Source: a virus
Strand: one strand, 5' to 3'
IMG/VR virus record: IMGVR_UViG_3300046507_000747
Span: 25,754-89,753 of that record
Length of the DNA: 64,000 nt
Numbering within the stretch: position 1 is the stretch's first letter; the number at the start of each line of letters is the position of its first letter. Below, piece by piece: positions 1 to 64,000 of the stretch. The notes below the pieces were generated by a model. That model did no database searches. It worked only from the letters and a program-made list of their open reading frames with translations, and was not told where the DNA came from. Position numbers and translations under genes: made by a program.

Positions 1-1027
1 TGTTTTTGCGGCGGGGCACCTGGTAGTCGAGGAAGCCCATTTCTTCGCCGGTCTCGGGGTGCAGGGCTTTGAGCTTGATCCTTGTCGGCCAGATCGAGCT
101 GCCGGTGTCGGTCTCCTCGTGCTCAAAGTCGGGTGTGAGGGCGGCCTGCCGGGAGATGCTGTGGCGCTGCTCGATGCCTGCGCGGTCGGGGTGCCAGCGC
201 AGCCAGTTCGTGGCGTCCTCGTGGCTCAGCTCGTGGGGCTTGACCCAACCGTCGCGCACAACGCCGTCGGTCATGATGGCGTTGCTGTGGGCGTCGCTGT
301 GCTCCTCGGGGGCGTCCCAGTCGACGTCGTCGAGGTCGTGGCCGGGGTAGTTGCTGTAGTGGTTGCCCGTTGCATGCTCGTGGGCGGCGACCGCGTGGGG
401 GTCGGCGCCGTGCCACGGGGGCGGCATCTTGGCGTCACTGGCCGGGGCGTCGTGGTGGCCGTAGTCGATGTGGCCGTTGTTCTGGACCTCGGCGTGCTGG
501 CCGACGGGGTGCCACTTCCAGTCGGGGTGGGTGCGCTCGGGGTGCATCGGGATGGGGTGCCCGTGGGGTTCGTCCTGGCCGTGCCAGACGTAGGCGCCGT
601 CGATGTGGACGTGGCTGCCGGGCTTGAGGCGGACTTCGGCCTCGTGGTCCATGGAGCGCGTGCGTCCGTCCCAGGACGGGTGGGAGCGGGGGATGGTCTG
701 TGCGGCCGGGTCATCGACGCGGCCCTGCCAGAACATGCGGCGCTGGCCCTGGCCCGGGGGCGGGGTGAAGGCGGAGTCGGGGTTGACGCTCCAGTGCAGG
801 CCGACGCCGGAGTGCTGCAGGGCGTCGTGGGGTGCGCCCTCGCGGGCCTCTCCGCGCCAGATGGTGGTACCCGGGACGGGGTTCTTGGCCAGCTGCAGGG
901 CGCGGTGTCGGTGCTCAATGAAGTCCGGGTGGCCGAGGGCGTCCTCCTGCTCTGGCGGGAGCTGGGGGCGCGGCGAAATCTCGCCTGCAGCCCGCTGGAA
1001 GAAGCCGATCGCGCTGATGTCCGTCAT
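1..1027 (-). CDS. ADP-ribosyltransferase-like phage protein, 3' end outside window
   Basis: The frame is open from the ATG at 1027 to the left edge, so the C-terminus is missing. An AGGAG-type site (GGAGGTG) lies just upstream. The N-terminal part has the order expected of an arginine-type ADP-ribosyltransferase: IWRG (Arg58), GLHWS (Ser80) and EAEV (Glu129-x-Glu131), followed by LKPGSHVHI, like the usual strand after the ExE motif. This R-S-ExE reading is made by eye. The rest is rich in His, Asp and Pro, with repeated HPDW- and GHHD-like stretches. It is the next gene after the large terminase, where phages often place portal or minor head proteins, so it could be a virion protein with an enzymatic domain delivered to the host. 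Alternatively it is a minor head protein with a chance motif. Confidence 0.6.
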   Translation of the reverse strand, partial: MTDISAIGFFQRAAGEISPRPQLPPEQEDALGHPDFIEHRHRALQLAKNPVPGTTIWRGEAREGAPHDALQHSGVGLHWSVNPDSAFTPPPGQGQRRMFWQGRVDDPAAQTIPRSHPSWDGRTRSMDHEAEVRLKPGSHVHIDGAYVWHGQDEPHGHPIPMHPERTHPDWKWHPVGQHAEVQNNGHIDYGHHDAPASDAKMPPPWHGADPHAVAAHEHATGNHYSNYPGHDLDDVDWDAPEEHSDAHSNAIMTDGVVRDGWVKPHELSHEDATNWLRWHPDRAGIEQRHSISRQAALTPDFEHEETDTGSSIWPTRIKLKALHPETGEEMGFLDYQVPRRKN

Positions 1028-1080
1028 CCCTGCACCTCCAGCCCTTCACGTCGGTGAAGAGCTGGTGGACATGGGAATGG

Positions 1081-1117
1081 GAGAGCCCCCCGGCGGTACC
1101 TGTCCGGGGGGCTTCTC
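1081..1117. terminator. Strong hairpin between terminase and the ART-like gene
   Basis: GAGAGCCCCCCGG pairs with CCGGGGGGCTTCTC across a 10-nt loop. There is no U-run on the minus strand, so it may be a Rho-independent terminator of weak type or an RNA-processing hairpin. The rest of 1028-1322 shows nothing else I can support apart from the ribosome binding site of the gene starting at 1027. Confidence 0.55.
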
Positions 1118-1322
1118 GTGTCTCGTGAGACGTTTTAAGTAGTGGTCAGTCCCGCCAGACTCCACCACACCCCGGCGCCATCCAGCCGACCTGATCGGTC
1201 AGTCACCGGGTGGCACGTTGAGGCACGCCTGCCAGCTGCAGTGCTTACGCCGCAGCCCTTATTCACGAGACGACGCCATCGTGCCACGGAGTTTTCCTCT
1301 CGGGCAAGGCAGCCATTCCTGC

Positions 1323-3524
1323 TCAGCGGCGATATCCGGACCTTGTGCGACCGAGACCTTGATCCCAGCCCTGGCGTCCGGTACGGGTGCGCGTGAAGGA
1401 TCGCAGAGCGTCCAGGCGGCCCTGCATGTCCTGGTCAGGCATGGCCAGGTCAGGGGTGCGGGCGCTGGATCCGTGCAGGCCGCCCATCATGGCGCCAGTG
1501 GGCATGGCGCCGTTGAGCATCTCCTTGTAGCCCTCGATCCAGTCGCCGATGAGGGCGAAGGTTGTGATCATGATCGCATCGGCGATGTCCTTGGTCTGGA
1601 CGGGGCCGATGGTGGGGTGATCGACGCGGTTAATGCCGGGCTTCTTCTGGAGGAACTTCAGCTCCAGCATGCCCTCTTCGTGCTCGGGCGCGTGGACGAG
1701 GCCCATGTTGATCGCGGCCTTGAAGGTCTCGGCGTAGCGCCAGTTGAGCTGGTTGGTGGCTGTGCGCTCCCAGATGTTGACCTTCTTGGGCAGGCGCGTT
1801 CTGGCGGTCCGCTTGACGAGTGACTGGATGGATCCGACCGACTGGTACTGGTCGAAGGTGAAGTCCTCGGGGGCGAAGGGGACGATCATGTCGTCCCAGA
1901 TCCAGTCCTCGACCTCCTCGTAGTCGATGGTGTGGCCAGGAAAGTCGGCCGGATCGAAGTAGTGGATCTTGTCGAAGACGACGTGGGGGCGCCCCTCGGC
2001 GTCGATCTCTGTATGGGCGAGGGCGACGCCGAAGCGGCAGTTGACGGAGCTGGGGTCGGCGTGGCCCTTGTACGTGTAGGCAAGGATGCCCTGGGTGGTG
2101 GGCAGGATGAGCGGGCTACCGTAATCGGCGGGGCGCTCGTGCCACGGACCGAAGACGGATTCGACCTTGTCCGGATTGAGGTAGGCGTCCAGGACGGTGG
2201 CCCACTGGGCTCGGCGCTCGACGGCGAAAGTGTCGGGGTCGGCCTTCTCCAGTTTGCGCATCTCTTCGTCGAAGTTCTGGATGGCGCCCTTGAGGGGCTT
2301 GAAGCCGGGCGGGTCGCAGTCGACGTACTCGCCGTTGTCGCCGGTGAATCCCTCGGGGAAGAGGGGCAGCTCGTGGGCGATCTGCCAGTCGAGGTAGACG
2401 TCCCAGCTGGGGAGCTGGATCATCATGACGTTCGCGTAGGTGGGGGTGCCGTCGTCCTCGTAGCTGGTGGCGCGCAGCCAGTTGTCGTAGAACTTGCCGC
2501 TCATCTCCCATGGCGAGCTGGGCTCGACGATGAAGCCGTCCTTGCCGAACTGGTCGAGGGAGGGGGTGGAGGCGTCGTAGACCTCTCCGGCGGAGCGGTT
2601 GGCGCCTGAGTTGACGACGTGGGCCATCTCGTCGAAGCCGAGGATCATGGAGGCGGGGCCACGGCCTGCCATGACGGTGGATTCCTTGGGCAGGATGTGG
2701 AAGGTGGCCATGTCCATGGCGGTCTTGATGCCGCGCTTGCGCATGTCTTCCATGCGGATGAAGTCGTTCGGCGCGTAGACGGAGAGCTTCTCGCCGAGGC
2801 TGTCGGCGATGTACGGGGCGAAGCACGGGCCGCCGGTAACGACGTTGACGAGGTCGCGCCACAGGTTCTGCTTGGCCTGGTCGCGCTTACCGGCGAAGAT
2901 CAGCACGGCGAGCTTCTTGTCGCGGTCGACGCCGTAGAACTCCTGGGGGTCGCCCTTGGCCATGTAGCACCACAGGACGTAGGCCATGGCCAGGGCGCTG
3001 ATGTGGCCCTTGCCTGCGCGGCGGCCCATGACCAGGAGGATCTCTTTGAACCAGCTGTAGCCGAGGGCCTTGCAGGCGCGCATGCGGCCCAGGAGGTCCG
3101 GGGAGCCGGACAGGGGCATCTTGGGGGCGTCCTCGTTGCCTTCCAGCAGGGCCTGGGCGGCGATGGCGTCGAGGGCCTCGGTCATGATGCCGTCGACCTC
3201 GGCTGCGAGGGCGTCTTCGGGGCTGGTCTCGGCGAGTTCGGCGGCGCGGGCGGCGCGCTGTTCGTTGGAGGACTTGGCGGTGCGGTAGGACTCGTCCCAC
3301 TCGGCGACGACCCGGTAGTCGTAGTCCGTGAAGAGGTCTTCACGCAGGAAGAAGACCTTCAGGAGAGTGGCCTGCCTCGGGTAGAGGTTCGGCCGGTTCA
3401 GGTACCTCTGCGAGACCACGAACGTAATCGGGTCGGGGACCTCCAGGCCCAGGAACAGCTGGTGGATCTCCGTCGGATCGAAGTTCGCCAGGGGCGAGTT
3501 GTCCTCGTTGTTCTTGCTGGTCAT
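1323..3524 (-). CDS. terL: Large terminase subunit (packaging ATPase/nuclease)
   Basis: A 733-residue protein. The ATPase half has a Walker A-like RRAGKG about residue 170 and a Walker B-like LGFDEM about residue 295. The C-terminal half has an RNase H-like nuclease layout, with acidic residues around YKGHADPSS and FTFDQYQSVG. It would translocate DNA into the prohead and cut it at headful or site-specific ends. The ATG at 3524 is preceded by a structured leader (3525-3573) that contains GGAGG. It is the first gene of a short leftward unit continuing into the ART-like gene. No certain small terminase is adjacent; the Cys/His HTH-like protein at 7310-7957 is a candidate. Length fits large actinophage TerL proteins. 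Confidence 0.9.
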   Translation of the reverse strand: MTSKNNEDNSPLANFDPTEIHQLFLGLEVPDPITFVVSQRYLNRPNLYPRQATLLKVFFLREDLFTDYDYRVVAEWDESYRTAKSSNEQRAARAAELAETSPEDALAAEVDGIMTEALDAIAAQALLEGNEDAPKMPLSGSPDLLGRMRACKALGYSWFKEILLVMGRRAGKGHISALAMAYVLWCYMAKGDPQEFYGVDRDKKLAVLIFAGKRDQAKQNLWRDLVNVVTGGPCFAPYIADSLGEKLSVYAPNDFIRMEDMRKRGIKTAMDMATFHILPKESTVMAGRGPASMILGFDEMAHVVNSGANRSAGEVYDASTPSLDQFGKDGFIVEPSSPWEMSGKFYDNWLRATSYEDDGTPTYANVMMIQLPSWDVYLDWQIAHELPLFPEGFTGDNGEYVDCDPPGFKPLKGAIQNFDEEMRKLEKADPDTFAVERRAQWATVLDAYLNPDKVESVFGPWHERPADYGSPLILPTTQGILAYTYKGHADPSSVNCRFGVALAHTEIDAEGRPHVVFDKIHYFDPADFPGHTIDYEEVEDWIWDDMIVPFAPEDFTFDQYQSVGSIQSLVKRTARTRLPKKVNIWERTATNQLNWRYAETFKAAINMGLVHAPEHEEGMLELKFLQKKPGINRVDHPTIGPVQTKDIADAIMITTFALIGDWIEGYKEMLNGAMPTGAMMGGLHGSSARTPDLAMPDQDMQGRLDALRSFTRTRTGRQGWDQGLGRTRSGYRR

Positions 3525-3573
3525 GGCGGCGGCCCTCCTCGCCCATTGGGGCGCCGGAGCGGCCTCTCACAGC
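3525..3573 (-). promoter_or_regulatory. Start-associated RNA hairpin, copy E1 (terL)
   Basis: On the minus-strand RNA the order is GCTGTGAGA, GGCCGCTCC, GGCGCCCCAATGGGCGA, GGAGGGCC, then GCCGCC and the ATG. GGCCGCTCC pairs with GGAGGGCC with one bulge, so the Shine-Dalgarno GGAGG is inside the stem. This layout matches the other members of the family (E2-E10). Confidence 0.6.
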
Positions 3574-3755
3574 AGCCAGCAACCGTTATCCGACCGTTAC
3601 AAATGAGGTGCGGGCAGCGCTCCCGGCCGAAAACGGGCTCTTCCGGAGCCCCGTTCGTTCCCCGGCGCACCCCCGTCGCCGCTCCGGCCGCGCTCCGGCC
3701 GCCGAATCGCCGAAACAGGCTTCCTCAGCCCTCCCCCGGCCGCCGGGCAGGGGCT

Positions 3756-3783
3756 TTGACCTGGGGCTTCGCTCCCCTACTGT
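3756..3783 (+). promoter_or_regulatory. Sigma70-type promoter for the isolated gene at 3839
   Basis: TTGACC (3756-3761) and TACTGT (3778-3783) are separated by 16 bp. Transcription would start near 3790, about 50 nt before the ATG. The match to a host housekeeping promoter lets this gene be read independently of the surrounding leftward operons. Confidence 0.6.
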
Positions 3784-3838
3784 GGTCTCACCGGGTTGGC
3801 CAACCCTCCTTGTAGACACACGAGTTGAGGAGCCCGAG

Positions 3839-4045
3839 ATGGCGAAGAAGAAGCTCACCGGCACGCTGACGGTCACCTTCAAGGTGAAGCAGACCGACGG
3901 CTCCGTCCCCGAGACGCTGGACGCCCTGGAGGAGTGGGTCGAGAGCGAGTGGGGCGGCCTGGAGGTCTACGTCGCCGACCCCGGCGAGGAGGACGAGACC
4001 GTGGTGGAGCTGGAGATCGAGAAGATCACGGTCACCACGAACTGA
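3839..4045 (+). CDS. Small acidic protein, isolated rightward gene
   Basis: A 68-residue protein starting MAKKKLTG, with GAGGAG about seven bases before the ATG. The Lys-rich start is followed by a strongly acidic body with alternating beta-type segments (LTVTFKV, LEVYVADP, VVELEIEKITV). No family recognised. It has its own promoter (3756-3783) and is followed within 12 bases by a perfect 14-bp hairpin. It is therefore a self-contained transcription unit set against the leftward genes on both sides, the usual arrangement of a phage moron. Function unknown; expression in a lysogen is plausible. Confidence 0.8.
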   Translation: MAKKKLTGTLTVTFKVKQTDGSVPETLDALEEWVESEWGGLEVYVADPGEEDETVVELEIEKITVTTN

Positions 4046-4056
4046 CCCGGGCGCAG

Positions 4057-4094
4057 CGAGGCCCCTCCCCGGTGCTCGTCGGGGAGGGGCCTCG
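4057..4094. terminator. Bidirectional hairpin terminator between convergent genes
   Basis: CGAGGCCCCTCCCC and GGGGAGGGGCCTCG form a perfect 14-bp stem with a 10-nt loop, placed between the stop of the rightward gene at 4045 and the stop of the leftward gene at 4105. There is no long U-run, as is common in GC-rich actinobacteria. Confidence 0.8.
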
Positions 4095-4104
4095 GGCTCT
4101 TGGG

Positions 4105-4584
4105 CTACTTCGCCGGGCTGGTCACCGACGGCTGGCCCTGGACGCCGGAGACCAGCGGCACGCCGTTGGCGCCGGAGGGGATGTAGACCACCGAGGAGTT
4201 CTTGCCGCTCTTGGCGATCTCCTTGAGGGCCTCGGTCATCTCGAACTGCACGTACAGCGGGGTCAGGGTCTTGGCGATCTCGTCCTGGGACTCGCGGATG
4301 CCCTTGGCGTTCTCGAACCGGATCTGGGCCTGCTGCTGGGCGACCTTGACCCGCTGCTGCTGGTTCTTGATCTGGATCGCGGTGACGGTGACGTCGTTGC
4401 TGGCCTTGATCCGGGCGACCGTGGCGGCGTTCTTGGCGTCGGTGACCGACTGGTAGCGGCCGAACGCCTTGAAGCCCGCGACGGCGCCCATGATGATGCC
4501 TATGAGCACCAGGAGGCTGACCAGGGCGTAGACGCCGATGCGGACCGGGCTGATGCCGTCGTTCTCGCGGCGCGTGTCGTACAT
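4105..4584 (-). CDS. Membrane-anchored stalk protein, band 7/SPFH C-terminus-like
   Basis: A 159-residue protein. A transmembrane segment (about residues 15-38, VYALVSLLVLIGIIMGAVAG) is followed by a long helical Gln/Ala/Lys-rich stretch (NQQQRVKVAQQQAQIRFENA) and a tail with TPLYVQFEMTEALKEIAKSG and VVYIPSGANGVPL. The last part resembles the C-terminal stalk of prohibitin/flotillin-type proteins without the SPFH core. The ATG at 4584 is chosen because AAAGGGG sits seven bases upstream; a TTG six codons earlier is less likely. It is the last gene of the long leftward operon. Probably a membrane-associated host-interaction protein; function not established. Confidence 0.65.
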   Translation of the reverse strand: MYDTRRENDGISPVRIGVYALVSLLVLIGIIMGAVAGFKAFGRYQSVTDAKNAATVARIKASNDVTVTAIQIKNQQQRVKVAQQQAQIRFENAKGIRESQDEIAKTLTPLYVQFEMTEALKEIAKSGKNSSVVYIPSGANGVPLVSGVQGQPSVTSPAK

Positions 4585-4623
4585 GGGGTTCCCCTTTTTC
4601 AACGGTTCGACGGAAAAATGGAT

Positions 4624-4893
4624 TTACGGTTTCCGGTGGTGGTTCGGGCAGACCTTGAGGTGGTCCAGGAGCCGGGCCAGGTACTCGGCCGGGTAGGCGG
4701 AGTTGCGCTTGCCGCCGCAGCAGGGCGTCTCGGCAACGGTGTGGATGCCGACGAAGCCGGTGCCGCTGGAGGTGAGGATCTCCAGGAACATGCGAACGCG
4801 GTCGACCTGCTCGCCGCAGTTCCCGCAGCCCTGAGGGATGATCGCGACGGTGACGCTGTCGTCGTCCCAGTCGCGCAGGCGGCTGTCCTTCAT
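4624..4893 (-). CDS. Small Cys-rich protein, zinc-ribbon type
   Basis: An 89-residue protein with CGNCG near residue 23, CCGG near residue 60 and CPNHH near the C-terminus, enough for one structural zinc site. The ATG at 4893 overlaps the stop of the upstream 45-residue gene as ATGA. Unknown function; neighbours are also small hypothetical proteins. Confidence 0.75.
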   Translation of the reverse strand: MKDSRLRDWDDDSVTVAIIPQGCGNCGEQVDRVRMFLEILTSSGTGFVGIHTVAETPCCGGKRNSAYPAEYLARLLDHLKVCPNHHRKP

Positions 4894-5027
4894 CGGCGGC
4901 CCCCGCGCGACAGCTCGTACCAGCGCCAAAGCTGCGCGGTGCTGTACTTCACGTGCCAGTCCGGCATGTCGTCGTGGAGGTAGGGCAATCTGAGCCGCCT
5001 GACCAGGAATGCGCGCAGGTAGCTCAT
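4890..5027 (-). CDS. 45-residue basic hypothetical protein
   Basis: The frame starts MSYLRAFLVRRLRLPYL and ends ELSRGGRR. Both ends overlap neighbours as ATGA (5027 with the upstream stop, 4890 with the downstream start), which argues for translation by coupling. It is Arg- and Trp-rich with an amphipathic N-terminus. No family recognised. Confidence 0.65.
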   Translation of the reverse strand: MSYLRAFLVRRLRLPYLHDDMPDWHVKYSTAQLWRWYELSRGGRR

Positions 5028-5500
5028 CAGTGGGGGTGGTCTCCGCGCGCGGGCTCCTCGGAGGCGATGACGCCCTGGGTGCCGAGTTCGAGGATGTCGC
5101 GGGTGACCTCGTGGACCTTCTGGTCGTGGTCGAAGGCCTTCTTCGCGACGCGCCCGGCGATCTGGATGTCGGGGATCTGGCGGCCGGTGAGGCCGCGCGC
5201 GAACCGGTCGTACTCGGCCTTCCAGCTGATGGTGATGGCGAACCCGAGCTGGTGGACTCGTTCCTTGGCCTCGCGCTCGAACTCCTCCTTGTCGAAGGCC
5301 TTGGCGGAGTAGCGGGTCAGCATGCTCTCGAAGAGGGCTTCCAGCTGGAGGATCTCGCTGTCGAGGATGTCGCCCTGGGCGGTCTCGCTGCGCTGGTGGA
5401 CGCCGCCGTACTCGCGGTCGAGGAAGTCCGGGCCGGGGGCGGCAGCCGGGCTCTGGACGCCGGGCGGGAGGATGAGGCCGGACTGGTGGGGCGTGCTCAC
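5027..5500 (-). CDS. Hypothetical helical protein
   Basis: A 157-residue protein with a Pro-rich first 30 residues and then mostly charged helices (for example FDKEEFEREAKERVHQLG and IAGRVAKKAFDHDQKVHEV). It overlaps the MazG-like gene upstream by four bases and the 45-residue gene downstream by ATGA, so it belongs to one translationally coupled string. No domain recognised. Confidence 0.75.
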   Translation of the reverse strand: MSTPHQSGLILPPGVQSPAAAPGPDFLDREYGGVHQRSETAQGDILDSEILQLEALFESMLTRYSAKAFDKEEFEREAKERVHQLGFAITISWKAEYDRFARGLTGRQIPDIQIAGRVAKKAFDHDQKVHEVTRDILELGTQGVIASEEPARGDHPH

Positions 5501-6153
5501 GAGGACTCCTTGGTTCCGTGGGAGGGGTGGTTGTCGAAGCCGAACGGCCGCAGGCGCACGACTCCCGGCGGGATGGACTCGTCGCAGACCACGGGGAACC
5601 CGAACAGATCGCCGGGGATCATCGGGCCGCCCAGGCGCCGCTCGGCCTCCCGGATGCGGAACCGGGACTTGAAGTCGTCCAGCGAGTCGGGGTGGACGGC
5701 GACCTCCTCGACAGGCTCCGTCTTCTTGACCGTCAGCTCTCCCCGGAGTCCGGGCTGGCCGGTGAGGGCGCAGCGGGTCTCACACGGGGAGACGACCTTG
5801 CAGGAGATGCACAGCCCGTTGTCTGCAGACGCAGCGTGCAGGTGCAGGGCGGCGCTGATGCGGGCCTGGGTGGCGGCGGCCTCCATGCGGATCTGCATGG
5901 CGTAGGTGGCGCCGTCCAGGAGTTCGTCGAGCAGGTCCTGGTGGGGGTCGCGGCCGTTGAAGGTCTGCAGGGGGCGGCCGTACCTCTGGATGCCCAGTGC
6001 CCGGCGCTCCATGATCTTGGCGGCCAGATTGTTGGCTCCGGCGCCAAGACGCGGGCTGGCCAGGATGTGTGCGATGAGAGCGTCCTGGACGTTCTCATCG
6101 CCCTCGGTGGGCAGGGGCTGGTCGCCGTCTCGCTGGCGGAGGTTCTCAGTCAT
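5497..6153 (-). CDS. MazG-like nucleotide pyrophosphohydrolase domain protein
   Basis: A 218-residue protein. Residues about 45-95 (RRALGIQRYGRPLQTFNG, then DLLDELLDGATYAMQI) match the short all-alpha pyrophosphohydrolase-like domain widespread in actinophages, where a DE..D helix binds metal and nucleotide. The C-terminal half has a CISCK..CETRC cluster and a Pro-rich end of unknown role. It could clean up non-canonical or alarmone nucleotides during infection. The short acidic motif makes the family call probable rather than certain. The start overlaps the stop of the 27-residue membrane peptide gene. Confidence 0.6.
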   Translation of the reverse strand: MTENLRQRDGDQPLPTEGDENVQDALIAHILASPRLGAGANNLAAKIMERRALGIQRYGRPLQTFNGRDPHQDLLDELLDGATYAMQIRMEAAATQARISAALHLHAASADNGLCISCKVVSPCETRCALTGQPGLRGELTVKKTEPVEEVAVHPDSLDDFKSRFRIREAERRLGGPMIPGDLFGFPVVCDESIPPGVVRLRPFGFDNHPSHGTKESS

Positions 6154-6236
6154 CAGTGGTTGTCCAGCCAGAAGAGGAAGGCGCAGAAGCCAAGCCAGGC
6201 GATCGTGCAGATCGTGCGGCGGGCGTTGTCGGACAC
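6153..6236 (-). CDS. 27-residue single-pass membrane peptide
   Basis: GTG start at 6236 preceded by AGGAG at a good distance. The product MSDNARR followed by TICTIAWLGFCAFLFWL is a single hydrophobic span with a short charged end. Its stop overlaps the next gene's start region (6153). Too short for family assignment. Such peptides in phages can be holin-like or modulate membrane enzymes, but nothing here decides that. Confidence 0.6.
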   Translation of the reverse strand: MSDNARRTICTIAWLGFCAFLFWLDNH

Positions 6237-6253
6237 GGGTTCTCCTGTGGTGG

Positions 6254-7246
6254 TCAGGCGGCGGCGACGAGGGCGTGGCAGGAGTTGCAGCGTTCGGCTT
6301 CGTCGACCACGACGGCTCCGGCGATGTGCTGGAGGGTGGCGCGCAGCTTCCGCTTGTCGGGGTCCTGCAGGATCTTGGGGGCGTTGGCGGTGTTGGCGAT
6401 GGCCAGCGTCATGTCGAGCAGGGTGGGTTCGTTGTTGCGGGAGAGCGCGACGGTGATGTCGGCGAGCGGCCTGACGGGCATCTTGTGCTCGGCGGCGACG
6501 CGGTGCAGGCGGATGATGCGGTCGCCTGCGACGGAGGTGTTGGCCAGGCGCAGCAGGTGCTGGGCGTCGTTGTGCAGGCGGGCGTCGGCGCGCAGGGCCT
6601 CGGCGGCGAGGCGTTCGCCGACCTTGTCGACGGAGACTCCCCGTGAGTCGATCTTGAGGGAGGGGTCGGGGATCTCGATCACCGTGGTGGTGTCCTCGTG
6701 GAAGAGGATCGGCGCGACGATGGGGGCGAGGTTCTGCCTGCGGTTCTGGCGGAAACGCAGGCCGCCCTGGATGCCGTCCTCGACGTGGTGGGCGAGGACG
6801 TCCAGGTGCAGTTCGTCGGGGGTGATCCAGGCGTCCAGCACGGTGGAGGAGGCCGGGTAGAGCCGGTGGGCGATGCGGACGAACTCCTCGGCCTCCAAGC
6901 GGGGCTTGGTCGGCTTGCGGACGTCGGTGATGCCCCGGTCGTTGTAGGTGATCGTCACCTCGCCCTCCGCGTGGGTCATCCGCATGTTCATCACGAAGTG
7001 CCGTTCCTCGGCGGTGATGCGGCGGAAGTACGCGGTGGGGATTTGGTAGAAGGCGCAGAGCAGCTCGATGGCCTGTTCGTCCAGGGTGATCTCGTGGTCG
7101 CCGAGGAGGATGGAGGGCTCGTGCTTGGCCTCTCGGGGGAAGTCGACCGAGGGGACGCAGGCGTCGGAGGTCCACTCGCGGTCGCGGTTCTTCCAGGCGA
7201 GATCGAGGTCGGCGAGGGTGGTGGTGGATGGCTCGCGGAGGTGCAT
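6254..7246 (-). CDS. Hypothetical 330-residue protein, possibly DUF932-like
   Basis: Starts MHLREPSTTT with AGGAG upstream. Features by eye: a domain with LLCAFYQIPTAYFRRI then FVMNMRMTHAEGEVTITYND, reminiscent of phage/plasmid DUF932 proteins, a central region TPDELHLDVLAHHVEDG, and a C-terminal CNSCH pair. The leader (7247-7309) has no gene. No catalytic motif seen. The DUF932 link is only a resemblance in the order of segments and could be wrong. Confidence 0.7.
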   Translation of the reverse strand: MHLREPSTTTLADLDLAWKNRDREWTSDACVPSVDFPREAKHEPSILLGDHEITLDEQAIELLCAFYQIPTAYFRRITAEERHFVMNMRMTHAEGEVTITYNDRGITDVRKPTKPRLEAEEFVRIAHRLYPASSTVLDAWITPDELHLDVLAHHVEDGIQGGLRFRQNRRQNLAPIVAPILFHEDTTTVIEIPDPSLKIDSRGVSVDKVGERLAAEALRADARLHNDAQHLLRLANTSVAGDRIIRLHRVAAEHKMPVRPLADITVALSRNNEPTLLDMTLAIANTANAPKILQDPDKRKLRATLQHIAGAVVVDEAERCNSCHALVAAA

Positions 7247-7309
7247 GACGGGCTGTTCTCCTCTGGCGGAAGGAGTGGTGGTGGTTTCCGGCTGGCGGAC
7301 CAGAGTTTT

Positions 7310-7957
7310 TTACATTTGTTGCTGGTTGCTTTGTGCCATGGCGAGCAGCACGGGATTTCTGCTGAGCGCCTGGGCGAAAGCCTGCCGGTTCTCTGGCGGG
7401 ATGAACTCGACAGCGGTCTTCATGTACTCCATGAGGATTGCGCGCCACTTCTTGTCGTCCAGCCCGCCCTCGACAGAAGCGTCGATCTTCTGCTTGAGGT
7501 CGATGGCCTTCATCAGGTCGGTGGCGCCGAGTTTGATTTCTCCTCGTTGAAGGGCGTCGAAGCCCTTCAGGACGACCATATCCAGGGCGGAGAGGTGGTC
7601 TGCGACACGGCCGCCAAATTTTTCTATCTCGTCGCCGAGTGCCTCGGTGCGGCGTTCGAGGATGGCGGCCTCGGCGCGAGCACCCAAGGGGAGGTGGCGG
7701 TCGGTGTGGCTGCGCAGGGCCTTCTCGGTGGGGTGGCCGAGGGGGCCTTCCTCCATGTCCTTGAGCCAGGCGAGGATGGTGGGCCGGGTGTAGCCCTCCA
7801 GGATCCATGCCTCGATCTGGGCGCGGTGGGGGGACTGGCAGACGCGGCAGCGGAGGCCGGTCTTGGCGGGCACGGTGCGGTTGCCGACGCGCACCATGAC
7901 CATGCTGACCGGGCCGGAGGTGTCGGGGTCGAGGACCTCGGGCAGGTTGTCGCTCAC
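7310..7957 (-). CDS. Zinc/HTH DNA-binding protein, candidate small terminase
   Basis: A 215-residue protein. An N-terminal CRVCQSPHRAQIEAWILEG block followed by ILAWLKD and KALRSHTDRHL has the look of a Cys/His-stabilised helix-turn-helix that actinophage proteins use to read DNA. The C-terminal 130 residues are long helices suited to oligomerisation. That architecture resembles small terminase subunits, but it lies about 4 kb from terL and inside the replication run, so a regulator is equally possible. It overlaps the upstream gene by four bases. Confidence 0.55.
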   Translation of the reverse strand: MSDNLPEVLDPDTSGPVSMVMVRVGNRTVPAKTGLRCRVCQSPHRAQIEAWILEGYTRPTILAWLKDMEEGPLGHPTEKALRSHTDRHLPLGARAEAAILERRTEALGDEIEKFGGRVADHLSALDMVVLKGFDALQRGEIKLGATDLMKAIDLKQKIDASVEGGLDDKKWRAILMEYMKTAVEFIPPENRQAFAQALSRNPVLLAMAQSNQQQM

Positions 7958-8247
7958 TCTTCGGCCTTCAGCGGGACTCTGTGCTGCGGCCGGGCGACGC
8001 CTTCGGCGGCGTTGAGGTGCGGGTGCTGGCGGTTGATGGCCCGGTGGAAGGAGCCCTTGCGGACGGCTCCGTCGGGGGTGCCGCCGGGCACGAAGACCTC
8101 GCGCTTGAGGCGGTTCTGCAGCATGTACTCGGTGAGGATCAGCGCCTTGGCCTCGGGGTCTGGGTTGTCCAGGAAGGACTGGCGCAGGATCGCGTTGGCC
8201 TGGGCTTCGAGGTCGGCATCGACGCCGTTACGGATGCGGTCGCTCAT
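7954..8247 (-). CDS. Hypothetical protein, 97 residues
   Basis: Charged, mostly helical N-terminus (RIRNGVDADLEAQANAILRQ) with a basic His/Arg-rich C-terminus. Overlaps the sigma-region-4-like gene upstream and the HTH protein downstream by ATGA, so it is co-translated with two DNA-binding candidates. No family recognised. Confidence 0.7.
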   Translation of the reverse strand: MSDRIRNGVDADLEAQANAILRQSFLDNPDPEAKALILTEYMLQNRLKREVFVPGGTPDGAVRKGSFHRAINRQHPHLNAAEGVARPQHRVPLKAEE

Positions 8248-8636
8248 GCTGCCACGACCTCCAGCCCCTCGTCGGCGCTGCCGTTGCCGGGGATGACGCC
8301 TGCCTTGATCAGCTCGTTGAGGCGGACGAGTCCCTGGGTGGCGTAGGAGGCGACGGGGTTGTCCTCGGAGACGCCCATGAGGCGGGCGACTTCCCGCTCG
8401 GGCCGGTTCTCAATGAGAAACAGCTGAATTGCCTCGCGCTGGCGAGGAGAAAGCAGGTGCTTTCCGTTTTCGCCGCGCCTTTCGACGGCGTTCTTGTAGA
8501 GGTGGACGATGTCGTGGATGCAGTACTCGGTACCGTCCGGGCCAGTTATCGTGTCCATACCCTCCGTTTCATAGAGGGTGTTCCACGCCTGGAGATGCCG
8601 GAACAGTTCCCGGAGCACGCGCACGTCAATGGTCAT
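8244..8636 (-). CDS. Sigma-factor region 4-like HTH protein
   Basis: A 130-residue protein. Residues about 66-115 contain LSPRQREAIQLFLIENRPE then VARLMGVSEDNPVASYATQG, a layout like the region 4 helix-turn-helix of sigma factors and of actinophage sigma-like regulators. No region 2 is present, so it is not a complete sigma factor. It could be an anti-sigma-type or transcription-remodelling protein, or simply a HTH regulator. The ATG at 8636 has AAAGGA upstream. A 150-base gap to the next upstream gene holds an inverted repeat (8746-8772). Confidence 0.6.
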   Translation of the reverse strand: MTIDVRVLRELFRHLQAWNTLYETEGMDTITGPDGTEYCIHDIVHLYKNAVERRGENGKHLLSPRQREAIQLFLIENRPEREVARLMGVSEDNPVASYATQGLVRLNELIKAGVIPGNGSADEGLEVVAA

Positions 8637-8745
8637 GCAGGCGGGTTCCTTTACTGACGCGTGGCGGTCGCGCCTTCCCGGATGTGCATGTGGCGGCAGC
8701 ACATCTGGAATTCTGTGTCAGCATAAGCAGGCCCCCGCCCGCAAC

Positions 8746-8772
8746 TCCAACTTTTCGTCGATCGAAGTTGGA
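8746..8772. promoter_or_regulatory. Inverted repeat in the gap before the sigma-like gene
   Basis: TCCAACTT and AAGTTGGA arms flank an 11-nt centre that itself holds TCG/CGA. It lies between the stop at 8786 and the start at 8636. It may terminate the upstream transcript or be an operator; no U-run is seen. Confidence 0.45.
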
Positions 8773-8785
8773 CCACAGACAGGAC

Positions 8786-9514
8786 TCAGGCCGTCAGGGA
8801 GTCCTTCAACCTCTGGCCGAGCAGCTCCATGCCGTCGACCAGGTGCTCGGCGGCACGGGAAAGCTCGGCCTGGAAGATGCCGAAGTAGCGGTGGTCGGCG
8901 GAATGCAGGCGGCCTCGCTGGGTGCGCTCCTCGACGGTGACGCGGCCGGTCGGCGCGACGAACCCTTCGGCCATGGCCTCCTCCCAGCGGGCGCGGGCGA
9001 GCATGGCGGGCATGCGCTTCCAGTTGTCGACCTTCAGGCGCCATTCCAGCAGGCCCATGGTGATGGAGAGCATGAAGCCCTCCTTCTCCCTGTCGGTGAG
9101 CTTGGAGTAGTCCTCGATGTAGGCGCCGGACGGGAGTCGCTTCCACACTGGCCAGCCGAAGATGTCGGTCTCGATCTCCCCGGTGCTCTCGTTCACGACC
9201 GGCTCGCGGGCGATGCCCCAGATGTCGTTGAGGATCAGGAAGATGCCGGGGAACTCACGGTGGATGATGCCGTCGGCCAGCTCGGCCAGGCCACGGACGG
9301 AGGCGCCGTCCTCTTCGAGCCAGTCGTGGCGCATCCGTGCGGTGCGGGAGTAGTTCGGCCGGGTGAAGTCCCGGGCGCGGTCGGGGTCGATGTCCGGGGT
9401 GAGCGGCTCGTCGGCCTCGTGGGCGAGTCCGTTGATGACACGGTTGGCCTGCTTGACGGCCTGCGTGTCGCTGAGGAACTGGGCGAACTCGGCGACGTCC
9501 TCAGCGCTGTTCAC
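8786..9514 (-). CDS. Hypothetical protein, 242 residues
   Basis: A soluble, acidic N-terminus followed by Trp-rich helical segments (HDWLEEDGASVRGLAEL, GLLEWRLKVDNWKRMPAML). It overlaps the RuvC-like gene by four bases, suggesting it works in the same replication/recombination set. No domain recognised. Confidence 0.75.
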   Translation of the reverse strand: MNSAEDVAEFAQFLSDTQAVKQANRVINGLAHEADEPLTPDIDPDRARDFTRPNYSRTARMRHDWLEEDGASVRGLAELADGIIHREFPGIFLILNDIWGIAREPVVNESTGEIETDIFGWPVWKRLPSGAYIEDYSKLTDREKEGFMLSITMGLLEWRLKVDNWKRMPAMLARARWEEAMAEGFVAPTGRVTVEERTQRGRLHSADHRYFGIFQAELSRAAEHLVDGMELLGQRLKDSLTA

Positions 9515-10155
9515 GCGGCGGCCTCCAGCTCTACGGCGGCCTCCTGGGCCTGGCGGTGCTTCTCGTCGAGGAGCCAGGCCAGGGCGAGCATGCAGGCGTC
9601 GCGGACGTGCTCGTTCCAGGGCATGAGCTTGCCGCTGGCCTCGGGCGGGGTGATGTACGCCTCGACGGCTTCCTTGACGTGGGCCTTGGTGACGGGGTTC
9701 TGGCTGCTCCCGGCCCGGCCGACGATGAGCTTCTTGGCGTGGCGGTTGTCGACCATGACGGCCTTGCCGTCGGTGGCGCGGTGCACCTCGCGTCCGGCCA
9801 GGATGATGGACTCGGTGCGCTTGCCGTGGACCGGGGGCCGCTCGTAGATGATGTTGTCGACCATGGAGGCGTAGCCCTTGCGGTGGTAGGCGATGCCCGC
9901 GTGGATGTCCTCGGCGCGGGCGTAGTTGCCTTCCCAGCTCTGCTGGTCGGTGGCCGAGGTGGAGGGGCGGATCATGCCGGTGGCCAGCAGGGTGATGCCT
10001 TCGCCCCAGGAGCGGAGCAGGACCATACCGGTGTTGTTCAGGGACTGGTCGAAGGCCTGCACCGTGGCGACGGCGAAGTCGCTGAAGACGGGCGGGCGGA
10101 AGGCGTTGCGGCGGGCGAGGCGCTCGACGGCGGGTATGGCGAGCTGGTTCTTCAC
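9511..10155 (-). CDS. RuvC-like Holliday junction resolvase
   Basis: A 214-residue protein with an RNase H-fold resolvase pattern: first acid in VQAFDQSLNNTGMVLL about residue 35, second in DNIIYERPPV about residue 105, and third in HVRDACMLALAWL near residue 185. It should nick four-way junctions before packaging. Length and motif spacing fit phage RuvC relatives. TGGCGGT (10168-10174) lies in the leader. It is grouped with RecB-like, Hjc-like and RecA genes in one leftward run. Confidence 0.75.
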   Translation of the reverse strand: MKNQLAIPAVERLARRNAFRPPVFSDFAVATVQAFDQSLNNTGMVLLRSWGEGITLLATGMIRPSTSATDQQSWEGNYARAEDIHAGIAYHRKGYASMVDNIIYERPPVHGKRTESIILAGREVHRATDGKAVMVDNRHAKKLIVGRAGSSQNPVTKAHVKEAVEAYITPPEASGKLMPWNEHVRDACMLALAWLLDEKHRQAQEAAVELEAAA

Positions 10156-10190
10156 AGGGGTCTCCGATGGCGGTCAGAGGAGGCGGAGGC

Positions 10191-11030
10191 TCAGGCGGCG
10201 AGCCCGGTCTTGACGGTGCAGCGGGTGGCGGGGCACTTGCGGGCCTTGGCGCCGCCGGGGCAGCAGGCGACGGGCGGCGGGGTCCCGGCGTCTACGTGGG
10301 CGAGGACGGTGCGGTACTTCGCCTCCAGGCGGGCGATGTACAGGTCGTCGCGGGGGATGGTGAACTCGCGCATCACCCAGCCCTCGCTCATGGCGAGGAA
10401 GAGGATGAGCGCCTTCTGCTTGCCGGTGCAGGCCATGTACTCCTGGGCTTGGCCGTAGTACTTCGGCCACTTGATCTTGAAGGCGTCGAGGTCGTTGTTG
10501 TCGATGTGCCTGATCACCGGCGGGGCGCAGGTCTTGAGGTCGAAGATGCCGTCGCCGGGCTCGCACCAGCCAGGGATGTCGAGCAGGCCGTCCATGTGGC
10601 CGCGTCGGCGGAGGCGGTCGTCGCGGACGCCCCACTCGTCGCACTTGCCGTTGCCCTTGCCGTGGGGCTTGCCGCAGCACACGCAGGTGCCCTTCGGGGG
10701 GACGAGCAGGCCGAGCTTGATCATGACGGTCTGGACGACCTCGTGCATGACGGTGCCCATGAGGACGCTCATCCGGGGTCCGTAGTCGAACTCCGGCTCG
10801 TCCCACTTGTCCGGCTGGGCGAGGTAGTAGTACAGCTGGCGCTCGTCCATGGTCGGGTGGGTCGAGGGGTGGAACCAGCCGTCCGGCTCGCGCTTGGCGG
10901 CGTACGAGCGCAGGCGCACGACGAAGTTGGTGGGGAAGGCGCACTGCTGGATGGCGTTCTCGATGAGCGGGATGAGCACCAGGTCGCTGCCGATGGAGCC
11001 GACCCGGCGGAAGGAGGGGGTGAACGTCAC
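10191..11030 (-). CDS. RecB/Cas4-family PD-(D/E)XK exonuclease
   Basis: A 279-residue protein with the family motifs in order: GTVMHEVVQ (motif I His), GHMDGLLD (Asp), IFDLKTC (D-x-K) and YYGQAQEYM (Gln..Tyr). A CVCC..C cluster in the middle and CC, C, C near the C-terminus could hold zinc or an iron-sulfur cluster as in Cas4/AddB proteins. It probably resects DNA ends for recombination with RecA. It overlaps the downstream stop of the membrane protein gene by four bases. Confidence 0.8.
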   Translation of the reverse strand: MTFTPSFRRVGSIGSDLVLIPLIENAIQQCAFPTNFVVRLRSYAAKREPDGWFHPSTHPTMDERQLYYYLAQPDKWDEPEFDYGPRMSVLMGTVMHEVVQTVMIKLGLLVPPKGTCVCCGKPHGKGNGKCDEWGVRDDRLRRRGHMDGLLDIPGWCEPGDGIFDLKTCAPPVIRHIDNNDLDAFKIKWPKYYGQAQEYMACTGKQKALILFLAMSEGWVMREFTIPRDDLYIARLEAKYRTVLAHVDAGTPPPVACCPGGAKARKCPATRCTVKTGLAA

Positions 11031-11425
11031 GTGGTCGGCCCTGTCTTCGTCTTCTCCGGGTACAGCTCGACTACCTTGAGGGCTTTCGTCAGCATGGAGG
11101 CGGCTTGCAGCACCGTGAGTTCGTCAGTGCCCTTCGGCAGTCGCTCTCGGGCCAGTTCCAGGGCCAGCTCCTCGCGTGTCTTGGGCTTGGTCTCGGCCTT
11201 GTCGCTGCGGATCCAGGAGATCCAGTTCCAGGTGTAGACGCCGAACTTGACGGCGGCGACGGCGAGGAAGCCCCACTGGAGGGTGGCGAGCGAGTACGCG
11301 ATCCAGACGGCCTGGGTGAACATCGCCCACAGCCAGCCCTTGGCGTTCTTCTTGCCGACGGCGCGCAGGGCGACCAGGCCGACCACGTCGAGGCTGGCGA
11401 GGATGTAGTTCCAGTCGTCTGCCAT
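11027..11425 (-). CDS. Small three-span membrane protein, PnuC-like
   Basis: About 132 residues from the ATG at 11425 (an ATG four codons earlier at 11437 is also possible; neither has a strong ribosome site). Hydrophobic spans include YILASLDVVGLVALRAV, WLWAMFTQAVWIAYSLATLQ and FLAVAAVKFGVYTWNWISWI. The order resembles short actinophage proteins related to the core of the nicotinamide riboside transporter PnuC. The C-terminal third is a charged cytoplasmic helix. A transport role is only suggested. Confidence 0.55.
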   Translation of the reverse strand: MADDWNYILASLDVVGLVALRAVGKKNAKGWLWAMFTQAVWIAYSLATLQWGFLAVAAVKFGVYTWNWISWIRSDKAETKPKTREELALELARERLPKGTDELTVLQAASMLTKALKVVELYPEKTKTGPTT

Positions 11426-11451
11426 GTCAAGGTGCATGATGAGGTCTCACT

Positions 11452-11907
11452 TCACTGATCAGCGTTGATGAGGTTGCGCGCGAGTTCTACGAGGACCGGG
11501 ATGCAGCGCGGGCCCTGTTCGATGAGCGCCTGCAGGATGGGCTTGGCCTTGTGCCAGTTCTCGGCGGCGTCGCGCATCTCAGCGAAGTCCAGGAGGTCAC
11601 AGACGGCCAGGTCGGCGTGGACTTCCAGGGAGGCGTTGTTGTAGAAGCGGAGTGCGAGCATGGGCAGTTCGCCGCTGGCTTGCTCTCCGGCCTTCTCCCA
11701 CATGGCGCGGGTGATGCTGATGGACTTGGCCAGGGTGGACTTGCCGTCGACCGCGAAGGCGAAGGTGCACGTCGTCCGGTCATGCTTGGCGTCCATCTGG
11801 TCGCGCCACTGGTTGCCGCTCCCCCGGGTCTGGCGCATGCCCAGCACCTCGGCCAGCCGTTCCTCGTGCGCGTCGCCCATGCGCTTGTTGAGGCCCTTGT
11901 CGGTCAC
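11452..11907 (-). CDS. Hjc-like PD-(D/E)XK nuclease
   Basis: A 151-residue protein starting at a GTG that overlaps the upstream stop as GTGA. The segment EERLAEVLGMRQTRGSGNQ, then MDAKHDRTTCTFAFAVDGK and STLAKSISITRAMWEKAGEQ, follows the phage/archaeal resolvase pattern E..GSGN..D..(E/D)-x-K..S. The catalytic acid before Lys is Asp within VDGK. It probably acts on branched DNA; its coexistence with the RuvC-like gene 1.3 kb away is notable. Confidence 0.65.
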   Translation of the reverse strand: MTDKGLNKRMGDAHEERLAEVLGMRQTRGSGNQWRDQMDAKHDRTTCTFAFAVDGKSTLAKSISITRAMWEKAGEQASGELPMLALRFYNNASLEVHADLAVCDLLDFAEMRDAAENWHKAKPILQALIEQGPRCIPVLVELARNLINADQ

Positions 11908-12089
11908 GGCTTGACCCCCGCGAACCGACGGCGCAGGCGCCAGGCCGAGAAGCCGTTGACCGGCTTCCAGCGGTATCCGTCGGCGGTGCGGTAGACGCGC
12001 CTCCAGAAGGCTCCGCATCCGGCGCAGCGGGTGATGAGGGTTGCGCAGGGCTCCGGCGGGGGGAGGTGGTCGCAGGAGTGCCAGGTCAT
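11904..12089 (-). CDS. 61-residue zinc-finger-like protein
   Basis: Starts MTWHSCDHLPPPEPC and has RCAGCGAFWRR, so four Cys and two His are in the right spacing for a small zinc knuckle. Stop overlaps the GTG of the Hjc-like gene, and the start overlaps the upstream membrane protein stop. Function unknown. Confidence 0.65.
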   Translation of the reverse strand: MTWHSCDHLPPPEPCATLITRCAGCGAFWRRVYRTADGYRWKPVNGFSAWRLRRRFAGVKP

Positions 12090-12499
12090 TCGGCGTGGCC
12101 CTTCCGGACGCAGACGAGCTTGGCGGGCTGGGGCCAGTGCCAGACCACGGTCATGTCCGGGATCGGCTGGTTGTGGCAGGCGCAGCGGATCGGCTCGTCG
12201 CTCTCGATGTAGATCATCTTCTCCGGCGGGTTGTCCGGGTCGACGGGCAGCGCTTTGGCCGGGCCGTACCGGCGGACGAGGTGGCTGGCGGTGATGCCCA
12301 TGAAGGCGCCCAGGACGATGGCGGTCAGGGCGGCCATGATGCCGAGCTTGTAGTGGATGTCCTGGGAGATCTGGTTGAGGTCGACCTGCTGGCCGACCAC
12401 GTACCAGGCGTAGGCGATGACGAGGGCGCACAGGCTCATGACGGCGTAGAAGAACCAGGGCTCTCCAGCGATGGCCCATGCGCGCTTGAGGCGGTTCAT
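12086..12499 (-). CDS. Two-span membrane protein with a Cys-containing tail
   Basis: A 137-residue protein with spans WFFYAVMSLCALVIAYAWYVV and LGIMAALTAIVLGAFMGITA, then a cytoplasmic part with CACHNQPIPDM and a final Cys. It overlaps recA by four bases (12496-12499). No family recognised. Confidence 0.7.
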   Translation of the reverse strand: MNRLKRAWAIAGEPWFFYAVMSLCALVIAYAWYVVGQQVDLNQISQDIHYKLGIMAALTAIVLGAFMGITASHLVRRYGPAKALPVDPDNPPEKMIYIESDEPIRCACHNQPIPDMTVVWHWPQPAKLVCVRKGHAE

Positions 12500-13623
12500 G
12501 CGGCTTCCTCCAGGATCTCGCCGGTGCTGGGGTCGACTCCGTCGGGGACGTCGTCGTAGGAGACGGTGTGGTCGGCCTTGACGTCACCGGAGATGGAGAC
12601 GAGGGCCTTCTCCCGGATCACCTCGACCAGTTCGGGGCGCTCAGCGATGGCGGCCTCGACGCCGGGGCGTCCGCCCTTGACGGTGCTGCCGTCGGGGAAC
12701 TCGTACGAGACGGTGGACAGGCGCTTGATGGCGCCGGTGGCGATGCCGAGGGTGATGGCTTCGTCGGCGCGGTCGATGCCGACGGGGCCGTACTTGTCGG
12801 TGGCGACGTTGCGGAACCAGAAGTCGGCCACGCGGCCCTGCGGGGCGAGCTTGTTGCGTTCGACCCGGGCGCGGATCTGGCGGGCGACTTCCAGCTCGGC
12901 TGGGGCCTTGGAGACGGCGTCGGTGATGGACACCTTCTTCGTCGGTTCGCCGGTCCGGCTCATCTTGATCTTCGTGGTGGTGTTGTACTTCAGGGCGCTC
13001 GGTCCGGCGGACTTCTGGCCGCCGCGCGGGTTGCCGATGTCGGCCCGGTACTGGTTCACGAAGATCACGGCTGCGTTGTTCGCCCGGCACAGGCCCGCGA
13101 CGCGCTTGACCATGCGGGAGATGACCTGGGAGTTCTTTCCCATGGCGGAGTCCTCTGCGCGCTTTTCGAAGGCGGCCTTGGACTCCATGCCGCCGACGGA
13201 GTCGACGGCGACGAGGGAGATTTCTCCATCTCGGAGGAACATGCTGATCTGGTCGGAGACGTCCTCGGAGTGGTCCGGGTAGATGTGGACGAACCGGTCT
13301 TCGTCGAGGTCCAGGCCGAGCTTCTCGGCCCACTCGAAGTCGAAGGACTGCTCCATGTCGATGACCGCGACGCCCCGGTCGGGGAACATCCGCTGGGCGT
13401 CGACCATGGCGAGGATGCACTGGGTCGTCTTGCCCATGCCCTCGGGTCCGACGATCTCGTGAGTGCGCTTCAGGGCGAACCCGCCGCCGAGGGCGTAGTC
13501 GAGGGTGAGGCTGCCGCTGGATATGAAGGTGGGGCGGACCATCGCGTCGCGCCGGGTGACGCGGTCGCCGTAGACCTTGGTCAGGTCCGCGCGCAGCTTG
13601 GCGAGACGGCTCTTGGGAGGCAT
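12496..13623 (-). CDS. recA: RecA-like recombinase
   Basis: A 375-residue protein. Walker A GPEGMGKTT about residue 66, Walker B-type LVAVDSVGGM about residue 143, and the DNA-binding loop region NQYRADIGNPRGGQK near residue 200 identify a RecA-family strand-exchange ATPase. The C-terminal domain after residue 300 is diverged and acidic. The ATG at 13623 is chosen for AAGGAG nine bases upstream. The leader carries two TGGCGGT motifs (13655-13661, 13675-13681). It would pair ends made by the RecB-like nuclease. Confidence 0.9.
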   Translation of the reverse strand: MPPKSRLAKLRADLTKVYGDRVTRRDAMVRPTFISSGSLTLDYALGGGFALKRTHEIVGPEGMGKTTQCILAMVDAQRMFPDRGVAVIDMEQSFDFEWAEKLGLDLDEDRFVHIYPDHSEDVSDQISMFLRDGEISLVAVDSVGGMESKAAFEKRAEDSAMGKNSQVISRMVKRVAGLCRANNAAVIFVNQYRADIGNPRGGQKSAGPSALKYNTTTKIKMSRTGEPTKKVSITDAVSKAPAELEVARQIRARVERNKLAPQGRVADFWFRNVATDKYGPVGIDRADEAITLGIATGAIKRLSTVSYEFPDGSTVKGGRPGVEAAIAERPELVEVIREKALVSISGDVKADHTVSYDDVPDGVDPSTGEILEEAA

Positions 13624-13698
13624 GGTGCGGGGTCTCCTTGCGGGGAGTAGCTGATGGCGGTCAGCTGTGGCCAATGGCGGTTGGCTCGATTTCGCAGC

Positions 13699-14337
13699 TT
13701 ACGCTGCAGGACTGACAGTGGCCTGGTTCTGGCCTTCCAGGATTTGCGCGGCCTGGCCCATCTCCCACTCAAGGGCCATCTCCAGCAGCGCCAGGCGCCT
13801 CAGGACGTACCTCTCGGACTGGTAGTCGCCAGGAGGGGCGGTGCGCGGGTCGCCGTACACGCGGCCCTCTTCGATGCGCAGGATGCTCTTGCTGGTGGAC
13901 TGGATGCCGTAGCCCAGGGCTCCCCGGCTCATGCCGAAGGACATGCGGGATGCCTGGATGGCCTTGCCGAGACGGCGCCAGGCGGCCTGCGGGTAGGTGG
14001 AGCGGTCGAGGTTGGTGAGCGTCTCGTCCCGGAAGTGGGGGACGGAGGGGGGCGCGGTCGGGAACATGGCGGCCGTCAGAGCCTTGTCGACGTGGGCGCG
14101 GGCGGTGCCCTCCTCCCAGCCGAGGGCCTCATCGAGGCGAGAGAGGCTGAGTCGGCCGAGGCCCTCGGCGACGTCCGGCGGGATGAAGCCGCTCTCCAGG
14201 GCTGCGTACTGACGGACGGTGAGGCCGGTGTGCTGAGCGACGGAGGCCTGGGAGATCTGCAGGCCGTTGCGGGTCGCCTTGGCTGCGACACCGAGGGGGG
14301 ACCAGTACGGGTGGCTGATGGAGGAGATGATCGACAT
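13699..14337 (-). CDS. Tandem HTH regulator
   Basis: A 213-codon frame (212 residues). Two XRE-type helix-turn-helix stretches are visible: residues about 15-50 (ISQASVAQHTGLTVRQYAAL) and about 120-160 (MSFGMSRGALGYGIQST, then ILRIEEGRVYG). It lies between recA and dnaE and begins twelve bases after the dnaE stop. A transcription regulator of the replication operon is the best reading, with the second HTH being less typical. The ATG at 14337 has GAGAGG upstream. Confidence 0.65.
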   Translation of the reverse strand: MSIISSISHPYWSPLGVAAKATRNGLQISQASVAQHTGLTVRQYAALESGFIPPDVAEGLGRLSLSRLDEALGWEEGTARAHVDKALTAAMFPTAPPSVPHFRDETLTNLDRSTYPQAAWRRLGKAIQASRMSFGMSRGALGYGIQSTSKSILRIEEGRVYGDPRTAPPGDYQSERYVLRRLALLEMALEWEMGQAAQILEGQNQATVSPAA

Positions 14338-14348
14338 GGCGGTGCCTC

Positions 14349-17300
14349 TCACAGGGGCTGGTAGGTGACGAGGGACAGGCCCCGGTCGTTCTTGCGGAGT
14401 TCGGCCAGGCAGAGGGCGCCCTTGGTGAAGCGACGCTGCTCGACGGCCCAGGCGTCGCGGAACACGGCGACGCGGAGGGTGGACAGTTCGGTCTCCAGGG
14501 TCAAAAAGCCCATGTCGCCCGTCCTGTGCGGGCGGGCCCCGGCGACGATCGCGGCGACGTAGTAGGTGCCGTTGGGTCCTGCGGCCAGCTGCTCGGCCTG
14601 GGCACGGCAGACCGCGCGGTCGTTGGGGTCCAGGTCGTCGAACGGCGTACTGGAGAGGTAGGTGCCGAGCATCTCGTGCTCGATAGTCCGGATGTCCACG
14701 GGGCTGTAGGGCTCGACCGCCTCGATCTGCAGCGGCGGCGGCGCGGTGTACTGGCGGCACGCCTTGGTGCAGCGCTTGGGCAGCGGCTTGCGCTTGAGGG
14801 TCTTGCCGGTGCGCGGGTTGACCGGGGCGGGCTCGCTGGCCCAGTTGAAACTACAGGGCAGGGCCGTCGACTCGAACAGCTCGATCTTGTGGACGCAGCG
14901 GGCGTCCTCTTTGGTCTTGGCAGCCAACAGCTTGGCCTCCAGTCCGCGCCGGTTGCTGACGAGCGTGTCGAAGGCGCCGATGCGCGCGAGAAGGGCGACG
15001 ACGCCCGCGTTGGCCTTGGGGCTCTTGCGGGTCTCGAAGTCCTCCCAGGAGGCGTACGGCTGGGTCTCGACGAGGGCCTTGACGGCGACGTCGCCGACGC
15101 CCTTGACGGAGCCGAGGCCGTAGCGGACGGCGTACTGCTCGGGGTCGGCGGTGAAGCCGGGGCCGGAGGTGTTGATGTCCGGGGGGAGTACCTCGACGTC
15201 CAGGCGCCGGGCCTCCTTGACGAACTCGGGGACGCGGTCCTTGTCGACGGTGGACATGGCGGAGACGAGGAACTCGCGGGGGTAGTTGACCTTGAGGAAC
15301 GCGGTCCAGAACGCGAGGAACGCGTAGGCGTAGGCGTGGCTCTTGTTGAAGCCGTACTTGGAGAACTCGGCCATCTGGGACCACAGGCGCTCGGCCTGCT
15401 CGCGGGGTATGTCGACGCGGGAGAGGAACTCCTGCCCGGCGTCAGCGATGGCGGAGATCTTCTTCTTGCCCAGGATCCGGCGGACGCCGTCGGCCTCGGA
15501 CTCGTCGTACCCGGCGAGGAGCTGTGTGACGGCCATGACCTGCTCCTGGTAGATCATCGCGCCGTAGGTGGGGGCGAGGACCTTCTCCAGGCGGGGGTCG
15601 GGGTAGGTGACGGCCTGTTCGCCCGCGCGGCGGCGCAGGTAGAGGTCGGTCAGGCCGGAGTTCATCGGGCCGGGCCGGACGATCGTCACCATGTCGGCCA
15701 GCTCGGCGACGTTGCGGGGGCGCATGCGCTCGCACAGGCGGGTTCCGGAGTGGGTCTCGATCTGGAAGACACCGACGGTGTGGGCGGCCTGCAGCTCCTC
15801 CCAGACCAGGGGGTCCTCGAACTCGACCTCCCACGCCTCCAGGTCGATCTCGTACCGGCGCTGCTCGCGGACCAGGTCGAGGGTCTCCTGGATGGTGTCC
15901 AGGGTGCGCAGGGTGAGGATGTCGAACTTGACCAGGCCGATCGCCTCGACGTCACCCATGGCCCACTGGGTGACCATCTGCTCTTCGCCGTCGATGGTGC
16001 GCATCGGCAGCCAGTCGGTGAGCGGGGCGCCGGTGGAGATAACCACCCCGGCCGCGTGGCGGCCGTAGGACTTCAGGCGGCCGACCAGACGCTCGGCCAT
16101 GGCGAACAGCTCGGGGTAGCGGTCGGCGAACGGCTGCAGCTGCTCGCCGTGCTGGACCCAGAGGTCCTCCCAGGACATGCCGAGCCCGGCGGTGCCCGCT
16201 TCGGCCTCGTCGATCAGGGCGGAGACCTGGCGCAGGTCGGCCGCCGCGCCCTCGGGGAGGGAGGACGCCAGCGCGCGGACCAGCTCGTTGATGACGGCCT
16301 TGTTCTTCAGGCGCAGCTCGGAGCCGATGGAGACGACGTTGCGCTCGCCCCAGCGCTCGCGGAGGTAGCCGAGGATATGGGCCTTCTTGCTGGCGGGGAA
16401 GTCGACGTCGAAGTCGGGCAGGCCCGCACGGCCGCGCGTCAGGAAGCGCTCGAAGAGGAGGTCATGCTTGACCGGGTCCAGCGAGGTGATGCGGGCGAGG
16501 TAGGCGACGAGGGAGCCGCCGCCGGAGCCGCGTCCGGGGCCGACCAGAATGCCGTGGTCCTTCGCCCAGCCAACATAGTCCGCGACCATCAGGTAATAGC
16601 CACAGAACCCTTTGTCGACAAGTAGCTCCATCTCCCTCGCGTACCGGTCTCGGTAGACCCGCTCGGTGTCGGAGAAGTCCTGGGCGTTGGCGGGCAGTCG
16701 GTTCCAGTTGTCCAGGCACAGCTCGCGCAGGCGCCGCTCGTCCTCGGCCGGGTCACCAGTGAAGGACGGCGTGGTCGTCTCGCCCTCGATCCGGGCGTCG
16801 CAGCGCTCGGCCAGCGCCCGGGTGTTTGCGATGGCCTCCTCAACGACGTCCTGGCCGAGGTAGGCGAGCCCGGCGCGGACCTCGGCTTCGCCCATGACGT
16901 AGAGGTTCAGGTCCTCGGCGAAGAGGTCGCCTTCGTCCTGGACGTCCTTGTTGGTCTGGCAGGCGATCCAGACGTCGTGGGCGTGGGCGTCGTCGGCGGT
17001 CGGGAAGTGGGAGTCGACGGTGGCCAGCAGCGGCAGGTTGAACTCGCGGGCCAGGGCGACCAGGGCCGTGTTGAGCTTGACCTGGTCGGGCATGTCGTTG
17101 GGCTGCAGCTCGACGTACAGGCGGCCGGGGAACAGGTCCATGAGCCGGGTCAGGCGCTGGAGGGCCAGGTCGGCGTCGCCGTTCTTGATGGCGACGGCCA
17201 CCGGGCCGCGCAGGCAGCCGGTGGAGGCGATGACGCCCTCGCTGAACCGGCCGAGGGTGTCCCAGTCCATGCGGGGCCGGTAGTAGAGGCCGTCGCGGAA

Positions 17301-18026
17301 GGACTCGGTGCTGGCTGCCCAGATGTTGCGCAGGCCGGTGTTGTCCATGGCGAACAGGCAGACGTGCCAGTAGTCGTTGCGAAGGCTGGCCTGCATCTCC
17401 TTGTCACCCGGCTCGGCGCGGATGACGCGGTCGTCGCACAGGTACGCCTCGATGCCGAAGATCGGCTTGACCCCGGCCTTGTCGGCGGCACGCTGCAGCT
17501 CGGGGTGTCCGGCGCAGGTGCCGTGGTCGGTGATGGCGACGGCGCTCTGGCCGTGGCGGGTGACCTCACGGAGGATTTCGTCCATGCGGGACAGGCCGTC
17601 GAGGGGGCTGTACTCGCTGTGGGTGTGCAGGTGCACGAACCCGCCGGGGCGAGTGCCGGGTGGGCTGTCGAGGGCTTCGAGCTGGTCGAGGACCTCGTGG
17701 TAGGTGGGGATGCCGTCCTCGTCGTCGAAGATCGCGGAGCGGCTGTAGGCGAGGCACAGCCTGTCGCTGCCGAGGTCTTGTTCCTCGACTCGGTGTGCCG
17801 GGACGGCAGTGACACCGTCCTCCAGCGCCTCCATGACTCCGGCCGCGCCGTCGTTCAGTGCGCGGCGCCATGTCAGGTGGGTGACGATGACGGGCGCGGC
17901 AGCGGGGACGAGCAGCCAGCGGGTGCCGTCTTCCTCGTGCTCGACGAGTGCGGGAAGCTGGGCGCGAAGTTCGCCAACCTGCACATAAGGGGCGTCAGGT
18001 GCGTAGGAGCTGATGAGGCGCAGCAC
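14349..18026 (-). CDS. dnaE: DNA polymerase III alpha subunit (family C)
   Basis: A 1225-residue protein. A ~130-residue N-terminal extension is followed by the PHP domain (HLHTHSEYS near residue 135, AITDHGTCAGHPEL). The polymerase core has GPGRGSGGGSLVAYLA and the catalytic PDFDVDF, later KFDILTLRTLDTIQET, and a helix-hairpin-helix GSVKGVGDVAVKAL. The C-terminus has an OB-type segment. The GTG at 18026 has AAGGACC at the right distance; the frame upstream of it is open but not coding-like. It would be the replicative polymerase with the primase and helicase encoded downstream of it in coordinates. Using a family C enzyme in a phage is a clear departure from T4- or T7-type replication. Confidence 0.92.
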   Translation of the reverse strand: MLRLISSYAPDAPYVQVGELRAQLPALVEHEEDGTRWLLVPAAAPVIVTHLTWRRALNDGAAGVMEALEDGVTAVPAHRVEEQDLGSDRLCLAYSRSAIFDDEDGIPTYHEVLDQLEALDSPPGTRPGGFVHLHTHSEYSPLDGLSRMDEILREVTRHGQSAVAITDHGTCAGHPELQRAADKAGVKPIFGIEAYLCDDRVIRAEPGDKEMQASLRNDYWHVCLFAMDNTGLRNIWAASTESFRDGLYYRPRMDWDTLGRFSEGVIASTGCLRGPVAVAIKNGDADLALQRLTRLMDLFPGRLYVELQPNDMPDQVKLNTALVALAREFNLPLLATVDSHFPTADDAHAHDVWIACQTNKDVQDEGDLFAEDLNLYVMGEAEVRAGLAYLGQDVVEEAIANTRALAERCDARIEGETTTPSFTGDPAEDERRLRELCLDNWNRLPANAQDFSDTERVYRDRYAREMELLVDKGFCGYYLMVADYVGWAKDHGILVGPGRGSGGGSLVAYLARITSLDPVKHDLLFERFLTRGRAGLPDFDVDFPASKKAHILGYLRERWGERNVVSIGSELRLKNKAVINELVRALASSLPEGAAADLRQVSALIDEAEAGTAGLGMSWEDLWVQHGEQLQPFADRYPELFAMAERLVGRLKSYGRHAAGVVISTGAPLTDWLPMRTIDGEEQMVTQWAMGDVEAIGLVKFDILTLRTLDTIQETLDLVREQRRYEIDLEAWEVEFEDPLVWEELQAAHTVGVFQIETHSGTRLCERMRPRNVAELADMVTIVRPGPMNSGLTDLYLRRRAGEQAVTYPDPRLEKVLAPTYGAMIYQEQVMAVTQLLAGYDESEADGVRRILGKKKISAIADAGQEFLSRVDIPREQAERLWSQMAEFSKYGFNKSHAYAYAFLAFWTAFLKVNYPREFLVSAMSTVDKDRVPEFVKEARRLDVEVLPPDINTSGPGFTADPEQYAVRYGLGSVKGVGDVAVKALVETQPYASWEDFETRKSPKANAGVVALLARIGAFDTLVSNRRGLEAKLLAAKTKEDARCVHKIELFESTALPCSFNWASEPAPVNPRTGKTLKRKPLPKRCTKACRQYTAPPPLQIEAVEPYSPVDIRTIEHEMLGTYLSSTPFDDLDPNDRAVCRAQAEQLAAGPNGTYYVAAIVAGARPHRTGDMGFLTLETELSTLRVAVFRDAWAVEQRRFTKGALCLAELRKNDRGLSLVTYQPL

Positions 18027-18154
18027 GGTGGTGGTCCTTGCGCGTGGAGGGTGGTGAAGGTTGACCGGGCCGCCCCGGGGAAGAACGCAGCGCTGAAACG
18101 CTGAGCGCCGTATCTGACGGCACCGGGGCGGACCGGTGTCTGTGTGCGCCTGGA

Positions 18155-19144
18155 TCAGGCGGCGGGAGTCTGCGGTACGCCGAGGTTCGCGATGCGGCTG
18201 CGCAGGTCGCCGGAGATGTCCGCCGGACCGCTGTCGGCGGCCGAGAGGTTCACCATGCCGCCGGTGGCCGCCGTGGCGGCGACGATGGTGCCGTCCTTCT
18301 CGACCGTCTTGGTCGGGTCGAAAAAGCGGGCGTAGTACTCGTCGGAGGCCTTGTCGGCGACGATGCCTTCCAGGCTGACCTCGCGCTCGGCGACGGCCTG
18401 GAGGTACTTCTCCCAGATGGGGGTGCCCGGCTTGATGAGGTTCTGGCCGGTCGCCGGGTCCGTGATCGGGTCGATCGGGACGATCTTGTACTCGGTGTCG
18501 GTGCCGGTGCCGCTGCGGGTGACGCTGAAGTCCCGGTCGACGACCGTCCCGTACAGGCCGTGGAGGGCCTTGAAGTGGGCGAAGAAGCCCTTCATGGGCT
18601 GGTTGATCACCAGGATGCGGGGGTACTTCAGCTTGTTGCCGGTGGGCTTGCCGTCGGAGCCCAGCTCGTCGACCTCGTCGATCTTGTCGCGGATGCCGAC
18701 GACGACACCCTGCTTGGCCGGGCCTCCGAGGGCCTCGCTGCCGTCGCCACGCACGATCTCCCGCTCGATGGCGAGGGCCCACACACGGGGGCGAGCGGTG
18801 GCGGGCTTGCCGAAGGAGTTCTTCAGCTTGCCGTCGTCGATGTAGCAGTCCTGGTAGTGGCCGCCGAACGCCTTGTCGTAGCGGCACACCGAGGTCATGT
18901 TCTTGGGCCACTTCTCGGCATCCTTGGGGCCCGGCTTGGTGGGCACAAACGAATGCTGGTTGACCCAGATCCAGTCGTCGTGGTCCGTGAGGAGGCGGAC
19001 GACTGCGGAGTCGCCGTCGTCCTTGAGGCCGAAGTAGTCGGGGCCGCGACGGCCGCTGGAGGAGACGCTTGCCTCCTTCTCGGCCTGCTCGGCGGCGGTG
19101 CCGCCTCGGCGGAAGTTGATGACGGGGCTCGTGTTGGCGGTCAC
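18155..19144 (-). CDS. Candidate ssDNA-binding protein, gp32-like
   Basis: A 329-residue protein starting at a GTG with CAGGAG upstream. The N-terminal block GLKDDGDSAVVRLLTDHDD followed by WVNQHSFVP resembles the OB-fold entry of actinophage gp32/SSB-like proteins, and it holds a possible zinc set (C in SVCRY, H in GGHYQDC). Central segments KLKYPRILVINQPMKG and TEYKIVPIDPITDP look like beta strands. Placement directly upstream of dnaE supports a replication role. There is no full acidic tail, so the assignment is only moderately secure. Confidence 0.55.
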   Translation of the reverse strand: MTANTSPVINFRRGGTAAEQAEKEASVSSSGRRGPDYFGLKDDGDSAVVRLLTDHDDWIWVNQHSFVPTKPGPKDAEKWPKNMTSVCRYDKAFGGHYQDCYIDDGKLKNSFGKPATARPRVWALAIEREIVRGDGSEALGGPAKQGVVVGIRDKIDEVDELGSDGKPTGNKLKYPRILVINQPMKGFFAHFKALHGLYGTVVDRDFSVTRSGTGTDTEYKIVPIDPITDPATGQNLIKPGTPIWEKYLQAVAEREVSLEGIVADKASDEYYARFFDPTKTVEKDGTIVAATAATGGMVNLSAADSGPADISGDLRSRIANLGVPQTPAA

Positions 19145-19182
19145 GAAGGCTCCTGATGATCTTTGATGGCAGGTGAAGCCAG

Positions 19183-19932
19183 TTATGCGACGACGGCAGT
19201 GGCAGCTGCCGTAATCAACTCCCCGGTCACCGTGGCCTCTTCGTGGAGAAAGACGACGGGAATTCCGATGTCTCGCACCACGAGGAACGGCAGGTCGTTG
19301 GCGGCGTGGAACCCCACCGCGAAGTGGGGGCATCCACGGCCCGTCAGGGCCTGCGCGAGCCCTTCCCGCCACTGGGCCAGCCTGTCGACGTCGTCGCAGG
19401 TAGAGGCCAGAAGCAGGTAGGAGTACGGCCATGCGGCCGGGGGGTCGGATCGGGGATGGCGGTCCCTGTCTCCGTCATCATCAAAGCCTTCGGTGGAACC
19501 CGAAGCAAGAAATTGAAGGACCGGATTTCCGGTCTCCTCAGCCAGAGTTTCAATAATGTCTCTGGCGGTTCTTCCGGTGCCGAATTCGGCGTTCTCCTGG
19601 GCGGCTTGGGCGGCTGCCTTGCGGAGGATGGCCTGCACGGCCGCGCGGTCCACGAAGGTGGTGCCGGGCTGCTTGCGGTCGTAGGCGGCCCGGCGCTCGC
19701 GGTTGATGAGCACCTTGAAGATCTCGGTCAGCTCGGCGTTGTTGGGGCCGCCGAGGGCCTGGTACGCCTCGCGGATCTCCCGCTTGGTCGCCGTCGTCGG
19801 CACACCGAGCCGGGCGTAGTAGCCGTTGACGTCGTGGACGACCGGCGCCGGGCGGGGCGCGGTGGGTACCAGGCTGCTGCCGGTGGAGATGATGATGTGC
19901 TCGGGACGGCCGTTGATGCGCAGTCCCGTCAT
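19183..19932 (-). CDS. Degenerate J-domain protein
   Basis: A 249-residue protein. Residues about 37-88 (NGYYARLGVPTTATKREIRE to INRERRAAYDR) follow the DnaJ J-domain, but the His-Pro-Asp tripeptide that stimulates DnaK is replaced by Gly-Gly-Pro. It should therefore not activate DnaK in the usual way. The C-terminal half contains LQFLASGSTEG and an alpha/beta part ending TVTGELITAA. It sits between the SSB-like and primase genes, so a phage-specific assembly factor for the replisome is possible. Confidence 0.6.
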   Translation of the reverse strand: MTGLRINGRPEHIIISTGSSLVPTAPRPAPVVHDVNGYYARLGVPTTATKREIREAYQALGGPNNAELTEIFKVLINRERRAAYDRKQPGTTFVDRAAVQAILRKAAAQAAQENAEFGTGRTARDIIETLAEETGNPVLQFLASGSTEGFDDDGDRDRHPRSDPPAAWPYSYLLLASTCDDVDRLAQWREGLAQALTGRGCPHFAVGFHAANDLPFLVVRDIGIPVVFLHEEATVTGELITAAATAVVA

Positions 19933-19935
19933 CGC

Positions 19936-20079
19936 CTACTCCCCCTCGTTGTCCTCGCCCGTCTCCTGGACGAGCGCTTCCCACTCTGCCGGGGTCAGCG
20001 CGCGTGCGATCTTGGACGTCAGCGCGTCCTCGACCTGGTCTCCGACGGCGGTGATCTGGCCGGTGCCGAACTTGAGCAT
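19936..20079 (-). CDS. 47-residue acidic hypothetical protein
   Basis: MLKFGTGQITAVGDQVED and an acidic end EWEALVQETGEDNEGE. The ATG at 20079 has AGGAGGA six bases upstream. Four bases separate its stop from the J-domain start. The leader contains the E2 element. No family recognised. Confidence 0.65.
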   Translation of the reverse strand: MLKFGTGQITAVGDQVEDALTSKIARALTPAEWEALVQETGEDNEGE

Positions 20080-20132
20080 ACGTTCCTCCTGGGGTGGTCA
20101 CCCCTTGGGCCGCCCGGGGCGACTCAGACAGC
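20080..20132 (-). promoter_or_regulatory. Start-associated RNA hairpin, copy E2
   Basis: Minus-strand RNA has GCTGTC at the primase stop, then GTCGCCCC pairing with GGGGTGAC (one G-U), with CCCAAGGGGTGACC at the apex side, and then AGGAGGA before the ATG at 20079. The GCTGTC box overlaps coding sequence of the primase, so this copy is the least certain. Here the ribosome site is outside the stem. Confidence 0.4.
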
Positions 20133-21227
20133 GCACCGGCCGGGATGCACGACCTGGAAGCAGAGGTGGCAGTAGAGGACCTTCGGCTTCTCCCAGACCT
20201 GCCAGGGCACCGCGTACTCGTTGACGAGGACGTCGTACAGCGCATCGGACATCTCGGCGGGGTCAGCAGCGAAGGGGCTCTGCACGACCCAGTTCTGGCA
20301 CCAGGCGGAGGCGCGCTGCGGGGCACCAGGGAAGAACTTGCCGTTGTAGGTGCGGCCTGCGACGGCGCGCCATCCGGCGTCGTCGTTGTCCATGAACCAG
20401 ATGAGCTTCTTGCGGCCTCGCACCAGGTGCTCGATCTGCTCGTCGGTGACGACGGCGCCGAAGGTTCCCTCGATGTTGCTGTGGTGCTGGTGGCGGAGCT
20501 GACTCATGGGCGACTCGACGACGACGACCTCGTGCCGCAGGAACTCGCGGCCGAAGATCGTCTCGTCGCGAGGGAAGCCGGGGGTGCTCAGGTACTTCGG
20601 TGCGCTCGGGTCGGCAGCGGGCAGGCGGCGGGACTGCCAGCCGACGAGCTGGCCTTCCCAGTAGTGCGGGATGACGGCGCGCGGGCCGGTGCGCACCCGG
20701 GCCTCGGGCGGTCCCATGAAGCCGTCGGGGTCGAGGCAGATGCCCATCCGCTCGCAGGTCTCGATCGGGATGCCGCGCTCGCGGGTGATGTAGTCGGGGA
20801 CGCCCTGCCAGCGCTCCAGCATGCGGGGGCTGTAGACCGGCATCGGCGGCCGGGACTTCGGCGTGTAGAGGGCGTCGAAGAAGGCGAGCATGTCGGGCAG
20901 GCCGACGGCGCGGGTGAGTCCGGCTTCGCCGAGGAGCCATTCGCGGGCCTCGTCGATGGTGGTGTCGCCGCGCACCGTGGCGATGAGCCACAGGATGGTG
21001 CCGCTGGAGTCACATCCGAGACAGTGGAACAGCAGCTTCGAGGCCGACAGGGCGGCGGTGGGGTTGCGCTCCTGGTCGTTGTGGAAGGCCCCGACCGGGC
21101 ACGGGATGATCAGCTCGTCGCGGACCTGTCGCTTGACCTGGATGCCGAGGGAGTCGAGGACGTCCTTGGCGATCTGGGCCTTGTGCTCGTCGGGGAGCGC
21201 GGTGAGCTGGTCGAGGTCAGTCGTCAT
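20124..21227 (-). CDS. DnaG-type primase
   Basis: A 367-residue protein. N-terminal zinc-ribbon CPVGAFHND..FHCLGC (about residues 43-72), then a middle region, and a TOPRIM set: Glu in VVVVESPMS about residue 233 and Asp-x-Asp in LIWFMDNDDAG about residue 277. It makes RNA primers for DnaE. The protein is shorter than bacterial DnaG because it lacks the helicase-binding C-terminal domain. It overlaps the small zinc protein upstream of it by eleven bases. Confidence 0.85.
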   Translation of the reverse strand: MTTDLDQLTALPDEHKAQIAKDVLDSLGIQVKRQVRDELIIPCPVGAFHNDQERNPTAALSASKLLFHCLGCDSSGTILWLIATVRGDTTIDEAREWLLGEAGLTRAVGLPDMLAFFDALYTPKSRPPMPVYSPRMLERWQGVPDYITRERGIPIETCERMGICLDPDGFMGPPEARVRTGPRAVIPHYWEGQLVGWQSRRLPAADPSAPKYLSTPGFPRDETIFGREFLRHEVVVVESPMSQLRHQHHSNIEGTFGAVVTDEQIEHLVRGRKKLIWFMDNDDAGWRAVAGRTYNGKFFPGAPQRASAWCQNWVVQSPFAADPAEMSDALYDVLVNEYAVPWQVWEKPKVLYCHLCFQVVHPGRCAV

Positions 21228-21516
21228 AGGAGTCGACGGCCTTGATGCGGGCCAGGTCGGCCGGGGAGGCCACGCGCTCGCTCCAGACGTACCCGCAGGA
21301 GGCGCAGCCCCGGCAGAGGTGCTCTGTGGTCTCGTCGGGGACGTCCCCTGGGGTGTCGCTCATGGCGACGATGGCGTCGCGGCGCTCCTTGCACATCCCG
21401 ACGACCACGGTGTCGTGGTACTCGGTGACGGGGAACTGGGTGAGGCACTTCGGGCAGCGGCTCTCCGGGTCGCCGGTGAAGGCGATGAGCCACGGCCCCA
21501 GTGCGGTGGAGGTCAT
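21217..21516 (-). CDS. 99-residue zinc-ribbon protein
   Basis: CPKC near residue 21 and CRGCASCGY near residue 70 give a two-CxxC ribbon. It overlaps the WhiB-like gene upstream by four bases and the primase start downstream by eleven. Probably a small nucleic-acid-binding helper; no family assigned. Confidence 0.7.
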   Translation of the reverse strand: MTSTALGPWLIAFTGDPESRCPKCLTQFPVTEYHDTVVVGMCKERRDAIVAMSDTPGDVPDETTEHLCRGCASCGYVWSERVASPADLARIKAVDSYDD

Positions 21517-22118
21517 GCGGCGACCTTCGATTCCTTCTGGGAAGCGCGCTCGGCCGCGCGCTGGACGCGGTGCGCCTCGCGGCAGGTGCACTCCGGGTGC
21601 GGGGCGAGCTGGAGTTCGTTCTTCTTGAAGTGCGCGCGGTAGCCGCGTTCGGTGCCGCAGATGGGCCGCAGGGGGGCCTGGAAGAGGCTGACGCGGCTGC
21701 CGGGGATCTCCTCGTACTGCTGCTGCTCCTCGGCCCGCCTGGCGGCTGCTGCGGCCTTCTCCTTGCGCTTGCGCTCCTCGGCGGCCTCCTTGTACGCCTG
21801 CTGGCGGGCGTTGTGGGCCAGGCGGCAGGGCTCGCAGTCCTCGCCCGCGTCATTGTGACGGCGGTAGGCCATCTCGCTTTCGCAGTCCGGTGGGAGAAGG
21901 TCGGCTTCGGTGATGCCGAGGGCAGCCCAGCGCTCTCCCTGGGTCTCTCCGCCCCAGATGCCCCACTCGCGGCCCTCGCGGCCAGCACGACGGCAGGCCA
22001 GCTCCACGGGGCAAGTGCCGCAGATCCGCAGGGCCTTGCGGGCGGCCTTGGTCTCGCGTGTCTTGCCGGTGTCGAACAGCTCGGGCTGGACGGCGCAGGG
22101 GAAGGCGTAGGCGGTCAC
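21513..22118 (-). CDS. WhiB-family iron-sulfur regulator with extension
   Basis: A 201-residue protein. The first 75 residues hold the Wbl signature: Cys8, then CGTCPVELAC about residue 33, and GIWGGETQGER about residue 53. That is four Cys for a 4Fe-4S cluster and the G(I/V)WGG turn. The remaining 125 residues are unusual: an Ala/Glu/Arg-rich helix and a further CEPC..CTCREAH Cys set. Wbl proteins act with sigma factor in actinobacteria, so this fixes the host phylum and could redirect host transcription. Overlaps DnaB-like gene by four bases. Confidence 0.85.
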   Translation of the reverse strand: MTAYAFPCAVQPELFDTGKTRETKAARKALRICGTCPVELACRRAGREGREWGIWGGETQGERWAALGITEADLLPPDCESEMAYRRHNDAGEDCEPCRLAHNARQQAYKEAAEERKRKEKAAAAARRAEEQQQYEEIPGSRVSLFQAPLRPICGTERGYRAHFKKNELQLAPHPECTCREAHRVQRAAERASQKESKVAA

Positions 22119-23419
22119 AGGGTCACCTCGCCGAGGACGTGCTGGGTGCCGTACCAGGGCTCCCAGGCGCAGCGCCAGTTGGTCAGGTCCATGCGTCGGG
22201 ACGCGAGCATTTGAAGGGTGGCCATACCGGCAGCGACCTCGGTTTCTGAGCGGATGAGGCCGAACACCCAGGAGCTGTAGCGCTCGATCGCCGAGGAGTC
22301 GGCGATGTGCTGCATCTCCAGTCGTCCGGCCTTCTGGGCGGCGGCGACGCCCTCACGGTTGATCTGGCAGTTCAGGAGCACCGACGGCATGTAGCGGCCG
22401 GTGGTGATGAGCGTGGACAGCTCGTTCATCAGCTCGGCGATCGTTTCGTGCTTGGGCCGCCGGGGGTTGGGGTTGGGGTGCTGGATGTGGGAGAGCTGGT
22501 CGATGATGATCGACTTCGCCCCGTAGGACTGGGCCTGGCGGATGAGGGCGGCGGGGGTGCGCAGGCCGTCGTCCGGGGAGAGGACGTGCAGGCCGTCCTT
22601 CAGGTCCTGCTCGTTCTCGGCGAGCCAGGTGCGGACTCGGTCGACGTCCTCAGCGGCGGCCGTGCCCTTCTGGTACTCGCGGTAGTCGACGCAGCAGATC
22701 TGGCAGGCGAGCCGGTCGTACGTCATCTGCACGCTGTTCTCCAGCGTGTAGAGGACGGTCTCCCGGTCGCGCCGCCACTCGGTGTTGGCGACGTGGGTGG
22801 CGCTGAACGACTTGGCACCCTTGGGCGGGGCGCACCAGGCGCAGATCTCGCCCCCGTGGACGCCGAGGGTGTGATTGTCGACGGCCTCCATCCCGAGGGA
22901 CATGCCGGTGACGACCTTCGGTGCGGCGGCGCGCTGGTCGTAGCGGGCGAGGGAGTCGCGCAGTCCCTGGACGCCTTCGACCTCGTTCTGCCGGTTGCGG
23001 ACCGACATGGAGAGGCCGTGGAAGGCGGCGGCGGCCTGGTGGACGGCCTCGACGCGTTCGTGCGGCTCGGCGTTGGCCATCGCGACGGCGGCCTCGCGCT
23101 GCAGGCGCTGGGACTCGGCCAGGACGTACTGGCTCTGCAGGTACTCGATCGCCGCGAAGACCTCGTCGACTTCGAGGTCCTCGTCCGGCAGGACGATGTT
23201 GCACTGCTCCAGCCGGTGTCCCCACTGCTCCTGCAGGAGTTCGCGGGAGGGCGCCTTGGTGCGGCCGGAGCGGTAGAAGTAGGAGACCGTCCACTCGACG
23301 ACGTCGCGCATGCCGGTCGTCGGGATGCACGCCGGGTCCAGGCCTGTGTCGGCCAGCTGCTCCAGCGCGTCTACGTCGGTGAGGCTGGCGTAGAGGACGG
23401 TCTCTGCGTGCATGGTCAT
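22115..23419 (-). CDS. DnaB-like replicative helicase
   Basis: A 434-residue RecA-fold ATPase. The P-loop region reads APPKGAKSFSATHVA, missing the usual Gly-x4-Gly-Lys-(S/T) start but keeping Gly-Ala-Lys-Ser. Walker B-type SIIIDQLSHI follows, with an arginine-finger-like region VLLNCQINREG and a C-terminal RRMDLTNWRCAWEPW. N-terminal helical domain of about 150 residues as in DnaB/gp41. It would unwind at the fork with the DnaC-like loader at 24277. Start at 23419 overlaps the LuxR-type stop as ATGA. Confidence 0.8.
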   Translation of the reverse strand: MTMHAETVLYASLTDVDALEQLADTGLDPACIPTTGMRDVVEWTVSYFYRSGRTKAPSRELLQEQWGHRLEQCNIVLPDEDLEVDEVFAAIEYLQSQYVLAESQRLQREAAVAMANAEPHERVEAVHQAAAAFHGLSMSVRNRQNEVEGVQGLRDSLARYDQRAAAPKVVTGMSLGMEAVDNHTLGVHGGEICAWCAPPKGAKSFSATHVANTEWRRDRETVLYTLENSVQMTYDRLACQICCVDYREYQKGTAAAEDVDRVRTWLAENEQDLKDGLHVLSPDDGLRTPAALIRQAQSYGAKSIIIDQLSHIQHPNPNPRRPKHETIAELMNELSTLITTGRYMPSVLLNCQINREGVAAAQKAGRLEMQHIADSSAIERYSSWVFGLIRSETEVAAGMATLQMLASRRMDLTNWRCAWEPWYGTQHVLGEVTL

Positions 23420-23655
23420 GCGGTCACCTGTGGGAACGCCAGGCCCTTGGCGACGGCCAGGGCGACTGCGTGCGTGCGGTTGTCGGCGCCGAGGCAGGGG
23501 CGGATGCGGTAGCGCCAGTACTCGCGGACGGTGTGGACGCTGATCTCCAGGTCGCCAGCGATCTCGGCGTCGCTGTACCCCCCGCTCGCGAGCTGGACGA
23601 TGTCCCCCTCCCTCGGCGAGAGGGGGTCCCCGAGAGTCTTGGCCGCCAGGGTCAC
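23416..23655 (-). CDS. LuxR-type HTH protein, 79 residues
   Basis: Nearly the whole protein is the GerE/LuxR DNA-binding domain: LSPREGDIVQLASGGYSD, EIAGDLEISVHTVREYW and RTHAVALAVAKGL. No receiver or ligand domain. It starts at a GTG overlapping the upstream stop. It could repress or activate the replication operon. Confidence 0.75.
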   Translation of the reverse strand: MTLAAKTLGDPLSPREGDIVQLASGGYSDAEIAGDLEISVHTVREYWRYRIRPCLGADNRTHAVALAVAKGLAFPQVTA

Positions 23656-24275
23656 CGGGCGCCCTGCGGGAGGCTGTCGACGTCGGCGGCGACCATGCGC
23701 AGCGCCACGGCGAGCCCGGCCAGCTCCATGTTGCCCTCGGCGTGCTTCATGACCTCACCGGCCAGGTGGCGCACGGAGTCGCCCGGGGTGCGCTGGCGGA
23801 TGAAGGTGACGAAGTTCGGCGTCTCGGCCTGCTGGCGGGCCCTGTTCAGCTCGGTCTCGTACCGCTCGGCCGTCTGCTTGGCTTCCTCGGTGCGCTGCTT
23901 CCACATCCGGCACTGCTTGATGAGGTTGTCGTTGCGCTTCTGCAGGTCGATCAGGGCCTGGTTCGCGGTGGCCAGCTCGGACTCGGGGCCGCGCATGGCG
24001 GCGGCGATCTCGCCGACGCGCTTCTCCAGTTCGAGGACGGCCGTCTTGGAAGTACCCAGGAGGGTGCTCAGGGTGCGGACCTTGTGGTCGACGACGCGTA
24101 CCTGCTCGGCGGCCTTCTCAGCGGTCATGCCCGCCTTCGGGGTGTAGTGCCGGGTGACCTGGTTGTTGGCCGTGGCCTCCCAGGCAGCGGGCAGGCCCAT
24201 GGACGCCGGAAGCGTTCCCCCTCGGGAGTTGGCCGTCCTGGGGATAGATGCGAAAAGCTCGTCGTCAAAGCTCAT
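23652..24275 (-). CDS. Coiled-coil protein
   Basis: A 207-residue protein with a disordered first 50 residues and a long heptad region (TLSTLLGTSKTAVLELEKRV to ALIDLQKRNDNLIK and EEAKQTAERYETELNRARQQ). Located between the helicase loader and the LuxR-type gene with a 4-base overlap to the latter. Perhaps a scaffold for the replisome; no family recognised. Confidence 0.7.
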   Translation of the reverse strand: MSFDDELFASIPRTANSRGGTLPASMGLPAAWEATANNQVTRHYTPKAGMTAEKAAEQVRVVDHKVRTLSTLLGTSKTAVLELEKRVGEIAAAMRGPESELATANQALIDLQKRNDNLIKQCRMWKQRTEEAKQTAERYETELNRARQQAETPNFVTFIRQRTPGDSVRHLAGEVMKHAEGNMELAGLAVALRMVAADVDSLPQGAR

Positions 24276-24276
24276 G

Positions 24277-25125
24277 TCATACCGCCGTGATGGGTCGGGC
24301 CAGGCCGAGTTCGGCTTCCTGGCGGGAGAGTTCGCGTCGCACCGGCCGGTAGTCGGTGCCGGGGATCTCGATGAAGTCGGCGGACTCGCTGAGCAGGCTC
24401 ATCGCGTAGACGCCGTAGCCCTGCTGGATCTCCTGGGGAGATCGGTTACTGGTGATGATCGTGGGCGCGGCATCGGAGACGCGGGCGCGGATGATGCGGT
24501 CGACCATGTCCTCGACTACGTCGATCCGGCCCTTGTTCTCTTTGCCCATGTCGTCCATGGCGAGGACGTCCACGTTGCGCACGCGGCGCGTCCAGTGCTC
24601 GCGCTCGTCCTTGTCGCGCCAGGTGGAGGTGAAGAGGTCGATGACGTCGTTGAACTGCGAGAAGTGGGCCTGAAATCCGTTGGCCATGAGGAACTTGCAC
24701 AGCAGAGCGAGGAAAAGCGTCTTGCCGGTGCCGGGGTCCTTGGACCAGAGGATCAGGTTGCGTCCGGTGGCTATGTTGCGGGCCGCCTGGAGGGCGTAGC
24801 CCATGACCTGTTCAACGATGTGCTGCGGAACAGTCTTGATGTCGTCCCAGCCCAGGCGCTGGTAGTTCATTGGGATGCCCGCGTTGAGGAACCACAGGTG
24901 CATGAGCCACTGGTCGCGGCAGTCGCACTCGTAGGTGACGACCTCCTCCGTGCGGCGGTTTGCGGCGTCGTCGGCGTACCAGCGGTAGGTGTTGCTGTCC
25001 CGCTTGAGGCAGGTCAGGCAGGTGTCCTTGGGGCTGGTCCATAGGCGGGGGCGGACGGCCTTGAGCCGGTCGAAGTCCGGGTTGGACAGCGGCTGGCAGG
25101 ACGGAGGAGGCGGAGGTCGTTTCAA
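24277..25125 (-). CDS. DnaC/DnaI-like helicase loader
   Basis: A 282-residue AAA+ protein. Walker A SKDPGTGKTLF about residue 141, Walker B VDVLAMDDMG about residue 196, and sensor-like TIITSNRSP about residue 228. An N-terminal zinc-type region has CLTCLKR and CDC. The TTG at 25125 is chosen because AAGGACC lies about eight bases upstream, the same arrangement as the dnaE start; a longer open frame upstream is not coding-like. It is expected to load the DnaB-like helicase. Confidence 0.8.
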   Translation of the reverse strand: MKRPPPPPSCQPLSNPDFDRLKAVRPRLWTSPKDTCLTCLKRDSNTYRWYADDAANRRTEEVVTYECDCRDQWLMHLWFLNAGIPMNYQRLGWDDIKTVPQHIVEQVMGYALQAARNIATGRNLILWSKDPGTGKTLFLALLCKFLMANGFQAHFSQFNDVIDLFTSTWRDKDEREHWTRRVRNVDVLAMDDMGKENKGRIDVVEDMVDRIIRARVSDAAPTIITSNRSPQEIQQGYGVYAMSLLSESADFIEIPGTDYRPVRRELSRQEAELGLARPITAV

Positions 25126-25172
25126 GGTGGCGGTCCTTGATGAAGGCCCAGTGGCGGCCGGGCGGTGGTAGA

Positions 25173-25424
25173 TCAGAAGGTCTTGCGGAGGACGCTGTCG
25201 GCGCAGGGGGTGCCCTCCAGGTCGTACGCCTGAAGGATCTTGAACCGCTGGATGTGCGTGTTGAGCAGCTCTTGCTCCCAGCGGTGCATGGCGTCGTGCC
25301 ACTCCTCCACGTTCAGGAGAACGTGGCCTTCGGGGCCGCAGCAGCGTTCTGAGCCGTCCTCGATCTCCAGGCCGCCGTCGATGGGGCGGACGTAGGAGTT
25401 GGGGCAGCAGGCGGGCTCAGGCAT
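25173..25424 (-). CDS. 83-residue Cys-containing hypothetical protein
   Basis: MPEPACCPNSYVRP and ERCCGPEGH give two CC pairs, with a helical, Trp-containing middle (EEWHDAMHRWEQELLN). Overlaps the upstream gene by eight bases. Unknown function. Confidence 0.65.
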   Translation of the reverse strand: MPEPACCPNSYVRPIDGGLEIEDGSERCCGPEGHVLLNVEEWHDAMHRWEQELLNTHIQRFKILQAYDLEGTPCADSVLRKTF

Positions 25425-25815
25425 CGGCCAGCCGCTCGCTGATCGGGCCCGCGAAGAAGTCGTCGTTGCCGATGGTGAAACGGGTGACGGTGACAGGCGA
25501 CTGCCGCCAGTAGCCGTCCTGCTGCTCGAAGGCGAAGCGGGCGATGGGCCCGGCCTGGTTGCCCCAGCGGGCGGCGAAGCTCTTGAAGATCGAGTTGACC
25601 GTGTGGGCCTCGCGGCGCGGCTGGGGGCCGTGGCGCTCGGCGACCGAACGCATGACGTAGTCGCGCAGTTGCTCCCAGGACCAGTCCATGGGGGCGTTGA
25701 GGAGGTCGGTGGCTGCCATGGCGACAGGGCCGGGCGCGGCGGCCGGGCGGATGGTCACCGGCGGTGCAGCGGGCACGGCGGCCTTGCCGTAGGCAGGGGC
25801 GGAAAAGTCGAGCAC
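25417..25815 (-). CDS. Hypothetical protein, 132 residues
   Basis: GTG start at 25815 with GGAGACC upstream. An Ala/Pro-rich N-terminus is followed by DWSWEQLRDYVMRSVAERHG and FKSFAARWGNQAGPIARFAF. The leader contains three TGGCGGT motifs in 60 bases. No domain recognised. Confidence 0.65.
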   Translation of the reverse strand: MLDFSAPAYGKAAVPAAPPVTIRPAAAPGPVAMAATDLLNAPMDWSWEQLRDYVMRSVAERHGPQPRREAHTVNSIFKSFAARWGNQAGPIARFAFEQQDGYWRQSPVTVTRFTIGNDDFFAGPISERLADA

Positions 25816-25828
25816 GAGGTCTCCAACC

Positions 25829-25887
25829 TGGCGGTGGCTGGGCACGGCAAGATGGCGGTCTGCCGTGGAAGAGGGCCTCCTGGCGGT
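25829..25887. repeat. Three TGGCGGT motifs in the leader of the gene at 25815
   Basis: TGGCGGT at 25829-25835, 25853-25859 and 25881-25887, in the same orientation. The same heptamer recurs in leaders at 10168, 13655, 13675, 14337, 25128 and 30403. A short start-associated or operator motif of the replication operon is possible, although GC-rich heptamers also recur by chance. Confidence 0.4.
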
Positions 25888-25938
25888 GAAGGCGCTTTGA
25901 CGCTAACCGCCGGTCCAGGTCGAGAGCAAGAAACTGCT

Positions 25939-26820
25939 CTACCAGAGTTCTCCGGCCATCAATTGGCGCTCGATCTCGCGCAGCTGGTAGCGGTTCAGGA
26001 ACGCCCACAGGGCCTGCCAGGCGGCGTCCGGGCCGGGGGTGACGGGCATGAACGGGCCGGGGCCGGTGGGGATCATCTCGTACGGGACGTCGCGGAGGTC
26101 GACGAGCTGGCGGTAGACCGCGATCTCGCCCTTCTCGCGGGCCTCGATGATGGCCGGGTGCTCGACGGCGCCCAGGTCCCATCCGGCGGCCGTGAGGTGC
26201 TTGAGGGCGTAGACGTCGCCGATGCCCTTCACGCCGGGGATGCCGTCGGAGGCGTCGCCGGTCAGGGACATCACGAGGGGGCGCTGGGCGGGCGTGCAGC
26301 CGTAGCGCTCGATGACCTTGTCCTCGTCCCAGCGGTCGGTGGGGGTGTTGTAGCTGGAGATGCGGATCTGCGTGCACGGGTGGCCGGTCGGGGTCTCGCC
26401 GACGAGCTGGAGCATGTCCTTATCGCTGGAGAGGATGACGACCGGCTCGTGGGCGTAGCGCCAGTGCGCGGCGATGAGGTCGTCGGCCTCGAACCCTGGC
26501 AGATAGGTCCAGGGGACCCGGGCGAGGGAGAGGAACTGCCGGACGAGCCTGCGGGTGACGCTGCGGTACTCGTCGGTGACCTGGGGCCGGTTGGCTTTGT
26601 ACTTCGGGTAGATCTGCTTGCGCCAGTCCGGTCCGCTGTCCCAGAGCACCATGACGCGGTAGGGCTTCTCCTCGCGTATGTAGCGGGAGATGGTCTTGAT
26701 GAAGACGACCAGGGCGCTGGTGTCGGTGCCGTCGTCGCTGTGCATGGCGGAGCGGCGGGTGGCCTCGACGGCGCGTATCAGGATGTTGTTGCCGTCGATG
26801 AGCAGGGTGGGGCGCATCAT
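25939..26820 (-). CDS. 5'-3' exonuclease / FEN-like nuclease
   Basis: A 293-residue protein with LLIDGNNILIRA at the start, YKANRP, GFEADDLIAAHW about residue 112, SSDKDMLQLV about residue 132 and LTGDASDGIPGVKGIG about residue 191, the metal-binding acids and helix-hairpin-helix of flap endonucleases. It removes RNA primers and flaps. Starts at 26820 (or 26817), overlapping the upstream stop. A hairpin AGAGCA..TGCTCT lies just before the stop of this gene in the gap that follows. Confidence 0.88.
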   Translation of the reverse strand: MMRPTLLIDGNNILIRAVEATRRSAMHSDDGTDTSALVVFIKTISRYIREEKPYRVMVLWDSGPDWRKQIYPKYKANRPQVTDEYRSVTRRLVRQFLSLARVPWTYLPGFEADDLIAAHWRYAHEPVVILSSDKDMLQLVGETPTGHPCTQIRISSYNTPTDRWDEDKVIERYGCTPAQRPLVMSLTGDASDGIPGVKGIGDVYALKHLTAAGWDLGAVEHPAIIEAREKGEIAVYRQLVDLRDVPYEMIPTGPGPFMPVTPGPDAAWQALWAFLNRYQLREIERQLMAGELW

Positions 26821-27311
26821 CCCTCGCGCTTCTTGGTCCGGGCCCAGTACTGGCGGGCGATGGCGAGGAGGATCTGGCACACGCGCTGAAGTTCGTGGCC
26901 GTCGATGTCGCCGCGCTCGTACAGGGCGCAGGCGAGGCGTTCGACGTCGGGCAGCGTGTACCGCTTGGGCACCGTGGCGCCCCCTCGGGTGACGCTGCGG
27001 AACTCCAGGGGCTCGCCGTTCAGGAGGAGGGGCCAGGTCTTCGTGTCGCCGGTGGCGAGCCTGTAGGGCTTGCCCTTGAGCTGGCGCTTGAGCCAGTCGA
27101 GCTGTCCGGCGAACGCGAAGCAGGCGACCTCGCCGACGCCGAAGTGCGGGACGGCCAGCGGCGGGGTGCCGGGGGCGACCGCGTACTTCGGGTCGGTCTC
27201 CACGGGAAAGTCAGTGTCGTACAGGATGTACCGGCCGCGCTTGGGATCAGAGACCCGGGCCGTGAGGTCTTCGGGCTCGACGATGATGGGCTCCATGGTC
27301 AGGGGAGGCAT
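26817..27311 (-). CDS. Hypothetical protein, 164 residues
   Basis: The ATG at 27311 has AAGGACG upstream. Contains a beta-rich first half (GRYILYDTDFPVETD, VGEVACFAFAGQLDWLKRQL) and a helical C-terminus (ERLACALYERGDIDGHEL). Overlaps the exonuclease gene start. No family recognised. Confidence 0.7.
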   Translation of the reverse strand: MPPLTMEPIIVEPEDLTARVSDPKRGRYILYDTDFPVETDPKYAVAPGTPPLAVPHFGVGEVACFAFAGQLDWLKRQLKGKPYRLATGDTKTWPLLLNGEPLEFRSVTRGGATVPKRYTLPDVERLACALYERGDIDGHELQRVCQILLAIARQYWARTKKREG

Positions 27312-27334
27312 ATTCGTCCTTCCACATGCCGCGA

Positions 27335-27361
27335 GCCTCCGCCCGGGTCAGGGGCGGAGGC
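27335..27361. terminator. Hairpin downstream of the gene at 27401
   Basis: GCCTCCGCCC pairs with GGGGCGGAGGC around a short loop in the gap between genes. No U-run. It could separate the downstream exonuclease pair from the 250-residue protein. Confidence 0.5.
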
Positions 27362-27400
27362 GGCGGGGGCTGTAATGGTGTCGTAAAGATTGCGGGGTGC

Positions 27401-28153
27401 CTAGCGCAGGTTGATGCTCAGCGTGCCGTGCTTCACCGTGCTGATCTTGCTGACGATCTCCTGGTAGCGGGCCATCTTGTTCTTGAGGGTGAGCACGCGC
27501 TTGATCTTGTCGAGGTCGATGACGTGCTGGGTGCTGGTGATCGCGCGGAATTCGGCGCGGGTGATCTTGCCGCTTTCCAGGAGGTCGAGCAGGGCGTCCA
27601 TGCTCCACTCGACGGTATCCTTGGCCTTTTCGCGGGTGAAGTGCTTCAGGCCGTCCTTGATGTCGGCGCGCTCCGGGTTTCCGGGTGAGGCGATCAGGTA
27701 GTGGCCCTTGGCGCTCTTCGGGGTCTTTTCGGGGTCGATCTTCTTGTGCTCTTCGGCGACGACGTCGAAGTGGACCGAGACCATGGTGTGGATCTCGTTC
27801 TTGCGTGCCGTCAGCGCCTTCATCGCGGTGTCGATCTGGATCTTCTCGATGCGCAGCTTGGCCAGCTCGGTGTTGTTGAGGAGTCGGCGGCTGGCGGGGG
27901 GCTTGACCTTCCCGAAGACCTTGGGGATCTCCTCGATGGCCAGCATGAGTTCGCCGGTGACCAGCTCGACGACGGAGGCGGTCTTCACCGGCTTGTCGGG
28001 GTCGATGGGCTGGATGGTGGCCAGCCTGGCCAGGACGTCGGAGAGGTTGAGGCTGGGGTCGTTCTTCAGCTCGACGCCGAGCTTGTCGAAGTCGAACGGG
28101 AGGGAGGGAACGAGTTCGGTGCTGGTGGATTCCGTGGCGGAGGCGGAAGTCAC
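27401..28153 (-). CDS. Hypothetical protein, 250 residues
   Basis: GTG start at 28153 with AGGAGC upstream. Helical, with a nuclear block DVLARLATIQPIDPDKP, a Lys-rich middle (ELAKLRIEKIQIDTAMKAL) and C-terminal IDLDKIKRVLTLKNK. No motif recognised. It has its own probable promoter at 28208-28237. Confidence 0.7.
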   Translation of the reverse strand: MTSASATESTSTELVPSLPFDFDKLGVELKNDPSLNLSDVLARLATIQPIDPDKPVKTASVVELVTGELMLAIEEIPKVFGKVKPPASRRLLNNTELAKLRIEKIQIDTAMKALTARKNEIHTMVSVHFDVVAEEHKKIDPEKTPKSAKGHYLIASPGNPERADIKDGLKHFTREKAKDTVEWSMDALLDLLESGKITRAEFRAITSTQHVIDLDKIKRVLTLKNKMARYQEIVSKISTVKHGTLSINLR

Positions 28154-28207
28154 GTTATTGCTCCTGTGCGTGTGAGGTTATTCGCTCTTGGCGGAGAACG
28201 TGGTTTC

Positions 28208-28237
28208 ACCATACCCCCTGGAGGGGGTGGGTGACAA
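28208..28237 (-). promoter_or_regulatory. Promoter for the gene at 28153 with an inverted repeat in the spacer
   Basis: On the minus strand, TTGTCA (28237-28232) and TATGGT (28213-28208) are 18 bp apart. The spacer contains ACCCCCT and AGGGGGT arms two bases apart, which would suit an operator or a hairpin between the two boxes. A start is expected near 28200, about 50 bases before the GTG. Confidence 0.6.
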
Positions 28238-28258
28238 GAAAAGCGGAAATCCGGATTC

Positions 28259-30370
28259 TCAAGCGGCGGCGGGCAGCTCGCTGGTGAAACCCTGGTAGAA
28301 GGCGACGATGTCGGCCAGTGCCGTGGTGACTGGAGCGGGAGGGAGGGCCTTGACGATCTTTCGGCCGTAGGGCTTGCTGGCCAGACGCGGGTCCATGATC
28401 GCGACGACGCCGGAGTCGCCCACGCTGCGGATGAGGCGGCCGTACGCCTGCAGGAGCGTGAGGGTCATGGACGGCACAACCAGGTCGGCGAAGGCGTTGC
28501 CGCCCTGGCGCTCGATGGCCTCGCTGCGGGCCTTGTGGATGGGGTCGCTGGGGACGGCGAAGGGGAGCTTGTCGACGACGACGAGGCGGCAGGTGTTGCC
28601 GGGGAAGTCCATGCCGGTCATGAAGGAGCGCAGGCCGAACAGGACGGAGTGCTCGTCGGCGCGGAAGCGTTCGGCCATCTCCTTGACGCTCATGTCGCCG
28701 CCCTGGACGAAGGTGGCGTAGCCGTCGGCGCGCAGCTGGCCGCCGATGACGTTGTAGGCCTCGGTCATGGCCTTGCGGGAGGTGTAGAGGAGCAGAGCCC
28801 CTCCCCCGGCGGCCCGGACGAGTTCGAGGGTGGCGGCCGACACCCAGCTCTCCCACTCCCCCCGCGTGTCTCCTGCGGGGACCGGAACATCGGCGGCCGG
28901 GTGGAAGGTGAGGGCCTGGTGGCGGTAGTCGAAGGGGCTGCCGACGTCGAGGGTGGCGGCGGTGTCCTTCAGGCCGAGGCGGCGGGCGATGTAGTCGAAG
29001 CGGTGCGCTCCGGTGCCCGCGCTGAGGGTGGCCGACATCAGGACGGCCGGGTAGCGGCTCCACAGCTCCTCGCGGAGGTAGGAGCCGACGCCGATGGGCG
29101 CGGCCTTGATCATCCAGCGCTTGCCGACGGTCATGCGCTCGTTGCCGTACATCTCGGCCCAGCGGACCATCTCGTTGGGGTCAGCGAGCATGACGGCCTT
29201 GATGTTGGCCAGGAAGTTGCGGCCGACGGTGATGATCCGATTGCGGATCGCCTCCTCCTTCTCCTGGTCGGAGGAGTCGGCGATCTTCCGCTTGACGACG
29301 CGCTGCCGCAGCACTTCGAGCGCCATCCACAGCGCCACGAACCGGTCGGCGTGGTCGCCGATGAACTCAGCGTCGATGGCGCCGGTCTGGTCGTGCGCCA
29401 GCTGGTCGGCGATCGGCTGGGTCAGCGCGTCAATGGCGGTGATGACGTCCTGGTGGGCGTCGTAGCTCTTCCCGACGCGCTGCTCGTCCACGTCCTCGTG
29501 GACGGCGAGGAAACTCATGGCCTGGTCGGCCCACTTGAGCAGGCCACCCTGCTTGATGTCGAAACCGAGGTGGTTGGTGGCCTGGTCCTCCAGCTCGTGG
29601 GCCTCGTCGATGATCAGGCCGTCGTAGTCACCGAGGAGGGCGTGGATCCGGGGGCCTTCGCCGTCGTCTCCGGCGGTCTCCCGGGCGATCTTGGTGTCGG
29701 TGAGCAGGACGGCCAGGTTGGTCGCGACGATGTCGGCGCCCATGGCGGCGTCCTTGTGCCGCAGGCCGAAGCACTGCTCGGCGAAGCCGCACTTCGAGCG
29801 ACCGGGGCACTCGTCGCTGGAGGCGGACACCAGCGGCCACTCGCGGCGCTGATCGACTGGCGTGGTGACGTCGTCGCGGTCGCCGGTGTGGGAGAGCTGG
29901 CCGTTCTCGTCCGGCGCGATCTCCTCGCGCAGCGCCTGCAGGTTCTCGATCGCGGGGGTGTCGGCCATCTTGGCCAGGCAGATGAAGTTCCCGATGCCCT
30001 TGAGCGGAGCCCAGGTGAAGTCGATGCCGACCTCGGCCAGGACCTCCTCCAGCCAGGGGAGATCTTTCTTTGTGTACTGACTCAGGAGGGCGTTGGTCGC
30101 GGTGGCGACGACGAACCTCTTGCGGGGCACATCCGGACCCCCGGCGCGACTGGCGAGGATCGCGGCGACGAGGGCGGCGTAGGACTTGCCGGTGCCGGTG
30201 CCCGCCTCGGCGACCAGGTGCATGGGGTCGTGCTCAGTGAGGTCCTGGGTCAGCGTCAGCTCGGTGGCCTGCGCCAAGTGCTCCTGCTGCGGGCGGCGGC
30301 GGTAACCCGGGAGGTGCTTCGCGAACAGCTCTTGCAGGGACAAAAAGGTCGCAGGCGGAGCGGACGGCAT
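28259..30370 (-). CDS. DinG/XPD-type superfamily 2 helicase
   Basis: A 703-residue protein from the ATG at 30370, which has AAGGGG upstream; an ATG at 30403 overlaps the TGGCGGT leader motif and is less likely. Walker A AEAGTGTGKSYA, DEAH box IIDEAHELE, and a Cys set ECPGRSKCGFAEQCFG typical of the iron-sulfur domain. C-terminal motif VVPSMTLTLLQAYGRLIRS. It unwinds DNA or R-loops in recombination. It is the first gene of the long leftward replication run. Confidence 0.88.
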   Translation of the reverse strand: MPSAPPATFLSLQELFAKHLPGYRRRPQQEHLAQATELTLTQDLTEHDPMHLVAEAGTGTGKSYAALVAAILASRAGGPDVPRKRFVVATATNALLSQYTKKDLPWLEEVLAEVGIDFTWAPLKGIGNFICLAKMADTPAIENLQALREEIAPDENGQLSHTGDRDDVTTPVDQRREWPLVSASSDECPGRSKCGFAEQCFGLRHKDAAMGADIVATNLAVLLTDTKIARETAGDDGEGPRIHALLGDYDGLIIDEAHELEDQATNHLGFDIKQGGLLKWADQAMSFLAVHEDVDEQRVGKSYDAHQDVITAIDALTQPIADQLAHDQTGAIDAEFIGDHADRFVALWMALEVLRQRVVKRKIADSSDQEKEEAIRNRIITVGRNFLANIKAVMLADPNEMVRWAEMYGNERMTVGKRWMIKAAPIGVGSYLREELWSRYPAVLMSATLSAGTGAHRFDYIARRLGLKDTAATLDVGSPFDYRHQALTFHPAADVPVPAGDTRGEWESWVSAATLELVRAAGGGALLLYTSRKAMTEAYNVIGGQLRADGYATFVQGGDMSVKEMAERFRADEHSVLFGLRSFMTGMDFPGNTCRLVVVDKLPFAVPSDPIHKARSEAIERQGGNAFADLVVPSMTLTLLQAYGRLIRSVGDSGVVAIMDPRLASKPYGRKIVKALPPAPVTTALADIVAFYQGFTSELPAAA

Positions 30371-30764
30371 GGAGGGCCCCTTGAAGGTGGTGATGCTGCT
30401 CATGGCGGTGAGCAGGAAGGTCCTGGCGTGAGCGCGACGCTACACAGCGGCCCCGGGCGGAGTCGCGTTTTTGCTCCGGCGGATTTCCCGACAGGGGGTC
30501 AGCGGGGCGCGCCTGCAGGTTTCATGCGCAGGGTCCGTGCATCTGACACCACAGAAGTACTAGGGTGACCACGCGACCATCGTCGGTACCGCCCACCGAG
30601 GGTCGCGTCCGCTTCACCTGGCTCCAGAAACACCAACGGCCGCGTCGTCGGGATCCCCATCCCTCAGCGGCCGTCCGACAGAGACCTTGGCCGGTCATCT
30701 TCTGTCGGTGGGGCCAACAACCTGATATCCGAACAAGATCGCTACGACCATGGAGGTTGCTGGC
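30371..30764. other. Gene-free divergent region upstream of DinG
   Basis: About 390 bases. It holds GCGGCCGT/ACGGCCGC arms around 30637-30685 and a CTCCGGCGG-type stretch near 30475, but no clear -35/-10 pair on either strand. Promoters for DinG and for the rightward genes are presumed to lie here. No RNA gene seen. Confidence 0.35.
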
Positions 30765-31058
30765 ATGAGCCAGCCTACCCAAGAACAGCCCTCGGTGTAC
30801 ACGACCCGAGGCCATGACACGCCGCTGCAGGCCCGCGCCTGCAATCCGTTCAGGGGGCGGCTGTCCATTTCTGCCCTCGATGATGTTCAATGTCTTCCGG
30901 ACGACCGGGCCCGCCAGCCTGGAGCCACCACCACAGACCACCCCCGGGCACAGGCGTGCCCGAACCCGCCAAGGGGGCTGACGATGCACGGACTTCCTCA
31001 GGAAATGCTGGAGGGGCGCCCGGAGACCTCCATCTCCGTGACGCCCCTCTTCGCTTAG
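30765..31058 (+). CDS. Possible 97-residue hypothetical protein
   Basis: ATG at 30765 has GGAGG eight bases upstream. The product is Pro-, Arg- and Thr-rich without recognisable domain. A second ATG at 30984 with AAGGGGG upstream would give a 24-residue peptide. The hairpin at 31011-31049 lies inside the 3' end, which is unusual for a gene. It could be a leader transcript of the initiator-like gene rather than a protein. Confidence 0.35.
   Translation: MSQPTQEQPSVYTTRGHDTPLQARACNPFRGRLSISALDDVQCLPDDRARQPGATTTDHPRAQACPNPPRGLTMHGLPQEMLEGRPETSISVTPLFA
31011..31049 (+). terminator. Hairpin upstream of the initiator-like gene
   Basis: GAGGGGCG and CGCCCCTC arms enclose a second stem GGAGA/TCTCC. 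The hairpin ends just before a stop codon (31056-31058). It could attenuate transcription into the gene at 31165. Confidence 0.5.
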
Positions 31059-31164
31059 CGGCCCGAAGGCCGGTGGGAGCCTCTCCGCCAAGAGTGCGCT
31101 TCCCACAAGGGATTACCAGTCCCTCAGACGACGCGACCTAGTCGGTCAGACCATCGCCTCCACG

Positions 31165-32613
31165 GTGGTCGGGCCCTTGTCCCCAATGCCAATAGAGAGG
31201 GCACCTCCCGCCGTGCCACGCCAGTTTACGGGCCACGCACCCGTGCCGCACGCCAGCCAGGGCGAAAAACTCGCCAAAATTAGGGGAACCGCCGCCTCCG
31301 TCGGCGCGTCTCCACTTGATCTTCACCCTCAGCACTGGCTCCGCCGGTTCCCCGCACTCTCCCCGCGCATGACGGCCCTGATGGACCAGGGTGACGTCGG
31401 ACTGCGCTACGGAACGACGGACTCCACCTCGTCCAAGAGGGCCAAGTCCCAGCACCGGCACGCCGTCATGTCGGCCGCCGCCGCCGGTGCCGTCCGCAGC
31501 GGCTGGACCAGCGACCAGTTCGCCGAGGCCATGATCGACTGGCCTTCGCGTCCCGGCGGCTTCGTGCGCGAGATGAGCCAGCCGTCGGCCGAGCGGTACC
31601 TGGACAAGATCTGGGAGCGGGCCCGCCACCACGTCAGCTTCACCAGCGTCGTCGGCTCCCGCGAGGACGCCGTGATCGAACTGGTCGCGCTGCGGGACAC
31701 CATCGCCTCCGCCAACTGCTGGCGGGGCACGTCCGGTTCAACCGATCTCCGCGTTCTGATGGCCCACTGGCACGCCGCGAAGAAGGCCGGTGGCCGGATG
31801 TACACCCTGGCCCACCGTGAGGCCGCAGAGGGCGCCGGGTGCACCGCCAACACCGCGTACCGGGCCTCCAAGCGCCTGGTCTCCGGGGGCTGGCTGAAGC
31901 TGGTCGAGGTGGGTACCGCTGACAAGGGATCGACCTGGTACCTGAAGGACGGTTCTCAGCAACGACACACTCCCCGGGGGGCGCAGCCTGGGGGGGCACA
32001 GTCGAATGTATCGATGGTGAGAAACGGTGAGCTGGACGGTGCCGTCATCGAGCGCCTGATGAGCCTGGACGCCTTCGCCCACCGGGGCCTTGGAGCCTCT
32101 TCCCTGAAGATCCTGGCCGCCCTTCACCTGCGGGATCCCCAGTCCGTCGCGGAGCTGACCCAGACCGCCATGGCCAGCTCCGCGACCGTCTACCGCAAGC
32201 TCAAGGTGCTGACCGAGCACGGTCTGGTCGAGCGCCAGGACGGCCTGTGGGCGCTCACTGAGACGGCCGCTGAGGCCCTCGCAGGGGCCTGGGAGGGCTG
32301 GGACACCGTGGCGGCCGAGGTCGGCACGTACGGGACCGCCTGGCGCCGTCAGCAGGCCCACAAGGACCAGCGTGCGGTGTGGCACGGCATGGTCGTCCCC
32401 CGTATGCGCGAGCGCCGGATGCCCGACGTGGTTCCCGTACGGGGTGACGAGGTCGACCGGCGGTGCAGGTGGGGCAGCGAGGTCATCGACCGGGTGACCG
32501 GCGAGGTCATCGAGGACTTCGTCGTGGCGTCAGATGGCCGGTACCTGCTGCTCGTTGAGGACCTGGACTACGACGAGCTGGTCCGCCGCAACGCCCTCGC
32601 CTGCGCCGCCTGA
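31165..32613 (+). CDS. Winged-helix replication-initiator-like protein
   Basis: An open frame of 482 residues; the start is uncertain and could be inside (for example MPIERAPP at 31189). It has two winged-helix stretches: about residues 218-252 (LAHREAAEGAGCTANTAYRA) and about 312-365 (ASSLKILAALHLRDPQ, VAELTQTAMASSATVYRKLK). The N-terminal part with SAERYLDKIWERA recalls plasmid primase/Rep C-terminal domains. A 25-codon insertion (element A, 31953-32027) lies between the two HTH units. It is the only long rightward gene here besides ParA/ParB-like, which suits a plasmid-type initiator of replication, or a regulator. Confidence 0.55.
   Translation: MVGPLSPMPIERAPPAVPRQFTGHAPVPHASQGEKLAKIRGTAASVGASPLDLHPQHWLRRFPALSPRMTALMDQGDVGLRYGTTDSTSSKRAKSQHRHAVMSAAAAGAVRSGWTSDQFAEAMIDWPSRPGGFVREMSQPSAERYLDKIWERARHHVSFTSVVGSREDAVIELVALRDTIASANCWRGTSGSTDLRVLMAHWHAAKKAGGRMYTLAHREAAEGAGCTANTAYRASKRLVSGGWLKLVEVGTADKGSTWYLKDGSQQRHTPRGAQPGGAQSNVSMVRNGELDGAVIERLMSLDAFAHRGLGASSLKILAALHLRDPQSVAELTQTAMASSATVYRKLKVLTEHGLVERQDGLWALTETAAEALAGAWEGWDTVAAEVGTYGTAWRRQQAHKDQRAVWHGMVVPRMRERRMPDVVPVRGDEVDRRCRWGSEVIDRVTGEVIEDFVVASDGRYLLLVEDLDYDELVRRNALACAA
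31953..32023 (+). repeat. Element A: 71-bp element with terminal inverted repeats inside the initiator-like gene
   Basis: Left end TTCTCAGC (31953-31960), right end GGTGAGAA (32016-32023). ACGG lies on both sides (31949-31952, 32024-32027). The first 43 bases are identical to the reverse complement of 32986-33028. Element plus one ACGG copy is 75 bp, so its presence keeps the frame: LKDG is followed by a Gly/Gln/Ser-rich run and resumes with GELDGAV. Confidence 0.7.
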
Positions 32614-32670
32614 CTGCCCAGCAAACCTTCATGTAGCCGCATATTCGCTGATCAGATGGCATGCGTGGTC

Positions 32671-32700
32671 TTGCCAGCCTGTTTCCGGTCTGCTTAGTGT
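32671..32700 (+). promoter_or_regulatory. Leaderless-type promoter for the gene at 32707
   Basis: TTGCCA (32671-32676) and TAGTGT (32695-32700) are 18 bp apart. The ATG at 32707 is seven bases after the -10 box, at the expected start site, and no ribosome binding site is present. This is the arrangement of leaderless mRNA, common in Streptomyces. Confidence 0.6.
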
Positions 32701-32706
32701 GCCCCC

Positions 32707-32985
32707 ATGCAGAGACCGATCGCCGCCACTCGGTGCCTGTCCTATGACGACGCCACCGCAGTCCTTCCAGACATACGCCAGAACCTCAAGTACCGGGGTC
32801 TCACCCGTGATCAGTACGGCCTGTGCGCTGAAGTCGGCCGGTACGGACGAGGCTGGGCTGTCTATGTGGGATTCCAGCGCTCCGCTGACGTCCACGAGGC
32901 CACCCAAGCCATCACCGCCGACTACCCAGATCCCAAAGACAGGTCTCTGATCTGGGGTTTCTCAGCTTTGACACATTCGATATGA
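32707..32985 (+). CDS. 92-residue hypothetical protein
   Basis: Starts MQRPIAATRCLSYDDATAVL and contains VGRYGRGWAVYVGF. No family recognised. It is likely read from a leaderless promoter. The stop lies inside element B, so its last residues (SALTHSI) are partly element sequence. It lies between the initiator-like gene and the helicase and is read alone, like a moron. Confidence 0.65.
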   Translation: MQRPIAATRCLSYDDATAVLPDIRQNLKYRGLTRDQYGLCAEVGRYGRGWAVYVGFQRSADVHEATQAITADYPDPKDRSLIWGFSALTHSI

Positions 32986-33030
32986 CCCCCCAGGCTGCGC
33001 CCCCCGGGGAGTGTGTCGTTGCTGAGAAAC
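32957..33030 (-). repeat. Element B: inverted copy of element A between convergent genes
   Basis: GTTTCTCAGC (32957-32966) and GCTGAGAAAC (33021-33030) form perfect 10-base terminal inverted repeats. Inside, 32986-33028 is an exact reverse complement of 43 bases in element A, and ATTCGA is also shared. The elements are about 950 bp apart and in opposite orientation. Confidence 0.75.
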
Positions 33031-33079
33031 TGGGTACCTGCCCCCTGAGCGGCCCTCCACCAGCCCGGAGGTGCCAACA

Positions 33080-33120
33080 CAGCAGGGGCCCTCGGGAGGT
33101 CATCCAGAGGGCCCCTGCTG
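33080..33120. terminator. Strong hairpin after the helicase gene
   Basis: CAGCAGGGGCCCTC and GAGGGCCCCTGCTG pair perfectly over 14 bp. It is at the stop of the leftward helicase (33121) and would also stop the rightward unit. Confidence 0.8.
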
Positions 33121-34683
33121 CTACGCCACCAGGTAGCTCCGGCGCCGCTGTACGGCCCCCACGTGGCCTTCCGCGCCGGTGTCGCCCAGGAACCGGTCGG
33201 CCATCTCGTTGCGAGCCAGCATGGACTCCACGATCCCCTCCTCCACGGTGCCCTGCAGGACGAACGTGGTGCAGGTGATCGAGGCCGCCTGCGAGGTGAT
33301 CCGGTCGATCCGGCCGAGGCGCTGGGTGCGGGTCTCGTAGGTCAGCGCCGACTCGTACTCGACCAGGTAGGTGGCCTCGGGAAGGTTGATGCCGTCCTTG
33401 CCCGCGTCGCTGGTCAGGAAGACGCAGGGCTCGGGGTCGGCACGGAAGCCGGTGCGGGCCTGCTCGCGGTCGGCACCGGCCATGGAGCCGGTGTAGAGGT
33501 AGCTGCGGATGCCCTCCTTGCGCAGGGCCTCGGCGAGCAGCGGCAGGGCGGACGGCCCGAACTGGGAGAAGACCACGGCCTTGTCGCCCTGCCCGTGGAC
33601 AATGGATGACAGGTACTCGACAAGCTCCTCGGTCTTCCTCGACGGCAGCGACCGCAGGTACTCCACCCCATACGCCCGGACCAGCTCCATGGCCAGCTGA
33701 GACGTTCCGGCGGCGGCCGAGTGGGCGAGGGCCATCGGGTGCGCGGCGATCTGTCTCAGGGCCGCGTGCAGGCCGGGGACGGGCTGCTGGGGGTCGACCT
33801 GCAGGGACGCCACCTCGTCGTAGAGCCGCCCCTGCTCCCGGCCCATCTGCAGCGTGCGGAACTCCTCGATCCGCCGGGGGAACAGGTCGCGGACGTCCGG
33901 GTCCGTCTTGCGCTTGCGCCAGATGTGCGGCCGGGCCAGGGCGACGAACTGCTCGACGCCGTCGTCGGAGTAGCGCGGGCGGCCGTAGTCGTCCCGGCTC
34001 TTGATCACCGCGTCCTCGAACACCTTCACCGTCGGCATGGCGGCTGGGACGAGGAGCCGGAGCAGGTTGAAGCCGTCCTCGTAGGACCGGCTGATCGGAG
34101 TGGCCGTCAGGCCGACGACGCGCAGGTCCTTCTGGCACCGGCGCAGCTGGGTGAGGGCGTAGCCGTGGGCCTTGTAGAGCTGGCTGGAGCGGTTGCGCAG
34201 CTTGTCGGACATCTCGTCGTAGACCACGAGGACGCGGCGGCCGTCGGCCTGGGCGGCCAGCAGGGCCTGCAGGACGGGCCCCGGCTCGGGGACCCGGGTC
34301 CGCTTCCCCTGGGGAATGGAGAAGCGCGCCAGGTCGGCGCGGAGCGTCTCGTAGGTGCTGATCACGACGCGGGGCAGGCCGCGCTGCAGCGCCTTCATCC
34401 GGCCGGGGCCGTGGTGGACGGCGGCCGTCAGCGTGGTGAAGGCGCCGAAATCCTCGTGCCACTCGGTGAGCTTGTTCTGCTTGCACACGAGCAGGACGAG
34501 GTCCTCGGCGCCGTCCTGCTTGAGGAGCGCGGCGAGCGCCATGGCGATGACGGACTTGCCGATGCCGGTGTCGGCCACGAGCAGGCCGGAGCGCCGGGCG
34601 TAGGCGAACGCGGTGCCTTCTTGCTGGCACGGGTAGAGGCCGTGCGGGCTGTGGAAGACGGGCGGGGCGTCCATGCAGGTCAC
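33121..34683 (-). CDS. SNF2-type DNA helicase/translocase
   Basis: A 520-residue protein with motif I LLVADTGIGKSVIAMAL, motif II VVYDEMSDK about residue 176, motif III VGLTATPISRS, motif V SDAGKDGINLP and motif VI QRLGRIDRI about residue 458. It is a compact two-lobe SNF2 helicase like those in many phages. Role likely in replication, recombination or remodelling. It lies between fibre genes and the initiator-like region, and an AT-rich leader precedes it. The start may be the ATG at 34683 or 34674. Confidence 0.85.
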   Translation of the reverse strand: MTCMDAPPVFHSPHGLYPCQQEGTAFAYARRSGLLVADTGIGKSVIAMALAALLKQDGAEDLVLLVCKQNKLTEWHEDFGAFTTLTAAVHHGPGRMKALQRGLPRVVISTYETLRADLARFSIPQGKRTRVPEPGPVLQALLAAQADGRRVLVVYDEMSDKLRNRSSQLYKAHGYALTQLRRCQKDLRVVGLTATPISRSYEDGFNLLRLLVPAAMPTVKVFEDAVIKSRDDYGRPRYSDDGVEQFVALARPHIWRKRKTDPDVRDLFPRRIEEFRTLQMGREQGRLYDEVASLQVDPQQPVPGLHAALRQIAAHPMALAHSAAAGTSQLAMELVRAYGVEYLRSLPSRKTEELVEYLSSIVHGQGDKAVVFSQFGPSALPLLAEALRKEGIRSYLYTGSMAGADREQARTGFRADPEPCVFLTSDAGKDGINLPEATYLVEYESALTYETRTQRLGRIDRITSQAASITCTTFVLQGTVEEGIVESMLARNEMADRFLGDTGAEGHVGAVQRRRSYLVA

Positions 34684-34705
34684 GGTAGGTGCCAGGGGGC
34701 TAGAG

Positions 34706-34767
34706 ATGGATTTGGAGATTTATTTATCTGGTGATGCGTCGAGAAAAACGCAAATCCATTTTTCCGT
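34706..34767 (-). promoter_or_regulatory. AT-rich leader of the helicase with a 9-bp inverted repeat
   Basis: ATGGATTTG (34706-34714) and CAAATCCAT (34751-34759) are inverted repeats around an AT-rich stretch that reads AGATAAATAAATC on the minus strand, similar to a relaxed -10 box. A 20-base near match of 34751-34770 occurs at 4607-4626 (two mismatches). Probably a promoter or regulatory site. Confidence 0.45.
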
Positions 34768-34774
34768 TGACGAG

Positions 34775-35692
34775 TTACTTGATCCGGTCGAGTCGGAGCC
34801 AGCTGCCCGATCCGAGAGTGGCGGTCTGAGCGGCGGTGCCGCTGGCGAAGGTGACCACGAGGTTCCCGGCGGTGGCGGCGGTGATCAGCGTTCCGTGCAG
34901 GGAGACCGCCTTGTTCGCGCCGGAGCCGGACCAGCTGTCGGTGGCGGTGATGGAGGCGACGTAGGTGGCCGTGTTGTCGCCCCAGACCATGGTGGCGCCG
35001 GACGGGCCGGTGAAGGAGTGGACGAAGCTCACGCCGGACGGAGACTGGACGACCAGGAACGCGGTCATCTGGTACGTGGCCCCGGCTTCCACGGGGATCG
35101 TGAGCGAGGCCGACGCCTGCTGCGTGACGGTGCTGTTCGTCTCGGCCGCCGCAGAGAGAGCGCGCGCGGGCACCAGGCCGCGCACGTTGCCGGAGATGTC
35201 CCGCATCCGGATCGGCACGCCCGCTGCCGATTGGCTGTAGATCACCGATCCGCCGGAGGGATTGGTGGTGGGGACGGTCGTGGCGTCGGCCAGCTGGATC
35301 TCGCCGACGCCGTTGTCCCCGAGCGTCGAGGCGGTGCCGACACGGACCGACTGGGAGAAGGCGGGCGTGCCCGAGAACGTCGGGTTCCCGGAGAAGGTGC
35401 CCGACATGGTGCCGCCGCTCGCAGGCAGGGCCCCCGTGATGCGGGAGTCGTTGCCCGCTGCGTAGGTACCGGCGGCGGTACCGGCGACCGGTATCTGGCC
35501 GAACGCGGCAGCGTCGTTCGCCGCAGTCCCGTTGGCCAGGTTGGTGATCTTCTGGCCGTTCAGGGCGACGGGAGCGGTAGGGGCGACCAGCTGGTCCAGC
35601 CGCTTGCTGGTGATCTGAGTCTGCAGATCGGTGAGCGCTGCGTTGAGCGGCACGTCCCAGTTGAGGGTGCCGGTGGCGACGGTGTTAACCAT
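34775..35692 (-). CDS. Tail fibre / receptor-binding protein
   Basis: A 305-residue protein, Ala-, Thr-, Ser- and Gly-rich with many beta turns (ALPASGGTMSGTFSGNPTF repeats). The N-terminal part follows phage fibre N-termini (TDLQTQITSKRLDQL, KITNLANGTAANDAAAF). The C-terminal ~140 residues look like a beta-sandwich (YQMTAFLVVQSPSGVSFVHS). Last of four fibre-type genes read leftwards. Overlaps the preceding stop (TAATG). Confidence 0.75.
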   Translation of the reverse strand: MVNTVATGTLNWDVPLNAALTDLQTQITSKRLDQLVAPTAPVALNGQKITNLANGTAANDAAAFGQIPVAGTAAGTYAAGNDSRITGALPASGGTMSGTFSGNPTFSGTPAFSQSVRVGTASTLGDNGVGEIQLADATTVPTTNPSGGSVIYSQSAAGVPIRMRDISGNVRGLVPARALSAAAETNSTVTQQASASLTIPVEAGATYQMTAFLVVQSPSGVSFVHSFTGPSGATMVWGDNTATYVASITATDSWSGSGANKAVSLHGTLITAATAGNLVVTFASGTAAQTATLGSGSWLRLDRIK

Positions 35693-37284
35693 TACTGGCC
35701 TCCAAACTTGCCTGAGCCGTAGGCGCCGCTGCCGAAGCCGGTCAGGGGGTCGTTCCGCGAGCGGACGAGGACTCGTCCGAGCTGTGGCGTGAAGACAGCC
35801 GAGTTGACCTGCAGGGTCAGGCGCAGGTACTTCGTCCCGCTCGGCAGCGGGCGTGCGTTGGCCAGCCAGGTTTGGTACCAGGAGGCCGTGGTCGCGGTCA
35901 TCGTTTGCCAGGCCAGCGGGATGGTGGTCCAGGTCGCGTTGTCCGGTGAGACCTGGGCGACGACCTCGGTGGCGAGGGTGGCCGGGTCCGGTCCGCTCAG
36001 CTGCCAGGAGAAGACGTGGGCGCGGAAGTCGCGGATGCCGGTCCTCTGCTGGTAGGTGACCCAGCCCGTTCCGGCGCCGTTCCGCTTGGCCCGGTTGAGG
36101 TCGCCCGCCTTCGAGCCGTCGGAGTCGCCGGTCTCCAGGACCAGGTTGGGGTCGTGGGCGTACGACTTCGTCCAGTCGGCCAGCTCGTCGTCGATCGCGC
36201 CGTCGGTGAGGTACACGAGCCCCAGCTGATCGAGGGCGGACAGCAGGGACAGCAGCGCTGTCCGGCCTGGCGTGGACGTGATGACGCCGCTGCTGCTCAC
36301 CAGGGGCTGGGTGCTTCCGGCCGCACCGAACACGCCGATGGGGCTGGCGGGGCCGCCGAGGACCGCGTCCTGGCGGGCGGCGAAGAACCGGGACATCACC
36401 GCATTGCCCAGGACGGCGACGCTCCAGTTCAGCCAGCTCAGGTCAGGCAGCGTGCCCTGGCCGACGATGACTTTGCCGTCGGAGGTGATCTGGGCGCTGG
36501 AGCCGACGGTGATGGTGTTGGCGGCCGGTGCCGTCACACCAGAGCCGACCACCACGGCACCGTCCGGTGCAGCGGCTGGCGAGGCGGCACGGCCGAGGGC
36601 TACCTGGTTCGGCTGGCCGGTGTTGGTGGCGGCGCCGAGGGCGACGCTGGAGTCGGTGGCATTGGCCGTGGCACCGGCAGCGACCGCGTTGGGCCCAGCG
36701 GTCGCCCGGCCGAGGATGACCGCGCCATCGCCGCCCGGGTGGGCATCGGACCCGATGACCGCCGTGTCCTTGCCCTGCGCACCGGTGGGCGTATGGCCGA
36801 ACCAGGTCTGGCCCGGGTAGATGTCGGTGAGGTCGGGGCTGCCCAGCACCGTGGAATGGGGCGCGTCGCCCTCGTGCTCGTGGAAGCGCAGGACGTCCAG
36901 CACCTGCCAGACGGCCGAGCCGTCCGGGGAGACGGCCAGCATGGCCTCGCTGGACAGGTTGTCGGCCGAGCCGATGTGTACCGGCTCATCGCTGCGGACG
37001 GTGGCGGCCGGGGCCGGGACGATGTCGACGCCGGAGCGGGTGAAGGTCGCGCCGCCGGGCAGCAGCGCCTGCACGGTCACCCGCAGCGGGTTGTCCGTCC
37101 ACAAGTTGATGACGGCCGAGTCGACCAGGATGGGCCACTCCTGGGGAGCGCCGCCGTACGGGTCCAGGTACACCGGCTCGTCGATCGGATTGCCGGTGTC
37201 CAGGTCGAGCAGCGTCACCTCGGCGTACGGGTACGGCGCGCCGGAGGAGTCGACCAGCGGCAGGTACAGGTGGCAGCGGTCCAC
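35692..37284 (-). CDS. Fibre-type protein with YadA-like beta-roll, 530 residues
   Basis: N-terminal beta-sandwich (YLPLVDSSGAPYPYAEVTLL) shared with its neighbours, then about residues 170-260 of repeats such as GSDAHPGGDGAVILGRAT and SSVALGAATNTGQ, matching the left-handed beta-roll of trimeric autotransporter heads. The C-terminal ~200 residues include a jelly-roll-like domain (ATWTTIPLAWQTM). Trimeric fibre likely. Overlaps gene at 35692. Confidence 0.75.
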   Translation of the reverse strand: MDRCHLYLPLVDSSGAPYPYAEVTLLDLDTGNPIDEPVYLDPYGGAPQEWPILVDSAVINLWTDNPLRVTVQALLPGGATFTRSGVDIVPAPAATVRSDEPVHIGSADNLSSEAMLAVSPDGSAVWQVLDVLRFHEHEGDAPHSTVLGSPDLTDIYPGQTWFGHTPTGAQGKDTAVIGSDAHPGGDGAVILGRATAGPNAVAAGATANATDSSVALGAATNTGQPNQVALGRAASPAAAPDGAVVVGSGVTAPAANTITVGSSAQITSDGKVIVGQGTLPDLSWLNWSVAVLGNAVMSRFFAARQDAVLGGPASPIGVFGAAGSTQPLVSSSGVITSTPGRTALLSLLSALDQLGLVYLTDGAIDDELADWTKSYAHDPNLVLETGDSDGSKAGDLNRAKRNGAGTGWVTYQQRTGIRDFRAHVFSWQLSGPDPATLATEVVAQVSPDNATWTTIPLAWQTMTATTASWYQTWLANARPLPSGTKYLRLTLQVNSAVFTPQLGRVLVRSRNDPLTGFGSGAYGSGKFGGQ

Positions 37285-37293
37285 GAAGGCTCC

Positions 37294-38616
37294 TCAGGAA
37301 GTCGGCATGGTGGGGTCGGACACCAGCGGCTGGAAGTGGATGTAGCGCCACTGCGAGGTGCCGGTGGACGGGCTGCGGAAGCCGACGCCCTTGCCGCCTG
37401 CCAGCGTGGTGACCAGGAGGAAGGTCTGGGAGACGCCGTTGACGTACACCCGGATCTGGCCGGGCCAGTTCCTCACCGCGACGTGGTCACCGGCCACGAT
37501 CGGCGTGGTGAAGGTGAAGAACTTCGACAGGGTGCCGTTGATGCACGAGTACAGGCCGGTCGAGGTCATCTGGTAGTAGTTGTTTGCATCTACCTTTCGC
37601 CACACCAGGCCGCCCTCGGCCGTCGCGGTGCCCCAGCGGGTCGTCAGCACCCCGTACTGCCAGTCCACGTTGAACGAAGCCGTCGCGTTGGCGGCGAGCA
37701 GCACGCCGTCCTTGCTGGCCGTGGCGACGCCGTTGACGTTCCATGCTTCGCCGGACGCCGTCACCGTCAGTCCGTTGCTGTTTGACGGCGGGGGCTGCAC
37801 GGCGGTGGGGCCCATGTCGTAGTAGAAAAAATCTCCGCTGGCGGGCTGCAGCGCGTCCCACTGGTACAGCGCGGTGTCGGTGCCCCGGTAGTCGGCGCCC
37901 ATGAAGCTGCCGGAGGCCGACATGTCGGAGAACACGGCGGTGTTGGTGGTGCCGTCGGCGTTGCGCTTGTAGGCGCGCGGCGCGCGGAACGGGAAGCCGA
38001 TGCAGTTGTCGATCAGGCAGAAGACGTTCTGGCCGAAGGTGGACAGCGTGTACGAGTGGGGGTTGCCGTCCCACGGCTTGATCGCGGTGGGCAGCGTGAT
38101 CGCGGCCGAGTCGGCCTTCTCGGCGTCCCATGGACCGACCGCGTTGCCGGAGCCCGGGATGGTCTGGCGGACGCCGATGGAGTTGTTGCCCTGGGTCAGC
38201 GCCACGTACGTACGAGCAGCGCTGGTGCTCTGCCAGATGGTGCCCGGGTGGCGGACCGCGAAGGCGAAGTCACGCGGCCCCCAGGTGTAGTCGGGGGCCC
38301 GGGTGCCGTCCGGGCTGGCCGTGAGGGTGCCGGTGCTCTGCGGGATGACGGAGATGCTGGCCGAGCCCCGTACGCCGCCGGTGTCCCGCAGGACTCCGTA
38401 TCCGTCCGGGCTGCCCTTGAACCCGGCGAACCGCGCGAAGCGGTACTGGTCGATGAACCACAGGGGCGCGGAGACTTCCTCGCCGAGCATCTGCGAGTAC
38501 GTGTAGGGCACGAGGGAGTAGTCCGGCAGCCCGAGGGTGCCGTCGCCCTTGTCGTCGCGGAGGAAGCCGTCGATGGTCCCGGCGGCGACCTGGCCGGTTA
38601 CGGAGTTGGCTGCCAT
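37294..38616 (-). CDS. Minor tail protein with C-terminal lectin-like domain
   Basis: A 440-residue protein. The first 150 residues contain a beta-rich part (DYSLVPYTYSQMLGEEV). The last ~150 residues (from about GLTVTASGEAWNV) have the strand order of a LamG/concanavalin-like domain (GLVWRKVDANNYYQMTST, IRVYVNGVSQTFLLVTTL). This suggests carbohydrate binding at the tail tip. The protein sits between two YadA-like fibres. Confidence 0.7.
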   Translation of the reverse strand: MAANSVTGQVAAGTIDGFLRDDKGDGTLGLPDYSLVPYTYSQMLGEEVSAPLWFIDQYRFARFAGFKGSPDGYGVLRDTGGVRGSASISVIPQSTGTLTASPDGTRAPDYTWGPRDFAFAVRHPGTIWQSTSAARTYVALTQGNNSIGVRQTIPGSGNAVGPWDAEKADSAAITLPTAIKPWDGNPHSYTLSTFGQNVFCLIDNCIGFPFRAPRAYKRNADGTTNTAVFSDMSASGSFMGADYRGTDTALYQWDALQPASGDFFYYDMGPTAVQPPPSNSNGLTVTASGEAWNVNGVATASKDGVLLAANATASFNVDWQYGVLTTRWGTATAEGGLVWRKVDANNYYQMTSTGLYSCINGTLSKFFTFTTPIVAGDHVAVRNWPGQIRVYVNGVSQTFLLVTTLAGGKGVGFRSPSTGTSQWRYIHFQPLVSDPTMPTS

Positions 38617-38623
38617 GTCTCCC

Positions 38624-40237
38624 TCAGGGCGTGGTGTTGTTGGTCAGCAGGCCCAGTCCGGCCAGCGCGGAGATCAGGTTGCGCAGCGCGAGGTTGCCGC
38701 CGTCGGAGCCGGTCACGGTCGGCTTGACGGTGCCCTCCGCGCCGAAGAAGCCCAGCCGACTGGTGGCGTCCGTGCCGATGTTGACCGTCGTGAGGGCGTA
38801 CAGCTTGTTCACGATGACGACTGCGTTGAACGGGTAGTCGGGGTTGCCGAACGTGGTCTGCTGGGCCGCGCTGGTCTTGGAGGCGTCGCCGATGGCCGAG
38901 GAGCCGTTGTGGGTGGCGGCCACGACGGTGTTGGCGCCCAGGGCCAGCGCGGCGGGAGCCAGGGCCTGGGCGTTCTTGCCGATCGCCACGGCGTTGGTGG
39001 CGCCGGGGCCGACGTAGGCGGTGGTACCGATGGCGCTACCGGCGGAGCCGTACGCCTTGGCCTGGCGGCCGATCGCCGTGCCGTCGGTGGAGTCGACGTA
39101 AGCGTCCGCGCCGACGGCCGTCCAGCCAGTGCTGGCCAGCGACCCGGTGGCGCGCGCGCCCACGGCGACCGCGTTCTGAGAGACCGCCTTGGCAGTGGGG
39201 CCCACCGCAACGGTGTCTACGGCCGTGGCGTTCGAGCCATTACCAAAGGCCGTGGCGTTGGCGTACCACGCCTGTGCCCAGGTGCCGACGGCGATGGAGT
39301 TCAGGCCTGAGGAGGTCGCGTTCGCACCCAGTGCTATCGACCCGGTGCCGGACCCGGAGTGGGTGTGCGCGGGGACCGTGCCGCCGTACATGATCTGCAG
39401 GCCGGTCATCCATGCCTCATGGCCGGTGCCCGCGACGAAGGTGGCCGCGCCCTTGAACTCGACGGAGACGGACTGGTAGGTGCCAGCGGCCAGCGGGTAG
39501 CGGTAGAAGCCCCACGGCCGGGTCTGGGTGATCGTCTCCAGCACGGTCTTCGTGCCGCCCTGCGTGGTGGCCGCGATGATGACGCTTTCACCGGTGGCCA
39601 GGCTCGGCCGTACCCACAGCGAGACGAAGCCCGCCTCGGCGAGGGTGAAGCCCGGCGCGAGGGCGACGAGGTCGGCCGCGTTGCCGGTGTGCCTGGCGTG
39701 CAGGGACCGGGTGAGACCCCAGTCGGTGGGCGCCTCGGCCGGGTAGTCGCGGGTGCTGGTCGCGGCCTGCGTGAACGACCAGCCTGCCGGGTCACGGGCG
39801 AGTGCGAAGTCCTCGTGGATGACGGTGACCCTCGGCGTGACGCCGGAGTTGGCCGGGACCGGCCCCCACACGGCCTGGCCCGGGGTGTCACCGGCCAGCA
39901 GCACGTTGCCGGGCACCTGCTCGCCGACGATGAGCAGCGGGCTGTCGGTGCGGGCGGTTTCCTCCGGCGGCGGCGGCCCGTCGAGGTAGACCAGGATGTC
40001 GGAGAAGCCGTCCTTCTGGACCAGGACCGACACACGCTGCGGCTCGTCCATCCAGAAGTCGATCACGCCGTTGGCGGTGACGAACGGATTCGTCAGCTGA
40101 TCGTTGCCGGTGGGCCCCGCGTACAGCGGCTGGGCCACCTTCACCGACTGCCCGGACTCACGCACGGTGACCTGCGCGCCGTACAGCAGGTCGCCTGTCT
40201 CGCCGGTGATCGGCCGCATCACGTGTGCTCGCGCCAC
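38624..40237 (-). CDS. Fibre-type protein with YadA-like beta-roll, 537 residues
   Basis: GTG start at 40237 with GGGAGGCG upstream, chosen because the leader element E3 ends there. N-terminal sandwich includes GVIDFWMDEPQRVSVLVQK, and a discoidin-like middle (WSFTQAATSTRDYPA). About residues 340-480 are YadA-head-type repeats (GANATSSGLNSIAVGTWAQA, NAVAVGARATGS, TAIGRQAKAYGSA). Second of three paralogous fibre proteins; the C-terminus (LISALAGLGLLTNN) is shared with the 530-residue fibre. Confidence 0.75.
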   Translation of the reverse strand: MARAHVMRPITGETGDLLYGAQVTVRESGQSVKVAQPLYAGPTGNDQLTNPFVTANGVIDFWMDEPQRVSVLVQKDGFSDILVYLDGPPPPEETARTDSPLLIVGEQVPGNVLLAGDTPGQAVWGPVPANSGVTPRVTVIHEDFALARDPAGWSFTQAATSTRDYPAEAPTDWGLTRSLHARHTGNAADLVALAPGFTLAEAGFVSLWVRPSLATGESVIIAATTQGGTKTVLETITQTRPWGFYRYPLAAGTYQSVSVEFKGAATFVAGTGHEAWMTGLQIMYGGTVPAHTHSGSGTGSIALGANATSSGLNSIAVGTWAQAWYANATAFGNGSNATAVDTVAVGPTAKAVSQNAVAVGARATGSLASTGWTAVGADAYVDSTDGTAIGRQAKAYGSAGSAIGTTAYVGPGATNAVAIGKNAQALAPAALALGANTVVAATHNGSSAIGDASKTSAAQQTTFGNPDYPFNAVVIVNKLYALTTVNIGTDATSRLGFFGAEGTVKPTVTGSDGGNLALRNLISALAGLGLLTNNTTP

Positions 40238-40285
40238 TTCGCCTCCCTCGTCACCCCTTCGGTCACCAGGGAGGCGTGGCACAGC
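40238..40285 (-). promoter_or_regulatory. Start-associated RNA hairpin, copy E3
   Basis: GCTGTG, then GCCAC and GCCTCCCT pair with AGGGAGGC and GTGGC, so both the ribosome site and the GTG start (40237) fall in the stem. The apex has CGAAGGGGTGAC. Same plan as E4, E5 and E9 but different stem sequence. Confidence 0.65.
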
Positions 40286-40293
40286 AACCGGCG

Positions 40294-41115
40294 TCAGCCT
40301 CCGCCGGGGTCACCCGGCAGCGGGTCCCCGCCATCGCCCGAGCTTTCACCCGTGCCCTCGTCCGGCTCCGGCGGCGGCACGTAGGTCGGCAGCTTCTGGG
40401 TGTACAGCAGCCCCTCGTTCGTGACGCCGAGCATGAAGGTGCTGCCGTTGGGGCTCTGCAGCGCGATCCCGCCAGGGAAGAAGGCGGTGTCGGCCGCCGT
40501 ACCGATGACGACCTGGTGGGGCCGGTCGGTCTGGGCGCCCGCTCCGATCGCGACAGAGCGGTTGAACATCGCCCGCGCCGCGTCGCCGAGGGCCGTGGAC
40601 TGGGAGCCCTGAGCCAGCGCCGACTGCCCGACGGCCACGGCCCCGGGCGCCGTGGCGTCCGACTGGGAGCCTGCGGCCAGGGCGCCGATGTCGGAGGCCG
40701 TCGCCTGCTCGCCCAGGGCCACGGTGGAGTCGGCGATGGCCTGGGTGCCCTGGCCGAGGGCGGTGGCGTGCACGCCGGTGGCGCTCGCGCCGACACCGAT
40801 CTGGAGGGACTGGGCTCCGGAGCCGGGGTGGGTGGAGTCGGAGTTGACGGCGGTCACATCGACGTTGTCCCAGAACTCCTCCGGGTCCGCACCGACCTGG
40901 ACGCCGATGCGCACGCGGTCCGGGGCGTCGAGGTAGAAGTCCACCTCGCCGGTCGTGACCGTCCACGGGTTGGTGTAGGTCGTGCCGCCGGTGGCCTGGG
41001 CGTAGATGGTCTGGCCGTAGAAGGTCGTGGTGCCGGGGACCAGGAGCCGCACCGTGGCGGTGGGCACCTGGTTGCCCTGCAGATCGAGCAGGGCGCGGTT
41101 GAAGTGCGCGCGCAC
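40294..41115 (-). CDS. Fibre-type protein with YadA-like beta-roll, 273 residues
   Basis: N-terminal sandwich (ATVRLLVPGTTTFYGQ, GEVDFYLDAPDRVRIGVQVG) followed by repeats such as GVHATALGQGTQAIADST and GALAAGSQSDATAPGAVAVG. The end is Pro/Gly/Glu-rich and short. Smallest of three paralogous beta-roll fibres; probable attachment domain plus short fibre. Follows the 1393-residue protein without a leader element. Confidence 0.75.
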   Translation of the reverse strand: MRAHFNRALLDLQGNQVPTATVRLLVPGTTTFYGQTIYAQATGGTTYTNPWTVTTGEVDFYLDAPDRVRIGVQVGADPEEFWDNVDVTAVNSDSTHPGSGAQSLQIGVGASATGVHATALGQGTQAIADSTVALGEQATASDIGALAAGSQSDATAPGAVAVGQSALAQGSQSTALGDAARAMFNRSVAIGAGAQTDRPHQVVIGTAADTAFFPGGIALQSPNGSTFMLGVTNEGLLYTQKLPTYVPPPEPDEGTGESSGDGGDPLPGDPGGG

Positions 41116-41124
41116 GTCGGCTCC

Positions 41125-44100
41125 TTAGCGGTTGAGGACGAAGGCGTCGGTGAGGATGTGGCGAGCCAGCGCGGGCGGAGCGCCCTCGTTGGTGCCCTCG
41201 GCCACCGCGTCGGGCAGGGTGATCGTGGGCAGCGGGTCGGTCTTCGGGGCGTTCTGCTGCATCCACTGGCGGAACGCGAGCCACCAGTCCTCGGGGATGG
41301 GGCTGGTCCAGCCCTGGAACAGCGGGTCGGAGTCCACCGGCGGGTAGTAGTCGGCCAGGGAGCTGGCGGCCCCGGCGGCCTGCAGGGTGTCCTGGTAGGG
41401 CACCGCGCCGCTCAGCGTGGCGTACCAGGGCCGCAGGATGACCGAGGACAGCGACAGGTTGGAGGCGTAGCCGGTGGCCCTCCAGCGCAGCTGCGTGCCG
41501 CCGGAGCGGTCGGTGTTGGGCAGGTCCGGGAACTGGAAGACGCCGCGCGGGTTGTTCTTGATGTCGATCATCTCGTACCAGTTCACGCCGCCGTCGCGGG
41601 AGATCTCCCAGATGATCGGGTCGTTGAAGACCGCCAGCGAGTCGACGTGCCACACGCCGGTGCCCGCGCTGCCCTCCTGGATGACCCGGACGCGGACGTC
41701 GTGGACGTCGTCCACGTCCCAGTCCTGGGCGACGTCGCCCCACATGCCGAGGGTCTCCATCTCCGACCACTTGCGGGTGCCATGGACCGACACGGCGTCC
41801 CAGGTGAGCGGGTTGGGCGGGCTGGTGTCGACGGTGGCACCCACGTACCACTCGCCGATCTGCGCCGAGTCGAAGCTGTGCGAGGCCGACGCGATGATCC
41901 GGCCGTCGCCGTTGACCAGCTGCAGCAGTAGCGGCGCGGCCAGCGGGCCGTCGGTGTAGACGCGTGCCGCCGCATACAGACGGCCGCGCGGCGCCGGGGT
42001 CACCGGCCGCAGCGACTCGATGCCGCCGAAGTCGGCCTCAGAGGTGGCGTTCTCGATCTCCCACCACAGCGGCCGGTTCGGCAGCGGGTCGGAGTCCTCG
42101 ATGTCACCCCAGGTCGCGAAGCGGGACTCCAGCGAGCCCCAGGAGGACGCCGAGTGGCCGCGAGCGACCCTGGCCATGCGGCCGATCGTGGAGGCGAACT
42201 CGTTCGAGGACTCCGCCGTGGCGTCGCCGACCGGCCGCCAGAAGTGCAGGCTCGGGTCGTCGAAGTCCGGGTCGGCGACCAGCTGCTGAGGCTGGGACGT
42301 CTGCGCGGCGAACTGCACCGCCAGCACGCGCCGCTTGGACACGAACGTCTTGGAGACCGTCTGCGCACCGTCGGACGGCGGCTGCTCGGTGGTGACCATC
42401 GCAGTGCCGGTGTGCTTCCAGCCACCCTGCTGGGACGCGTCGTAGCCGGACAGGTAGGCCGTGTCATGGAACAGCTCGACGTACTGCTCGGTGTCCCGCT
42501 GCGCGACCGGGTCGGCCAGGTAGGCCAGCACCTGGCTGATCGCCACGGTGTAACCCACCTTCGTGTCCATGGCCATCTGCACCACGTGGTAGCGGTGCAC
42601 GCCCGTGCTGGTGAAGCGCGGCGCCTGAGTGCCCGGCAGCGGCATGTACGGGAACCGCTGCCCGGAGCGGCGCAGCTGCTGGGCCGCGAGCGGGTCCGGC
42701 GCGTACAGGGCCTCCGTGGCCAGGTACGGGCTGCTGTTGGCCGTGGAGGACACGATCCGGTTGGCGTCCACGTACTGGTAGACCGCGCCCTGCTCGGTGG
42801 CGACCCGGGCGCCCGCCGGGGCTGCACCGGAGACCTGCGTGCCGGAGGCGACGATGCTGGAGCCCTGCCCGGTGTCGGCCGGGAACAGCCTGGTCTCCAC
42901 CAGAGGGCTGGCCTGGGATGGCGTGAGCACCATCGGCTGCAGGTTGGTGAACTCCATCTTGAGGTGCCGGGCCTTGATCGGCCGGAACTTCATCAGCCCC
43001 TTGCGCAGGACGAAGTCCCCGGGGACCGGCGTCCACACCAGGTCGTCCAGGGCGACCGGCGGCCCGCCGATCAGCCCCCACGGGCACACCGAGTCCTCCC
43101 CGGCCGTGATCAGGCTGGGGTCCATGCGCAGGATCGCACTGGCGCTGGTGTGCGCGAGGGCGTCCTTCCCGTAGCCGGGGCCGAGGGCGTAGGAGGCCGG
43201 GTCGTCCCAGTACGCCTCGACGGTGTCGACGTCGGCGGCCCGGCCGAGCGCGAGGAAGAGGTTGCGCAGCCGGATCGAGCCGCCCGGACCGGACAGCGGG
43301 CCGCCGAGCCGAACCACGGTCGGGGGCGCCTGGTCAACGACGTGGGCTGCCTCCTGGATCCGGGTCAGCCACGGGGTGCGCACAGTCAAGGTCGACCCGT
43401 CGTAGGCAACTGCCAGCGGGATGCGCTCGTTGACCCCGAACGTGACTGAGTCCATCTCCACCGTGCGGTCGCCCAGGCGGACCTTGACCGACCCGGACTC
43501 GATCCAGACGGTCAGGGCCGGGGTGTCCAGGACGGTGAACTTTCCGGTGTCGCCAGAGGTGAACTGGGGGTAGACCACCATGCCCAGCAGGAAAGGCTGA
43601 GCCGGGTCGAACTGGAGCGCCCGGTTGTCCACGTCCAGGTAGGAGTTGACCGAGTCAAACAGCACGCCCTCGCTGTCAACGGCCGGGGTGTCCGTACTTG
43701 CCCGGACAAGAGGCGAGGTCAGAGGGGTGTCGCACGGCTCGAACCGCTCGGGCACCACCGTGGCGTCGGTGTAGTACAGGTTGCACGAAACCCCGGACGT
43801 GACCGGGTCAAGGTACAGCCGGTCGATAACTTGAGCGCTGCCGTCCGAGGTCCGCAGGTCCAGGTACAGGCTTGCCACGGCGTTCGGGACCGGCTGCGGC
43901 GCGCACCGCCACACGCCGGACGCGGGCGGCACCAGGTTGTCTGCCCGGTTGCGCCGGAGCAGGTAGTCAACCTGGGAGCCGAGCAGGTCGGTTGACCCGG
44001 CGATCGGCACCGTGTGCTCGGCATCCTGCTGCGGCAGCCACGGCAGGTCAGTCAAGCTGGAGGCACGGTACGAGACAAGCGCGTCCTTGACTCCCAGCGA

Positions 44101-45306
44101 GTACGACACCGGCTGGTTGTCCGAGCCGCGCGGGTACGCCGACGACGGCAGGCGGGTCATGATGATCCTGAACCGGCTCGCGGAGACCGGCTGGACGTCG
44201 ACCTCCTGCGCCATCCAGTGCCCGGCTCCGAAGTGCTGCGGGTGCAGCTTGAGGTTGTCCGGGACACCCGCAGGGATGACTGCCGGGACCGAGTCCAGGA
44301 TGCTGATCTGGACCGGGCCGCCCAGGCGCGCGTTCTGCAGCGGCTTCCACAGCCCGTCGGCGTCGCGGTACTGCACCCAGGCCCGCTGGGGGAACCGGGC
44401 CAGGGAGAACGAGATGCGGTTGACCGGCCGGGCCGTGGCCAGAGAGAACTCGAAGACGTCCCGTGTCGGGTCACCGTTATTGCGCGGCGGGCTTGACCAG
44501 AACCGCTCCGTGTTGCCTGCCGCCTGCCGCTGGGTTGACAGGCGCAGCGCGTCCTTGAGCGAGTCAAGGGGCATGCCGTCTACAGTCAAGGGAGCCAGCG
44601 CCGGGATCCCGAAGTCACCCGACGCCGACCCTGTGCCGGTCACGGGCTGGGCAACCCGGCCCTTCCATGCCGAGCCGACGGCCTTGCCCGGCACATCCAG
44701 GCCGTTGAGCGCCGTCTGGATCGCGGTCATGTAGGCGTAGAAGTCGGACGTGCGCGCCCCGCTGTCCCGCCCGACCCGGGTGAAGTCCTCGAAGAAGGAC
44801 TGCCGCTGCGCCAGCGACAGCTCCATCTGCACGCCCATGAGCCGGGCGTCCTTGTTGGTGATGTTCGCCGGGTCGCTGCCGTTCAGCTCGTCGCTGCCAG
44901 GCGCAACCGTGAACCCTGCCTGCTCCAGGGCCGCCTTGATCCGCTCACCGGTCTCCGTGTCCAGGCCACCGACGAAGGTGACCGGGTCGCTTCCAGCGGC
45001 GCCGTGCCAGGAGATGACGTAGTCGGCGGCGGCCACCAGGTCCAGGGCCTGCGGCTCGTCGAAGTTCGTCGAGGTGATGTGCAGGTTGCTGTTCCCCGAG
45101 GACAGCATGCCGTCGAAGGAGTAGAACCGGCTGGCCGACCCGGCCAGGTAGTCCGCGATCTCCGTGGTACCCGGCTCGATGCCACCGCCGTGGATGGCGA
45201 TGTGCGCCAGCCGGGAGCCGGGCGGCGTACGGACCAGAATGCGGTAGTCCACACCGATCTGGCGCGCGGCTGCCAGCGCGGCATAGTTGGCGTACAGATC
45301 GGCCAC
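41125..45306 (-). CDS. Large tail protein with N-terminal poly-gamma-glutamate hydrolase domain
   Basis: A 1393-residue protein. Residues about 33-115 match the zinc-dependent poly-gamma-glutamate hydrolase family PghP: AHIAIHGGGIEPGTTE (His39, Glu44), FYSFDG, LHITSTNFDEP and VISWHGAAG (His101). The rest is a set of beta-sandwich domains (discoidin/galactose-binding type, for example KLHPQHFGAGHWMAQEV), and the C-terminal ~200 residues link to fibres. GTG start at 45306 with GGAGG upstream. It is followed by the three fibre genes, so it may cut a capsule-like polymer as the baseplate approaches. The catalytic call relies on family motif order, not on activity. Confidence 0.7.
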   Translation of the reverse strand: MADLYANYAALAAARQIGVDYRILVRTPPGSRLAHIAIHGGGIEPGTTEIADYLAGSASRFYSFDGMLSSGNSNLHITSTNFDEPQALDLVAAADYVISWHGAAGSDPVTFVGGLDTETGERIKAALEQAGFTVAPGSDELNGSDPANITNKDARLMGVQMELSLAQRQSFFEDFTRVGRDSGARTSDFYAYMTAIQTALNGLDVPGKAVGSAWKGRVAQPVTGTGSASGDFGIPALAPLTVDGMPLDSLKDALRLSTQRQAAGNTERFWSSPPRNNGDPTRDVFEFSLATARPVNRISFSLARFPQRAWVQYRDADGLWKPLQNARLGGPVQISILDSVPAVIPAGVPDNLKLHPQHFGAGHWMAQEVDVQPVSASRFRIIMTRLPSSAYPRGSDNQPVSYSLGVKDALVSYRASSLTDLPWLPQQDAEHTVPIAGSTDLLGSQVDYLLRRNRADNLVPPASGVWRCAPQPVPNAVASLYLDLRTSDGSAQVIDRLYLDPVTSGVSCNLYYTDATVVPERFEPCDTPLTSPLVRASTDTPAVDSEGVLFDSVNSYLDVDNRALQFDPAQPFLLGMVVYPQFTSGDTGKFTVLDTPALTVWIESGSVKVRLGDRTVEMDSVTFGVNERIPLAVAYDGSTLTVRTPWLTRIQEAAHVVDQAPPTVVRLGGPLSGPGGSIRLRNLFLALGRAADVDTVEAYWDDPASYALGPGYGKDALAHTSASAILRMDPSLITAGEDSVCPWGLIGGPPVALDDLVWTPVPGDFVLRKGLMKFRPIKARHLKMEFTNLQPMVLTPSQASPLVETRLFPADTGQGSSIVASGTQVSGAAPAGARVATEQGAVYQYVDANRIVSSTANSSPYLATEALYAPDPLAAQQLRRSGQRFPYMPLPGTQAPRFTSTGVHRYHVVQMAMDTKVGYTVAISQVLAYLADPVAQRDTEQYVELFHDTAYLSGYDASQQGGWKHTGTAMVTTEQPPSDGAQTVSKTFVSKRRVLAVQFAAQTSQPQQLVADPDFDDPSLHFWRPVGDATAESSNEFASTIGRMARVARGHSASSWGSLESRFATWGDIEDSDPLPNRPLWWEIENATSEADFGGIESLRPVTPAPRGRLYAAARVYTDGPLAAPLLLQLVNGDGRIIASASHSFDSAQIGEWYVGATVDTSPPNPLTWDAVSVHGTRKWSEMETLGMWGDVAQDWDVDDVHDVRVRVIQEGSAGTGVWHVDSLAVFNDPIIWEISRDGGVNWYEMIDIKNNPRGVFQFPDLPNTDRSGGTQLRWRATGYASNLSLSSVILRPWYATLSGAVPYQDTLQAAGAASSLADYYPPVDSDPLFQGWTSPIPEDWWLAFRQWMQQNAPKTDPLPTITLPDAVAEGTNEGAPPALARHILTDAFVLNR

Positions 45307-45359
45307 TGGTGGTCCTCCTCAGCTCACCCCTTGAGGGCGGATGAGAAGGACCGGACAGG
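45307..45359 (-). promoter_or_regulatory. Start-associated RNA hairpin, copy E4
   Basis: CCTGTCC, then GGTCCTTCTCA pairs with TGAGGAGGACC (one mismatch) around CGCCCTCAAGGGGTGAGC. The GGAGG used by the start at 45306 is in the 3' arm. Confidence 0.7.
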
Positions 45360-45360
45360 G

Positions 45361-46695
45361 TCAGTCGGTCGTCAGGACGGTGCGGCGGTCACCGGAGTAC
45401 GGGTTGGCGATGAGCACACCGTCACCCCCGGCACGCGCGGCGTGGCTCAGCAACGGGTCAAGCGCACCGAGGGAGGCACGGTAGACAGTCAAGGTGCCAT
45501 CCCTCCAAACAACCGTCTGGTCATCCGAGGCAAGGTCGGCGTCCGGCACCGCTCCAGGCGCGGTGAAGTCGGCCGGGTCGTCCGGACTGACCGCGTAGGA
45601 GCGACAGGTCGGGACCTGCTGGCCGTACGACCACTCGTCCCCGAGCCGGGTGGTCAGCGGCGGCCGGGGCAGCACCCGGGCCGAACCCGGATCCACCCCG
45701 TCCTGCTGCTGGATCGCCGACAGCGGGTAGGGGTTCGTGCTGGTCGGCACCTGACTCGGGGTGACCTGCGGGACGATCTCCCAGTTCTCACTGTCTGAGC
45801 GCACCCCGGCAATACCGCGCGCCACCAGAGCCGAAGTGCCCTGCGTATCGACCGTGAGAAGCATGTGAGCAGGCTTGATCCGCTCAAGAACACGCACCAG
45901 CGCCGACTCGTCGCTGGCCTGCTGCGCCCGGCCCTCCGGGGTCGTCGGGTAGTCGCGGTTGACCCGGACCAGGACCTCGGAACGGGTCAGGGAACCCGAG
46001 CGGCCGTAGAACGGCGTGCCCTCCAGAGCGCCCCAGATCTCACCCTCGTAGTCGCTCCAGTGACCGGCCTCCATCCAGGCCCAAGTGTGCGCGACCTCGT
46101 CCGCGTCCCCGGCGGCATCGAGCAGCGCCCAGGACTCGTAGACGTCGACCTCGACTCCGGTGATGGCCTCGGCCGCCGCCTGCAGGCCCGGCACGGTGCC
46201 GCCCGTCGCGACGGCCTTGGCCAGCGCGGTCATCCGGTCCCGGAAGGACGCGTCGGCAGCCTCGATCGAGTCCCACTCGGCAGCCGTGGCGGTCGCCGTC
46301 TCCATCGGGTTGATCGGCAGGACCTCGGCATCGTTCCTGGTGGCGTTGAAGATCGCCCCATAGAACCGGTCGAGATCGAAAAACCTTGCCCCCGAGACGG
46401 ACAGGCTCTGCAACTGGGCCACCAGCAGCCGCTTGCGGAGCTGGCCGACACCAGAGTCCCCGAGGAGCGCCTGCATCAGGCGGACCAAGTGCGAGGTGGG
46501 CCGGAGGTCGTAGACCTCCTCAGGGAAGTGACGCAGCTGCTCGGCGACGGCCGTGTCGGCCACGAGCATGCCGGTGCCGCTGGCCAGCGCGGTGGACTGC
46601 GGCACGGTGACGTCGGCCTGCAGCGGAATCAGGCCGCCCGGGATGACGGCGGTCCCGAAAGTGCCGCTGCCCTGGTGGAGGAAGTCGTCTGCCAT
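45361..46695 (-). CDS. Baseplate protein, tail-I-like
   Basis: A 444-residue protein starting at 46695 with ATGA overlap to the baseplate J stop. N-terminal domain with EEVYDLRPTSHLVRLMQALL and LQSLSVSGARFFDLDRFYGA is similar in placement and size to the P2 gpI/T4 gp6-side adaptor region; the C-terminus has VPTCRSYAVSPDD-type beta content. By order (gp25, J, I) this is a baseplate wedge-associated protein. Confidence 0.6.
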   Translation of the reverse strand: MADDFLHQGSGTFGTAVIPGGLIPLQADVTVPQSTALASGTGMLVADTAVAEQLRHFPEEVYDLRPTSHLVRLMQALLGDSGVGQLRKRLLVAQLQSLSVSGARFFDLDRFYGAIFNATRNDAEVLPINPMETATATAAEWDSIEAADASFRDRMTALAKAVATGGTVPGLQAAAEAITGVEVDVYESWALLDAAGDADEVAHTWAWMEAGHWSDYEGEIWGALEGTPFYGRSGSLTRSEVLVRVNRDYPTTPEGRAQQASDESALVRVLERIKPAHMLLTVDTQGTSALVARGIAGVRSDSENWEIVPQVTPSQVPTSTNPYPLSAIQQQDGVDPGSARVLPRPPLTTRLGDEWSYGQQVPTCRSYAVSPDDPADFTAPGAVPDADLASDDQTVVWRDGTLTVYRASLGALDPLLSHAARAGGDGVLIANPYSGDRRTVLTTD

Positions 46696-48545
46696 CACAG
46701 CACCCCGAAGGAGTTCCGGGCGAGGGTCTTGAAGACCACGCCGCCGAGCACGGGCAGTTCGTCGTCGCGGAAGTAGATGTCCTTGGCCCGACCGGTCGGC
46801 GCATCGACCCAAGAGGACAAAGCGGCCGAGTTCGGCGCCGAATTCGGGGCAATCTGCTGGACACCCACGATCGACGCGTTCGGATTGGCCGAGCTGTAGC
46901 CGGTCACGTCCGCGCCGTTGAGCAGGCGGCAGTTGTCCACGCCGGGCACCTGGTGGATGACCGCGAGGACGTCGCTGATCTGGACGTTGGAGTTGAAGTC
47001 CATCCGGTTCAGGTAGTCACTCAAGGCGGACCGGATGGCGTCCTGGACCGAGTCAACCGACCCGGTCGACGACACCGTGTACATCACGCCCAGCGCGAAC
47101 CGCAGCCAGCGCTGCTTGGCCTGGTGGACCTTGGCGTCGATCCCGGTCAACCTCCACCGGTTCACCGCGTCCTGCACGCTGGAGGGCACCTCGTTGTAGG
47201 TGTAGTCGCCGTTGCCACCCACGGAGACCGGCGAGCCGTCGGCAGGCAGGTAGGTGTGGTGCCACTCCAGGCCGAACCGCGAGGTCGGCGTCCAGCCGTC
47301 CACCGTGTCCTCATGGACGACCGTGTAGGCGTACGTCACGCCGTTGGCCACCGTGCCCAGCGGGTGCGCCGTGGACGCCAGGCCGTATGTCGTCCCCGCG
47401 ACCGACAGCGTGGACGGCACAGTCACGATCGGCCCGAACGGCAGCGGCACAAACACGTTGCTGGCCACCGGCCGCGTCTGATCCGACCGCAGCCACGCCC
47501 CGGTGTACAGATCCAGCGTCGAGACGGTCTGGAACACCTTGGTCTGCTTGAACACCAACGCCGTCTGCGCCGACTGCGCTCGGGTACCGCCGACGAAGAG
47601 GTCCACCCGGTTCGTGATGTTGTTCGCCGGGTCGTTCCGGCTCACCACCGGCAGATACTGGTACGACACCGTGAGCAGCTCACCGGCCGCCGGGAAGCTC
47701 GCCGACAGCCCTGCGATCTGGGGCGGGTTCGCCGGAACCCAGGTGTAGTCGTAGTCCTTGATCAGCGGCGTGCCGTCGGACTTCGCCACCTGCACCGGCG
47801 AGGAGTAGATGTAGCGGGCGTCCGTGATCTGACAGACCGTGTTGCCGCTGACGGGCACCTGCAGGATCTCCGACCGCGTCCGCGAGGAGCCCACGACGGA
47901 CACCGCGTAGCAGTCGCCGTCGTCCAGAGCCACGCCCCGGTACATCTGCTCCGTCCCGGCCAGCGAGCGGAACACCGTCGACTTCCAGCGGGTCCGCAGC
48001 TCCGAGTCAGTCTCCCGCGACATGCCAGCGGTCAGGGCGGCCGTGTTGGTGACGGTGTTGACCCCCTGGATCGGGGAGGTGATCTGGGTAGCCATCCCGG
48101 CGCCCAGGTTGCCCTCGGGTCCGGCCGTCACGGCCTGGACCGGCACCGTGACCGAGGAGGCTCCCGGCATCAGCGTGCCGCCGACCACCGTGGTGACCAC
48201 GATCGAGGAGTTCGACGAGGACGCGATCTCCGTGCCGACCGGGATGAAGACGGTCGGGGTCAGGTCGCCAGTCCGGGAGAAGGTCACCGTTCCGACCGAG
48301 CGCCGGGCCGCAATCCGCGCGATGCCGAACAGTTGGCAGAAGCTGTCGAGGTCGGCGTCGGTCTTGCTGTCGATGTCGTAGGCGTACGACAGCAGGTGGT
48401 TCTCCACGTACGCGTCCGCCAGCGACGCGGAGACCGCGTCAAGGATCTTCCGCGCCGGGGTGCCGATGGACGTGTCCAGCTCCGGGTCGGAGACCAGCAG
48501 TGCATCCCGCATCTGCGAGACGATGTCGTCCCTGGAAACACCCAT
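46695..48545 (-). CDS. Baseplate J-like wedge protein
   Basis: A 616-residue protein with typical J-family pattern: N-terminal helices (IVSQMRDALLVSDPELDTSI), GTPARKILDAV, beta region FIPVGTEIASSSNSSIVV and VPVQAVTAGPEGNLGAG, then ETDSELRTRWKSTVFRSLAG. Homologue of P2 gpJ and T4 gp6, it joins tube/wedge. The presence of this protein, a sheath and gp25 defines a contractile tail. Confidence 0.85.
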   Translation of the reverse strand: MGVSRDDIVSQMRDALLVSDPELDTSIGTPARKILDAVSASLADAYVENHLLSYAYDIDSKTDADLDSFCQLFGIARIAARRSVGTVTFSRTGDLTPTVFIPVGTEIASSSNSSIVVTTVVGGTLMPGASSVTVPVQAVTAGPEGNLGAGMATQITSPIQGVNTVTNTAALTAGMSRETDSELRTRWKSTVFRSLAGTEQMYRGVALDDGDCYAVSVVGSSRTRSEILQVPVSGNTVCQITDARYIYSSPVQVAKSDGTPLIKDYDYTWVPANPPQIAGLSASFPAAGELLTVSYQYLPVVSRNDPANNITNRVDLFVGGTRAQSAQTALVFKQTKVFQTVSTLDLYTGAWLRSDQTRPVASNVFVPLPFGPIVTVPSTLSVAGTTYGLASTAHPLGTVANGVTYAYTVVHEDTVDGWTPTSRFGLEWHHTYLPADGSPVSVGGNGDYTYNEVPSSVQDAVNRWRLTGIDAKVHQAKQRWLRFALGVMYTVSSTGSVDSVQDAIRSALSDYLNRMDFNSNVQISDVLAVIHQVPGVDNCRLLNGADVTGYSSANPNASIVGVQQIAPNSAPNSAALSSWVDAPTGRAKDIYFRDDELPVLGGVVFKTLARNSFGVL

Positions 48546-48599
48546 GCGGCGCCCTCCTTCTCGTCACCCCTTGAGGGCGAGAGGAAGGCGCCGCACAGC
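48546..48599 (-). promoter_or_regulatory. Start-associated RNA hairpin, copy E5
   Basis: GCTGTG, then GCGGCGCC pairs with GGCGCCGC (8 bp, directly before the ATG at 48545), and TTCCTCTCG with CGAGAAGGAG. Apex CGCCCTCAAGGGGTGA. AAGGAGG is in the stem. Confidence 0.75.
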
Positions 48600-48604
48600 A
48601 AAAG

Positions 48605-49033
48605 TCAGGTGCTCACCGTCCGCAGCACCCGGACCGTTCCGCCGGACTGCGTCTTCAGCGCGATCGTCACCTTGATCGTGTCGTACTGGATGTCCGTGCT
48701 GATGGACTGCACCGACTGCACCACGTCCTGGAAGCTGAACCGGCTCCGGGAGCCGGACAGGGCGTCGGCCGCGATCTGGGCCTGCTGGCCGTCCACGTAC
48801 TGCTGCACCACCCGCACCACCTCGGCGCGCACGAGCAGCTCCAGCTCCGGCGTCAGCGGCTCACCGATGTGCGCGGCCAGCACCGACCCGAACTGCGGGT
48901 GATAGCTGTCGTGGCCGTACGGCTCGGCGAGTGCGAGTGCCAGGTCCTGTCGGATGCGGGCGGCGCCGGTGAGCGTCCGGTAGCCGCCGTCACCCAGTGC
49001 CAGGTCCCCGCCGACGAGCGCCAGCGTCTTCAT
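48605..49033 (-). CDS. gp25-like baseplate wedge protein (W)
   Basis: A 142-residue protein with TLTGAARIRQDLALALAEP, HDSYHPQFGSVL and VVRVVQQYVDGQQ. Length, order and the ARIRQDL..L..P..PEFG pattern fit P2 gpW/T4 gp25 family, the structural core of the wedge. It is the first gene of the leftward baseplate operon and faces divergent parA. Confidence 0.75.
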   Translation of the reverse strand: MKTLALVGGDLALGDGGYRTLTGAARIRQDLALALAEPYGHDSYHPQFGSVLAAHIGEPLTPELELLVRAEVVRVVQQYVDGQQAQIAADALSGSRSRFSFQDVVQSVQSISTDIQYDTIKVTIALKTQSGGTVRVLRTVST

Positions 49034-49069
49034 GAGCCCACCTCCTCACCCTTTCCGCTCCAAGACAGG
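49034..49069 (-). promoter_or_regulatory. Start-associated leader, copy E10 (weak)
   Basis: CCTGTC, then GGAAAGGGTGAGGAGG before the ATG at 49033. The CTGTC box and the AAGGGTGA motif are kept, but I see no clear long stem. The rest of the parA-facing gap to 49149 has no clear promoter. Confidence 0.4.
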
Positions 49070-49149
49070 GCCGAAACACGGCTCCTGCGCACCCGGGCAT
49101 CGCCGGTACGGCAAGATGTGGGCGACAACCCGCCTAAGAAGGGACCGGA

Positions 49150-49944
49150 GTGAAGACTTCTACGCTCCCCAGGCAGCAGCTGAAGCGGCTGCTCGCCTCG
49201 CAGGAAGAGATCCGAGCGTGGATCAGTGACAACGGCTGTCTCGTCATCGGTGTCGGCATGCTCAAGGGCGGCACCGGCAAGACCACGATGACCATCTTCG
49301 TAGCCCTCTACCTGTCCTTGATCCTCGGCCTCAAGGTTCTGGTCATCGACACGGACAACAACAGCCAGAGCATCGACAACTGGTACAAGGTCCGGGAGGC
49401 CCGCCCTGGGGGGCCGGAGAAGGTCCCGTTCGACCTGGTCACCTACGACTGCAAGAACAAGGCCGAGGACGCCCCCGACCTCGACGACGTCATCGACAGC
49501 TTCCGCGAGGCATACGACGTCATCCTCGTCGACTCCGGCGGCGCTGGTAAGGAGGAGTACTGGGAGCTGTGCCAGTCGGCGCGCATGGTGCTCCTCCCGT
49601 TCGCTCCGTCCGGCTTCGAGTGGAACCGCATCGCGCCGACGGCCAAGACTGCCGCGCGGGGAGGCAAGGCCAACGACGCCCGCCTGAAGGTCTTCGTGTG
49701 CATGGTGAAGTGCACCGGCCGGAACACGCTAGCGGCCGACGCCCGGCCGGTCGTCGAGGCCATCATGGCGACGAAAATTGACGACGACATCCGCGAGAAG
49801 ATCGACATCGCCTTCGTGGACGTGGAGTTCGAGATCAGCGATGCCCCCGAGTACCCGCGCTCCTGGGACGAGACCCCGAAGCGCAACCATCTCGAAGAGA
49901 TGGGCCTCTTGTTCCGCCACGCCATGAAGGAGGTCATCAGCTGA
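49150..49944 (+). CDS. parA: ParA-type partition ATPase
   Basis: A 264-residue protein with a deviant Walker A MLKGGTGKTTM about residue 39, VLVIDTDNNSQS about residue 70 and a second Asp in DVILVDSGGAGKEEY about residue 121, all typical of ParA/Soj ATPases. It has an N-terminal helix (KTSTLPRQQLKRLLASQEEI). GTG start at 49150 with AAGAAGGGA upstream. It overlaps the next gene as TGATG, forming a par operon. ParA would position copies of a plasmid state, so this is evidence for a phage-plasmid life-style rather than for virion function. Confidence 0.85.
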   Translation: MKTSTLPRQQLKRLLASQEEIRAWISDNGCLVIGVGMLKGGTGKTTMTIFVALYLSLILGLKVLVIDTDNNSQSIDNWYKVREARPGGPEKVPFDLVTYDCKNKAEDAPDLDDVIDSFREAYDVILVDSGGAGKEEYWELCQSARMVLLPFAPSGFEWNRIAPTAKTAARGGKANDARLKVFVCMVKCTGRNTLAADARPVVEAIMATKIDDDIREKIDIAFVDVEFEISDAPEYPRSWDETPKRNHLEEMGLLFRHAMKEVIS

Positions 49945-50924
49945 TGCCCCGCGTTGAAGCCCCCGCCGCCAAGAAGACGGTCGCCAAGAAGCTGACCGCG
50001 CGAGAGAGGCGCATCCAGCAGGCCACCGCAGGCGCGACGACCAGCGAGGTGGCCCCTGCCCGTCGCGGCGAGCAGGACGAACCCGAGGTCGAGCTGCAGG
50101 CGCTGGAGGAGGCTGCGACTGCCGCCGTGCCCCACCAGGCCGAAACCCCGGCCATGCCTTCCAGCACCGTCGTTACCCCGACCGCCGATCAGGTCGTCAC
50201 GGCAGCCGAGGAAGGCAACCCCTTCCAGTTCATCGTGCCGCCCGAGGATGCAGACCCCCTGGAGAAGGTGGGCATCGTCCGGCGCGGGATCGCACGGGCC
50301 AACCGGGGCCTCGCCAACGGCCTCGGGAGGATGCAGAAGGACTACGTCTCGTCGGCGGGCGAGTACCTGTGGTGGGCCACCCAGGGCGACCGCCTGAAGG
50401 ACGCGGGCATCAAGTCCATCGAGAAGTTCGCCGCCCCGCTCGACCTCGGCAAGCAGGACGTCTACCGGCTCCGCCGAGCCGTCCCGGTCTACCGGATCAT
50501 CGGAGATCTGGTAGACGAGCCGCTCAACGAGCGCACCATCCGTGAGCTGTTCTCCACCATCGTGGACGAGAAGGGCGAGATCCCTGTCACTCCCGATGGA
50601 GAGCCGGACGTCTCTCCGGAGCGCCAGAAGAACCTCCGTGAGCAGTTCACCGAGATGAAGAGGATGGGCCGGGTCAACTCCGGCGGCGCCGTAGCGGCCC
50701 GCAGGCTCCTCCTTCTCGGCGAGGCCACTGACGTCATCGAGCCCGAGCCCAGCACGTCGGCCCCGTCCAAGGCCGTGGACCAGCTGGCGAAGGCGCGACG
50801 GACCGGGCGCATCCTCGACCTGGAGACCCTCCGCGAGGCGAACAAGGAAGACCCCGACGAGGCCAAGAGGTACGTCGAAGACATGCGGCGCAAGTACGAG
50901 GCTGCTGCTGAGATCGTCGGATAG
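49944..50924 (+). CDS. ParA partner, candidate centromere-binding protein
   Basis: A 326-residue protein. First ~90 residues are basic Ala/Lys/Arg-rich (PAAKKTVAKKLTARERRIQQ). A central helical region (GIARANRGLANGLGRMQKDYVSSAGEYLWW, DRLKDAGIKSIEKFAAPLDLGKQDVYRLRRA) looks like a DNA-reading HTH block, and the C-terminus is helical. No ParB N-terminal motif is visible, so it is a partner by position and DNA-binding look, not by sequence family. Two 23-bp palindromes follow its stop directly. Confidence 0.55.
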   Translation: MPRVEAPAAKKTVAKKLTARERRIQQATAGATTSEVAPARRGEQDEPEVELQALEEAATAAVPHQAETPAMPSSTVVTPTADQVVTAAEEGNPFQFIVPPEDADPLEKVGIVRRGIARANRGLANGLGRMQKDYVSSAGEYLWWATQGDRLKDAGIKSIEKFAAPLDLGKQDVYRLRRAVPVYRIIGDLVDEPLNERTIRELFSTIVDEKGEIPVTPDGEPDVSPERQKNLREQFTEMKRMGRVNSGGAVAARRLLLLGEATDVIEPEPSTSAPSKAVDQLAKARRTGRILDLETLREANKEDPDEAKRYVEDMRRKYEAAAEIVG

Positions 50925-50929
50925 TCGAA

Positions 50930-50994
50930 AGTGAGACCCACTGGGTCTCACTCTGGTACCGGGAAAAGTGAGACCCACTGGGTCTCACTTTTTT
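50930..50994. repeat. Two tandem 23-bp palindromes, terminator and possible parS
   Basis: AGTGAGACCCACTGGGTCTCACT occurs at 50930-50952 and at 50967-50989, palindromic except for the central base. The second copy has AAAA before and TTTTTT after (50989-50994), so it is a bidirectional intrinsic terminator between convergent genes. Their duplication, exact match and position next to the par genes also allow a centromere role. Confidence 0.75.
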
Positions 50995-51230
50995 CATGTC
51001 AGGTCGACCCAGGCGGCGAAGCTCCACACGCCGTACGTGCGGTCGACGAGCCAGGTCTGGCCGACCATCGGCGTGATGCCGGTGCGGTGGATGGCCGTGG
51101 TGACCTCCAGTTGCTGGCCCTCGGTGTCGACACACAGGGCGAACTTCTTGTCCGTGAGGATCGAGCTGACCTTGACCTGCTTGACCGTCCAGCCGATCCC
51201 GTGGGTGGCGGCGTTCCCTGGACCCATCAT
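50994..51230 (-). CDS. Small tail-hub-associated protein, 78 residues
   Basis: ATG at 51230 overlaps the hub stop. Contains HGIGWTVKQVKVSSILTDKK and TWLVDRTYGVWSFAAWV, a beta-barrel-like small protein. Its place after the hub protein suggests a baseplate or hub component; no family recognised. Confidence 0.55.
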   Translation of the reverse strand: MMGPGNAATHGIGWTVKQVKVSSILTDKKFALCVDTEGQQLEVTTAIHRTGITPMVGQTWLVDRTYGVWSFAAWVDLT

Positions 51231-53716
51231 CAGTTGCCTCCCGCCATCGGCAGACCGAGCAGCCGCTTGTCCTTGTCGCCAGTGAGCCGGGCCGGGGCCG
51301 CGAGCTGCACTGACGTCTTGAAGTAGCCGCCCTCGCCGAACTTGAAGTCGTGCTGGACCGTGGTGACGTAGCCCTGGAAGTTGAAGGCGGGGAACTGCAG
51401 CAGCATCCCCGGCCACAGTTCCGGCATGAACGTCAGCGGGATGTTGGCCTGGTACTGGAAGGCGAACTGCCGCATGAAGAGGAAGATCGCCGAGAACAGT
51501 GCGGCCTTCGGACCGATGAGGGCTGGCAGCTGCTGGTAGTCCGGCCGGGCACCGAACCGCTGCTTGATCCAGTCCGCGTACTCCTTCGCCTGCTTGTCTG
51601 TCTTGTCCATCCCGAACAGCGCCTTCCACACACCCGGGAAGTCGATGGTCACGATGCCGGTGGTGAAGAGAGCCGACTGGGACAGGTAGCTGTCGGAGAT
51701 GGACTGCTGCACGGTCCCCGTGGCCGGGTCGAAGAGGTTCCCGCTGACCGGTGACGTCACCACGAACTGGTGGGTGACCATGTAGTCATCCGACCAGGAC
51801 ACCTCGAAGTCCTGCACCTCGATGGGCTGGATGACCATCTTGGCGGCCGTGCCCCACATCCCGTAGTAGTCCGGGTACCAGGCGATCAGGTCGCCGTTCG
51901 GCGCGGAGCAAAACGACCGCATCGACGAGTTGAACAGGTTCTTCAGGTACGGCAGCAACGGCTGATCGTTCAGCAGCGCTCGCGGCCCGGCCAGGGCCTG
52001 CGCCAGCGCGTAGTTCGGGTCGTTCTGCGCCGTCGAGATCGGCAGCCACGCGTTGTCGGCAAACATCTTGTCGAACGGGTCCTTGGGGTTGTACCCGGGC
52101 GCGTCGGCGCCGGTGACCAGCTCGACCCCGGGGTCGCCGCTCATGTCGTTGACGCCCCCGCTGGTGCCGTCCGACCCATCGAAGATGACCGTGCCCGCGC
52201 CCGTGGTGTACGCGACGCGCGGCAGGAAGCCGCCGAAGTCCCAGTACGACGCCGCCGACGGCGGGTTGACGCCGACGTCATGCGGCTTGGCACCCGCGCG
52301 GTGCGCGCCGATCGTGCTCTTGCCGTCACCCAGGCTCATCTCCACGTGGTAGATGCCGCCCGGCGAGGAGCCCTTGAAGACCAGCGCACCAGGCGTCGCC
52401 AGGGCCTTCGCCACCGTCACCTTCTTGCACGCGCCGTACTGCGCCGCCGCCACACGGGGCAGGTCATACAGAGACCCGAGCGCCCTCAAGTACATGGCCT
52501 GCACGAAGCTGGAGCAGTCCAGGCCGGGCGGAGGGTTCTGCGACAGCACGCCCATCTGGGTGCCGCCGTACTGCTGGGTGTACGGAATGTTCGGGTACTT
52601 CTGGCAGAAGTTCACGGAGAGCTGGGCCAGGTCGACGCCGGAGATGGTGCCCTGCGGCTTCGTCTTGGAGTCCAGCTTGCCCCCGCCCTTCTCCAGGTCC
52701 TTGACCATGGCCGTGGCGGGCTTCTCGTGCTTGGCGTACTCGTGCGGCGCGCCGGAGCGCTGGACCGTGTCGCAGACCTTCCACAGCTCCATGTGGTCGC
52801 GGTTCGTGACCTTGAAGAGGGCGTCGTAGAACTTCCCCGCCGCGTACCGGGGGTCGGTCACCTGCTCGTGGGTGCCCCAGCCCTGGGAGGGGCGCTGCTG
52901 GAAGAGGCCCGCGCTGTCCCGGTCGCCGCCCTTGAGGTTGCGCAGGCCGGACTCCTGCATCGCCGTCATGATGGCGATGATGCAGTCACGGCTGGAGCCG
53001 CCCTTCTCCTTGCCGACGTTGTAGATGATCGCGGCGTTGGCCTTCTGGTCCGGGTTGTTGAAGCCGCCGTACGTCCCGTTCAGCGAGCTGGCGTCCGCGC
53101 CGCCCGTGCCGCCGACGGACGCGGTGCCGAGCTGATCCAGCAGGGCTCGTGCGATCTCGTCGGCGCCGGTGAGCTGGGCGTCGATCTGCTTGGCCAGGAC
53201 CTCGATGACCGAGAACCAGTTGTTCGGGATGCGGGCGATGTGGGCCTTGGACTCCGGCCAGCCCACCACCTTCTTCAGCACGGTGAGCGCGACGTTCGTC
53301 ATGCCGCCGTCGGAGACACCGGTGTCCTTGTTCGCGTCCGTCAGGGCGTCGCGCACCATGGACTGCGACGCTTCGGTGTGGGAGTCCCAGTACCAGTACT
53401 GCAGCCGCTTGAGCGAGCAGGACGCGGTCAGGTGGACGACGCGCGGCCACGCCGTGACGAGCGGCACCTTGTTCAGGTAGCCGGTGAATACCTGCACCCA
53501 CTTCAGCCGCTTCATCTGCACCGAGACGCGGTCGTTCGGGGTCAGCACGCCGTCGTACTTCCGGCGGGCGTTCTGCAGGCTGAAGTTAAAGGAACTGACA
53601 CCGTCCGAGCGGCGCGTCATCGAGCCCTCGACCAGGTCGTCCGAGACGTCGATGATCCCGTGCCTCTCGGTCGAGACGTAGACCTTGACGCCGGGTGCCA
53701 GGACGAAGTTCGGCAC
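51230..53716 (-). CDS. Tail hub protein with lysin domains (transglycosylase-type and NlpC/P60)
   Basis: An 828-residue protein from the GTG at 53716 (GGAGG upstream). The N-terminal ~200 residues resemble a hub/gpD-type barrel (KVYVSTERHGIIDV, WVQVFTGYLNKVPL). Residues about 235-300 hold a lysozyme-like segment (TAMQESGLRNLKGGDRDSAG, LFQQRPSQGWGT) seen in actinobacterial wall hydrolases. Residues about 375-515 form NlpC/P60 with catalytic Cys in GLDCSSFVQAMYL and His in YHVEMSLGDGKS. The C-terminal part (PELWPGMLLQFPAFNFQGYV) is again hub-like. It punctures the wall at injection. Confidence 0.8.
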   Translation of the reverse strand: MPNFVLAPGVKVYVSTERHGIIDVSDDLVEGSMTRRSDGVSSFNFSLQNARRKYDGVLTPNDRVSVQMKRLKWVQVFTGYLNKVPLVTAWPRVVHLTASCSLKRLQYWYWDSHTEASQSMVRDALTDANKDTGVSDGGMTNVALTVLKKVVGWPESKAHIARIPNNWFSVIEVLAKQIDAQLTGADEIARALLDQLGTASVGGTGGADASSLNGTYGGFNNPDQKANAAIIYNVGKEKGGSSRDCIIAIMTAMQESGLRNLKGGDRDSAGLFQQRPSQGWGTHEQVTDPRYAAGKFYDALFKVTNRDHMELWKVCDTVQRSGAPHEYAKHEKPATAMVKDLEKGGGKLDSKTKPQGTISGVDLAQLSVNFCQKYPNIPYTQQYGGTQMGVLSQNPPPGLDCSSFVQAMYLRALGSLYDLPRVAAAQYGACKKVTVAKALATPGALVFKGSSPGGIYHVEMSLGDGKSTIGAHRAGAKPHDVGVNPPSAASYWDFGGFLPRVAYTTGAGTVIFDGSDGTSGGVNDMSGDPGVELVTGADAPGYNPKDPFDKMFADNAWLPISTAQNDPNYALAQALAGPRALLNDQPLLPYLKNLFNSSMRSFCSAPNGDLIAWYPDYYGMWGTAAKMVIQPIEVQDFEVSWSDDYMVTHQFVVTSPVSGNLFDPATGTVQQSISDSYLSQSALFTTGIVTIDFPGVWKALFGMDKTDKQAKEYADWIKQRFGARPDYQQLPALIGPKAALFSAIFLFMRQFAFQYQANIPLTFMPELWPGMLLQFPAFNFQGYVTTVQHDFKFGEGGYFKTSVQLAAPARLTGDKDKRLLGLPMAGGN

Positions 53717-53756
53717 GAGACCACCTCCGCCCCTTGGGGCGAACCACGGACACGGC
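53717..53756 (-). promoter_or_regulatory. Start-associated leader, copy E6
   Basis: GTGTCCGTGG, then CGCCCCAAGGGGCGGAGG before the GTG. CGCCCC pairs with GGGGCG. Less complete than E4 or E5 and without a clear long lower stem. Confidence 0.45.
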
Positions 53757-53827
53757 GACACGACCCCCGCTACGCTGGCCGTGCGCCTTTTGGTGTCGGC
53801 CTTTCCATCCGGCTGAGCGGCCCGCCC

Positions 53828-53896
53828 GTGCCGAAGTTCCTGGGGCGGGCCGCTATCCTTGTAGCAGTGGCGGTCGCCGTGGGCGGCTGCAAGTGA
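53828..53896 (+). CDS. Possible 22-residue lipopeptide
   Basis: GTG start, product PKFLGRAAILVAVAVAVGGCK after the first residue: a hydrophobic run followed by a lipobox-like VGGC at the end. No ribosome binding site seen. A hairpin starts at its stop codon, which fits a short separate transcript. Peptide could be a chance frame. Confidence 0.25.
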   Translation: MPKFLGRAAILVAVAVAVGGCK

Positions 53897-53933
53897 CGCC
53901 AGGAGTCCCGGGGCAGACCGGGGGCCTGGCGTC
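53895..53933. terminator. Hairpin between tail genes
   Basis: GACGCCAGG and CCTGGCGTC arms with inner CCCGG/CCGGG. On the plus strand it is followed by CATTT. On the minus strand it follows the stop at 53941. It may terminate either strand. Confidence 0.6.
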
Positions 53934-53940
53934 GCGCATT

Positions 53941-54603
53941 TCAGTTCCCGTAGTCGTACCGCTCGTTCGGCGGGGTGCCCTCATTGGGCATCGGGTTGAC
54001 CGGGAGGTCTTCCAGCTGGCCCGGGTCGGAGCCGCCGTCCTTGCCGGGGTCGACAGTCTGGTAGTTGCCGGACGGGACCGCGTTGCCGCCGAGCTGCGTG
54101 CCCATGGGCCAGAAGTACTTCATCTCGGGGTCCTGGGCGTTCTTGAAGCTGCTCGTGGAGAGGGCTGTGACGTCCTGGGGCTCGCGGGTGCACTCGAAGG
54201 TGATGACCGGCGTCCAGACGACAGTGCCGATGGTGTCGCCCCACTCGAAGCCGGACAGGGGCACGCCCTCGCGGTAGAAGTTCCGGTTCGGGAGCATGAC
54301 CCCCATGTCGGGGAAGGAGTCACCGGCGGCCAGGCCCGGGTTCATCACGAAGTTGGCGTAGCCCTGCATCCAGTCGGCGAACGCCTTGCGCTCGCCGTAC
54401 CCCTTGAGCAGCACCCGCAGGTAGAAGCGTGACGGGGTCGGCCGGTGCGGGTAGTACGCGCGGGCGTTACGGGAACTGGAGGAGTCGGCGACCATCGTCA
54501 TGCCGTGCCCGAGGACGTCGGCACGGACCCGGAAGCTGGCGTTGGTCTTGCTGTCCTTGGGGTAGAACAGCAGGCAGTTCAGGCCCTTGCGGGTGTCGGC
54601 CAC
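53941..54603 (-). CDS. Tail/baseplate protein, 220 residues
   Basis: Beta-rich first part (GLNCLLFYPKDSKTNASFRV, SRFYLRVLLKGYGERKAF) and C-terminal Pro/Gly/Asn-rich 70 residues. Between the hub and the two small proteins upstream of it, so probably part of the baseplate hub or tail tube initiator. No family recognised. Confidence 0.6.
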   Translation of the reverse strand: MADTRKGLNCLLFYPKDSKTNASFRVRADVLGHGMTMVADSSSSRNARAYYPHRPTPSRFYLRVLLKGYGERKAFADWMQGYANFVMNPGLAAGDSFPDMGVMLPNRNFYREGVPLSGFEWGDTIGTVVWTPVITFECTREPQDVTALSTSSFKNAQDPEMKYFWPMGTQLGGNAVPSGNYQTVDPGKDGGSDPGQLEDLPVNPMPNEGTPPNERYDYGN

Positions 54604-54631
54604 AGCTCCTCCTGAAGCCTAGGATGAGGGT

Positions 54632-54841
54632 ATGGATGCAGAGATGACGCCATGGGTGATCCTTGGCGCGGTGTGGCTGGTCGGCTGGGCTGCCTCGTCG
54701 GTCCTTGCGATTCGCGCGGTGAAGGACGACGATTCATGGATGGCCTGGGATCTTGAAGACCAGCTCCCATTCATCGTGGCGGGGTTCCTTCTCCTCTGGC
54801 CCTGGTTCGCGCTGAAGATCCTCAAGCACCGAATGAAGTGA
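54632..54841 (+). CDS. 69-residue two-span membrane protein, moron-like
   Basis: Spans WVILGAVWLVGWAASSVLAI and LPFIVAGFLLLWPWFAL, with acidic DDDSWMAWDLED between and a basic end. Opposite in direction to the tail operon. A TAGGAT box (54620-54625) lies exactly seven bases before the ATG, as for the gene at 32707, so a leaderless transcript is likely; no clear -35 box. Could affect superinfection or the membrane of a lysogen. Confidence 0.6.
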   Translation: MDAEMTPWVILGAVWLVGWAASSVLAIRAVKDDDSWMAWDLEDQLPFIVAGFLLLWPWFALKILKHRMK

Positions 54842-54845
54842 CGTC

Positions 54846-55064
54846 TCACTCCTCGGGGTCCGGAATCGTCTCCTCGGTGCTCCGCAGCGGGTTGTGCGGG
54901 GCGTAGACGGGCGTGGCGAGCCGCTCGTGGTCGGCGGCCGACATGTCCGGGTAGAGGCCGTCGAGGGTCATCGCAAAGCCGTTCATGGGAACGATGGCCT
55001 CCTGGTCGGCCCGCAGCGGCTGCGGCATGGAGACGGGCACGTCGGCGCCCCACTGGTTGGCCAT
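54846..55064 (-). CDS. 72-residue hypothetical tail protein
   Basis: MANQWGADVPVSMPQP then LYPDMSAADHERLATP, acidic end. TAATG overlap with upstream gene stop. In the tail operon; function unknown. Confidence 0.6.
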   Translation of the reverse strand: MANQWGADVPVSMPQPLRADQEAIVPMNGFAMTLDGLYPDMSAADHERLATPVYAPHNPLRSTEETIPDPEE

Positions 55065-55258
55065 TACCACCCTCGCTCTCGGGTCAGCTCGGCGACGATG
55101 AGGTCGGCAAGGTCCTCCGGGTCGGCGGCCCACAGGTTGCCCTCTCGTCCCTGCCCGCCGTCGGCCGACTGCTTGCGCCCCCAGATACGGCCGGTGGGCT
55201 CGCCCGGCGCGATGTGGCGCAGCACCTTGATGATGCACTCGCGTTCGCCTGCAGCCAC
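55064..55258 (-). CDS. 64-residue hypothetical tail protein
   Basis: MAAGERECIIKVLRHIAPGE to VAELTRERGW. Charged, with a GRIWGRKQ middle. Overlaps both neighbours by a base or more, so translation is coupled to the tail genes around it. Confidence 0.6.
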   Translation of the reverse strand: MAAGERECIIKVLRHIAPGEPTGRIWGRKQSADGGQGREGNLWAADPEDLADLIVAELTRERGW

Positions 55259-55917
55259 TACTTGTCCTCCTTCTGTCCCTTGTCGCTCTTCTTGTCCTCA
55301 GTGCCGTCGCTGAGCGGGCCGTTGTACTCGGTCTGGCGCCAGCCGATGCCCTCGCTGATGCGGGCGATGTAGGAGGCGATGGCCTTCTCCTGGGCGGAGT
55401 CGACCGCGTTCTTCGAGGTGCCCGCCTTGACCAGCGAGTCGGAGCCCACCTGCACGATGAACAGCGTCAGCTTGTAGCCGTGGCTGTACTTCCCGGTGCG
55501 GTGCTCGATCGACGCCTGGCCGTCGATGTCAGAGACCTCGGTGAGGTACACGCTCCAGCGCCAGCCGTGCGGCGGATAGTTGAAGGTCGCCGGTTCGTGC
55601 ATCTTGCCGGGCGTGCTGGAGTCCCGGGACTGGTGCTCCATGATGGCCCGGCAGTTCGCGATGAACACCTCGTGCAAGCGCCAGCTGGCTCCAGCATGGT
55701 CCTTGTTGCCGTCCGGCGAGGGCCCGGCCCTGCGGTTCTCGCCGAGGTAGCCATTGATCGTGACGTCCCGCAGGGTCGCGCCGGTGATCTGCACGACCCT
55801 GCCGCCGACGGTCGGGGTGACCGAGGTGTGGATGTCGAAGCCCCAGTCGATCGAGTCGGGATTGATGCGGAACGTGATCTGAGGGCCGCCCGTGAACCCG
55901 AGGGATGCGAGAGCCAT
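55258..55917 (-). CDS. Tail protein, candidate baseplate hub/LysM-type
   Basis: A 219-residue protein with PQITFRINPDSIDWGFDIHT, RVVQITGATLRDVTINGYLG and SIEHRTGKYSHGYKLTLFIV. Beta-rich first 140 residues with conserved-type I..P..I..(D/N) pattern of small tail proteins next to the tape measure, as in T4 gp53-like positions. C-terminus is Lys/Asp-rich and disordered. Confidence 0.6.
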   Translation of the reverse strand: MALASLGFTGGPQITFRINPDSIDWGFDIHTSVTPTVGGRVVQITGATLRDVTINGYLGENRRAGPSPDGNKDHAGASWRLHEVFIANCRAIMEHQSRDSSTPGKMHEPATFNYPPHGWRWSVYLTEVSDIDGQASIEHRTGKYSHGYKLTLFIVQVGSDSLVKAGTSKNAVDSAQEKAIASYIARISEGIGWRQTEYNGPLSDGTEDKKSDKGQKEDK

Positions 55918-55920
55918 GGC

Positions 55921-58107
55921 CTACTCCCCGCCGTAGCTGGGGTTGGACGCGTACGGGCTCAGCGGCGGCGTGGCGGTCGCGGAGGACCCGGAGACGCCGG
56001 TGGAGTCCAGGACGGTCAGCAGGCGCCGGGCCTCGGCCGTCAGGGTGATCTCCAGCTTCTCCCGGCCCTTCTTGTCCTTGGTGGTGTGCTCCTTCTCCCA
56101 CTTGGCGTACGTCTCGCCGGACTTGTCGGTGGCCTTGGCTTCCTTGGAGAAGTCGCGCAGCGGGTCGACCTTGTCCTTGCCGAGGATCTCGGAGACCGTC
56201 TTGCCCGTCTGGTCGCCCTCGACGACGACGGCCTTGCCGGACGCCAGCTCGTTGCGGTGGTTCTTGATCGCGTCGGCCAGCGAGACGACCTTCTTGCCGT
56301 CCTTGGTGGTGACGGCGACCTTGGTCTTGTCGTCGCCCTTGATCTTCTGGAGGAGGTGGTAGACGACGGGGTCTTCCTGGCCGCCCTTCTGCTCGTGCCA
56401 CTTCTGGTAGGCGTTGTAGGCGTCCGAGTTGTGGCCGCCGAAGCCCAGGAAGTCGCCGGACTTCTCCTTGTCGAGGTCGCCGAGGATGGACTTGCCCGCG
56501 TTCGGGCCCCGGTCGTCCTGGGTCTGGCGCATGTTGTTGCCGACGCCGGTGGAGACCGCGTTCTCCTTGCTGGCAGTCTTCTGGGCGGCCTTCTCCTTGG
56601 CCGTCATCTTGTGCGTCGTCTCGGCGGTGCCCTTGTCGTTGTACTGCTGCACGAGCCAGAAGGCGGCCTTGACCGGATCGTTGGCCAGCGTGCTCTGCCC
56701 GGAGATGGCGGCGATGACCTGCGCCATCGCCGGGGAGTCGTTGGCGTAGAACTGCCGGATCATCTGCTCGGCGATCTGCTGGACAACGTCCTCGTGGAGG
56801 TTGCCCGCGCCACCGGCCTTGGAGATCTGGTCCTTGATCCAGTCCTCGACGCCGGGCTTGAGCACGGCGCTTGCCGTTGCCTGGTCCAGCTTCGCGTCGG
56901 CGGCGCCCTTGGACGTGACACCAGACGTCAGGTACTGCGAGACGCTCATCCCGGACATCGAGGCTGCCATGTAGGCGTGGTTCAGCGTCAGGCGCCCGGA
57001 TACGTCCACGTCCTGGTAGGACCGGCCGTAGGAGTTCTTCGTCTGCTGCTCCAGAGACGCCACATCCGCCGAGGACGAGCCGTATCCCTGCTTGATCGCC
57101 TGGTCCATCAGCTGCGTGAACTCGGCGCGCGCCTGCTGCGAGTTGACCCCGGCCTTGCCCGCGCTGTCGGAGACCGCGTTGAGGGCGTCGTTCAGGTCGT
57201 TAAGCGACCCAAGGGCGTTCTTGGAGTTGACCTGCAGCTGCTGCAGCGACTCGTCCACGGTCTCACCGCGACGTGTCTTGCCGTGGTAGATGAAGTTGAG
57301 CGCATCCTGGCGGCCGACGCCGCCCTCCACCTTGCTGTTGTAGCCCAGCCTGGTGACGCCCTTGAACGCCTTGCGTGACTCGTCGGAGGAGAGCACACCG
57401 AACGTCGACCAGCGATACAGCTCCTCGGAGGCACGCTCGCCGAAGCCGTCGAAGTTCGAGCCACCCTCGATCGACTGGTAGTAGGCGTTCTTGTCGCGCT
57501 GGCTGCGGACCTCGGCCGGGATGTCCGTGGCGGCACCGATGGCGGCACCCGCCACAGCGCCCCAGGGGCCACCGACAGCCGCACCGACACGGGGCAGCAT
57601 CGACTTCGTCCACGAGCCGATACCCGAGGCATGACCGCCGCTACTGCCCGGGTGAACCGGTGCGACCAGAGGGCCGCCATAGCCCGGCATGGGCCCGGTG
57701 TACGGCATGTGCGGATGCCCGTACGGGCTCATGTACGGGTACGGGTACGGCGGCATCGGGACCGGCGGCACAGGCGCAGGAGTCGGCGGCGTAGGCCCAG
57801 GAGGAGGCGGGCTGGACCGGCGCTGGGACTGGTTGAGCACCACCTGGCTCAGGAACTGCGCAGCCGTCTGCTGCAGCCACTGCGCGTTCGGAGCCACAGG
57901 CGCCGGGACCTGTCCGCCCAACAGCGCCTGCGGATTCAGGACGTTCTGCCGCGCCTGCCGCAGGGCGTTGGCCGTGCTCGACGGCAGGTTCTGCAGCGTC
58001 TGGTTCTGGTGCAGGAACGCCTGCAGCTGCATGGCCAGCGACTGCAACGCACCGGTGATGCCGCCAGGAGGGGTGTTGCCGCCCGGGGGCGGCGTAGGGG
58101 TCGCCAT
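55921..58107 (-). CDS. Tape measure protein
   Basis: A 728-residue protein whose ATG follows the tail chaperone stop directly. N-terminus is helical, then a Pro/Tyr/Met-rich linker (PVPMPPYPYPYMSPYGHP), a hydrophobic glycine-rich segment (GAAVGGPWGAVAGAAIGAAT) which can insert into membrane, and long charged helices. C-terminal part is rich in Lys/Asp. Position downstream of chaperones and large size support the call; it is shorter than most tape measures. Confidence 0.7.
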   Translation of the reverse strand: MATPTPPPGGNTPPGGITGALQSLAMQLQAFLHQNQTLQNLPSSTANALRQARQNVLNPQALLGGQVPAPVAPNAQWLQQTAAQFLSQVVLNQSQRRSSPPPPGPTPPTPAPVPPVPMPPYPYPYMSPYGHPHMPYTGPMPGYGGPLVAPVHPGSSGGHASGIGSWTKSMLPRVGAAVGGPWGAVAGAAIGAATDIPAEVRSQRDKNAYYQSIEGGSNFDGFGERASEELYRWSTFGVLSSDESRKAFKGVTRLGYNSKVEGGVGRQDALNFIYHGKTRRGETVDESLQQLQVNSKNALGSLNDLNDALNAVSDSAGKAGVNSQQARAEFTQLMDQAIKQGYGSSSADVASLEQQTKNSYGRSYQDVDVSGRLTLNHAYMAASMSGMSVSQYLTSGVTSKGAADAKLDQATASAVLKPGVEDWIKDQISKAGGAGNLHEDVVQQIAEQMIRQFYANDSPAMAQVIAAISGQSTLANDPVKAAFWLVQQYNDKGTAETTHKMTAKEKAAQKTASKENAVSTGVGNNMRQTQDDRGPNAGKSILGDLDKEKSGDFLGFGGHNSDAYNAYQKWHEQKGGQEDPVVYHLLQKIKGDDKTKVAVTTKDGKKVVSLADAIKNHRNELASGKAVVVEGDQTGKTVSEILGKDKVDPLRDFSKEAKATDKSGETYAKWEKEHTTKDKKGREKLEITLTAEARRLLTVLDSTGVSGSSATATPPLSPYASNPSYGGE

Positions 58108-59054
58108 CTACTGCCACTCCCGATCGAATCCGTCGTCCATGTCTGGCACCGGCGGTTCGTCCTCCGGCTCCGGGTCCCCAGACACCTGCACACGTGACTG
58201 AGAGAGCGCCTCCTGCATGCGATCCCAGTCGTCGGTCGAGCCCTGCTGCCAGTTGACGGCGGAGTAGTCGTAGTCGACGCCCTCGTCGTCCGGTACATCG
58301 GCGGCATCCCTCGGCCACAGCTCGGTCGCGTCCACGCCCGCAGCCACCAGCGCGAACTTCAGCTGGTCCTCGAACGCCTTCTCGTCCCGTTTGAGCTGCT
58401 CCTCGTCCCGCTCGACTTCCTTCCAGCCGTTGGCGAGGATGAGCAGCTCCAGGCCGAACTGCTGCACCCGGGACAGGTGCCGCCCCGACAGCAGCCCCCG
58501 CCGCTCAGCGATCCGCAGATGGCGCTCCAGCCACGGGTCTATGCGGCCGGGGCGAAGGCTTTTCCCATGGCCTCGATGACCTGCGCGACCTTGTCCTCCA
58601 GCTGCAGGTACCGCTGGAAGACCTCGTTGATCGTCGGCTGGAACCAGTTGGCCTTGACGTAGGCGAACCGCCGGTGCCCCCATTCGGCCAGCAGCTGGTC
58701 CTCACCGATCGGCGTGGGCAGCTCCTCGCCGTCGACCGTCACGATCGCCATCGCCACCACCGCCGTGACGTAGGCGAGCTGCTCACCGCCGTCCTTGTAC
58801 TTGGCGGTGACCTGAGCGACAGCGAGCTGCTCATCCACACCGAGGGTGCGGATAACGAACTCGTGCCCGAGCCAGGAGAAGCTCTCCGTCAGCGAACCCA
58901 GGTAAGCGAGCCCCTGAAAGGCCTCGGAGTAGCGCTCGTCGAAGCTGGGAAGCTCCGTACCGTCCTCAGCCTTCAGGGTCGGCTTGGCCTCCGGCGTGGC
59001 GGCCTTACGGCCCGGCCGGGAGGCAGGGTCGAAGGTGCCGTAGGTGTCCGTCAT
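58108..59054 (-). CDS. Tail assembly chaperone fusion (GT-type) by -1 frameshift
   Basis: 315 residues if ribosomes slip -1 at GGGAAAA (58566-58560). The first ~164 residues are the 0-frame protein; after slip the product continues SLRPGRIDPWLERHLRIAER and ends DDGFDREWQ. The second half is helical and acidic. Lambda-like G/GT pairs use the same scheme, and the long-tailed order chaperone then tape measure agrees. The 0-frame product stops at 58539. Confidence 0.75.
58539..59054 (-). CDS. Tail assembly chaperone, 0-frame product (G-type)
   Basis: A 171-residue protein (MTDTYGTFDPASRPGRK start). Helical with IGEDQLLAEWGHRRFAYVKA and LQLEDKVAQVIEAMGKAFAPAA at the end. Directly upstream of the tape measure and overlapping the frameshifted extension. 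Chaperones bind tape measure during assembly and are absent from virions. Confidence 0.75.
   Translation of the reverse strand: MTDTYGTFDPASRPGRKAATPEAKPTLKAEDGTELPSFDERYSEAFQGLAYLGSLTESFSWLGHEFVIRTLGVDEQLAVAQVTAKYKDGGEQLAYVTAVVAMAIVTVDGEELPTPIGEDQLLAEWGHRRFAYVKANWFQPTINEVFQRYLQLEDKVAQVIEAMGKAFAPAA
58560..58566 (-). promoter_or_regulatory. -1 frameshift slippery site
   Basis: In the chaperone frame, ATG GGA AAA reads as the heptamer G-GGA-AAA (x-xxy-yyz). Slipping one base back joins the 0-frame and the longer -1 frame. No certain downstream pseudoknot was identified by eye. Confidence 0.75.
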
Positions 59055-59067
59055 CGCTCGCTCCTGG

Positions 59068-59571
59068 TCAGCGCAGTCGGGTGGAGTGCGTGTAAGCGGC
59101 GACCACAGGCTTGGCGACGTCCAGGCCGCCGACCGTCAGGGTGTCGCCGTCGGCGATGTCGACGATCGTCACGTTGTGATAGATCTTGCCGCGCCACTTC
59201 GAGGGGGTCGCCTCGGTGCCGGGCGGCTTGATGATCGTCTGCGCCGTCACGTAGTTCGGACTTCCGGCCAGCCGGTCGAAAATCTCGACGATGTTGTTCG
59301 TGCCAGACAGCCCGGCCAGCTGCTCCCAGATCGCCTGGTTCCACAGCTCCTGGATCGTCATCTGCAGCGTGCCGCCGCCCAGGACGCGGGACGTCGCGAT
59401 CTCCACCGGCGTACGCGAACCAAGGGGCTGAATAAACGCGTACGCCTGCCCCTTGTCGCTCCACGCACGCTGGCCCGAGTCCTCGACGCTGTTCAAGAAC
59501 GCGATCGGCTTACCGGCGTACACGAACGTGCTGTAGCCGGAGCCGGTGACGCGGACCTTGCCTGCAGGCAT
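59068..59571 (-). CDS. Tail tube protein
   Basis: A 167-residue protein following the sheath, as in Myoviruses. Contains VTGSGYSTFVYAGKPIAFLN, ALGSRTPVEIATSRVLGGG-like strands and IWEQLAGLSGTNNIV. Beta-barrel tube subunit by order (sheath, tube, chaperone), size and beta content. Start preceded by E7; the ATG at 59571 has a weak ribosome site. Confidence 0.75.
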   Translation of the reverse strand: MPAGKVRVTGSGYSTFVYAGKPIAFLNSVEDSGQRAWSDKGQAYAFIQPLGSRTPVEIATSRVLGGGTLQMTIQELWNQAIWEQLAGLSGTNNIVEIFDRLAGSPNYVTAQTIIKPPGTEATPSKWRGKIYHNVTIVDIADGDTLTVGGLDVAKPVVAAYTHSTRLR

Positions 59572-59631
59572 TGCTCACCACCCCATCCGTAGGTCTCACC
59601 CACTGGTGCGGGATGGGCGGCCACGGACAGC
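59572..59631 (-). promoter_or_regulatory. Start-associated RNA hairpin, copy E7
   Basis: GCTGTCC, then CCGCCCATCC pairs with GGATGGGGTGG (one G-U and one bulge). Apex contains CAGTGGGTGAGACC instead of AAGGGGTGA. Upstream of the tail tube gene. Confidence 0.6.
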
Positions 59632-59632
59632 A

Positions 59633-59707
59633 GAGGACCCCCGGCGCCCTCACACCGGGGGTCCTCCATAAAGCGCGGCAGGGGCCCGTCACAAGCGCCT
59701 GCCGCGC
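59633..59707 (-). terminator. Two strong hairpins between sheath and tube genes
   Basis: GAGGACCCCCGG/CCGGGGGTCCTC (59633-59666) and GCGCGGCAGG/CCTGCCGCGC (59673-59707), back to back in the 140-base gap, upstream of E7. No U-run. They could be partial terminators or processing stems that set the ratio of sheath to tube. Confidence 0.6.
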
Positions 59708-59711
59708 GGGC

Positions 59712-61238
59712 TCAGGCGGCCTGGTCTGTCTGCGTGGACGTGTCGCCGGTCGTGAGGTCGACGGCGAACTTCACGACGACATAGTTCATCGGGATCGGCG
59801 GCTTGTAGCTGAAGGTCCCCTCGATGACCGACGGGTCCGCCGACTGCTGCCGCACCTGCGCGTTGGCGTAGGAGACGATGATCGCGTCGGAAACCGCCTG
59901 CTCCAGCAGACCGATCAGCGCCGACTTCACGTTGATCGTGGTCTCGGCCGTGATCGGCTCACCGATGAGCCCAGCGTTGGACATGCCGACCTGGATCATC
60001 TGCAGCAGGACGTCGCCGATGCGGGTCAGCGAGATCTCCTGCGTCAGGATCGACGACATGTTCGTGGACACGCCGTGCCGGGCGACCAGCTGGTTGTTCT
60101 GGTTGATCTCCGCGACGTTCACACCGGACTTCGAGAGGTTGTTCTTGAAGGTCCGCGTCATGGCCTGCGCGATCGTCGCGGGCAGGCCCGTGAACGACGT
60201 CAGCGACTGGTTCGTCAGCCCCCGCGCGACCGCGTTCCGCGCCAGCCGTCCGGCCATCGCAGCGGCCAGGTAGAAGCCGTCGATCTCCGTGGAGGCGTTC
60301 ACGGCCGAGTTGAAGGCCAGCAGCCGGTTCGGGTAGCACAGCACCAGCCGCTTGCTGTCCTGCGCCAGCGCCAGCTGGTCGTGGCCGGTCGTGTTGTCGT
60401 ACGTCGTGGCCAGGCCGGTGAACGCCATCCGGCCGTAGCCGTCGTTGGCCGCCGTCTCGCAGTGGTTCTTGACGTCGGCCAGCAGGTTCGCCACGTTCGT
60501 CGGCGTGTGCGCGTTGTACGTGCCGTCCACGAACAGCGGCACCAGGATCTGCGCCCGGTAGTCCGCCTCCAGCTTGCTGTACGCCGCCTGCAGCGCCGCC
60601 CGGTAGTCCGTCGCCGCCGGGTTGGTCGCTACGCACAGCACGCTGGCCGCGCCGTTCTCCAGAGCGATCTTCGCCGCCAGAGTCAGCGCCGAGGCGACCT
60701 GAGACGCGGTCGGGCTCGTCGGCGCGGTCGACAGCATGGCCTGCCCGTACGTGGCCACGACCTGGTCGTAGTCCTCGAACTCGGTCGGCTCGTAATACGT
60801 CGCGTTGGTGAACGCGTACGTCACCCGGACCTGGTCGCCGTCCTTCAGCCCGTTCGGCGACGGCTGAGTCAGGTCGCTCTGGCTCGACGACAGACGCTTG
60901 ATCGAAGTGATCGCCGTGGCGGCACCACCGGAACCGGCGGTCACCACGAAGGTGTAGTCGGTGTTGTAGACCATGACCGTGCCCGACAGGGTCGTGACCA
61001 CGGGCGCCGCGATGGCAGGCGGCCCCACAACCGCCGCGATGTACGCGCCACGCTGCAACAGTGCGGTCGCCGAGCCGGAGAAGACGGTGACGACCTCACT
61101 GGTCGTCTGGTAACCCAGGGCCGGGCCGATCACCGTGACGGTCGTGGTTGACACGCCGCGCGGGGTGACCGTGGGAGTCGATTCGTCGCTGACGTAGACG
61201 CCGGGCGGCGTGTACGTCGCAGAGGAGATGTCGGGCAT
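59712..61238 (-). CDS. Tail sheath protein
   Basis: A 508-residue protein from the ATG at 61238. Typical start ISSATYTPPGVYVSDESTP, then VVGPPAIAAPVVTTL, large middle with ALALAAKIALENGAASVLCV and C-terminal AINQNNQLVARHGVSTNMS-type sheath core. Sheath gpFI family by N-terminal Pro-Gly-Val-Tyr motif, length and position. Contractile tail marker. Confidence 0.85.
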   Translation of the reverse strand: MPDISSATYTPPGVYVSDESTPTVTPRGVSTTTVTVIGPALGYQTTSEVVTVFSGSATALLQRGAYIAAVVGPPAIAAPVVTTLSGTVMVYNTDYTFVVTAGSGGAATAITSIKRLSSSQSDLTQPSPNGLKDGDQVRVTYAFTNATYYEPTEFEDYDQVVATYGQAMLSTAPTSPTASQVASALTLAAKIALENGAASVLCVATNPAATDYRAALQAAYSKLEADYRAQILVPLFVDGTYNAHTPTNVANLLADVKNHCETAANDGYGRMAFTGLATTYDNTTGHDQLALAQDSKRLVLCYPNRLLAFNSAVNASTEIDGFYLAAAMAGRLARNAVARGLTNQSLTSFTGLPATIAQAMTRTFKNNLSKSGVNVAEINQNNQLVARHGVSTNMSSILTQEISLTRIGDVLLQMIQVGMSNAGLIGEPITAETTINVKSALIGLLEQAVSDAIIVSYANAQVRQQSADPSVIEGTFSYKPPIPMNYVVVKFAVDLTTGDTSTQTDQAA

Positions 61239-61301
61239 GCCACCCACCAGTCGCGTCGGTCAGCTGTCACCCCTTGGGGCGACAACCGGGCCGTGGACAG
61301 C
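61239..61301 (-). promoter_or_regulatory. Start-associated RNA hairpin, copy E8
   Basis: GCTGTCCACGG, then TGTCGCCCC and GGGGTGACA pair across AA (9 bp, one G-U), with CGGT/ACCG and CCAC/GTGG pairs outside. Upstream of the sheath start at 61238. Confidence 0.65.
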
Positions 61302-61390
61302 AACAGGCGTGGTAGCTTCAGCGCGGGGCGGGCGACCCCATGGGACGTTCCACATCCCAACGGTGCGATGCCGATCGCCCACCTCCCGCT

Positions 61391-62023
61391 TCAGTGCCAG
61401 GAGTCGAAGCCGCTGTCGCTCAGGTCGTCGAGGGTGAGGTCTGCGGTCGGCGTGACCACGATCTTCGAGAGCGGGACGATGACGCCGGTCTCCGGGTCCG
61501 GCGTGAAGTCACCGATCAGGTCGATGGCCAGGGTCCGCTCGTAGACCACCTCGTCAGTACCCCACGGCGTGCCCGGCTCGGCCGACTCCCCGGTCGACTC
61601 GATCTCGTCCGTCCGGACCGTCAGATCGATCAGGTCGTTGTCCGCCAGGTAAGAGCGGAACCGGCCGCGCAGCGAGTCGAACCCGGACCAGGCGATCGTC
61701 GCCACCAGCTCGTCGTAGACCCGGTCCCGCTCCACGCTCGACAGAGCGACGACGACGAACTCCCAGGAGCCTTCGAACCGGAAGCGCGTGTACGGCGCGA
61801 CACGGCCGCCGTCGACCGGGTCGGTGTCCTCGACGTGCGAGACGCCCGCCTGCCGCAGAGGGCCCGTGTCGCTATAACGCACCCAGACCTCGGGGAAGCT
61901 GGACTTGTCGACCGGGTACTCCAGCGAGCAGTGCAGCCCCCGGAACTCCGCCACGGGGTACTGGTCATCGAAGGCCGCGTGCAGGGCCTCGATCGCGAGG
62001 GTCTTCACCCTGGTGACGTACAT
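61391..62023 (-). CDS. Tail terminator/neck protein
   Basis: A 210-residue protein with EALHAAFDDQYPVAEFRGLH, RFRFEGSWEFVVVALSSVER and DRVYDELVATIAWSG. The pattern of a beta-sheet flanked by helices and position just before the sheath suit a tail terminator such as lambda gpU or T4 gp15. Not matched to a family by a motif. Confidence 0.6.
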   Translation of the reverse strand: MYVTRVKTLAIEALHAAFDDQYPVAEFRGLHCSLEYPVDKSSFPEVWVRYSDTGPLRQAGVSHVEDTDPVDGGRVAPYTRFRFEGSWEFVVVALSSVERDRVYDELVATIAWSGFDSLRGRFRSYLADNDLIDLTVRTDEIESTGESAEPGTPWGTDEVVYERTLAIDLIGDFTPDPETGVIVPLSKIVVTPTADLTLDDLSDSGFDSWH

Positions 62024-62748
62024 CAGCGGAACTCCTCGCCGTGCAGGCGGACGTTGTTTCTCCAGCCCCGGTCAGCGACGTAGACCCGCTCGGCCAGCAG
62101 GCCGTTCTTCTGCGCCGCCAAGGTCATGGACGTGTTCAAAAAACTCCGGGGCTTCAACCCCGGGTGGCGCCACCAAACACCGATGTTCCCCGGGTGGATC
62201 GCACCCGGCCTCTTCCCGGGCCGGGTCCAAGGCTGCTTGGCCTCGCGCCAGCCGATACGGCCGGGAGCGCCCGGGTAATGAGCCGGAGAATCGGAGACGA
62301 GCACCTTCAGACCGGTCTTCGGGTCCTTCTTGTAGACCTTCTTCCGCTCCCCGATCTTGGCAGCGCGCCGGAAGATCAACACCTGAATCTTGCCGGTCTC
62401 CGTGGTGCGCGTCTTCGCCTTCGGGTTGTCGCGGCGCTCCTGGCCGGTCGGGTCGTCGATCCACATCGGGATGACCTTCCCGGCCAGCGAGCGCATGGTG
62501 AACGGCTTCGTGCCGTGGTCTTGGTACCAGACGACGTCGGTGGACCAGGAGATCCCGAAGTAGCCCTTGCCGTACAGCGGCTGCAGGCCGCGCGCGGCTG
62601 CGCCGGTGAGCTTCGGCATCCGGCGCCGGGCCTGCCGTACGGCCTCCCGGGCCGCAGCCTGGGCGCGCTTCGGGGGGAGCCCCTTCTCGACCATGATCAT
62701 GCGGTCGGGGTGGGTGACGAGGTGGACCTCTGGGACCTCGACCAGCAC
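62023..62748 (-). CDS. Neck/connector protein, HK97 gp10-like
   Basis: A 241-residue protein with RAQAAAREAVRQARRRMPKL, GYFGISWSTDVVWYQDHGTK and PAHYPGAPGRIGWREAKQPW. The Lys/Arg-rich HK97 gp10-type pattern of a helix plus beta sheet is visible. Placed between the terminator-like protein and ParB-like protein, so a connector at the head-tail neck is likely. Confidence 0.6.
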   Translation of the reverse strand: MLVEVPEVHLVTHPDRMIMVEKGLPPKRAQAAAREAVRQARRRMPKLTGAAARGLQPLYGKGYFGISWSTDVVWYQDHGTKPFTMRSLAGKVIPMWIDDPTGQERRDNPKAKTRTTETGKIQVLIFRRAAKIGERKKVYKKDPKTGLKVLVSDSPAHYPGAPGRIGWREAKQPWTRPGKRPGAIHPGNIGVWWRHPGLKPRSFLNTSMTLAAQKNGLLAERVYVADRGWRNNVRLHGEEFR

Positions 62749-62749
62749 G

Positions 62750-63139
62750 TCATTCCCCGTAGTAGTGCACGTCGGCGAAGGTGCCGTGCTTGACCGGAAC
62801 GTGTGAGAGACCGGCGGCGTCAGCAGCGACGAGGCGCTGGTGACCGTCGACCACCTCGGGCGGGGACTGCTCGTAGTCGATCCGGACGGGCTTCTGGACG
62901 CCTCTCTGACGTACGTCCTCGACGAACTCCTTCATGGCCGGATGCTCCATGTCGAAGTTCTCCTTCGCCTCGTCCCAGGAGCCTGCGTCGGCGAAGGAGA
63001 AGTTGTGCTTGATGTTGTCCAGGGACTCCTGGGTGGGGTGCTCGGTCACGGCCCCATCCTCTCCTGCATGGGAGCTGCCCAGGGCAGCCTCGACGGACCG
63101 TCTGGCCTGATCGACGATCTCACTCCACACCAACGTCAC
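62750..63139 (-). CDS. ParB/Srx-like domain protein
   Basis: A 129-residue protein; GTG at 63139 with AGAGGAGG upstream. Residues about 80-120 (QKPVRIDYEQSPPEVVDGHQ, RLVAADAAGLSHVPVKHGT) match the ParB N-terminal/sulfiredoxin-type fold, where (D/E)GHxR binds nucleotide. Common in actinophage near virion genes, with unknown role. Not the par partner of ParA, which is 13 kb away. Confidence 0.7.
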   Translation of the reverse strand: MTLVWSEIVDQARRSVEAALGSSHAGEDGAVTEHPTQESLDNIKHNFSFADAGSWDEAKENFDMEHPAMKEFVEDVRQRGVQKPVRIDYEQSPPEVVDGHQRLVAADAAGLSHVPVKHGTFADVHYYGE

Positions 63140-63189
63140 AGCGCCTCCTCTGCTCACCTCTTGAGGGCGACGGAGGAGGCGCGGACAGC
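63140..63189 (-). promoter_or_regulatory. Start-associated RNA hairpin, copy E9
   Basis: GCTGTCC, then GCGCCTCCTC pairs perfectly with GAGGAGGCGC (10 bp) around GTCGCCCTCAAGAGGTGAGC. GGAGG lies in the 3' arm; GTG start (63139) comes one base after the stem. Confidence 0.75.
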
Positions 63190-63207
63190 GCTACGGTGCG
63201 ACGCGAG

Positions 63208-63693
63208 TCAGGCAGACGCAGCCCATTGTTCGCCCCGGGACTGCTGGCAAACTACGCACTGTCGCCCCCTCCCGTCGGGCCGGACGTACACGTTCTCGCC
63301 CGCCAACTTATGTCCGGCCTTGCAGTGCGTCTTCCTGGTGTTCTGGTTGGCGGCCCTCCCTCTCAGCACCTTGTCGGCCACGTTGTCGGCGTGAGTGCCA
63401 GCCAAGAGATGGTGCGGGTTCACGCACGGCGGGTGGTCGCATCTGTGTCGAACGACCAGGCCGAGAGGCACAGGTTCCCCGTTGTGCAGCTCCCAGGACA
63501 CCGGGTGCGTGCGGCGAGAATGCCCGTTGAGGCGGAAGACTCCGTATCCGTTTGAGTCAGTAGCCGCACCCCAGACCCAGCAAGGTCCGTCCAGTATTCG
63601 AGGGCCGTCCCGATCCACCTTCGACCAGAAGCGGACCTCCCAGTCGCTCACCCTGCCGATGACCGTAAGGCGTCTATTGGCACCAGAACTCAC
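63208..63693 (-). CDS. HNH endonuclease
   Basis: A 161-residue protein, GTG start at 63693 overlapping the thyX stop. HNH core at VVRHRCDHPPCVNPHHLLAG (His, Asp, Cys..His) and a later CKAGH..CVVC zinc pair. Free-standing HNH endonucleases are common in phages as homing or packaging-associated nucleases. Confidence 0.85.
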   Translation of the reverse strand: MSSGANRRLTVIGRVSDWEVRFWSKVDRDGPRILDGPCWVWGAATDSNGYGVFRLNGHSRRTHPVSWELHNGEPVPLGLVVRHRCDHPPCVNPHHLLAGTHADNVADKVLRGRAANQNTRKTHCKAGHKLAGENVYVRPDGRGRQCVVCQQSRGEQWAASA

Positions 63694-64000
63694 GGTGCCA
63701 CCCGACCGTTCTTGTTGAACGCCTCGTAGGTGATCGGCATGAGCCGGGCCCACTCTGCTTCCATCTGCTCGGCAACCATCTCGATCTCGCGCTGTGGGTA
63801 GCTCTTGACCTTGGCGTCAGGATGGGTGGTACGCAGAGACAGGAAGTGCATGAGGGCTCGGGCATTCGTAGTCACGTACATCGACGAGAACAGGCCCACC
63901 GGCAGGACAGAGCGAGCGACCTCACGGGCGACGCCCGCCTTCAGCATGCCCTGGTAGCTGTCGTACGCCTCCTGGTAGGCGAGGGTCATCTGCGCGTAGG
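63690..64000 (-). CDS. thyX: Flavin-dependent thymidylate synthase, N-terminal part outside the window
   Basis: Only the last ~102 codons are present; the frame is open through the right edge. KAGVAREVARSVLPVGLFSS then MYVTTNARALMHFLSLRTTH and SYPQREIEMVAEQMEAEWAR match ThyX C-terminal half, including the R..NARAL..F..LR strand and the Q..EI element that binds dUMP/FAD. It would make dTMP for phage DNA. Upstream of HNH in the same leftward operon. Confidence 0.85.
   Translation of the reverse strand, partial: YAQMTLAYQEAYDSYQGMLKAGVAREVARSVLPVGLFSSMYVTTNARALMHFLSLRTTHPDAKVKSYPQREIEMVAEQMEAEWARLMPITYEAFNKNGRVAP

Follow-up and report, generated by a model that had tools for sequence, protein, structure and literature searches.

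We found that a dyad element of about 71 bp lies in frame within rep, an initiator-like gene of a phage-plasmid, where selection at the DNA level preserves its sequence, and that an inverted second copy lies downstream of the gene. The reading we prefer, with moderate confidence, is that the two copies (A and B) are cis-acting dyads bound by the rep product as initiator, and that they form the replication origin or its initiator-binding part. Judging from the sequence comparisons described here, the element is probably the place where DNA copying begins.

The dyad element, its inverted copy, and their surroundings

The DNA analysed (the window, 64,000 nucleotides in full) comes from an IMG/VR virus record of 89.7 kb. 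The closest relative is the circular, 154-kb Streptomyces plasmid pRLB1-9.1. Because this plasmid encodes ParA, ParB, a capsid protein, baseplate J, a DnaB-like helicase, and Pol III alpha, we regard the host replicon as a phage-plasmid. An IstB/DnaC-like ATPase and a Toprim protein are also encoded on pRLB1-9.1.

In the window, rep occupies 31213..32613 on the + strand and was recognised from its ORF, its homologues, and winged-helix Pfam matches. Its product of 466 aa contains two winged-helix domains. The start is probably GTG 31213; we prefer this to the shorter alternative at 31369, as in the PGAP annotation of the pRLB1-9.1 homologue, because residues N-terminal to the 31369 start are conserved in a 49%-identical homologue. 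The product is a probable replication initiator; the family evidence for this is indirect and includes a weak match to the PHROG family 'replication initiation protein' (E 7.8e-5). Searches of the PDB by sequence and by fold returned generic MarR winged helices only, and these are also the fold matches of the AlphaFold model. The Pfam search gave no match to an AEP domain in the phage-plasmid Rep. On either side of the gene, the opposite strand carries a helicase gene (28259-30403 and 33121-34683), inside the tail-gene region; from their pRLB1-9.1 homologues these were typed as DinG-like Helicase_C_2 and SNF2/DEAD-type.

Copy A (31953..32023, + strand) scores 80.1 bits with our covariance model, R1, and copy B (32957..33030, – strand, core element 32959-33028) scores 81.9 bits. 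In a repeat search of a 2-kb region, the arms at 31953-31998 and 32983-33028 were 98% complementary over 46 nt, making the A/B pair the top inverted repeat of that region, far beyond chance. The first 43 bases of these arms are identical in inverted order, so that both the coordinates and the identity reported in the preliminary description were reproduced. In the element, TTCTCA/TGAGAA forms the outer arms and GACACA/TGTGTC the inner arms, and the core, GGGGGCGCAGCCTGGGGGG, is G-rich and asymmetric. The ends of A are TTCTCAGC/GGTGAGAA, and those of B are GTTTCTCAGC/GCTGAGAAAC, which are perfect over 10 nt. ACGG borders A on both sides and A plus one ACGG amounts to 75 bp, in frame; TGGG borders B on both sides, a feature absent from the preliminary description. 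Our analysis thus agrees with that description in seeing a discrete unit of about 70 bp with inverted ends, placed in frame in an initiator-like gene and accompanied by an inverted second copy, and it confirms the ACGG borders with their 75-bp frame and the perfect ends of B.

The element in A encodes residues ~247-271 of Rep. These codons are predicted to specify a disordered or flexible linker between the two winged-helix domains: in the AlphaFold model, which is weak overall (mean pLDDT 53), pLDDT is below 50 at 247-293, between winged-helix regions at 173-244 and 295-348.

Between rep and B there is a small conserved ORF (32707..32985, + strand), recognised from the ORF and its relatives. 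Its 92-aa protein had no Pfam or PHROG match. As was claimed previously, this gene stops inside B, at 32985. The stop codon also lies inside B in pRLB1-9.1, and in L040, a phage-plasmid relative, the ORF stops before B. A promoter-like stretch, TTGCCA-N18-TAGTGT (32671-32707), ends about 6 nt before the ATG (32707) and is similar in four relatives (TTGYCA ... TAGYGT); from its sequence, the transcript of this ORF looks leaderless. Farther along, at 33080-33120, where rep and the small gene converge with the helicase gene, there is a strong GC-rich hairpin (18-nt inverted repeat, 94%). This hairpin is likely to be a bidirectional terminator that is separate from B.

Conservation and arrangement across relatives

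Homologues of rep were collected from viral contigs and large plasmids, and 24 of these were examined. None was found in the annotated phage collection, nor in GTDB contigs with strict pattern scans. Of the 24 genes examined, 22 have the element at the matching codons, including homologues whose protein identity is as low as about 30%. In every phage-plasmid relative with 63-84% protein identity, A occupies these codons and the position of B is likewise unchanged. In the homologues of about 30% identity, which are encoded on large Streptomyces/Kitasatospora plasmids, a dyad of about 68 bp occupies the same codon position; that of NBC_01281 (GTCTCAGAACTGGTCCACCCCCAAAGGGCCGCAGGCTGGGGGGGCCATGAGTGGTCCAGTTGTGAGAC) is one example. 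In a deeper clade that includes pFRL4 and pSCL3, the arms differ but surround a common core, GGGGGGCA, which is reversed (TGCCCCCC) in three members of this clade. When each whole gene was searched blindly for its best dyad, the element's position was returned in 18 of the 22 element-carrying genes; L023 and L027 have poor dyads.

Copy numbers were taken from the matches of R1 run over whole records. The NBC-type plasmids and pSTRVI02 each have exactly one match, always in rep, and the window clade has two (A and B). L042 has a single match, to an A that lies on the opposite strand (core flipped), and L040 and L041 also have a single match each, to B only. R1 does not reach the pFRL4-type elements, for which copy number comes from alignment only. 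An Rfam search with the element returned nothing above threshold.

B is found at the same place in six relatives, two of which are without A. As an additional inverted copy whose position is fixed, it is specific to the phage-plasmids. The preliminary description had recommended aligning homologues to see whether the 25 codons of the insertion are absent from some. This absence was borne out in L040 and L041, where rep (49% identity) is without these codons and B is still present downstream, but no clean empty site was seen, and we read the missing A as a loss because the plasmid outgroups carry the element. A is ancestral in rep. Since relatives with A only and with B only both exist, any general function that needs both copies is ruled out.

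The linker codons of pSTRVI02 contain five tandem copies of the arm motif GTCTCA, with 9-14 bp spacing, and one inverted copy. These six are the only occurrences in the 8.8-kb locus (array at L019 4460-4574). The arrangement fits repeated protein binding to duplex DNA and could be called iteron-like. In homologues on Rhodococcus plasmids, the same two winged-helix domains are preceded by a domain resembling an AEP primase (Pfam AEP-TOTE, with an E of about 1e-3 that does not reach the curated cut-off), and no dyad was found in the linker of these homologues. This Rep-like primase fusion (L058 3113-4915; L059 3161-4885) is conserved on conjugative Rhodococcus plasmids and is apparently unnamed.

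A separate observation concerns the giant plasmids of the pFRL4/pSCL3 type, in which a conserved protein of about 800-900 aa is encoded directly upstream of rep (L018, L021, L024, L026, L027, L028, L030, L031, and L033). It has a possible HTH and cysteine motifs, its gene overlaps rep by a few bases in several of these plasmids, and in the pFRL4-type plasmids the product matched no known family.

Selection on the DNA and pairing of the arms

Silent sites within the element are strongly constrained, showing that selection acts on the DNA itself. Fourfold third-base identity in one plasmid clade was 0.87 inside the element and 0.45 outside it (rank 2 of 392 windows); the corresponding values were 0.80 and 0.61 in the phage-plasmid clade and 0.80 and 0.57 in the pFRL4 clade. 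Covariation across the dyad in an alignment of 19 sequences was 0.254, compared with 0.106 after shuffling (0/500), a control that ignores relatedness, and with at most 0.065 in slid controls, which keep relatedness. Ten dyad pairs in this alignment changed on both sides. In the RNAalifold structure there is an additional apical hairpin, in which one pair clearly covaries (columns 29-35; GC 12, CG 7).

The two copies also resemble each other within genomes. The A/B core distance within genomes was 11 against a permutation mean of 28, with 4 of 120 permutations as low, a modest statistic drawn from five genomes. The window (1 difference) and L011 (0 differences) account for the similarity, which includes positions that alter the protein in A. 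Such concerted change fits gene conversion or shared recognition.

A candidate origin within the initiator-like gene

The preliminary description interpreted the element as a mobile-like insertion with target duplication. On a reading of this kind, a MITE-like element would recently have entered rep with a 4-bp duplication, and a second insertion would have given rise to B. The inverted ends are consistent with this, as are ACGG/ACGG at A and TGGG/TGGG at B in the window and pRLB1-9.1, the flipped core in L042, and the lack of the element from rep in L040 and L041. However, the element keeps the same codons in homologues of about 30% identity, its arms covary, and it is under purifying selection at the DNA level. 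The 4-bp repeats are confined to the window and pRLB1-9.1 (L009), are missing from 15 of the 19 related elements, and are best read as a coincidence or a lineage-specific accident; no clean empty sites were seen. A MITE would also require dispersed copies. The expected recurrence elsewhere in plasmids was not seen: whole-record searches of R1-type plasmids and phage records gave no dispersed copies, each R1-type plasmid having one element, at rep, and no transposase-linked copies were observed. The ancestral position, the lack of dispersed copies, and the unconserved flanking repeats largely refute mobile insertion, which we consider very improbable. An invertible segment was also proposed. 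On that reading the 32.0-33.0 kb stretch bounded by A and B would be turned over by a recombinase, which would switch the C-terminus of the initiator. Although the inverted repeats of 43 identical nucleotides, the concerted evolution of the A/B core, and a tyrosine recombinase encoded at another place in the record would suit such a switch, the flipped form would truncate the initiator, G000 contains no resolvase-family gene, and all seven records with both copies, a small sample, share one orientation. Most relatives are single-copy and B is retained where A is lost. With A-only and B-only relatives and no flipped A-B form among the records carrying both copies, segment inversion is ruled out as a general function, and we give it hardly any weight as an explanation here. 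Equally hard to credit is that the small-gene transcript runs through B and acts as antisense RNA to A in the rep mRNA. The 46 nt of complementarity and the conserved promoter-like stretch right before the small-gene ATG are in line with this, but the element is flipped in L042, and antisense RNA is not the conserved function because the large plasmids have A without B and L040 and L041 have B without A.

Two further readings of the element were weighed. One is that it works like an ssi, folded as a single strand or cruciform and recognised by a primase, with A serving one strand and B the other. RSF1010 provides a precedent, with ssiA and ssiB being related hairpin-forming primase sites, one per strand (PMC4434180), and this idea is consistent with the covarying apical hairpin, the DNA folds of B (z about -5), the location of A and B on opposite strands, and the AEP-primase-like domain in Rhodococcus. 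Against it, A-only plasmids and the B-only L040 and L041 have a site on one strand only, so the RSF1010 pattern of one conserved hairpin site per strand is not seen in most relatives. The CCCC/GGGG stem is broken in L040 and L041, the tandem arm motifs of pSTRVI02 resemble protein-binding repeats in duplex DNA, and the phage-plasmid Rep is without an AEP match. The sites described here, of about 70 bp, are also tied to a winged-helix protein and not to RepB'. We consider an ssi-like function unlikely. The other reading is that the element is a centromere (parS) or an autoregulatory operator of the replicon and not an origin. Many of the marks seen here would be expected of such sites too, ParA genes lie near rep in the large-plasmid relatives, and MarR-like winged helices usually bind operator dyads. 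In pRLB1-9.1, however, rep (26817) is a long way from both ParA (9488) and ParB (139588), the element is in the middle of the gene or downstream of it and not at a promoter, and a search upstream of rep found no half-sites. This seems to us rather improbable.

We return to the reading of A and B as initiator-binding sites. Here, dimers of Rep would bind the arms of A (and B), and the bound element would be the origin or contain its initiator-binding part. Rep at the element would then recruit the replicon's DnaC-like ATPase, DnaB helicase, and primase. B would give Rep another binding site, in the opposite orientation, that may suffice alone in L040 and L041, and the likeness of A and B would be kept through recognition by one Rep with occasional gene conversion. 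The tandem arms of pSTRVI02 and the primase-like fusions of Rhodococcus support a cis-acting site of this kind. Beside A we saw no strongly AT-rich region suited to unwinding; only mild dips in GC content (about 0.57 versus 0.68) occur, downstream of rep and at B. The GC skew of pRLB1-9.1 is monotonic and does not indicate an origin.

Several known systems resemble this arrangement. In lambda, the ori inverted repeats are located within gene O (PMC5043065; PMC6022878), so that the origin, with its inverted-repeat binding sites, is inside the coding sequence of its own initiator. As in the lambda oriO type, conserved repeats or a dyad are found here inside an initiator-like ORF, in linker codons, where Rep may bind. 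Lambda has four inverted-repeat iterons of about 18 bp and a 40-bp AT-rich region, whereas here there is one dyad of about 70 bp with a G-rich core and no clear AT-rich stretch; the initiator sequence is unrelated and there is an extra inverted copy outside the gene. The layout is also like that of the Streptomyces theta plasmid pWTY27, whose RepA binds both arms, but not the loop, of a 105-bp inverted repeat (PMC3583192). That repeat (IR2, an iteron) is in a non-coding region beside repAB, whereas the dyad described here is inside the rep ORF. Mycobacteriophages with extrachromosomal prophages are similarly phage-plasmids with an HTH RepA, and their origin is suspected to be within or just upstream of repA (PMC7157519); unlike the present case, no repeats were described there.

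A bolder proposal, which we regard as speculative and unlikely, is that actinobacterial phage-plasmids and giant linear plasmids share a new class of origin. Such an origin would be recognised as a single-strand hairpin or an extruded cruciform. Carried in frame within the initiator gene, it would be able to flip, to duplicate in inverted form, or to leave the gene, and it would be matched to its initiator by concerted evolution.

If A and B are indeed initiator-binding sites of an origin, a family of giant Streptomyces plasmids and phage-plasmids would gain both a candidate origin and a candidate initiator; in searchable open-access PMC text we found neither for this family. The origin-in-gene layout, best known in lambda, would extend to megaplasmids of hundreds of kilobases, and a minimal replicon of about 1.5-2 kb would follow that could be useful for vectors. 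The natural series of A only, A and B, B only, and flipped A would then raise the question of what role a second, inverted origin site has.
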